Below, piece after piece: positions 1 through 64,000 of a DNA stretch of 64,000 bases. This stretch comes from Urechis unicinctus (Eukaryota; Annelida; Polychaeta; Xenopneusta; Urechidae): assembly GCA_034190875.2 (NCBI GenBank), contig CM067351.1, positions 4,822,426 through 4,886,425 of the forward strand. Reading direction: 5' to 3'. The notes under the pieces are model-generated. The model was not told the origin of the DNA and did no database searches. It saw only the letters and a program-made list of their open reading frames with translations. Both the position numbers and the translations under genes were made by a program. Within the stretch, counting starts at the first letter, position 1, and each line of letters begins with the position of its first letter.

Positions 1-3000
1 TCGATCAAGTACCAATTCGTGTACCTGATATTTTAAAGCGCCATCGGAGGCATTGTCAATTGTTTTAAAGTGTTAAAGACCTTGCGCCAATAGTAAGAGT
101 TGGAAGATGCAATTAACTTTTCAACTGGCAAAGCATATAAGCGCATACGTACGAACTATATTGTAATGCAACCAGAGCACTATGGTAGTACTTGTCAATT
201 TGAGGACAATGTTTCTAGAACATTAGTGAAGGCTCATAGTTCAAAAAATCGATTTGGTAATTGGAGTTAAAAGCGACTTTATGTATTTATCATTATGTAT
301 TTACCATAAAATAATACACAGATAACCACACCATCTAAAATGCAGTCTAATCGTTTTATAGGCGTACAATTTGGTGCTGCTTGCACTGAGCCAAGTGTGA
401 AGTATGCAGTCAATTCCACTTTGGATATTAACTAATCTTGACGTTTGTACATCCACATAGATGATGATTAGCTTAAAATGGCATTCAAAAGTGCTTGTTG
501 AGTCTGGTTTTTAGTCGTGCGCATGGTTTTTCCCGCACACTATACGTCCTCTCTGATTTATACACAACTGAGATTATCCCGCTTCACAGTAAATGGATAA
601 AAAACTCTAGTTCAAAACGTTATTGCCTTCAAAGGACAGCACAGTTGATATATCAATCCTTCTGATGCAAAGTCATATGATGATGCTGTAATTAGCGAAG
701 GCTAGTTAGGTTGAGTCTTAAACCCTCAGAACTCACCGCATAACTAGAAATTCCAAATGCTGATTCATAATTATCCCCTTTTATTCGATGCAACGGATGT
801 GCAAGTATTCTTATTGGCGGTAACTTATGCGTAAGGTATGCCTAGTATCTCAAAAATATGCCATAGAGAATATTCATTAAGCGACTGTCATTTCCAAGGA
901 TTTTTGATTTTGAAGATCCATGCATTGAGTTGGCTTCACGACCGAATAGGCTGTACGAGGTTCTGGTAAACTTGATCACTTTATAAAGAGCTACCAGAGC
1001 ATGAACTTGTTGACTGGGTGCATTCAACCCTGTAAAAGCACAGTGAAAGCTGAATAATCTCATGCCTTTAGGGCGCACCCATTCCGAATAATTTCCGAGG
1101 GTGTTTACGATTGTGTTCTTAAACCAAGACGAGATGTTTACAAGCAACACCAGCATTTTGTCTCATCGAGTAAATTATAAGTACTCGCGCGAATCGGCTA
1201 TGCATTAGCTTACCCAAATCACGAAAGTAGTAACAACAGCTTTGCGTGATTTGACTGAAACCTCGTCAGGAGGAAGCACAGTGCATTCGACATGCTGTTA
1301 CAATTATTTGGAGATTAATCAGCCTTACGACCAAAATCATGTCATGTAGCATACATAAAATGATTGCAAATGCTTTTTAACACGAGAGCACGAGAAGTTC
1401 GAATGGCCGCGGCGATTGCATTCTAGATGATGTTTCGCTGGATTGTCATTTGGGTTTCATAACCGATCCGATTAGTAATTCACATCCTGTAAACAACCCA
1501 GTGCAGCAGAAGTAAATGCTAACATATTTCTGGGAATGATCAGACGAGCGTCAACAAGTGGCACTGAAGCAGCTTTTATCAGGCTTTACGAGGCATTTGC
1601 ATGTCCTCATTCAGAATATGCAATTCACGATTCCTTCAACGTGACTTAGATTAATCAGAAAGAGCCTTCGTGTGACAGCACGAAGAGATGGTTGAAAGAG
1701 GGGAGAGTCGACGCTAGGTCAACAGCCTATATTCAAGCCGCATTAAGTTCTTAGTCTTGGCCTAATTCATTCCGGGTCTGATATTCGCATAAACATTTGG
1801 TCAGAAGGTCAACAGAGGGACGAAGCAAGTTACAAGTTAAGAAACGTTTCAGAAGTGCATTAAAAATATGATTACATCACCGTAGTTGATTGTGTGAGAC
1901 TGACTGATCATCTGGATCTTATCATGGCCGTCCTGTTATTTGCATGATATGCATCTATACTGGCTCCCCCGCCTGTACGGGATTGCGAGCAATGTTTTCA
2001 TCTAAATTTGATGTGACTGGTTCAATTGTTTTGCTCGCTATTATACACAGAGCTTCCATAATGAAAATTGACACGAAATGGACAATCGGTTTGAACGAAT
2101 CAGTTAATCATGATAGGGTCTCAAACCAGCAATCTCAAACCGTAACTTGTAGAAGTGCTACTGTGTATGGTTCTGATTGATTCTTGGTACATAACATACG
2201 GGACAGAGTAAAACAAAAACAGATTGCAATTTCTCGCATCACTAGACTCCGTTTGCATCCCACGTGCCCATAACGTGGGGCTCTCTTACAAACCAAGAAA
2301 TGTTAAGCTGACCAAAAACCACTTACAGTAAACAGGGCAATAACAAGCCTCGCTGACGCATCCTGAGCGGCGCCATGTTTCTGCCTTGGGCAAATTCAAA
2401 GGCTGCTGTAGCAAATGTGATCCAATTGGAATCATTTCCACGATATGAGAAGACATCCGATTAGATTCATTTTATGGCACACTTGTATAGTGATATTCCG
2501 ATTCGCTGTCCTGTCTGTCCCATCTAGTTGTCTGTCTTGGTGAAACGATGACGTGCCGTCTGGCGGTCTTCAAGGATAGTGCAGTGATGATGACATTGGT
2601 CAGAAAAAGAGCATTGAAGATATGTCCTGAGGCTTTGGTATTCTGGCACACATATAAAGCAATATATCTTCTTCAGAATGGGAATTAAGGGTTGTCATTC
2701 ACAGATTCGTTCATAATATGGATATCCATCAAGCGTGTGCGATTTCCTTGGTCATTCTTTTGACAACCAATTCCGTTGGATCTTGCTTGGAGGTGATTTT
2801 CGCGCTGCCTGCAGATGTATAGTGGTAAAGCATACCATCGATATTACTAGAATATGAGGCACATGGAAAAGTGCTTATGCGATCAGCGTTGTGATATCAA
2901 GGACGTTCTGGTTGCATTCGCTATACGCTAGGCGGCAACATACTCTAATGGAAGATGCTGCATGGTTGTACGATTGCACATTACACTTCTTCAGGTATAC

Positions 3001-4339
3001 ATACAGCATCCTAAAGAGGGAGAGTGCAAAACTAATGCCTCGATGTACAGTCTGTAAAGGTACCGCAGGAGATCAACAAAAACACCATCTGAGCTGCAGG
3101 TCATTAGAACAATAAGAATGCTTAGAAATTTAGACTTCAGTGGATATTTCATGCAGTGGAACTTTTCTGTTGCTGAATGTAGGAATGTACTACTTTATCG
3201 AAAGAGCTGGTCAGGCGCAAAATACATCAGCTATTTATTATAGCTTATGGTATATTTGGAGCTTTAAAGATACGCAGCCGGAATTCATTTGGCCATTAGT
3301 GACTCCACTAGTACCTTTAACTGTGTCAGCTGATGAATTGAAACTTAATTGCTACAGCAAATGGAGGGATGTTATTATTTAGCAGTGCCCTGAATTCTTG
3401 TGAATGCGAAACAACATTGGTCGATAACATTTATTGGCAGTGCCATTATAGGTTGACATTGGGTAGCAGGTGATTTAGACGTCATTACTTTGTGTTGGCG
3501 CAATGCAAAAAAGTAATGTAAGTAGAATTAATCTCACTCTCAAATGCTTATACCGTAGAAGTTATTTTTGTTGCTGAAGGATCGAACGGCACACCCTACA
3601 GCCACTAGAAGCATAGTCACATGGTGTCGCTTTATTGATATGGAGGTCCACATTCAGCTTGAGACAATTATTTTGACAGTCATTATTAATAATGCTTATT
3701 GAATAAGGTTTAATGTCGACTATCGATTGTACATATATTTTATTTCTAAGAGCAACTGTGTAATCTTTGCATTCTGTAGGCAAGTGGCAAAGGGCAAGAT
3801 ACGTGCAACAGATAACCTGTGTTAAAAGACGTTCCAGGAGAGTTTACTTTCAACAGGATAGATGCCTACCGAATATACGAGCGCATGTTTTACCAATTTG
3901 CCGGAAGTCCCGTTATTCATCTAGATCAGATAAGTCGTATGAACAATTCTTCACTGCGCTGCTAGCAGCAATTTATGTATTTGAATGATATTGAAAGTGA
4001 CCTTTCTGGACATAAAGAACTCCCGAGTGGATTGATATTCTAATTAAACGCTCGTTGTTTAAGAGCGCCGGTATTACCTCAATTGGTATCTACAGGGTGA
4101 AATGCCTTCAATTACTGGTTGGTAAACCAAATCACCCCATCTTGACAGTCGAAAAATTGCTAAGATCTAAAGGCGACTAAATTTCAGCAGTCGATTAGGA
4201 GTCATCTGTACAAGATGCGATGGAATGTCGTAGTTTTAAAGTTAAAACAGACGATGAATGACTACGTCTTCTGAATGTTTTGGTGGTTTAATACAGCAAT
4301 ATGCATGAAGCTTCACAACTCCACACGCATAAAGTAAAT
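1..4339. other. Gene-poor flank, nothing recognised
   Basis: Reading both strands I find only short open frames (under about 105 codons) with no recognisable domain, no plausible exon chain and no RNA gene. Composition is uniform and moderately AT-rich. The one item of note is 3789-3820, which is repeated exactly at 10080-10111 (see the filler-DNA entry). A small inverted repeat built on CCCACGT and ACGTGGG lies at about 2259-2279. Confidence 0.6.
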
Positions 4340-4592
4340 GTTCACAATATATATTCAGCAACATATGTATATATATATTGATATATATATATATATAAAT
4401 ATATGTTCATATATTGGATATATTTGATATATATTTAGTCTTAAAGTATATATATTTTTCTCCTTTTTCATATATATATAAGATCGCGAAATTCTACAGT
4501 ATGATATATCTAAATATGTGAATATATGATGCATGTATATATATATGGGCATATATATATACATATTTATATACATATATTAAAAGTTAAGA

Positions 4593-4629
<37 letters not shown>

Positions 4630-4774
4630 AATTTTTATATTTATATTTGTTAACATTGATATATATATATATATATACATATATATATACATATATATAT
4701 ATATACATCTATATGTATATTTATATGCATATTGATATGTGTATATATATAGATATATATATATACAATAATAT

Positions 4775-4835
<61 letters not shown>

Positions 4836-4850
4836 GGTATATACGCTGCA
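4340..4850. repeat. Degenerate TA-rich microsatellite block
   Basis: About 500 bp dominated by TATA runs interrupted by TATG, TACA, TATT and TAGA variants. The long Tyr/Ile-rich open frames read from both strands here are artefacts of the dinucleotide repeat and not genes. The interruptions suggest an older array than the pure (AT)n at 10508. Confidence 0.9.
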
Positions 4851-5261
4851 CACAGACAATAACAGTGAATGATTAAGTTACCCTCACTAAGGTTCAAGTT
4901 ACGAAAAGAATTATTTCTTCAGCAACCTGCTGCTACTCTTAACTAGCTGGTTGATCCGCAGAGAAGTATACTTTGTCAGATACGAACATTTACGTCAGGG
5001 ATTAATAACTTAAAGCAATGCTTACTTGGAATGGTAACGTTTATCGAGAAGTATCAATTCTAGCCGCGAATATCCGAACGGAACACACCGTGCTTACATG
5101 AAGATATGCGGCGATCAGTTCCTTCTTGCAGTCTTGATGATTGGAGAGCTGGAAATTAAATTGCGCCACTGACGACCAAGAAAGCGAGTTTACTGGCTAA
5201 CAAATTTCAGCAGCAGTATTTGCCTGACACGATGTTGTTGTTATATGATCAGTATAATGCC

Positions 5262-5302
5262 TGTGTACCCTGCGTACCCTGCGTACCCTGCTTACCCTGC
5301 GT
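5262..5302. repeat. 9-bp minisatellite, about 4.5 units
   Basis: Tandem copies of TGCGTACCC, with TGTGTACCC and TGCTTACCC variants, are directly visible. The array is short and isolated, and is probably neutral. Confidence 0.85.
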
Positions 5303-8300
5303 CTAGTTACTCATGGTCTTGCTTATTAACATAGAAAAAGCCCCTGGACAGTTACTTGATTATCGGTGCCATATATTGCTTTGGTCAAACATTGTGCAAA
5401 TGATGTACTATGCTCCAGGGATAAAGGAAATATATTGTTATTTGTTCACATAAAGGAAAACTGGATAATAGGCAAAGAATGACCGATTATATGTGTAGTG
5501 CCCGTTACACTCAGTTCATTCATCTCTGTATATGACGCAAAAACACGACGCATAACAAACATCTATACTCAAACGCTCATCACCTGTAATTAAGGAAATG
5601 TCGCGTTTGACAAATATGGAATTCTTCTATTCATCGTTGAACGACATAACCGACGTAATGAAGAATGATAATGGCTCGACCTAATTCTTCAAACGTCCTT
5701 GCTTGTTTTCAACATAATATTGATTTGGTCACCTCAGTGTTTCCTCCAGTAATATAATTCCGAATCGTCATATATACTGTTCTGTGGAAAGTATCTCTTT
5801 GACATATATCAACCGCTATTATAAAACGTGTGCATTGTTGATCTGTAAAGTATCTGCAACGATGTTGCCATACACATATCATCGATACTTCATTCTTCAT
5901 AATGGTTGTTCAGGAGGAAAGGAAAACTGCTACTCAAAAGATATCAACCTGGTAATAAATACGCTAATATGTCTTGCATGCCTAGTTATACTTAGATTTT
6001 TTCATCAATATATTTTTTAGATGTCTCTAACTCGTAAGTTCAGTTAGAAAGTTAAAAAAACAGTCTAACCTCAAAAATGACTATTGATAGATCAGTTTGT
6101 TGTAAATTGCGTTCGCGAAGTTTTCGCTGCCTCCAGCTGTTCATATTTTTGCACATGTATTTGACTCTCTTGTGTTATTGAGAGCTTTGCCTCTTATGGT
6201 CTTGCTGCACCAACAATCCAAAGGTTAACAGGTCACATGGTCACTACTTACCTTAACACAACCATGACATGAAACTATTTACCATAACCAAGTCATAATT
6301 TGTTATAATACAAACGACATTGGTCGAAAAGTTGCATAATATTTTGCTTCTTTATATCAGCCGAACAACGGCAGAATCAACAGTTCTAATTGTGCAACCC
6401 AATATATTAAAGCCATGCTAATTATTTGCCATCACCTCATTTCATGTTTGTATTAGGTAGTTATGCAACTCATAGACAGAAAATGGTGAAAATCGTGTTA
6501 TAGTGTTTTTTGCTGCCAGAAAGTAATCTTTGGAATGCTTCTGGAGCGATAACTAGAAATATCGTAAAGCGTAAAATATGCACATCGGCATACCACGAAT
6601 CAGATATGCCACTGGAACCAACAAAGTGATATACAGTGCGGTCTGTCATATAATTCATCGTTGGAAAATTGATATAAAATATTGATATATTGTTGATATA
6701 AACACCACCCAGGCCTTGACCACACAATCTTGCCTGACAGTTGATGTACACTTTTGGGGAAATAGAAAGTAGTTGAAAAGCTAACCAACAATTTTGCAGC
6801 TCTTGTTTTGTTGGCCGTGTAAGGAGCAAATCTCACTTCTTTTTCAACTTCTACACAGGAATAATTTTGCATTGATAATCTAGTTGACTCTTTCAGGGAT
6901 AGCTCATACGATGTGTGTTAATGGGTTTCCGCGCTTGGTGTTAAAATCCTAAGACCGAAATGGCTGATAAATATCTGCAACACTCAGGTTGAGAGAGGCA
7001 ATTCGTCCGCACCCAGATAACAGGTGTTCGACGAAATCAGTAAGGTTGCTTAATGTTTGTCATATTTTGAACGCAGGGTAAGTTGATTTGTTAAGAAACC
7101 TAGCTCAACTGTTAACATCTTAGTCATCTGTGTAATCTTAGTAATTAATTGCATATTGAGAGCAACACATATTGAGATAAATCATGTTCAGTTAAGCTGT
7201 TGCTATTGTAATCGGTTACGTGTAGTTTACTTCCAGAGCGCAAAGATAATCAAACACCAACACGGCCTGAAACAAACTTAAATGAATACATCAATCCCAT
7301 CAGGAATCAAATCCACGTCTAAATACACTAACATCATTATAACTTGTTTGCACTAAACTTGCATGTGGTATGGTTATAGAAGAGTTGTATGGTAACGTTT
7401 CGACCCCTTTTTAGCTAATGATACTAAAAAAAAGGTATGATAAGCAAAGGAAGGTTGTTGGCAATGCTAGCGGGAGATATTCGAGCTGAGATAATTTGGT
7501 AATTATCTGTGTATACTACTAGAGCTTGGTTGTCAAATGTTCACAGTACTACGATGTTAATAACTAATTGTGCTTGTATCTTTGAGATTATACTAAAAAT
7601 GGCCAGCTGCGCAAAAGCAGATAATCGACCCTGAAATGGGCTGATGATGGAGCGGGTTGGAGTATATAGAAACACATACAAAGTAGAGGCCTTCTATCCT
7701 GCCGTCTTAATGGCTAGATGGCAGCTGAATTAGATACCTTGCGTAGGCTTACTAAACAGCACATTGTATGAGCTTAACTGGCACTACCTACCAGCTTAGC
7801 ATACAGCAATTGCGCTAATTGAACAAATAATCAACCACATTCGATACCAGCGTATGTATGCGATTATCATAGACAATACTCACCACAGGGACAGAAATCA
7901 AACGTACAGTTCGATAATCGGTGTTTCGTCAAACACATCGTTGCAATTTCAAACTATCAGAGGGCAAGGCCGTAATCACAGTTCGTTAGTGGAACAGGAC
8001 GTAACTCATACACGCTCAGATATCATCCCTGCATTGCGTTCCTTTAATTAATTCAATTTAATTTTGTAAATTCACTGCTATATTTATTTTATATTCAGCA
8101 CAACAGTTTAGCCGGATTAATAGTGTCTATAGTCCTGAATATACGACTTAAGTAGGTGTAGTTCTAATTTTACGATCATTGCGGTTCGTGTAGACCCAAA
8201 TCTAGCTCTGCCTTAACACGCATGGGTGAATTTCGTACATTGGTCCGTATATACACCCTAATAACGGCATAGCTTCACCCAATGTTGACATTTAACATCC

Positions 8301-8593
8301 ACCGGGAAAAGATATCGATTAAACCGCACCTATCCAAATACCGATAAACACATCAACGTGCCAATGAAAAATGTCTGAAACCGTTAGCCACTTTCTGCCA
8401 ATTATCATAGCAGAAAACATGAGCAGAGCCACATCTTAGACTAGCTCATAACAGGAAGAAGTTTTTCAAAGCCTATCGCGCATAGTATCATCCCAGACAT
8501 CGCGCTTGTTTGAATTACAAAGCTCACCACAGGCGCCCAGCTGGAATAACAGACTGCTGACAAAGTACTTGTAGTATAGCCTGATGTTTGCGT

Positions 8594-8615
8594 ACTACCA
8601 GCTGATACTGGTAGT
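8594..8615. repeat. Perfect 8-bp hairpin
   Basis: ACTACCAG and CTGGTAGT form a perfect inverted pair around the 6-nt loop CTGATA. There is no T tract or gene next to it, so I assign no function. Confidence 0.6.
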
Positions 8616-10045
8616 GCCTATTCATGGCAATAACCAGTACTTGACATCTTGCTGTGATCTCTGATGTAGCTGCATTTGAAAGGCTCTGTTAAGTTCCTCA
8701 GCTACATCTCCCAATCCAACCCGTATATTACCAAAACTGTGTACAAGAAGAAATAGATCTTCAGTCGCCATGTTACGTACATTTCAGAAAGCAACAAGAT
8801 TTACGGTAAATGTGGGCTGTATTAACCTCACAGCAGCGTTGAGCAGTTCTTGATATTTTAAAAAATTATCACACTGATTGATTTAACGTTATTTTCGTTT
8901 CATCTTATGTATACCCTATTGTCTCATACAAGTGACAATCAAAAATACTTCAAAGACTCAACAAAAGACCATTCAATGCTACCTGATTGAGGATATGTAT
9001 CGAAGAAATAACTCGATGAGCTATCATTGGTGGGATTGGCCTTCACAACATGACTAAGTATTTGCTTTGTACACAGCGGATTGTGCCGTTTAGTGTGAAT
9101 GGTTGATGGAGCTATTGTTTGCGAGGATGACTGACATTCAAATTAGACTATGCTACAATGCGTTGGATGGTTGCTTAATGAGGGTATATACTGTGGCGTT
9201 GATACAAGGTTTTTTTGATCTCGGCTGGTTTCAATTGACTATATGTGCGTAAATCAAGGAACGGCGAGATTGGCCCATACCCTTTCGCGCTTCCAGCTGT
9301 AGCACATACAATCTAAACAATACAATTAATGCATTTAGGTGTGAAGACTGTATATCATATCCTCCGTTTATGAGCCGTTAAGTGTATGTGTTTGGGAAAT
9401 GCAAGTTGTTATACACAGGGTTTGATATACTTCGACGAAGTTCGACGAAGTTCCATATTGAGGCCCTTGGAACCATAATCAGTGTATGCATGCAGTAGAG
9501 TGTGATTACGTCACTGTTGCATGTTGCATGTTGTTACGCCACAACGATGTACTAGGATGATTGTTACGCATTGACGACGACATACTCATACCTAGAGGTA
9601 AGTCACACACTAAACCATTGAACTACTGGATCAAGTATTTTCGCCATCAGTGACAAAGCCGCCTATGTCATGGGAGATTCACTGTCTATTATGTAAACGG
9701 CTATGTGATCACAGCTTGGAATCAAACCACGAAATTACCAGTGGGTTAAGTTTGCCACTACATCACTGTCTCTTGATCATATAAGATCAGATAGGGGCTG
9801 AGGAGATGAGTAAGAGGGACTATTTCGTCACGGTGTTATACGTTCTTAGTTTGATCTTCACTCATCAAATTTGATGATATGCATTGGTACACAATTCTTT
9901 ACAAGAGGCTAACGAGTATGCGATTACGAATCAATACGCTTTTAGGCCGCTATATGTAACTACGAGTTACCAGATGGGAGTTTACGCAAGCGACCATAAT
10001 AAAATTCCATGACTAAAATGTTCACCTCTAAGCATTTATATGATT

Positions 10046-10174
10046 AGAACAGGGCATATGATACAGTGTATCGCATGGTAAAGGGCAAGATACGTGCAAC
10101 AGATAACCTGTAAGTAAAGATATTGTACTTGTCATAAATGAAGAACAGGGCATATGATACAGTGTATCGTATGG
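10046..10174. repeat. Short direct repeat flanking a composite filler insertion
   Basis: A 33-bp sequence at 10046-10078 is repeated at 10142-10174 with one mismatch. Between the copies lie two short segments found elsewhere in this window. 10080-10111 equals 3789-3820 (32 bp), and 10115-10144 equals 14211-14240 (30 bp). All matches are in direct orientation. The arrangement resembles templated filler DNA left by repair of a staggered break, which would also explain the flanking duplication. The mechanism is inference; the identities are seen in the sequence. Confidence 0.8.
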
Positions 10175-10504
10175 CCACATTAATGACGCATCAATAGATG
10201 TATGCAAACGATAAAATTACACCATCAATAAATATAGAAACTCATTCTTTTGTCTTCCTTATAGGGACTATATCGTTTCATGTTCCATGAAATCAATAGA
10301 TGAACAGAACAATACTAAACCTAGACAGGGTTCTTAGTAGTTCAGCTGACATATTGCTTCTTGAGAAGCTTGTGTACATATTATATCGCTTAACAAAGCT
10401 TAGAACAACGTCGCGTTTGTTTACACAACCCATTTGTTGTTACTTAACGTGAATGAAGAGAGCCGCCTCGCTGAATATATTGATTAATTAAATTGTGATC
10501 GTTA

Positions 10505-11157
<653 letters not shown>

Positions 11158-11751
11158 CTATAAGGGAGAGAAATAAAAACTTGTACAGAAACTATTGAAC
11201 AACTTGTTTCTCACATCCACATTGCAAGCCCCAAACCTTGACATCGACAAATGTGTTTGTGACACTAAATTAGGACACGCTCCATACATATTGTTTGTAT
11301 TACAGTCCTTACCGACATAGGTACCAAGATGCAAAGCATTTTCCCTTATAGGAATAGTGCAACCATTTAGCCATAAATCTACAGCGCACTGGTTATCGTT
11401 AAAAACTAATACATTGCTCTTCGTTGAGTTGAAAACGACACTATACTCAGCCGCAAATTGCTCACATGTTTCAATCATTATCATGGCGGCGGTCAATGAG
11501 GGTGCAATTAACGACAGATCATCAGCATAACCAAGTGCCCTAACAAATTCATGACCAATATCACATCCAACTTTAGTGTGTGACAGACGGGTGAGTAGTT
11601 CATCCATATAAACACCGAATTGAATCGGTGACAGAACTGCGCCCTGCTTCACGCCATTTGTAAAGCTAAAGCTGTCCGAAATTTCATTATCCCATTTAGG
11701 GTATCGAAATAATAGCCATTGCGATCGGATATTATAAGATGCCTTCCACAT
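11158..11751 (-). pseudogene. LINE reverse-transcriptase fragment
   Basis: This minus-strand frame of 197 codons is the central part of a non-LTR retrotransposon reverse transcriptase. The fingers/palm block TNGVKQGAVLSP is followed by the catalytic box GYADDL (YADD, with both Asp residues present) and by the downstream block FNSTKSNVLVF. The order and spacing fit jockey/CR1-like elements. The endonuclease, the N-terminal part of the reverse transcriptase and most of the C-terminal region are missing. The frame stops shortly after a typical NSFCTSF segment. I see no poly(A) tail or target-site duplication. It is a truncated relic that lies upstream of, and opposite to, the recombinase locus. 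Confidence 0.88.
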
Positions 11752-11950
11752 AGTGGCAGAACAGTACTGGATGATTTATTGTTAGCTTTTGCCCATGCTG
11801 AAAGATCGGCGTAATGGTAATGATACGGATCCAATACATCGAGGTTAACGTTCGCTAAGGTTCTGTGATCCAATGATTGTATAAACCCACGTCATTCATG
11901 TTTTGTTTCGACTGCGGTCGGAATAAGAGAGTTGTACCTGTTTCCTGCAG

Positions 11951-12032
11951 CATGAAAATGGAAAAAAGAAAAATGAAAAAGTCTGTTCATGCTGCTAATG
12001 TTTCACAAGCTGATGAAACATTAAATTTCTAC
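11951..12032 (+). other. Candidate first exon of the recombinase locus
   Basis: After a TTTCCTGCAG acceptor-like sequence, a short frame opens with MKMEKRKMKKS and ends at a GTAAAT donor-like site. It is Lys-rich at the start and has no recognised domain. It belongs to the downstream plus-strand exon series by position and borders only, so the link is inferred. Confidence 0.25.
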
Positions 12033-12591
12033 GGTAAATGCTAAATATGTTTTTGAATTTTGTACATGATTGCTCATTTAATTATGTATTTGCTTTTTTT
12101 GCACCAAAGTAGCCACTTTGATTCATAAAATGTTTAAGTGTCGTGTAAATACAATCGTGGATTGTATTTATAGCCAGCGCGTATGCCAACGGCCACATTT
12201 CCGTGGTTTTGTAGATGCAGTGACCCTTTTTAGATGAAATTTGCTCTGAGCCAACAAACTTTAAGGAAGCCTAAGCGTTGCGTGACTGCTATTTACTCTA
12301 ATGTTTTCCCCGTTACGAGGCGCTAAGAAGGGTATGGACCCAGCAACTGCAGCGAACAAGGGCCAAATGGAGTGTTCCCACACTGTATTCATTAATTTGT
12401 TAATGAAACTCGGAAAGTGATATTTATGCATTATTCTCGATTAATGTCAGAAAAGAAGTTAGCAGCATTTGTGTCATGAGCTATTTAAGGAATAAACTTA
12501 TGACAGGATAACACTTGCAATATGGGAGATGAATGCATGCTTGGTATATTACATTAAATTCAATTGACTCTACTGTTATGTATTTTTGCAG

Positions 12592-12726
12592 TAGAAACAG
12601 CAGTTCTTGTGTGCCTTAAAAGAACCAGGGTACGGTGGCCTGGATTTGTAGTTGGGCAAGACTTCATTAGAAAAGGAATCATCTTACTCAGTGCAAATTC
12701 TGGAACGAGCCAGATGCGTGAGTGAT
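12592..12726 (+). other. Candidate exon with an RWPGFVV motif
   Basis: Following a TTTTTGCAG acceptor, a plus-strand frame reads through about 43 codons and contains VRWPGFVVGQDF before a stop. WPGFVV resembles the core of PWWP-like chromatin modules, but the match is too short to claim a domain. No good donor is visible before the stop. The frame may be a decayed exon of the recombinase locus or chance. Confidence 0.2.
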
Positions 12727-12979
12727 TTTTAGAATTATCCATGCAACAGCTCACACCCCAATTATGGCAAATTTAACCTTGCCGTTTTATGTTAGCTTCC
12801 ATTATCAGACTGCATTGAGACTACCATAGCTATTCTTATTAACAGTTTGCTGCTGAAATGAATCACAGTTTTTATTTGTCGCGGCTATGCAAAATTGTTA
12901 ATTTTTGAATACAACTCATTCACACACACACAAAAATAAATTTCTTTTTTTTTACATGTTACATTTTGGATTTGAATAG

Positions 12980-13047
12980 GATTGATGTCCTGCCTAGCAA
13001 CATCAGAGAATTTGATGCAGATGATCCATATTTGGAAAATGGCAAAG
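12980..13047 (+). other. Candidate acidic exon
   Basis: A 68-bp segment between a TAG acceptor and a GTATGT donor encodes roughly IDVLPSNIREFDADDPYLE followed by Asn-Gly-Lys. It is hydrophilic and acidic, like other upstream exons of this locus. No domain is recognised. Confidence 0.35.
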
Positions 13048-14137
13048 GTATGTATTGTCTTGATATAAATAATAAATAACTACCGTATCTCCTTCCTCAC
13101 AAGCCTATACTTGATCATAAACCTATCTCCCATATTTGAAATAAATTAATTTGTGCTCCTGACAAGGTGGGTGACCAGCATTGCGTCAGTCGGGCCTCAC
13201 CCGTCCCTGGCTAAAATAACAGTAGTTTGTACTGTAGTTTTTCAACCTTAATGCACATCCAAGTTGATACTAAAAAACCTAAGCACGTATGCATGCATGT
13301 ATGAATGTATGTATGTTTTCGATGGATGCATGCATGTTTTTTATGTATGTGTGTTACAACTTGAGTACCTGTGATTATGATAGTTATTATATTCATTCTA
13401 AGTGTTTTTTACCAATATCTAATCACAAGCAATTACAGCTGGCATTATGTTGATATAACGTCATCATCAGCCGTCTAGGCTTATTCTGCGTAATGTATGA
13501 TTAGCTTTGACAGTATGTAAACAACATGGCGGCGCCCATGAAGACTGACTGCTAAGAGTATGGCCAAACATTCTGATGTTGGCCAGATCTCTCGTGCCGG
13601 GGGACTGCATGTTTAAAGATACCTCCCAAATATGTGATATGAGTCTTTTTAATGAAATAGGGAGTGTATTTTATTTTCTTATTAAATCAGTTAAAAAGAC
13701 TCCTAAACAGCTCTCCATTTCTACTGCGAAAAGTCTTCCATCATCCATCATGTCGACCGATATGTCACAGGGATTCTTAACAAGAGTATACCAGGTGAGG
13801 CTACTCTGCAATGGACAAGCCTCACCTAGTATATTCTTGCTTCGAATCCGTGTGTCAGCTTCAGAATAATAATAAGCCATATATCACTGGGTTGTTTTAA
13901 GATATTGCGCTGCAAGGTGTTTGTCGCTCCCTAGATAGATCATTTTGTGAAGTAAAGATGCCACTTGGTCAACTGCATAACATTAATACTTCTCAACAAG
14001 ATGGCAAGATATTTTCTTTGATATTTACATTTAAACATAATCTGAATTGAGGTTGCTATATTGCACAAATACTCGGTCGCTGTTTTTATAATTACAGGCA
14101 CAGAATTCTAGGTTTCTGAGCCACTTCTTAGAGTATC

Positions 14138-14206
14138 TCTAACGACAGAGATGCAAACTGATGAGCTACCCCAGGCAACCAAGTGCAATGATTCTCATGA
14201 GGAAGG
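14138..14206 (+). other. Candidate small exon related to later mini-exons
   Basis: The segment ends with Cys-Asn-Asp-Ser-His-Glu-Glu at a GTAAAT donor. This resembles the end of the mini-exon at 16943-16999 (Cys-His-Asp-Ser...Gly-Glu, then GTACGT). It may be another member of that duplicated exon family. The 5' border is uncertain. Confidence 0.25.
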
Positions 14207-14454
14207 TAAATAAAGATATTGTACTTGTCATAAATGAAGATCAGCAGTGAATGGTGATGGTATGGACCTTAATTACTGGCATGTTGACAGTTAGATATTA
14301 ATCTCACATTGTGCATTTGTTGGACTGCTTGTGTCTTAACACCATTTTATGATGTTCATTGCTTTTTAATAGTGATTTTGTATTTACTGCTATTATTTTG
14401 TTGTTTGGGCTATTATTACATTATAGTTACCAAATCATGTTAAACAACAAAGTA

Positions 14455-14740
14455 GGGGCGCCCGAGTGACTCAGTGGTTATAGTGTGTGCTTAGGAGCCT
14501 CTGGGTTCTGAGTTTGACACCCCCCCTGCCGCACTGGCTTGTCATGTGGCCAGTGACAGCAATATCCTTGCCAATTCATCTTATCATCCTCTGTTGCGAT
14601 ATCACCTGATATCTTTGCCATATTCTGTATTACTTTTCTCACAAGCCCATAGTTTTTTAGCTGGAATTTTCCCAAAAACTTGGCGGAAGGGCTAAGTTCA
14701 TTGGACTGGCGCTTACCAGAGATTTTCGCGATGAACAAAG
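14455..14740 (+). repeat. tRNA-derived SINE-like element
   Basis: The first 70 bp or so look like a tRNA head used as a polymerase III promoter. An A-box-like GTGACTCAGTGG lies at 14465-14476. A B-box-like AGTTTGACACC follows at about 14511-14521. The ends GGGGCG and CCCCCC could pair like an acceptor stem. The body after 14527 is unrelated to tRNA. I cannot place the 3' end or a target duplication, so the right boundary is approximate. The copy looks degenerate and sits in an intron of the recombinase locus. Confidence 0.5.
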
Positions 14741-15111
14741 TATCACTTATAGAAGGTCACGCGTCTATAACACATTACTGAGAAAAGCAGGCCTTCTCGT
14801 GTATTGTAACATTTAAACAAGTACACTTAGCAGCGTGACCAAGTGCATGTTCAATCAAGTTTCCCTCAAAGAAAGGGATGGGTTTATGACCCAGTAAGGG
14901 CTTGTGAACGAGCAAAAGAGAGGGCAGAAGTAATATTCAACCCCATACATTTCAAATTTAATTCACCACAGTGGCATTATAACCATAAAGCAAAGCAAGT
15001 CTTATTTCCAAAATGAATTTCTGTCCAGTCGGTATTCATACAATGTGTATGTTATGCATGAAGTACTCAGTATCTTTTGTATTATGCTTACCATACATTT
15101 TGTGTGATATA

Positions 15112-15192
15112 ACTATTAAGGAGGATGCTGAAAGGGACAATCCCAGTGACGATGAATGCATGCTAAGTGTTTCTGATGTAGATGATCTAAGC
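15112..15192 (+). other. Candidate acidic exon
   Basis: A plus-strand frame reading EDAERDNPSDDECMLSVSDV and ending Asp-Asp-Leu-Ser-Ser follows an AAG acceptor-like border. It is rich in Asp, Glu and Ser, consistent with a disordered linker upstream of the zinc fingers. The 3' splice border is unclear. Confidence 0.35.
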
Positions 15193-15282
15193 AGCTAAAT
15201 ACCTGGTGTAGAATACCCAAAATTTTAAGTATATTGTCCTAGCTGTTATACAACCTACTATTTTGGATATGTTGTTATAGCA

Positions 15283-15346
15283 GTGAGTCTGGGTCATTGA
15301 TGGGGCCTGATGAGGCCAACAAAGTCCAAACACCGCCTCCAGAAAG
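15283..15346 (+). other. Candidate linker exon
   Basis: A 64-bp segment bounded by a TATAGCAG acceptor and a GTCAGT donor encodes SESGSLMGPDEANKVQTPPP plus Glu-Arg. It is low-complexity and Pro-rich and continues the acidic linker series. No domain is recognised. Confidence 0.4.
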
Positions 15347-15481
15347 GTCAGTCTTATAAGTTTTAGTTATTATACACATCATATTCACAGCATCATATGG
15401 TGTAACTATAAAGCATGCATATCACATTGTGCAAGGTGTGATATCCACCCAACATGAACCATGCGACATCTCTCACAACAG

Positions 15482-15657
15482 TGCCCTGAATGTGACTCAA
15501 GTCTGCTATCCAATGCTCAAGACTTCTGTCTGAAGTGTAAAAAGGCAGTGATTAATTTTAATAGACATTTGGTCAGATGCATGGGAGTTTCTGGGAGGTA
15601 TCGCATATAGATATGCCTCGCCTTGTGGAAGAGAGCTACAAGCAACGATCCAGTAAA
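15482..15657 (+). pseudogene. Degenerate duplicate of the zinc-finger exon
   Basis: The segment encodes CPECDSSLL, then a zinc-finger-like CLKCKKAVINFNRHLVRCMG, then after a frame shift MPRLVEESYKQRSSK. The last two parts match the exon at 18597-18795 (CLKCKKQVINLNRHLISCMG and MPMIVADSYNQRSSK) in order and spacing. A stop and a 1-2 base shift at about 15605 break the frame. It is an intragenic exon duplicate about 3.1 kb upstream of its sister. The extra CPEC pair at the start is absent from the sister exon. It might still be an alternative exon, but the frame break makes decay more likely. Confidence 0.65.
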
Positions 15658-16942
15658 GTAAACAACAGCTCCTTGATTTTATTCGCTTAGGCTGGTATTT
15701 TAATGTTATAATTTTTATCTTGTTGATATTGATAAGATTTTCATTCACGTGACATTTAAATGCTTGCTCTGTATCAGATATGATTTTATGTTCATTATTA
15801 AATGGTTACTATCTATATACTTCTGTGTGTGAAGACTGAAAATTTTAGCTAATTTTTATACCCTTTCAAGGCGCGAGTTGCATTAATGCATCCAGTACGT
15901 CTCACCGGGATAAATATCTATGCATCCCGGAGTGCAGACTTTTAACATTGACCTCTGACCAGTGACATTTGTGGCGTTAACCAACCGAATCGTATGTGCA
16001 TGACATCGCTAAACTTTGACCCTGATAGTGAGGTGTACTTAACATTATACACATTCATCATATGAGCTAGTTATATCCTATTACACGCAAATATAGGAAC
16101 GGCGGTTTCGACTACTGGTTTCGAGTCGGCGTTCACGATTGCCGCTCTTGCGTTTGTAAACAATGTCAATGATTCGTTTATCTTCAGTGGGGCAGAATAT
16201 AGTGATAACAAATAAATATAGGCTGCAGTTGAATGGGAACGCTTGTGTGTCAAAGTATTGATGAAGATTCGGATTTTTGTAGCGATGTATGAACGAGGGG
16301 ACTGAGCTGTCACTTTCAACAGCCCACGGCGAAAGTAAAATAGAGCTGTGGCAAGAAATTGAGGGCTGCCAACTTTCATGCTGTTAGCCTTAACATGGCT
16401 CCATGACTATTTATCACAGAGATTGATCCTTGGATCTTCCTGTTTCACTTGATCTCTCATATGTATGTATACAATGAACCATGCATAAACGTCATCGGCC
16501 ATTTCCTTTGGTTGTTTCCCAGATTAGTTTCTGTTAAGGAACATACATCAAGCATCAACTCGGGTCGCAATATAATTAATGTTATTGCTGTAATAATCAT
16601 TGTCATCCTCATCATTATCAGCAATATCAGTATGATTTACTAGTATTTTAATCAGTTTTACTATTGTTGTCTGCATCTGTGTTTTGCAATGTTATTTATC
16701 TGGCATTTAATTTACAGGACAGAGGAGACGATCAGGCGCCTGTCATTACCAGTAAGTTGTATTATAGGATAGTTTTATAACTCTCATTTGATTAATTTGT
16801 TAGCACCTAAGTAATGTATGGCTTATAGCTGAACAGTTTAAAGTTTACATAATAATTAACTGATGTTTTACTGCGATCCTTGAAATCTGAAAAATACTCG
16901 TAAATTAGATTAGTTGATTATAGGCTATTTTTGTCAATGCAG

Positions 16943-17311
16943 ATAATGAAACTAAATGTGGAAGTGGTGAAGTCTGCCATGATAGTTTACAGGGAGAAGG
17001 TACGTGTCAGTATTTGTCATAACTAAGATAATTAAGATTTTAGTATATAGAATATTGTCTGTTGGCGTTGTAGCTGACTACATTGAGAGTTGTTTTGGTC
17101 AATGCTGATGATAAGACTGAATAGAAAATTGGTGCAGACTGTCACACTTGTTTACAAGGTGAAGATATTTGTTTTTCAAGAAATATTAAAGAACAATACA
17201 TTATGCTAAGTGTGTTGATTTTGATGCTGACATTTTTATGAGCAGTTGTCTATACAGATAAGGTCGAAGATGAAACAGAGGCAATCTGGCATACTTGTTC
17301 ACAAGCTGAAG
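16943..17311 (+). other. Three tandem mini-exon copies, the middle one dead
   Basis: Copy A (16943-16999, 57 bp) has an AATGCAG acceptor and a GTACGT donor. Copy C (17258-17311, 54 bp) has an ATACAG acceptor and a GTAAAT donor. Both lengths are multiples of three, so inclusion would not change the frame. Copy B (about 17109-17164) aligns with both, but its acceptor reads AATGCTG, its donor is lost and it contains a stop. Each encodes a short acidic peptide with Cys/His residues, for example DKVEDETEAIWHTCSQAE from copy C. They extend the variable linker ahead of the zinc fingers. Confidence 0.55.
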
Positions 17312-17672
17312 GTAAATATTCTTTTCAGTGGTACTGAATAATTACTTATACTCAATTCTCTGTAGTAAGGTGCCATGCATTTGATTTTCTGTACCCAGAT
17401 CTAACACTTAATGATGTTTGTGTAGACTTCGAAGCCATATTCAAGCCAGCAGTTGCAATGGTTTATATAGACTTGAAGAACACTATATAGAATGTTTTGT
17501 TTTGAGGACATATGTTTTTATTTAGCAGTCTAGGACTAATAAGGCTATGGCATGTAGAGTATTTTAATATGTGCCTAATTATGGCTGGAAAATGGACACC
17601 ATGTAGCTGGTGTGCTCCATATATATACTGTCTGTCTTCTTTTCCATTCATATCTGTGATGTCTTGTTTATA

Positions 17673-17726
17673 GAGACACCAGATTTTGAAGTTGAGATTG
17701 TCCCACCAACACCACAAAAACACAAG
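17673..17726 (+). other. Candidate linker exon
   Basis: After a TTTATAG acceptor, the frame reads ETPDFEVEIVPPTPQKHK and ends at a border that would need a GC donor (AAG/GCAATT). It is Pro- and acid-rich. No domain is recognised; it belongs to the linker series by position. Confidence 0.3.
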
Positions 17727-18175
17727 GCAATTTTCAAAGCTTTTATTTCCTTCCGTCTGTACAATGTTAACAATTTGGTATTTATCATACCCATGCTGCA
17801 TAGCATGCTACAAGTCAAAATAACACTTATTTTTGCGTTGCAGCTGACATATTTTGACACGACATCCAGCACTGGTAAACAATTCTATGGTAAGAGCTTT
17901 CACAGTATGCCTGAATTCATGTTGGCTTCTGCACAGTAAATATGACCAGCAGCACAACATGTGCACCTGTTCTGAAAAGAATGTCAAAAATTGGTTGATT
18001 TTGTCTAGCAACCAAAATCTACAGTGGGCCTCCATGGTAAATTGTGTTATTTGTCAGTGTGTTGAACATAACATATATTTATCTTATGTACAAATTAATT
18101 TGTAACTGTAACTTATGTCTTGTAGCTAGCAATATTTTTGAATATGCCTATTTATGTTTTGTGCTGTATTTTAGC

Positions 18176-18281
18176 GACTCTATTTCGATTGATACACCTA
18201 ACATCACAAAAGTAGCATCTCCAACAAAGCACCAAGAGCTTGGAGCAAAAAAAAATTACCAAAGTAGCTCTTCTAAGCAAG
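18176..18281 (+). other. Candidate Ser/Thr-rich linker exon
   Basis: The segment is bounded by a TATTTTAG acceptor and a GTTAGA donor. It encodes SDSISIDTPNITKVASPTKH and continues with a Lys/Ser-rich tail. It includes an A9 run (about 18247-18255), a likely slippage site. Confidence 0.4.
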
Positions 18282-18596
18282 TTAGAGGTTGATGATATTT
18301 CAAGTTCTCTCAGAAAACATAAAAAGTTGTGAATATTGATTAATAAACAATTTCGTGTGGTGAAGGCTTGTTTACTTTACTTGTCTGACAAAATATTGTA
18401 CACTGCCTATAAGGTTGAATGTTCGTTATTTGCTATTAAGCATGAAACTCAGCAGGTATGTGGTCACTGACAATGTGCTTGTTGTTGCTGTGTCTGGAGC
18501 TTGTTATAGGGGTCAACAGAGCCTGCTGTCTTTATGTGTTGTTTGTTGTAGCTGTTTGGTGGAAATTGAACATAATAAGTATGTCTGTTCAAACAG

Positions 18597-18795
18597 GAAA
18601 ATGAAAAGTCCTGAAGCACTCAAAGCAGTAGTAAGATCCTCAAAGAGCAAAAAGAAGACATGCTTGAAGTGCAAAAAGCAAGTCATTAATTTGAACCGAC
18701 ATTTGATTTCGTGCATGGGGGTGCAAAGAAATAACAGAAATGTTCACATCATGCCCATGATTGTAGCAGACAGTTACAATCAAAGATCAAGCAAG
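18597..18795 (+). CDS. Zinc-finger exon of the recombinase locus
   Basis: This 199-bp exon has an AAACAG acceptor and a GTAAGT donor. It encodes a basic N-terminal stretch (KSSKSKKKT-like) and a C2-H-C finger-like block CLKCKKQVINLNRHLISCMG, then MPMIVADSYNQRSSK. CxxC followed after 11-12 residues by HxxxxC resembles the degenerate C2H2 modules that accompany invertebrate tyrosine-recombinase proteins. DNA binding is an inference. It is joined in phase 0 to the finger exon at 19078. The exon at 15482 is a decayed duplicate. Confidence 0.6.
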
Positions 18796-19077
18796 GTAAG
18801 TACACTGATTGTTGATTGAACTTGGCTATCCACCATGGTTTGATTCACTGAGTTGCCAAAACTTGAAACTTGCTGCAACATTCCCTCTTTTTTTTTAATG
18901 GCCACCCCTTCTACCAGCCAAAGCTGGCCATATGCATGGTTAGAAAGGGAACCACTACATTTAAATTAGATAAGGTCACAGACAAAAGAAATGAAGTTGC
19001 ATGCCAGTTAAACAAGGTGATCAATCGGAATAAAAATAACGAATGACTAAATCTTTGTCACTCATTCTGAAATGCAG

Positions 19078-19184
19078 ACCAAGAGGCTTCTGAAGGTATG
19101 TCCGCTGTGTGAGTCTTTGCTGGTGCGCCTTGACCACCATCTCAGAAAAAAGCATCACTTGTCAAAGGATGATACCACATACAG
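19078..19184 (+). CDS. C2H2 zinc-finger exon of the recombinase locus
   Basis: This 107-bp exon (TGCAG acceptor, GTAAAG donor) encodes CPLCESLLVRLDHHLRKKHH, a classic CxxC...HxxxxxH spacing, followed by LSKDDTTY. The VRLDHHL core is typical of finger modules placed ahead of recombinase domains in marine invertebrate genomes. It ends in phase 2, compatible with the duplicated exons at 20022 and 20190. Confidence 0.65.
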
Positions 19185-19855
19185 GTAAAGTAGTCTTTGA
19201 GCATATTCATGAGCAATGGAATAGCTCATTTGAAACTTGTGTTATGTGTAGGTTCAAGTTTAGTGTGTACAGTTTTTTCGGTGGGTGCTATACATGAGAT
19301 TTGCAGATGTCTATATGAGATTAGGAGAGGTAGTTTGTGTTCTGTAAATGTTGAGAGTGTTGTACATGTAATTTGGTGTTGTATGCTGTGTATTGCCAGA
19401 ATTATGTTTGCAAAATTTCTAATATGATTATACCTAGACTAGATTTGTTTTCCTGGAATAAATGAATTCCAGTATTATCTCTGCTGCTTTTTATGCTTTT
19501 AACAGAACAGTTGCCTGTACTTTGGCAGACATAAACGGAAGTCAACTGCATTCACTTGTTCTGAGATTTGCAGAAGCTACTATTTAAAAATATTATTTAG
19601 TTGTGCGAAACTGTTTTTTTAGGCTATTTATCTAAAATCAATTGTGCTATCAATGTGCTAGATGAGGAATATAAAATACTATGGTAAAGAATAAATTCAT
19701 GTGTTTACCAAATAAGCCAACATAATCTGTAGCCAGCCCTATGGAAACAATTATCAGCTAACTGCATTTGTTGACATTATAATGGGTGGGCTACATATGC
19801 TTTGAAGTGTTTTGTAAATATTGATTGCATTACAAAATTATTTATAGAATTATAT

Positions 19856-20242
19856 GACAATATACTGCTGCATCCTTCACTTCATGTGGAGACAAGGTTT
19901 GTGTTTATGTTTTATTTGCACATCAAAGCTGTATATTTAAGCTTTGTAGTGGTTTATAAATATTGATTGCATTACAAAATTACTTTTGTTAATTTTATTA
20001 CATTATGATATGTTACTGCAGAATAACCCCGGGTCGAGCGGTGAGGCATCATGTGGAGACAAGGTTTGTGTTTATGTTTAATTTGCATATCAAAGCTGTA
20101 TATTTAAGCTTTGTAGTGGTTTTATAAATATTGATTGCATTACAAAATTACTTTTGTTAATTTTAGTACATTATAATATGTTACTGCAGGATAACCCCAG
20201 TTGCAGCAGTGAGGCATCATTCACCTTCCTATAACAACAAAG
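19856..20242 (+). repeat. Tandem exon-plus-intron duplication, about 168-bp period
   Basis: The block CATGTGGAGACAAG plus the downstream intron sequence starts at 19883 and again at 20050. The ACTGCAG acceptor recurs at 20019-20021 and 20187-20189. This gives two tandem exons, 20022-20063 (42 bp) and 20190-20242, plus a diverged third exon remnant before 19897. In the phase set by the finger exon they read ITPGRAVRHHVETR and ITPVAAVRHHSPSYNNK. The 42-bp exon is phase-symmetric, so the duplication would add 14 residues without breaking the frame. Confidence 0.75.
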
Positions 20243-20520
20243 GTATGTGTTTATATTTTGTGCATATTTACCATGCAGTGTGTTGGCAGAAGTGTACTTT
20301 CAAAAAATGGCCAGCTGTGTGAAAAAGATATTTCTATTTAATTGTAATCATCATTATTGAAAAGCCTCAAGCATGTAATGACAGTTAGTTGTCACCCATT
20401 TAATTTGATATACAAACAATAGCAGTACATTTATGATGGTTCAGATTTACATACATTGTTATTTTTTGTAATTATGACTCATTCATCTACCACAAACAGC
20501 TTATAATGTTTCTGTAGCAG

Positions 20521-21726
20521 AAGGAACTAGAAGGTTCTCAGTCATACCTAACAAGTTTCCGTGGTGGTACACTGAAACGGTCTCAGGTAGTGAAGCATTC
20601 CCTCCAAGTTTCATATCTTATGAGGCACCTGACAGGTTTTATCGACGAGGTCTATCAGCCTATTGCGAATGTTATTGAGGCTATTGGATAATGATGAATG
20701 GCTGCCTAACACTGCCAGAACTTATCTAAAGTCGCTGAAACTATTTCTAAAGTATGCAGCTGTTAGACAACATGGCTATGACTGCTCAAAGGTTAAAATA
20801 TTCGAATCTAGTCTGGGCCCATGGCTCAAATCCCTAGTGAAAAAGGACCGACAGCGTCCAAGAAACACAAGCAATCCATTGATAAACCACGATGACATCA
20901 TGGCATACATGAGCAGTGCTAGAGCAAACATAGCATCACAGCTATGCAAAGCCAAAGCTGCAATCAATCAAGTAAATCATACTATGGTAAGGGAATATCT
21001 AATTACGAGTGTTGCTCTTGCCAACTGCCATCGTACAGGATGTATAATCACTATGAGGATAGACGAGTTCTCGAAGGCCCGTCTCAGAAATGGGCATTAT
21101 GTTGTACAAGTGGTTGACCATAAAGCATCAAATACATATGGACCTGCTGATGTGGTGATGGACCAGGTCTTGCATCAGGACATGGGCAGATATATATCAT
21201 CATACAGAGTGAAGACTGCTTCATCCTTTCTTTTCATCATCTGGAACGGGACACAGCTAGATGGTGGGGCAGTGGCAGGGCTGTAACCACAGAACTTGGA
21301 CATGCAAGTGTTGCGAAAAGGTAGGGACAAAGCCCAACACGGAATGTGCAGTTACTTGAAACATGTCTGTTCCATTTTAATGAAAAAACAATGGCGGTGA
21401 TCTTGTTGAAAAATTTAGAAATGTAAGTGTGCGTCTTAGATATATTGTAGTCACTTGTGCTATTGGATGTTATTTGAAATTTTTGTTTGCTGTTCAGAAT
21501 TACAATGACTAAACTCAGACATTGGCAGCGACATAAGTTTCTGGTCTGCTGCCAGAGAAAGATAGGAATGATCTTGCATCTATAACGATGCATAGTTCTT
21601 CGGTGCAACAGAGGACATTCAACAAGTGCCTAACGACATTGAAGAATGTACGCATCTCTGCCATTTTAAAGAAGATCCTCACCGAGTCAGCTGTTGACGA
21701 GCAGGACCTAAACGACGTTGAATTTG
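20521..21726 (+). pseudogene. Tyrosine recombinase domain (Crypton-like), decayed
   Basis: Two exons (20521-21320 and 21498-21726) encode a tyrosine recombinase/integrase-fold protein. An N-terminal helical region includes NTARTYLKSLKLFLKYA. The catalytic block carries box-I Arg in CHRTG (21032-21034), the hairpin Lys in DHKASNTYGPA (21122-21124), an Arg in TKLRHW (21517-21519) and a His in LASITMHS (21591-21593). The nucleophile position in VQQRTFNK is Phe (21618-21620) where Tyr is expected. Frame breaks are needed near 20670-20690, near 21285 (AVAG to AVTTELGHAS) and near 21540-21550, so the copy cannot make one protein as it stands. In the family the domain cuts and rejoins DNA through a 3'-phosphotyrosine. 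Cryptons, which lack TIRs, are the closest match I can name; a domesticated host gene gone to ruin is the alternative. Confidence 0.72.
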
Positions 21727-22086
21727 GTATGTAAAATGAACCCCCAGTGCATGTGTAAGAGTAGAGGATAATTGATTAACATTACTTTTTATAAAAAAGC
21801 TGCTGTAATCTTTTTGGTGGATGGTATTAAATACCAAATAAATTATTCTTTTATAACAATTGTTTATAATAGCAGTTGTGCTGTATTGGAATCAGGTGTT
21901 GTAATTTGTCGAGTATGGATATATGTATGGATATATATATGTATGCATGCATGCATGCATGCAAGATGGGACTAGATGGGACTAGATGGCACCAGAATAC
22001 TGCAATTACCAATTGTGACTGTCAACCAGTGGCAATTAATTGGCAGGGTTTGCAGTCATGAATTGTTCTTGTTTTTGCTGATTTAG

Positions 22087-22144
22087 AAGTGCCTGGTTAC
22101 GACATTAAAAAAATCAAGATTGGTACTTCATCCAGCAGCAAAGG
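22087..22144 (+). other. Candidate C-terminal exon after the recombinase domain
   Basis: Following a TTTAG acceptor, the frame reads EVPGYDIKKIKIGTSSSSK and ends at a GTGTCT donor-like site. It is hydrophilic and has no recognised domain. Position suggests it is part of the recombinase gene's tail. Confidence 0.3.
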
Positions 22145-22379
22145 TGTCTATAGTATTCCAACAATAACATTCCATATAACAGTGTAGCGACAAGTTGTAT
22201 TCTGCATATTTTTGGTATATGGTCCTTATTCATACAAAAGATTAAAATCAAAAATAAATGCTAAATCGCTTGTGCATATTTTATTGATAACATAGGCATT
22301 TGAGATGCAGTAACTGAACAACATATTTATTGTGGCTAAGTGTTGAAATATTTATATGATTGTGTTATTGCTGATATAA

Positions 22380-22497
22380 GAAGCAACCAATGACTGTCCT
22401 GCACCCCGTCAGTCAGCAAACACTGACAGACCCGTGTATGAGGAGGAGGATGTTTACCCTTACCATACTGAAGACAGCACAGAGGACTGTTTCTTGG
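22380..22497 (+). other. Candidate acidic C-terminal exon
   Basis: After an ATAAG border, the frame reads EATNDCPAPRQSANTDRPVY and then an acidic segment (Glu-Glu-Glu-Asp-Val-Tyr) ending at a GTAAGC donor. A following segment near 22779-22884 could be a last exon, but all three frames there are weak. Confidence 0.35.
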
Positions 22498-22884
22498 TAA
22501 GCTTTCTTAGTAACAAAATTCAGACATTTGTAAGACCTTTACATATAATTTACTCCAATTAACACACGTATATTGAGTAGGACATTTAACTCCAACCAGA
22601 GTCAAATGTCTTTGCATATGATTATTTAACCTCCCATTTATTATGCTATACAGGAAAGTGTCAAAGCGAGTGTGCCCCAAACCGAATTTTCTGATTAAGA
22701 AATATTGTATCTCGTCACCACAGCTGGTGATGTTGGTGTAACTGGGACTACTTTGAAGGACATTGCAGAAATGACGTCTGATAAGACCTTCAGGCACTAC
22801 CTCAATTTAAATACCCTGACACTCCAGACAAGATCAGGTTTCAGCATTAGCGACATATTAAGAAAATTCGATCCAAGGGAATAG

Positions 22885-23782
22885 AAATAATTTTTTCTTT
22901 TACACACTTCAGAAAAACGTATTTGTTGTTTTTTTCTTTTTTAGTTGTTTGCCAATGTTTGGTCTGCCAGGGTATGGTGAAATGGTTGGCAGCATGTTGA
23001 AGTCACTTTGATAACTTTGTCTAAAGTTGCAGTACATCAACATCAACATCAACATGGTAAATTGTAGAATACCAACTCAGATGCAACTGTATAGTAAGTT
23101 GTATTCAGGTAATCTTAATTTGTAATGCGGTTGTATTCCTGAATGTTCCTTTAACTGACACAGCAGGGTAATAAAGTTTATCAATAGGAGTTCTGGTTTA
23201 CAGTTTTGTGCCAGTATCAGATGCAACTGCATAGTTAATTTTATTCAGGTAATCGTAATTTGTAAGGCTAAGGGTATTATTTCAAAATTTAGCCACCACT
23301 GAGATATGTTGTAATACATGTGATAGGTGGTATATTTGAGTTATTAGACTTGTAGTTGTGAGAGGAGAGATTTCATATATTAGAGCACATAAAGTTTCAC
23401 TGTGTGTAATTCTTATCACAATGCCTCACAAATAAAACTTATCATCACTGATTGTAGTTGTTTTATGTTTTCATAATTTATGGACCTCATGGCTGTTATG
23501 ATTTTTTTTAAAAATAACCAAGACACTGAGTAGGCAGCTGCGTACAAACAATAAGTACTTTATCTTCTGTACTCGCGATAAAATAATAGCAAATTGTTTT
23601 AATTGACTTAGATATAATTCTTGGACAAAATATTAGTCTGCATTCATTACAGAAATCAGAGCATGTACCATCAGAACCTATTCTGTCATGTTTGTGTGTG
23701 AGACGTATGCGTCAGTTAGACTATGCATGCCATAGCTCCACAATTCCATGTTAGGAAAAGTTAAAAGTTATGTTTATCTTAA
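22885..23782. other. Spacer between recombinase locus and transposon
   Basis: No gene. It holds a diverged direct repeat of about 50 bp (around 23080-23130 and 23217-23268, sharing CAGATGCAACTG and TTATTCAGGTAAT-like blocks) and ends with the left TTAA (23779-23782) of the Kolobok-like element. Confidence 0.6.
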
Positions 23783-23807
23783 AGAGACTGTTCAGCCCCA
23801 TATAAGG
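23783..23807 (+). repeat. Left terminal inverted repeat
   Basis: 25 bp immediately inside the left TTAA. It matches the right terminus at 23 of 25 positions (differences at positions 5 and 16 of the repeat). Confidence 0.95.
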
Positions 23808-23813
23808 AAAGTG

Positions 23814-23838
23814 GTTGCCTAGCAAGCTGCTTGGTAAC
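23814..23838. promoter_or_regulatory. Subterminal palindrome, X-box-like
   Basis: GTTGCCTAGCAAG followed by CTGCTTGGTAAC forms an imperfect palindrome 31 bp inside the left end. GTTGCC-N-RGCAA resembles the X-box bound by RFX factors, and subterminal palindromes can also bind transposase. It lies about 170 bp ahead of the transposase ATG. Function is inferred from resemblance only. Confidence 0.3.
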
Positions 23839-24003
23839 AGCACCTTGGAAACCAAAAATGTTACATTTTCAGACTTTCACTCGCTACGCGGCGCTGCGGT
23901 CTTTGAAAGTAGATCCTAACTTCCGCCGTCTGCTGTTTTGTTGTTGTTGTGAGAAATTACGCTTGCGAGCTCGGCGCCGCCATCATTTTTGTGCATTTTG
24001 ATC

Positions 24004-28524
<4,521 letters not shown>

Positions 28525-28530
28525 TCAAGT

Positions 28531-30043
28531 TCATTTGGCCCACAAGAAGCCAACATACTCGCCATCGCTAGAGGGCCACTTGTCCCGGATCGCCCACACC
28601 ATGCAGGATGGAACAACTCTTCTGTTGTTGCTGCCTAAGTGTCCATACCGATGTAAGCTATATTGGCGATAAGCTGCCAATCTGAAAGCTCGGTTAGTTT
28701 CCTCATACTGCCGGACTGTCTCCCTTGTGTAACAGAGGAGGGCTGTCTTCACTACATCTGCATTTAGGCATAGGAGCCGATAGTCATGGTTGCTAGTGTG
28801 GCACTTGTTTGTTCTCTGCTTGCAGCATATTCTTTCTGTTTGTGTTGGCATTGGCCGACATTTCTGACACACACACCAAGACATGTCATCTTGGAAATTG
28901 TGTGTCCAATCTGGATTTCTTGCCAGTGGGGCCAACCTGCTAGATACAAACACTTCAAATGATTTCTTCATTTCGTGGTTTTTTTCGATTTCCTCAGCAA
29001 GAAAATCCTTGACGATGTGTTCGGGAGTAGAATTCAAAGCCTATCACAGAGCAGAAAGTTGAAATCCATTTAGTAAAATCTATAAGGGAATGAAACATCA
29101 TGATTACATGTACCTCGGGACATTATATGGTGTAGTTCAGGAGGCTTATGTTATCTGTGATAGTAAACTTACACATGTTTATGAATAGTGTTTTGAGCAT
29201 TATCCCAACGGGTGTTTAAATATTTTGTTTATATCTGATTGATGTTCTTATGTTCTTGTATTTTAATGTACAATAAGATCCCTAACCTGCTGTACAGACG
29301 ACACTTCTTCGGGTTCCACAGATGGGGTATCTGATGTTCCCATAGGGGTATGTCCAGCTAAAATTATGCTGGTGTCCTGTAGGGGGGAAAAATTAAGTTC
29401 ATTTACTGACAGAAAATGTTCATTGCTACAGCATTTATATTGTTCTTGTTGTATTGCCAATACAATAAAATATTCAATTCACCATGAATAGTCTTGTATC
29501 AGTCAATTAGAGAAATGATGTCAATTGCTCAAGGGCATGTAAAAGATGTATTTGAGAGGTCATCAAACTGTTTTCGAAAATAATACTGTAGCAACATCTT
29601 ACCCGGTTTCTGCAGAATTTGACTTTGCAGAAGCATCTGGTGGAACAGTTTGTGCCATTCTTTTTACACGGGCACCGTCGAACGCATTGTCCTTTGCAGC
29701 GGCAATATGAACTATCAGATTCCAAAACAGTGTCAATGAGTGGTTCAGGAGACGGGGGTATCTCTTGTAGCACTTTACTTCCACTGGCCAGTCCCTCCAA
29801 TATCACCGCAGCGGGTAAATGGGTTGTGGAAGTGGAACCGCTTGGGGTCTCAGGTCTCTCGTAATCTGCAGCATCCTCCGCAGACTGAATGGGCAATGGT
29901 TCACTAAGTACCTCCCGAGTACAATATGGAACGCTCGACGTGTCGAACGCCGGATTTATCAATGTGGCAAACGTGTTGGATCCATTTTGATCGGCAGGGC
30001 TAACGGTGACCGGACCTCCCTTCAATGAAAACTTCATAAACAT
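28531..30043 (-). CDS. CXC plus P2X7-like domain accessory protein
   Basis: Three minus-strand exons in phase 0: 30043-29603 (147 codons), 29376-29287 (30 codons) and 29040-28531 (169 codons plus stop), 346 residues in all. The N-terminal region is Ser/Pro-rich. Residues about 114-147 form a CXC-like motif (CRCKGQC...CPCKK...CSTRCFCK...CRN), the kind that binds DNA in tesmin and MSL2-type proteins. Residues about 190-346 resemble the cytosolic Cys-rich C-terminal domain of P2X7 receptors: WCVCQKC at about 232, more Cys/His pairs, FRLAAYRQYSLHRYGHLG, then VPSCMVWAIRDKWPSSDGEY. No P2X channel segments are present. I chose the first in-frame ATG after an upstream stop. It is tail to tail with the transposase, inside the same TIRs. 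Its role is unknown; aid in target choice or regulation is inference. Confidence 0.85.
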
Positions 30044-30553
30044 CGCAGCTGAGTTGTGGTTGCGGACGGACAACAGTGAGGTTTCAGTTTCAATCTCCAG
30101 CGAGCGTCGGCGGGAAATTTTTCGGTGTTAGGTGATGACGAATACTGTGTGCTTAATTCCATTGTATGATAAAAGGTACCATATGGTGGGACAAAAGTTA
30201 CTATTTGTCGTGTTGGTGTTTGCCCACAACCTTGATTTGAAGAAAACTACATTTTGAAACTTGAGCGGAAATATACACATCCGTAGCGAGGTAGTTATAA
30301 GGCGCGCGTAGTGATTTACAGCCGACAAACGAGCGGCTGATGGTTTTAGGGAGGTATCGTTATCGATGGACTGACACAGCTAAATGAAACAGCCTTCTAC
30401 TGTACATCTTTTGGATTTCCAGTGAAACAAATATGTTTAAAAATTACCAGCATAATTTTGGATGAAGTAAAATTTGACGCACCAAATAAACGACGGCATT
30501 ATTTCTTAACCGCATCGAGCGTAGTAATGTATTTACCAAATGATCCCTGATTG

Positions 30554-30578
30554 CCTTATATGAGGCTGAACAGCCTCT
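30554..30578 (-). repeat. Right terminal inverted repeat
   Basis: 25 bp immediately inside the right TTAA, inverted relative to 23783-23807. Homology stops sharply after the shared AAGG, so the repeat is short. Confidence 0.95.
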
Positions 30579-32499
30579 TTAAGACATAATATACTCCCTC
30601 TGATTATAATGCAATTATAAATATTTGTAACACTGCACATATGATGTACACAGCTTTGAAACATTCTCTACATAGTATATAAATGTGACGCAATGTATCA
30701 CACATTTTAAACACCACTTTTACGCATATCATTTACTGGCTACATTGGTAATAGATTTAAATGTCAAAGAATTTCATCTTTCTTACTATTACATCTTTTG
30801 ACTGGAGAAACTAAAAGTTATGATTCAGGAGGCAGGAATGACAACTTTGGTCTGCTAACTAAGAATTATTTTAGCAAGAATAACTGACGCGGGTAGCCCG
30901 CTAACCGACCCAACGTTCTCTTGTTTTGTTGAAACGTTAGAAACCACAGAAATGTCACGTAGCGGCGTATCGTAAGACAATGACCCGGGGAGTGGCTAAA
31001 GGACCACCTTTATAGCAAAATGACTACATTTGCAGCAAAAGGGCTCATCGTGGTCCTTGAGCTACATTTGCATGTAATATTAGGACCTCAAATGTAACAA
31101 AAGGACCATTTATTTTTTATCTGTCTATCTATCGTTCTTGATTAACATCGAAAAAGCTGTGAAGCTGTTATGTGTGTCGACTCAGACAACGAAAATCCGC
31201 ACGTGTGTGATTCGGCAAATGCTGATTATATTGTTGTTTTTAAATTTATTAAAAGGTATGTGTCATTCTAGTACTTGTTGCTTTATTGCGCATTCAAAAC
31301 GCTAGCTCATTGCAGCAAAATGATTAGTCTGCTGCTTCTGGTTTATATGAAATCGCTAACCCTAGTGCGTAACCTGTTTATTTCCTGGAGAGCCACGTAG
31401 GGATTTGAACGAGGTTATTGCTTATGCGAGATGATGAGGCGACGACACTGAGTGAATCCCTGAATTACTGACGTTTATAGTGCTAGAATAAATTCGTTAT
31501 CGGAATTTTAAAATATACTCCATGTCCAAAATTGTCCAATAGGGTTAAGAAATACGCAGAAATGAATTAATATTTTAAATGTGCATGTTTAAACCGCTTT
31601 ATTACTTGACATGTATCAAATAGGACCTTGACTCTTTCCCATTAATATTTTAAATGCATGTTTAAACCGCCGCCTTATTACTTGACATGACACTCTTTCC
31701 CAGATCTTTTTCATGGAGTAATGTTATAACAAAAAATGAAAAACTTTCAAAAGTTGATAGGCCTACTTTCAATGTGCAACATGGAGTCTCAGGCTCTGAC
31801 GGGACAAACGGATGCAATCTCTAACTGTGTCAGGCGTAGACAGCCATTTTCTTAAATTGAAAAAACCTGTCAACGACAGTTATGAGCATGCTACACACTA
31901 TGGATGATCTTTTTATCCTTCATTACGACTTAATAAGCCCTGAGGAAAGTATCAATCTACGTATTTTGAAATGGGTTTTATAACCGCTTATTTACAATTT
32001 TGAGTGAATAATTGTTGAAGAACGAGCCATTCCATGAAGCCGTCGACCATGGATATCATTCATGCCAACGGTCGACCCAATATTAAGGGGGAGTGCAGAG
32101 CAAAGTGACCGGTGCCCCTATAGAGCAATGCATCGTTCCTAATCACCCATGGTCGATGAAATCGCTACAACGACAATACGCTAAGGAAATATTCTGGTTG
32201 ATAATCCGGTCCATATTTGGGTGATCCATCAAATCCAGTTGATACTATGAAATCGAGGGCATTAACAATGGATATACATCACCAAAGGCCATTCAATCCG
32301 GATATGGGAATATGACCTAACACAGCTTCAAAAACATTCTGAGTGTAACCATTTATATGATGAAGGGGTTTATTATGCTGTAGGGAATTTATTCATGGCA
32401 ATTGGTCAGCCATTGTTATCATATGCGTATGTAAACGCCACGTGTTATGGACGAATATCTAGCGATTGAAGTCTTGCTTTGAGGCAACACCCAACGACG
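30579..32499. other. Gene-poor flank right of the transposon
   Basis: No coding feature. It contains an inverted pair AAGGACCAC and GTGGTCCTT (about 31001-31059) and the tandem repeat at 31566-31701. The rest is unremarkable AT-rich DNA. Confidence 0.55.
31566..31701. repeat. Two-unit tandem repeat, units of about 75 and 61 bp
   Basis: Both units start ATTAATATTTTAAATG, share ATGTTTAAACCGC and TTATTACTTGACATG, and end CTCTTTCCC. The second lacks a block of about 14 bp (roughly TATCAAATAGGACC). Confidence 0.85.
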
Positions 32500-32524
32500 G
32501 TATATATACGTATATATGTATATG

Positions 32525-32567
<43 letters not shown>

Positions 32568-32735
32568 TTATATATATATATATATATTTATATATACATA
32601 TATATATACATGCATATATATATTTATATATACATATATATATAATTATATATTTATATATATATTTATATAGATATACATATTTATATGAGCGCATAAA
32701 TATACATAAAAAGATGTTCTTACATATATATATAT
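32500..32735. repeat. Degenerate TA-rich microsatellite block
   Basis: TATA runs with regular TATT, TACA and TATG interruptions. Frames rich in Tyr and Ile on both strands are repeat artefacts. Confidence 0.9.
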
Positions 32736-33636
32736 AAAAACATGATTCAATTGAGATACTGGGTCCATAATATTAAACCCAGAACAGGAGGCAAGGCAGT
32801 TAATCACTACCAGATCATGAGTGCTGCTGAGCAAAACGTCATCACTAATACTTAGTCAATTTCACTACCTAACAATAAAGAGAGAAGGCCGATGGCTATT
32901 GAACTCTGCTGCTTTTGACATTAACAAGTTATGACTGCATTTAATCATAGCGTATATAGTATAACATTGTATTCAATGACACACCAGGGCTGAACAATAA
33001 CCCCTAAGCCCACTTGTCGAGCAACAATAGTGCATCGCCAGGTAGTTATGCAAATAGTTTTATAATTTAAGCCTAATAATTTAAGTTTTTAAGAAATGAT
33101 TCACCCAAACACCCATGAGCTTATAATAACTTAAAAACATTGTTCCTGGAACAAGCAATTTTAATATAGCAAGTCAGAGATCAAAAGCCATTAAGTTATA
33201 AGTTAAAGTTTGCATGATTTGGTCAAAGTGAAGTCGCTAGCTTGCATTATAAGAAAACGTGCCATCAAGAATTATTCCCCATTGAGTAAATCACTCAGGA
33301 ACAAAAAGGTCATGCAGTGCTGATATTTACTTTGTAAGTGATCATCAATATAAGAGTGGTTCATGTTTAATTTGAAACAGGTATTCCCTATTTGGTTCAA
33401 ACAGCTAATGAAATTATTTTTCAATAATAAGGTCACAAAGGGCTGGTATTTTGTTGGTAAGTAACAATCAATATAAAGAGTGACTTGCATTATTAAAAAA
33501 ATGTGACACCAAAAGTTCACAAGCAGGCAAAGCTGTGCTGAGGAGCATAACTATTATTGGTTAATTCCTAATAGTCCCATAAATTTTACCTTATAAATAG
33601 CATGCAACAGGTCTAGAATGTCAACCAATCAAAGTG
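32736..33636. other. No gene; one imperfect direct repeat
   Basis: Two diverged copies of about 65 bp (near 33303-33362 and 33425-33483) share AAGGTCA, TGGTATTT-like and ATCAATATAA blocks. No coding evidence. Confidence 0.55.
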
Positions 33637-35600
33637 ACCGTCCAAGTCATGCGTAACCAGCCATTTATTTACAATTTGGGAACTGCACTGTGATTTGGGG
33701 TTGCAGATATGCTTAATACCCCTATCAACACTAGACCAGATGCATAGCTTTTAAGACTAACTGACAGATGACCATGGCATTTATAGCTTATACAAGATAG
33801 ATTCAAATGATGTGATTGTACTATTGAACAATTGTTTGGATTACATATTGTTGTGGCAGATACCCTGACAAAAGCGGCTCTTGGGGTCTTAATATTTGGC
33901 TAGCCGCTGTTTAACTTGGCTGTCAACTCAAACCAGCACAGTTTGTTTTGGATAGCTACTATTGGGATCTAAAGGCAAAAGTGTGACTCTGTCCATGACT
34001 GAACTATCATATAACACATGATATTATCAAACTTATAGGAATGTGATAAAGAACTCATGTTTTTGTGTATTACAATGATACATAATACTAGCAGATCATG
34101 CTATTTCCATGTCCAATAAAAGTACTTTAACAGGTAGGTTAAGGGTAACAATACTGATGCAAGAATATAATTCAAGGATGTCGAAAGCAAAATATCAATC
34201 TTCAACTTTTGAAAAAAAAAATCACATTTGAAAGAGTAACCTCACCCCCACTAACGCACTACCACAAGAGTTGTTTTATAGTGTACTATGATACTAGCCA
34301 TCCTAGTGGCTAGTAGTGTTGGCTAGTGTCATAGTCCACAATACAACATTGTGAGTTACAGGGCATAAAGTCGGAAGACGAGTAGGATCGATGATCCTGG
34401 AATCAGGATCCCCTACCTTACTCAACAACCGAATTGGAGCGTTTGGGTTATTGTGATACCGCAGCGCATGTCCGCTGTCAAGATCAGGCAATGTTTACAT
34501 TTGACAGATGGCGCAAAAGCCGTTCACTAAAATGGCCGATGGCAATAGTCAATACGGTTAAATGAACGTTAGGAAATATATTTTTAAAAAAAAATTAGTG
34601 GTAATCGATAGATCTGTGCAACCATGCTGCAGGCATCTAGTAACATTAACGTGGTATCTGGGTACTGTTGGCCGTTGGAATAGTGTTAGTGATCTGTAAG
34701 TGTGAGTGTGAACGGTAGAGCCTACGTGCGGTGCATCCCGGTGAAGCTCGCTTACCACTGTAAACTACGAGTATTTCATAATTTGTCGTACATGAAATTT
34801 CTTCCCGCAACAATAACGATCATTGTCACATGAATGATATTCAATATATAAACGTTGGAATCATACTGACCAAATACGAATCAAATGGAAACAGAGCGTG
34901 TAAAATGGTCATGGCTGACGGATTGCCTTTGAATTTCCAGGCGGTATGGAAATCTGGAATTGTTACAATCCCAAAATATACCTTCTGCTTGAGCCCGCGG
35001 ATGCATTCGTGGGGACAATTGGATTTTACGACATGAGCAATCTGATAACACAAAACAATCTAGCTAATTATTCCCTTGTTAAAAACAGTCCGTTGATACG
35101 AAATGATTTCATTTATTACTTGAAACTTTACACATTATAGATCGAAAAAACCGGTATCTCATTTCAGTGAGATTCTCAAAACGTTTTGAATGCTGATCTG
35201 CGTCTCGAATTTTCAACTTAAGTGCTACATTTGTTCTTATTTATCCGAATAAAACATTATCAGACGGATATATATTGAGAAAAAAACACCAAAAATCAGT
35301 TGACAAAGACTTACAACCCCGCCATTTTTTTTTTTTATCCTTCTGTAAAGATATTTGAGCGTGTGGTGCCCGTTATTCGTTAAAACTGTTGGTTTATATA
35401 TTCATTCAAAATTTGTATGTTTTTCATTTCAAGCGATAATTTGTTCATTGAAGTTTAAAGTCACACAAATCATGAAGTTTGAAGCAAATAGACATCGAAC
35501 AAAGCCATAAAATGACCGATCATTCAACAAGGCCAGCATGGTCGTTGGGGCCAAAATGGTTGGTGAATTGTACGCACTTGTATAAATGTATATTCATATT

Positions 35601-35605
<5 letters not shown>

Positions 35606-35641
<36 letters not shown>
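35606..35641. repeat. (AT)n microsatellite in copy 1
   Basis: A short AT array whose counterpart in copy 2 is 41085-41115. The flanking bases differ (ATTTATAAATATAT versus ATTATATAATATAT). Confidence 0.9.
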
Positions 35642-35643
<2 letters not shown>

Positions 35644-38048
35644 ACATGCATAAGAGTCATTAACATAGCAACTTGCTCAGTAATCAAGTGTTTTTAACGC
35701 ATTATGCAACTGTGTGGCGCCCTTTTAGCATTATTATTTAACAATTTCTGTTTTATACAAAAGCGCAAGCGTGACGTTAGATGGCACTATAGGGAGTCAG
35801 ACATCATGGATTGAACTTATAAATGGATATCATGGCTGTCTTCGTCTGAGCAATTAAGCTCTGAAACAATAAAAACCCTCTAATATGTGTCAAGGTGAGT
35901 GAACATTTACAAATCATTGATGTCCTGTTGATATGATCGTTCATACCTTTATAACACTAAGACAGTCAAGATTTTCTTCCTATCTCTGAGTCCCAATAAA
36001 TACTGTCACTTGGGAAGTTGCTATGGTGTCGTTGGTTCATTATTGCTTATTATTTATTATATATCATTTCAAGTTAACTAAGCCGAAGCGATGAGACATT
36101 ACACTCTATTGAATAATGTATATTATTATTGCCATGTGGTGTGAACAAAACAAAAAATAAGTCAACCCTTTGGGCAAATTTTACCTCACCGAGGCAGCCA
36201 GGAAAACACCATTATAAATGCCAATGTTTACGTTTTGCGAAATGAACCTAGCTTACCATACTCATTTGTATATATTTTTAATCATTGGCTTCAGCCTATT
36301 GATAAAGTGATGTTTGACTGTCAAGTACAAAAGTTTTTATCGGCATTATATAACTATAAACACGTCGGTTTTTGAGTAAAGCGACAGTACACCATCTGAT
36401 AAATAGGTGTACAGTATGGTGATTATTCACTATTCACTAACTATAACTAACTCAGGAGGTATTGGTTGCAAATATATTGCGACACCGTACATAAACATAC
36501 CAATTAACTTCTCTTGTTTGTATTAGCTTCAAAGCGTGCACAAAGATGGGTCAAAAATATATACCAAAATTGGGACAATCAAATACCGCTTAAATGCGCA
36601 GTTAATCGGTGTTTTGAAGCTTTATAACAAATACTTTCAAAGCGCAACGCCTGTCTGTGAGTATTCAACGGCCGTTGACGACAGGGGCGCGAGCACAGGC
36701 GCACGCAGTCGTGTAGTATCAGTGTCGAAGGGAAATTCCTCCATGCGCAGAGAACGGACGATCGAGCTCATGCAAATATGCAGATACCCTGAGAAAACGG
36801 ACGTCGTTAACCGAAATAGGCGTAGAAGAATGTTTAGGAAATAAAACCTGAACAATTTTACTCTACTGATTTCTATATGTGCTGCTGATGTTTTCAGGAA
36901 ACCTATCTCGCACTGAGATAGCATTGACTGACAGCTCTAAATTGATTAGGTTTTCAGCTTGCAGAAGCCAGATATGCGTAATGTTGTCAAGTCATAGAAG
37001 CAGAACATTACAAAGAAGAAGGGAAACGTACATGGTAGAACTTCAATGCACAAGGGTGCAGTAATCCTCTGCGATATTGGCAACAGCTGGGGGAGGAATT
37101 AGCTGCTCCACGCTGAAGCTGACCTTTAAGACTGAGCATGATCTATGCCGTCACTCATACATATTGTCAGCATTACTCATCGATAAAACAAAAAGACTGC
37201 ATGGGTGATGTGGTCGCTGTATGATTTGGTGACATAAATAGTGGTCAGCTGTTGTGGCATTTGTACCTATTTCCAATTGATATGGATCGTTAAACATGGT
37301 CCCGAATGTTATGTGCCCGAATGCATTATTAATACAGCCTTTTACTGTCTACATTATATATGAGGTTAATGGCCTGATAATATAGAACACAGAATAACTG
37401 TAATAAGGCCATCGACCCAAATATATATGCGGCGAATTAAGATCCAACGCAAGCAGTACAAAATGTAGCGATTACGAAACATTAATTCGTTTCAGGTCAA
37501 CTACATATTCATTTTACCGTCCATGATTGGCAAAAAATGTTTACGTTTCCAATACGGTGGAATGACCAAAGGTGTGGCAAGGTGGAACCGCGGTATATTT
37601 TGTCCCAAACATAAATGCACATTAGTTTACATGTTCTATACCATCAATAGCACTTAATATCCGCAAGGTTATTACAATACCAAGGTGCTTCCACTTTTCA
37701 CCTAATCGAAAACCTTTGAGCTAATATTACAAGTTGCGACAAGCGGATTTGTCTGATGGCTTTAATAGTGATGGAGACCCTTTTATTTTAGTAAGATTAT
37801 GCATTAAACATTTCAGAGGCACATAAACGTAATGTTCCTTAGCTGAATTGTCTATCTATACAAAAGTTGCGGGTTTTCATCATAAACCAAGAGACCATCA
37901 GCAGCCAGAGCACGTCTGATCCAAACCCGAAACCAAATAGAGTTATACAAGTTAAGAATATAGAGCCTCACAGTTTGGTCCCTTGCCAAATCGATCTGGC
38001 ACCATACATTGTCACAGTGCGTAATAGAATGCAAATATACGGATATCA

Positions 38049-38480
<432 letters not shown>

Positions 38481-38749
38481 GTACGGATATGTATGTATAT
38501 GTATGATAGGACGCGATATCACAAGAATTGCAATTTCTTGTAAATACTTACCATTTTCATTATCATAGAATGAAGATGTGAGCAAACCAGTTACAATAGT
38601 AGAGGCAACTCAGCAATGCCAACTAAGGCTTCTTTATAATGGCTGTGATATGAACAACCGTCCTTGGTACCCCACATCCTCATCCCATTAGATGATTTAT
38701 TCTTGAATTCGTCTCAATTAAAATTACGTCGGATCAATATCCCCTGATT

Positions 38750-38920
38750 TGCTTAATGTTCCACTTTTGATTTATGAATGCTGTTACCGACGTCAATTAT
38801 ATATACTAGAACTGTTCGTAGGGTATCAAACAAAAATGACGATTGCCATGAAAATATTGATCACATAACCAACATTTAACATTGTCTGTGCCAAGTAAAT
38901 ATTAATATATAAAGATATAT

Positions 38921-38961
<41 letters not shown>

Positions 38962-38974
38962 TATATATATAGAT

Positions 38975-39024
<50 letters not shown>

Positions 39025-39031
39025 CTATATA

Positions 39032-39106
<75 letters not shown>

Positions 39107-39117
39107 ATATTATATAT
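38750..39117. other. Spacer between the duplicated blocks
   Basis: The first 155 bp are unique, except that 38852-38905 is inverted at 44272-44327. The rest (38905-39117) is TA/GATA microsatellite reaching the start of copy 2. Confidence 0.85.
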
Positions 39118-44243
<5,126 letters not shown>

Positions 44244-45474
44244 ATATATATATATATTTATATATTTATAAATTAATATTTACTTGGAACAGACAATGTT
44301 AAATGTTGGTTATTGTGCTCAATATTTGCTCAATTTATTCAATTGATTTTCAGTTCATCCAAAAACACGTTAGAAATCATTGCCACATTAACAATGCTAA
44401 TTTAGAGCATTGTTTTATCTAGGATTCCGCTTGGTTGTCATCACAGTCGCAATGGTCGATTCATCATAGCCCGCATTTATGTTAGAAGTATATATGGCTT
44501 GGGCCAATTCCTCAATGTTATTACCTAGCGAAAAATTACAGTATTGTTTGCAATGTAGGATGATCTTGGCTGACAACTGATGCTGAGTATTTCGTCTAAT
44601 CGCTATTTTGTTTTATTGGTGCAACAGGTGCATGCTTTTAAATCCAACCAATCTCGTTCCATTTTGACACTTTTAAGTTTCATATAGCTTCAGAGACATA
44701 AGCACCGTATATCAAAAATGTTTTAACAATCATTAGATTTCTTGATATGTTTAGCTGATTAATATTGTTTGCTTTATGATTACAGATTTCGCACCTAATG
44801 TTGTGACTTGTGGTAATCGATTTACAAATGCTGCTAAACTAAGGGGTGCATAATGCCTGGTACAGGTGCAGGTTTAATTCAGATTTAAGCAACATGTCAT
44901 TAATTCCATTACATCGCTTAGAACTAATTACACCCGCGCCTTAAATAAATGCTATATGATGATCAACGATCCACGTGCATTCCCTTTATAATTCATTGTC
45001 AAATCCACATCTTTACGTCACAAATAATTGGCTATTATACGAACGTTCTGTTATCGGTGCATAGCGGAATGTGCGGGCAATTTGCTAATTATCGCGTGGA
45101 TGCTCAACTTGTACATAATGGTTACTGCTGAATATGTGTCAGCCTCGTATAACAATGACGCCATCGCGTCGCGGTCAAGTGACGCCATCAAGTGAAGTAG
45201 AGATGGACGGTATGCTAACCTGCGTTTATCAATGACAACACTGACCAGAAAGACGGCTTCATTCAGAAACAAACTGTGTTTGGCTGCGCGATATTGTGTG
45301 CATTCTTTAAATATCACTTTGCTGCTTTTGAAGATGTTTCCATAGATTGAACTTAATTCCAGCATTGATAAAGAGGACAACATTGTCGAGTCGTTACAGC
45401 AATATGTTTTGTAACAATGAAATAACTCTATCTAGTCTAAGATAAATCTTTGTTGTTTCACGTTGCCAGTGATA
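44244..45474. other. No gene recognised
   Basis: It begins with a short TA tract and the inverted repeat of the duplication spacer (44272-44327). The remaining sequence shows no supportable exon or RNA gene. Confidence 0.55.
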
Positions 45475-45527
45475 TATTCATATATATATATATATATATA
45501 TATATAGATATAGATATATAGATATAT

Positions 45528-45578
<51 letters not shown>

Positions 45579-45737
45579 TAGAGAGATATATATATATATA
45601 TAGATATATATATAGATCTTAGAGATATAGATATATATAGAGATATATATATCTCTCTAGATCTCTCTATATATCTCTATATATCTCTCTATATATATAT
45701 ATATAGATATCTATATATATATCTCTATATATATATA

Positions 45738-45768
<31 letters not shown>

Positions 45769-45777
45769 CTATATATA

Positions 45778-45820
<43 letters not shown>
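45475..45820. repeat. TA microsatellite with GA-to-CT strand switch
   Basis: The left half (to about 45645) carries AGAGAT and AGATAT variants; the right half carries ATCTCTCT and TATCTC variants. AGAGATATATATATCTCT sits at the switch. The block is therefore a long imperfect palindrome that could fold as a cruciform. Confidence 0.85.
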
Positions 45821-48788
45821 TGATCGCGTGCCCAGCGCAATTGGCGGCATAAAGTTAGTATCATCATTGGTTCTTGGAAATAAATCGTGTTCACAGCCTA
45901 TAGGGTGATAATGTATATCTTAGGCAGCTAATAACGATTCTCCTTACGCTGCTATTGTGCCACATAAAATCCTATGTGGAAACTACCACGGCAACATAAA
46001 TTTAGTTGAAGCAATATTGAGGCACTAATAAAGTGTGGACAGTTTTCGGAAAACGAAGATTTGTGCATAATACGCCGGAATATCCTCGCAAATTGATGTA
46101 AGATTTGGTGTCCTAAAAAATCCAAACACGTTGATTTATAGCAGCTGAAAATGTACAGAAATGCGCAAAAGCCAACCATCCACGGATAAGGTTGCGATGC
46201 AGCGGCTTTGTTAACATCCGAAGGAATATATAGATGTAGATGAGGAGAGTGTTCGGGAAACCCTATCTTGCCTGTTTGATTGAGAGATGTGAGGCGAATC
46301 ATCAATGACACGTTAAATCACAAATGCCATGGTATTTTGAGAACTTGTTTAAATACGTGCTGGCTTTCTAAACAGCACATTACAAACGCTACCTGATGCT
46401 TCCTATCCGAAAGGCAGGGAGCAGTTTTGCTCGTTGGACTAATTAACTATATTTGTACCCACCGAAAGGGCATTTCATGTATGTGCTTAGCATAGACAAT
46501 ATACACTACCGGAAAACTCATATAATGTTGTGCTTGATAATCTAATGTGCTAGGGTTACCCGATCCAGGGATTGACAATCAATAAATCAAGTGATGGTCT
46601 ATAGCCTGTAGCTGCACTTTATCAATAATGCGTCTTTATTGGTATATGTGCTGCGCTATGGCAAGAATGATCCAATTTAGCGATTCCTACGAACGAAAGA
46701 AGCATTATTTGAGCTGCGGTAAGGCGAAGCAATAGCAAAATAACTGGTACATCACAAGCAATACGTAGATATAGTTTGGCTTCTCTGGGATGTGAAGGGT
46801 GTTTCATCAAAAGAACGTTGCAAGCAACATATGTTGCAATACACGTACATGGTCGGCCTGTTAAATTTTGCTGTAAATCGGATTAGGCGTCTTCAATGTC
46901 AATAAAACCGTCCTTGCACACGACACTGCGGTTCCAATTATTAATCCAAATCTATGAAAGCTTCAAATCACATTGCAAAAGCGCAGGTTGAACATGGATT
47001 GCATTCAATTAATTTGATATCATTTGAATACATTTTATCCAGTGCTCTCATTCCAAGCAGGCGTAAGCCTGTATCACTCGGACAGGTTCTTGTTCCTTGC
47101 CGGGGAGAACGACACATGTATAAACAATGTGCCTGTAAACCAAACTGGTCAAAGGCTTACAGTGAAATCAATATTGATCATGTTAACCAAGGCACGCGGC
47201 AATAAATGTTTACATGCGTCTAACTGGTGTGTCTTCCGTAAACAGGTGGGATAGCCTACATGTGCAACTACAATTTCGGAATGAGATCTGGGGTACTAAA
47301 TGGACCTGTCTATTTTATAGCTTCATTGGATCTATGCAAAAATCCATCAAACATGTTCAAAACTTCATGGTTGCATGACAATTATAAATGGAGCGTCGAA
47401 ACCAACCGTAATATTACGCGTATTGCGTGGTTTTGAATACCACACACACGTAATTGTCTCTGAGACTTGCTTCCAGTGATGATTGATCTCTTGGTACCTT
47501 TACCTGATAAATCTGTTGCATTAAGCACATTTGTATGTTCCTCATATATACGTGAAAAAATAGATCCTTGCTATCAGAATCGTTAATTGAGTGAACCGAG
47601 TTACAACCATAACAGTTTTCCATTACGAAAAGAGAGGTATATTCCTGAATAGCAGCAGCGTTGGTTTACAACTATACGAAAACTAAATTAAGTCGTATGG
47701 GTCGCTGGATATAAGCTGTCCATATAACTAATGACTTTACTATTCAGTGTTGAGTGATGCCAATACTGCAACGACATTTCGATGGTTTCAATGCGAAAAT
47801 GTGCGTTCCATTGCTTATCGATGGCTATGTGATATGTAATTAATTGACTTATGCCGCAGCTTTTTTCTTTGACTCCCCTTAGCGGTTATAGACTAATATG
47901 ATGCCATATATGTTTGATAAGATCCTTGCGGGCGACATCTTATGTTACATTATGAAGTCGACCATTGTACATAATGGCCTTCAAAAGAAGACTCCGGTCA
48001 TAAAATGAAGTTTGTTTTGCCAACAAATCAAATGTGGCTGTCACAGCAAAACGTGATTTGCAGTTACGTGATAAGGTTCTTATCACCAAGTTTAAGTAAG
48101 CATCCGATCATCGAAGTGCATAGCAGCATCGGCTACTATTTCCAGCGAATACTGAATTAATAATCAAAGTGTGACAGTTATGACATCGTGTAAACAAATT
48201 GCGGCTATTTCCTCTTCCATGGCACTGATATCAAATGAGAAATAGTTCCATACCTAATTAACACTCAATACAGTGCCTACAACTGATTACTTGTATGTCA
48301 GCAGCCTCTTGAAATTCAGCTAACAAATAATTGACGCTTCATATTGAAAAGAACGATTTGATCCATTTGTGTTTATGTCTAATGACACATTTATGATGAT
48401 TAAAACGTTTGGAATAAGTGGTCAAAACCCTGTTTAATAGATAGCAGGCAAAAAAGCTTGCTTAATCGCGCAGATGCTACAACAGTTGAATAATTCTGCT
48501 TTAGTCCATTTAATTTCAGAGTAATAAGAAACATTGCCAACTTAACATGGAGAGAACATTTAAGCAAGGCTTGCAAACATTCGTCCTCTATGCTCCTAAT
48601 ACGTCATGGGTCTTGGTGCTGCAGATGCATTAGCAGATATATGCAAGCGCTAGGCCTAATACGTATGCATGTGGTCATACATGTAAGCCCCGTTTCAAAG
48701 AATGCTTGCCTTGACTAGAATCATCAGCCTTAATTCCACTGAGCGAGCACGTGTGAAAAGATGAGTTTGGAAGAGCAAAGCTATCTTT
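45821..48788. other. Gene-poor stretch, nothing recognised
   Basis: Only short random frames on either strand (the longest 119 codons, minus strand near 45952-46311, with no domain). No RNA gene or mobile element is seen. Confidence 0.55.
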
Positions 48789-56336
<7,548 letters not shown>

Positions 56337-58645
56337 ATGATTATACAGTACATATTGTCTGTATATCACTTAAGCAAGAATATAGAGTTTGTATGGTCGT
56401 AGTTTGTCTACCTTCGCATTTCCATGCGTGGGCAAAAATGCACCACGTCGCCCGTCAAACATATCATCATAGAGTGGTAAGATAATTGCAATTTGAATTC
56501 TAGTGTCGTGAATTGAGATAAAAGTGAATAATGGCTTCGTTCCGCTAACAATGGTTTTGTGTTGAACTTAAATGCTAATAGCTTTCACTGATTCTGTGAT
56601 TGCTCTGCCATTTGTGATTCGGTACGAAACGCAATCTTTCTAAATATATCCAATTAAAAATAATAATATCACCGACAATGACACTTTAGAGTATGCACTG
56701 CAACATTCTGGCGTGCCTCGACAAAAGCATTGTGTTTGCTGTTTGCTGTTCGACAATGGTCGCCTGAAATAAGACCAGGACACTAAGCGAGCCAACCTCT
56801 TTTTTCTAGTTAATTAACAGTTGTATTGTTGTCGCCTGAATGTTCTTTTCTAACTATCCAAGCAAATTTGGTAGTGTTTGAATGTCGACACAGTAATGAC
56901 TGATGGTTTGTGTTTTTTCTTTTCGTGTCAGCATCACGCTTATCGTCTTATCGTTGTAAGTCATGCAACATTATTAGTATTGATATGTTTTTCCGTCGCG
57001 TGGCATTTGCGTCGTGGCTGTAAACCATTATTTATTGTCTTGCTACCGCTTAAACAGCTAAAGGACGTTACTCATATGCCGGAAACGCTCTCTTATAGTA
57101 TCGATAGCATATTATGGAAATAATTATTACTGGACACAGATTCCACTACCATCTTCGACCAAGGTGTTTAGCTCGCTAGGATTACTTGTCATGCTTTGGT
57201 TGCGATATTGACTCCTGTTTAGTACAAAATATATGATTATACAGTACATACTTTCTATATATCACATAAGCAAGAATATAGAGTTTGTATGGTCTCAGTT
57301 TGTCTACCTGCGCATTTCCATGCGTGGACAAAAATTCACCACTTTGCCGTCAAACATATCATCCAAGAGTGGTAAGATAAATGCAATTTGTATTCTAGTG
57401 TCGTGAATTGAGATAAAAGCGAATAATGGCTTTGTTCCGCTACCAATGGTATTGAGTGTAACTTAAATGATAATAGCTTTGCCTAATTCTGTGATTACTC
57501 TGTATTTTGTGATTCGGTACGAAACACAATCTTTCTAAATATATCAAGTTAAAAATAAAAATATCAACGACAATGACACTTTAGAGTATGCACTGCAACA
57601 TTCTGGCGTGCCTCGACAAAAGCATTGTGTTTGCTGTTTGCTGTTCGACAATGGTCGCCTGAAATAAGACCAGGACACTAAGCGAGCCAACCTCTTTTTT
57701 CTAGTTAATTAACAGTTGTATTGTTGTCGCCTGAATGTTCTTTTCTAACTATCCAAGCAAATTTGGTAGTGTTTGAATGTCGACACAGTAATGACTGATG
57801 GTTTGTGTTTTTTCTTTTCGTGTCAGCATCACGCTTATCGTCTTATCGTTGTAAGTCATGCAACATTATTAGTATTGATATGTTTTTCCGTCGCGTGGCA
57901 TTTGCGTCGTGGCTGTAAACCATTATTTATTGTCTTGCTACCGCTTAAACAGCTAAAGGACGTTACTCATATGCCGGAAACGCTCTCTTATAGTATCGAT
58001 AGCATATTATGGAAATAATTATTACTGGACACAGATTCCACTACCATCTTCGACCAAGGTGTTTAGCTCGCTAGGATTACTTGTCATGCTTTGGTTGCGA
58101 TATTGACTCCTGTTTAGTACAAAATATATGATTATACAGTACATACTTTCTATATATCACATAAGCAAGAATATAGAGTTTGTATGGTCTCAGTTTGTCT
58201 ACCTGCGCATTTCCATGCGTGGACAAAAATTCACCACTTTGCCGTCAAACATATCATCCAAGAGTGGTATAAGATAAATGCAATTTGTATTCTAGTGTCG
58301 TGAATTGAGATAAAAGCGAATAATGGCTTTGTTCCGCTACCAATGGTATTGAGTGTAACTTAAATGATAATAGCTTTGCCTAATTCTGTGATTACACTGT
58401 ATTTTGTGATTCGGTAAGAAACACAATCTTTCTAAATATAACAAGTTAAAATGAAAAATTACAACGACAATGACATTGTATGCACTGCAACATTCTGGCG
58501 TGCCTCGACAAAACCATTGCGTTTGTTGTTTGCTGCTCGACAATGGTAACTTGAAATAAGACCAGGACACAGGGTGTTTAACTAGCTAGGATAACTTCTC
58601 ATGCTTTGGTTGCGATATTGACTCCTGTTTAGTACAAAATATATC
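56337..58645 (+). repeat. Three-unit tandem array, 895-bp period
   Basis: Units start at ATGATTATACAGTACATA: unit 1 at 56337, unit 2 at 57233, unit 3 at 58128. Unit 3 is shortened to about 518 bp by a deletion of roughly 380 bp whose edges share GGACAC. Units 1 and 2 each contain the same 81-codon frame (56878-57123 and 57773-58018) with one hydrophobic stretch. With no start context, homology or splice support, I regard it as repeat DNA and not a gene. Confidence 0.93.
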
Positions 58646-61600
58646 AATTGTGACTACCACTCTATAAGCCTTATGCAATGTTAATTTGTGTATTTATTGG
58701 TGTTTAACTGCAGCTACCCAAAGTTAATCCCAAATATGTGCCCTTGAAACAATGCCATTTGTGCTCGATGTGCATCATTAGAACACCGAATGCTTTGTAC
58801 ATTAATATGTATCATGATAAGCATGTGCTCACAATTGTATTACATGAACACTGGGAACCAGTAACTAGCTAATTGCTGTTTTAATGAGTTAAGGTTATAT
58901 TTTCTCCGCCTACGAGTGATCTGATTTCGTACTTGTAGGCAGATGACTTATCCATAGTACCCAATAGGCATGTATCTTTCACATATGGCTTAATTCAGTC
59001 AAATTTACTCTCGCACATCATAATGTTGCGGATGGAAGTATATAGTGACCAAATGTTTATTACAATTTGAACCATAAAGAAGATAATACGTTAATGAAAG
59101 AAAGTTACCATGCATTCAGATGTCGGTGGCATATGTACCATAGCACACACAAACGTGCGGGTGATACCGCCTAATGACGTCGACATAATGTCGGTATGTG
59201 CCAATATGAAAAAGATGATGGCATATATAAACACTTTCCAATAGTACATATGCATATCTGGACTTTGGGTATATATATTTTATATAGACCTCCGTGTCTA
59301 CGTTGTTTCAAAGGTATAGGGCAGTACCAAGCGGCCAAAAAGTCGCAACCGAGTGTGCCCCACCGGTTTGGTCAAGGAGGGCACTTGCATTGGAGGGGAC
59401 CTGTTCCAGTATCCCAATTAGTATCATATATGACAGTCACAATAGCATCATGTGATGTAAAACCCGATATGGCATTACATAACAAATGTACTTGCAAATT
59501 ATATGTTGTGCTATGCACTGAATTTGGTTACATCAAGCATATTCCAATACATGCTAGTGCAAAGTAATAGACCAATCGATGTACAAATCGATTATCTGAA
59601 TGTGTATTATATTTGCTCACAATCAATGCAATATTATTTGTTCAATAAAAGTATCCATCAAGTTCACAGTAAGCATGCAAGTGATATAGGCGACAATTAC
59701 ATTAATTTCCAATGCTATCAATAAATGATTTTATCGAATATGCCTCATGATAGAATGCAACACAACTTTATTTAGCACCATTGCGCTTAAATGCATATAT
59801 ATGAAGCACAGCACGATTCTGTGATATTCTAAAGGCATAGGTTTGGCTAACATAGTATTTGATTGAAAAAACGATACACCAAAGGCTATGGAATTTTAAC
59901 GATATCTTCTACCGACGAGTGAAACTTGGTAGTTATGAGAGACCATGTATCGATAACTGTGACCCGTTACCATCTTTTGGATGCAATTACTGATACAGAA
60001 CATAAGTCGGCCATCTGGTATTAGCGCGAGAAAAAACCATGATGTGTAAATTACCCCATTTTAACGCATCGATTCATACTTCACTTACAAGCTATGCTCA
60101 TTCGAATTAAACACCCTTAGCTTATTTTCGACATCTGATGCTGCTGATCCCCAGATATACCAATTAAAGTTTTCTGGTTGCCTAATATTATTTAGGCAAT
60201 TGTTAGGACTATATTTCCAGATGACATTCATTAACAATACTCTTCCATGGATTTACCAACAGCATCGCTAGCGTCTCAAACAAGCCATGGGCCAGCGATA
60301 TCTACCAGACATCGCAGAAGTCACCTCCAGTAAACATGGCAATTTAAAATAACCACAAGAGCGCGCGGTGTCTCTGTGACAAATACATAGCCTTTTATCG
60401 TAATTGTAATCAATTCATTATATGGTGGAGCGGTGCCCAGTTTGTGACCGACCAATACAAAGGACGATATCGTAATGGTAATCTTTCCATAATATGGTAC
60501 TACTTTGCTTATTGCCCTCTAGTAACATTGGATTAAGAGGCACTGAAATCTATTGTAATCACCAGTGCTCTTAAAAAAACAGTCTATTTGATAAGTGACC
60601 AACATGTTGTCGTCCCTTATCTATCGAATGCAACAGTATTAACAACCACGACAACTGACATAAGGGACAAACACCAATTTTCCTGAATGAGATGAACTAT
60701 TTATGATAATTGTGGTTGGCGGTTCTTGAGAGAAGTAAGCTGGTGACATGTACCTGATACACTTCATACAAAACTGATAATAATTCTTATTTATTTTGCT
60801 ACTAGATCATGGACAAGAAGCAAGTAAAAAAAATATTTTGCAAAAGTACTAGTTAGAAGAAGAGTAACATATTCCACGGTTGATTAAACAGTGAACCAGT
60901 CCATAAAGTCGATTACGCTTACATACATTAAAAGTACTATATGGTTCGGGCTTTTCCATCGATCCATTGCTATTCCATTCCTTAAATAACAGTAGCTTGC
61001 GATAGAACTGTTGGGACTCTATTACATGAATTGCATGTGTTTCTTCCAAGAGGTGTAAATGCCTCTAGTATAGTGGTAATTAATTAATGCGAAACGTGCT
61101 TCCAAATTGATTCGTGGTTCTTTTATGACTGCATATCATGAATAAACGAATCGAAGAAATCGTTATGTACATTGCAAACATAATGTACCGTCATGAAACT
61201 TCCGTTGTTGCAGTCATTAATGTTAAAAGCTTTAGCTTAATGACCGAAGCCCCATTATGTGGAATATTACCTTGGAAGATTTCCACCGTTGCCATTGTCT
61301 TGATGATGCGCTTTTACTTTTTGGCTCATCGAGTAAAGCCAAGATAAAATGCAAATATGCGTTATACCAAAAGCGCATATTGCTACACCAGTCTGGTAGA
61401 TAACCTTGCAGCCGGCCGTTTTAATGACCCAGAGCATTCGCCTTGAACCACACGAATTCTCCGTAAATGATAGCAGTACAGCAATGTTGGTTATCATTCA
61501 TGGTATATTACTATATAAATCGACTTTCGAATTACGTGATACAAGGAGGCTTTGTGTTTTTGTATCGCATAAAACCAGCCCATTAACGTTCAGCTTACTT

Positions 61601-64000
61601 GTTTAATAAATCAACACTTGCGCTTGTTAGCGGACATTATATGAACCAAGGCGTGCAAATACGAATGCAAGTACATATTTCTATTAATTTGCTCTATCTT
61701 ATCGCAAAGCAATGTGTAATGTACATCAGGTGATCAATGTGCGACTGTAACTACGTTGCTTGTGGATACATACGGATGCCAAGCCGGTCTGGCGTTCCAA
61801 TGTTACTATCCAGGATATTGATAAATCTTATGCATCCACATAAAGAAAAGCTATTGTAACACGATTAAGTTATCTTTACATGCTGAGTTATTCACTTCAT
61901 GTATTGTTTATTAGTCTACACCTCTTTAAAAAGGTGCAATGTAAAAAAGCAACGCGCGCAAATCGAAGAAAAATCACAGTGACTATTTTATCGCATGTCT
62001 ATTACGACGGCCGATTTCTATTTACGTTTATAAAATATCTAGTCTGTTCGGTGTTTTAAAAATGTTGGCAATTGTTAGTGAGCATCTATATACCAGATGA
62101 TATATGATGGTTATGAAGCTTATTTATTGTCGTCACAGCAAACGATAGATTTGTTATCATTCATCTGTTTATAACCTCATCAACGCCATTAAAAATAATG
62201 TGTTTGATCATATGGAATAATGATACAATCATTATATAAACCTGGTTGAATTCTGGCACATGTGCGTGTGCTCATTATTATGCTGTAAATGCTTCCATTA
62301 AATGGCGTCCTAAAATGCACGTGAAACGCAATATAACGTGCGTCCAATAATTGAACGTAGGAAATGTTCTTTGTTTAAATATGTTGCGTGTTGCAAATTT
62401 TACATGCGGATATCCCTTATGCTTGGGTAGACGGATATCACACAGCGACACAGACTCAGCGGCCCACACGTAATAACTCACATCTAAAGTAGTTATTCCC
62501 TCTTCTCTCTCAGAACCGTTGTAACGACCTCCGTTTTTGTGTCATTCTATGGTTTCAGGCACGCTGAAGCCTTCTTTATTTGACACGATATTTCACCGAA
62601 TGACATCACAGAAAGCACACTTTATCCACTCAAATAAGCCACTAAATACTTTGGTCACGGACACCCTGAGTTAGGCAACAGCTTAGCATGCATGGCATTC
62701 GCACGACAAACACAAAGACGAATACAATTTGAGGGATGTATGGGACTTTCGTAAAAATATATCAAATGCCGCCAATACGCAAACGTGCCATGATACAATT
62801 ATAATAGTTCACATTATCTCGGCTTTTCATGTTGACATAGCAAGTAGGTGCATAATGTTAGATCTTTCCGTGTCGCATTAGTGTTCTCTCGCAAGACTTC
62901 CTTTATTTACTTGTTGTCTTTCAAGTTTTTAGTTTATTTGCATTCCTCTATGTCAACACTGTCCATTGTCTACACACACTTATTGGCGTCTATAGATGCG
63001 TTACATTCTGGAAATACTCTCGCAATGGGATAAGACAAGCAATGGATGTACGTAGCGAAAGTAAATCTGTGTATAGTCACCGTCACTGTGATTTCCAAGT
63101 CAATTACACTTTGATGATACCGATTTTATTCGCAAAAGATGTTCAAACGAAAAGACACCAGAAGGATAGTTCCAATTTCTGCAATAGCCTATACCTTTTG
63201 TCCATCCTTTAACAGCTAAACTCAATTACAAGCGCTCGGCAGTGCTCTAAACTTCCAAGTCTTTCTAGCTAATTGATTGATGTGTCGTAGATTGTAACGA
63301 AAAGACGGGGATGAATCGGTAATCGCGAATGTTTTCTAGGTCACAATTCATACAATAATACAAGCATACACATTTACTTAAAATCTGGAGTTTGGCATTG
63401 AAGAGATGCTATGCAGGGTATGAGTTATTAATTGCTTCAAGCCATAATTGACTTTATCGAGCGTCGTATATATTGAAGGTTTATGGGTGCAAATACGGCT
63501 ACAATAGGTTATATTCATCGTTGTTGTAGGTTACTATACAATGACAACAACGATCAATACATAAATAACAACGTTTAGTCAAGCATACATTTGTAGTAAC
63601 ATTGTTAGGCAACGTAAACACTGATGCGCTGCTCATGGCACCAATAGTTTGCTGTGACTAGTTTTGCCTACTTTACGTTAGATTATGACGTAATAATGTG
63701 GCTCTTTGTTCAGCCACTTATTCTTTCGGACTAGCAATTACTGACAACCATCTGAACGTAATGCTTATACCAACCATGCATCTCTGGAGCAGGTACTTGT
63801 GCGGGAGAATTGTATTAATCAATGCCCCGCTTGTTAGTGCTTAGAATTGTGGTTGTCGTCGCAAATTACAACTACCACATTTGTGCTGATTTGCATAACA
63901 ATACTAACGCTTCCAGGCGCAGAATATTATATTTAGTTATGGTCTATAGATCCATACAAATAAAACTTGTCACTGACACGTACTTGATATGCCCATCATA
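58646..64000. other. Gene-poor right flank
   Basis: No recognised gene. A 123-codon plus-strand frame (59196-59567) spans a locally GC-richer patch with PSVPHRFGQGGHLHWRGPVP. It has no family match that I know and could be a mobile-element relic or chance. The rest shows nothing. Confidence 0.5.

Follow-up and report, generated by a model that had tools for sequence, protein, structure and literature searches.

A complete transposon with two opposed genes

The 64,000-nucleotide stretch of DNA analysed here (the window; Urechis unicinctus contig CM067351.1, positions 4,822,426 to 4,886,425 of the forward strand) harbors a complete Kolobok-type DNA transposon, in which a transposase gene and the three-exon gene KolX are encoded on opposite strands. 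The features of the element are as follows.

23779..23782, TTAA target site duplication, left, read directly
23783..30578, Kolobok-type DNA transposon, complete, 6,796 bp, bounded by terminal inverted repeats (TIRs) and flanked by TTAA
23783..23812, plus strand, left TIR, starting with AGAG
25943..28524, plus strand, transposase gene, 3' exons in open frames from 25943, stop codon at 28522-28524
28531..29040, minus strand, KolX exon 3, which encodes the ballast (P2RX7_C) domain and includes the stop codon
29287..29376, minus strand, KolX exon 2
29603..30043, minus strand, KolX exon 1, acidic N-terminal stretch followed by a CXC-like cluster
29612..29704, minus strand, CXC-like nine-cysteine cluster, KolX residues 114-144
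30549..30578, minus strand, right TIR, found by a TIR search of the window
30579..30582, TTAA target site duplication, right, read directly

The TIRs, each of which adjoins TTAA, have 25 of 30 bases in common and were identified with a TTAA-anchored search, which was used instead of a generic inverted-repeat search of the window (the 25 pairs listed, of 157, in the latter were all AT repeats). When up to three mismatches were allowed, the 25-base left TIR was found in the window at the two element ends only (0 and 2 mismatches), the number expected by chance being 0 (100 shuffles). Two further complete copies, L032 (6,765 bp) and L033 (6,774 bp), are likewise TTAA-bounded, lie within different flanks and are 98.45% and 98.63% identical to the window element, respectively; pairwise identity among the three ranges from 98.25 to 98.63% over 6,689 to 6,739 ungapped columns. 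The element is mobile; an earlier note on this DNA had suggested that the P2X7-type domain is carried and spread by a DNA transposon. All three complete copies carry TTAA at both ends, and the termini read AG...CT, the 5'-RR and YY-3' form which defines Kolobok and distinguishes it from piggyBac (PMC9587614).

A pattern made of TTAA and the 32 bases which open the left end has 416 exact matches in the 1.19-Gb genome, and the reversed pattern does not occur in it. With a 90-base left-end query, the first look gave 1,027 candidates; the 40 scored among them are all 100% identical, and such identical left ends suggest that the element was active very recently. The last transposase exon retrieved 40 matches (58 candidates, every one scored), among which eight span the query from position 1 to 128-131 at an identity of at least 83%, while a ninth near-full-length match is 53% identical. 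Given 416 ends against so few transposase copies, the majority of these ends are probably those of shortened, non-autonomous copies, which probably form a large and very young family.

The transposase gene may possess additional upstream exons, perhaps at 24000-25570. Three transposase exon pieces recur at 96.5 to 98.5% identity in L033 and at 91.6 to 100% in L032, and the joined exons contain, in this order, the motifs AGDGR, VTDAH, LDVWH and LENFN, whose assignment as DDE/DxxH-like was made by eye. Kolobok transposases are DDE enzymes in which C/DxxH lies between the second D and the E. The joined protein produced no transposase match in Pfam, where its sole match was a sub-threshold one to Stereocilin (E 9.6e-4); the first part of the protein yielded a sub-threshold Mutator match (E 3.7e-4, 20 bits versus a cut-off of 26.5) which ranked below an equal match to Stereocilin (E 2.4e-4).

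Two other features of the window were noted outside the element. A reverse transcriptase fragment is located at 11158-11775 on the minus strand (RVT_1, E 4.5e-13), and an open frame at 20633-21286 on the plus strand has a sub-threshold match to a phage integrase N-terminal domain (E 0.0014); the latter is, we presume, possibly a Crypton-type tyrosine recombinase.

Structure of the KolX gene and constraint on its exons

KolX extends on the minus strand from an ATG at 30043 to a stop codon at 28533-28531, and its three exons, separated by two introns which both start with GT and end with AG, specify 346 residues. The gene had been described as an intact three-exon gene inside TIRs, a description which holds to the exact coordinates. 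Just six bases separate its end (28531) from that of the transposase frame on the plus strand (28524), and the two genes are, therefore, arranged tail to tail. The net charge of the protein is -10 across residues 1-112 as against +11 across residues 113-147.

The exon junctions of KolX are identical in all five copies compared, including that of the window. KolX is open throughout in two of these, namely, the window copy and L033, and is broken by an exon 1 frameshift in L032, by exon 1 stops in L035 and by an exon 3 stop in L037. Estimates of dN/dS, which for the KolX exons rest on small change counts, were 0.18 to 0.36 for exon 3 where L037, the most diverged of the five copies, was compared with the other four, and 0.31 to 0.73 for exon 1 (six pairs of four copies, L032 being omitted because of its shifted frame); exon 1 is thus under weaker constraint than exon 3. 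Values above 1 were obtained for exon 3 in two pairs which involve L035 (1.14 with the window copy and 1.24 with L033), and the window-L033 pair has 0 synonymous versus 3 nonsynonymous changes in this exon.

The C-terminal half of KolX and the P2X7 ballast domain

Residues 170-342 of KolX match the Pfam domain P2RX7_C (PF20478) with 99.6 bits versus a cut-off of 23.5 (E 2.8e-28), and a phmmer search of PDB with KolX retrieved four P2X7 sequences (best E 1.8e-15, residues 228-344) and one other match (E 0.15). A ballast profile of 15 sequences, comprising that of the window and 14 from the same genome, matched only P2X7 in PDB at E of 10 or less (best E 1.6e-19). The C-terminal half of KolX is, by sequence, homologous to the cytoplasmic ballast domain of P2X7, and both the proposed likeness to that cytosolic domain and the profile search of the spliced 346-residue product that had been put forward as its check thus came out strongly positive in Pfam and PDB alike. 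The P2X channel domain (PF00864) is absent from KolX, P2RX7_C being its sole Pfam match at E of 1 or less, just as the earlier note had held that no channel part is present.

Seven cysteines are common to KolX and P2X7 (C233/C477, C235/C479, C238/C482, C249/C498, C250/C499, C257/C506 and C323/C572, respectively), and C552 and C573 of P2X7 are without a counterpart in KolX. The seven P2X7 residues of these pairs are presumably those which surround zinc. In the P2X7 ballast domain, two zincs are surrounded by seven cysteines (PMC9587614). Among the five residues of the guanine nucleotide site, the equivalents of R546 and R578 are kept in KolX and those of H547, R574 and K583 are replaced, this being the pattern described for sequences beyond deuterostomes by Rump et al. 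(PMC7016195).

A genome search with P2RX7_C yielded 2,591 candidates, of which 150 were scored; we take these 150 matches to represent at least two KolX families together with many fragments. P2X channel exons gave 15 matches (25 candidates, all scored), which are confined to contig C15 at approximately 15.86, 48.03 and 66.66 Mb. Since the scored ballast match nearest to a P2X exon lies approximately 4.3 Mb from it, no P2X7-like fusion was seen among the 150. A P2X7-like receptor in the U. unicinctus genome is accordingly rejected for the 150 scored of 2,591 ballast candidates, weaker candidates having been outside the scoring.

A separate group of 22 P2RX7_C matches covers only the last approximately 49 profile positions, within a 59-residue open frame and with many near-equal scores (for example, C5:27723283-27723429, C13:44050947-44051093 and C9:20979764-20979910). 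These partial matches perhaps belong to a repeat of their own, or to an element of the piggyBac type in which KolX is incomplete.

The N-terminal nine-cysteine cluster

The cluster which ends the N-terminal half of KolX comprises nine cysteines in 31 residues, with spacings of 1, 3, 3, 1, 6, 3, 1 and 4 residues. The CXC2 domain of LIN54, whose spacings are 1, 4, 4, 1, 6, 3, 1 and 2, has the same order of nine cysteines and the same core, C-x-C-x6-C-x3-C-x-C; overall, four of the eight cysteine gaps of KolX differ from those of LIN54 CXC1 and three of the eight from those of CXC2. A pattern wide enough to accommodate the spacings of both KolX and LIN54, chosen post hoc with the cluster already seen, occurred in 4 of 2,000,000 shuffles of the 31 residues and never when exon 1 was shuffled 300,000 times. 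The alignment score between the cluster and LIN54 is only approximately 2 standard deviations above that of same-letter shuffles, 574 and 647 of 20,000 of which reach the score.

Profile searches, run with filters which drop weak matches, produced no match for the CXC-like part in Pfam, NCBIfam or PDB (single sequence and, for PDB, also a five-sequence profile), nor did the PF03638 and MSL2 CXC profiles match KolX at E of 10 or less. In the genome, a PF03638 search (65 candidates, all scored) recovered two neighbouring exons only, both of which match LIN54 in PDB. The cluster is, on the basis of its cysteine order, CXC-like and not a proven member of the CXC family; of the earlier description as a CXC-like cluster, the nine cysteines in LIN54 order, rare in shuffles, stand, but a profile match does not accompany them.

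All nine cysteines are intact in four of five aligned copies, the first having been lost in L037, and L035, which contains stops and lies outside this alignment, likewise shows nine. In LIN54, the nine cysteines of a CXC domain bind three zincs, the CXC domains of LIN54 and MSL2 contact the DNA minor groove, and two LIN54 tyrosines enter that groove (PMC4974476). Judging from their neighbours Leu535 and Asn609, we locate these tyrosines, in either domain, immediately ahead of the second C-x-C, and at this place KolX has an arginine which is invariant in five of five aligned copies. As replacement of either LIN54 tyrosine with arginine abolished DNA binding (PMC4974476), the binding mode of KolX cannot be that of LIN54. 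MSL2, which possesses one CXC domain, inserts an arginine (PMC4974476).

Three CXC-like stretches, 56 to 57% identical to that of KolX, occur in tandem approximately 1.1 kb apart at C13:76344645-76347025, with neither ballast nor transposase nearby.

Linkage in other copies and a sister KolX family

Twenty loci were fetched around the 150 scored ballast matches. The ballast exon of the window family (best piece at least 82% identical) is accompanied by opposite-strand transposase exons in seven of them (L032, L033, L035, L037, L039, L043 and L044), and in six of these seven the family TIR adjoins TTAA at one end or at both within the stretch examined, in which L039 has none. The linkage of the gene to a transposase and TIRs, proposed as something to be sought elsewhere, thus recurs at other places in the U. 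unicinctus genome.

The CXC stretch, used as a genome query, gave 18 matches, with same-strand ballast in 9 and opposite-strand transposase in 11, in either case within 10 kb. Of the 18, three are the tandem stretches at C13:76.34 Mb, which have neither partner, four stand by themselves, and two are accompanied by a transposase but by no ballast match. This count was made with 46 of the 150 ballast places entered, the others being checked by eye for the partnerless CXC places, and with 31 of the 40 transposase matches entered, the omitted nine being second pieces of copies already included. Linked KolX copies are spread over several contigs.

The remaining 13 loci contain distant ballast exons, whose best piece is 29 to 53% identical, and in five of them (L031, L034, L042, L047 and L050) a piece of a transposase also falls within the stretch. 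A sister KolX family, comprising L031 and its relatives, has a ballast domain approximately 30 to 38% identical to that of the window KolX and seems to be devoid of the CXC-like cluster, as judged from a pattern search of the 20 loci in unbroken single-exon frames, which found none in this family. An Arg/Gly-rich short stretch is located upstream of the sister-family ballast exon in 8 of 11 loci, with a stop inside it in 4 of the 8, and we take this stretch, with putative splicing, as the N-terminus of the sister-family protein. The family includes L031:2200-3390, L034 and L042, in which the transposase pieces are on the opposite strand and approximately 28 to 38% identical. A TTAA-anchored TIR search of the 13 divergent loci returned inverted pairs in L031 (24/24, inside a palindrome), L049 (21/24), L042 (18/24) and L038 (17/24). 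The apparent large palindrome of L031 (4500-9650) presents one transposase piece, along with further frames, in both orientations, and encloses a perfect TTAA-anchored inverted repeat at 6104-8048.

Beyond this genome, 23 pattern matches in viral contigs gave 0 confirmed relatives, and phage records produced no match.

Proposed role of KolX

In several copies, TIRs adjoining TTAA enclose both KolX and a transposase, the two genes meeting tail to tail, and KolX carries a homolog of the P2X7 ballast domain. It is proposed, with a probability of roughly 60%, that KolX is the accessory gene of a Kolobok which was active recently, that its product is a DNA-contacting transposition helper, and that the tail of P2X7 is a tamed form of its scaffold. 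Because one element encodes both proteins and the two genes occur side by side, participation of both in transposition is the most economical interpretation. We infer that KolX would be a small nuclear or chromatin-associated protein which aids transposition. The N-terminal cluster, which is basic and probably binds zinc, would provide the DNA contact, either at the TIRs or at the TTAA target, and another basic sequence may replace this cluster in the sister family; the cysteine-clustered ballast domain would be a constant scaffold with the transposase, a further KolX copy or some host factor as its binding partner, and the P2X7 tail would be a tamed copy of this scaffold. DNA contact is proposed for the former because it is basic and has a cysteine order which binds DNA elsewhere, and protein contact for the latter because it is the better conserved. 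For the nucleic-acid role which the earlier note had envisaged, only the cysteine pattern and the basic charge speak; taken as a whole, the interpretation given in that note is partly supported.

A wider version, which we advance tentatively and regard as doubtful, would see in KolX proteins modular DNA-binding partners of transposition, in which an exchangeable N-terminal DNA module (a CXC-like one in the window family, perhaps an Arg/Gly-rich one in its sister, and a THAP-like one in a reported Ixodes protein) is joined to a constant ballast domain. In its boldest form, which this assessment includes, two KolX copies would read TTAA through their single CXC clusters, by analogy with the two CXC domains of LIN54 on TTYRAA. 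If the modular version is true, the ancestor of the P2X7 ballast domain would be that part of a transposition complex which makes contact with protein. Medical interest in the P2X7 receptor is wide, and the function of the binding sites in its ballast domain is called unknown in an abstract (eLife, PMC9859053); a recently mobile element with an apparent DNA-contact cluster offers a concrete system for the original job of this domain.

Among the alternatives, it is unlikely that KolX is a transposon regulator or a host-interaction protein (for example, a repressor or an element-hiding factor) whose CXC-like cluster targets chromatin. CXC domains are carried by LIN54, of a transcription complex, and by MSL2, of dosage compensation (PMC4974476), and we found no tested activity of KolX in Kojima and Bao or in Rump et al. 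(PMC9587614, PMC7016195); the opposite-strand pairing with transposase in the linked CXC copies suits a joint role, although it is compatible with regulation too. Quite improbable, in our estimation, is a lineage-specific, metallothionein-like or structural cluster without DNA contact, the ballast domain alone mattering through guanine nucleotide binding. No profile supports CXC membership, the gaps noted above depart from those of both LIN54 domains, and no such cluster was seen in the sister family; however, the shared cysteine order and CXC2 core spacing, encountered in 4 of 2,000,000 shuffles, argue against this reading, and the retention of only two of the five GDP-contact residues weakens a nucleotide role. 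That the element is a piggyBac, which likewise uses TTAA at both ends and for which cases are reported (PMC9587614), is very improbable, as the AG...CT termini have the Kolobok form and the window KolX keeps all seven ballast cysteines, most of which are lacking in the reported piggyBac proteins (PMC9587614). A host gene captured or surrounded by chance at one place, as its three exons with proper splice signals might suggest, is scarcely credible and is ruled out by the presence of the gene in three complete copies of the element, all bounded by TTAA yet differing in their flanks, and by linked copies on several contigs.

Comparison with known systems

Kojima and Bao (2022, PMC9587614) showed the ballast fold in KolX, which they describe as an accessory protein in the Kol0 lineage of Kolobok; they derived P2X7 from the joining of a P2X4-like gene to KolX, and took Nanor to be, in all likelihood, a tamed KolX. 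Capture of the ballast domain had been argued earlier by Rump et al. (2020, PMC7016195). The central idea of the earlier note is, therefore, confirmed but not new; that vertebrate P2X7 may have gained its tail from such a source has already been proposed in print. What is added here is the CXC-like module, the presence of two contrasting KolX families in one genome and the recently active element. The term CXC is absent from the main text of PMC9587614 and from that of PMC7016195, and in these two main texts we did not find the CXC-ballast pairing, which thus looks unreported.

As in the published Kol0 elements, a ballast-domain second protein is present beside the transposase in the window element; the published proteins likewise accompany a DDE transposase, target TTAA, resemble human P2X7 residues 476-595 and have seven cysteines (PMC9587614). 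A possible difference lies in the nine-cysteine cluster described here, the window KolX having been compared with the published proteins by their description. The ZCD or NANOR-like proteins (PTHR36981; PMC7016195) are similarly short, occur in many animals and combine a C-terminal ballast domain with a variable N-terminus, two from Ixodes possessing an extra N-terminal domain, TolA or "TAHP", which is read as THAP; they differ in that we did not find them placed in transposons by Rump et al. (PMC7016195), a setting which, according to PMC9587614, had not been pointed out earlier.

With the Tesmin/LIN54/MSL2 CXC domains (PF03638), KolX shares the nine-cysteine order of LIN54 and the core spacing of its CXC2, but it lacks the tandem copy, the tyrosine and a CXC profile match, and its other spacings differ. 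MSL2 resembles KolX in its single CXC copy, and inserts an arginine, a residue which KolX has at the LIN54 tyrosine place. P2X7 itself (PF20478) differs in its channel domain, which KolX does not have, and in H547, R574 and K583, which KolX does not keep, and is united with KolX by ballast homology over residues 170-342, by the seven cysteines and by the equivalents of R546 and R578.
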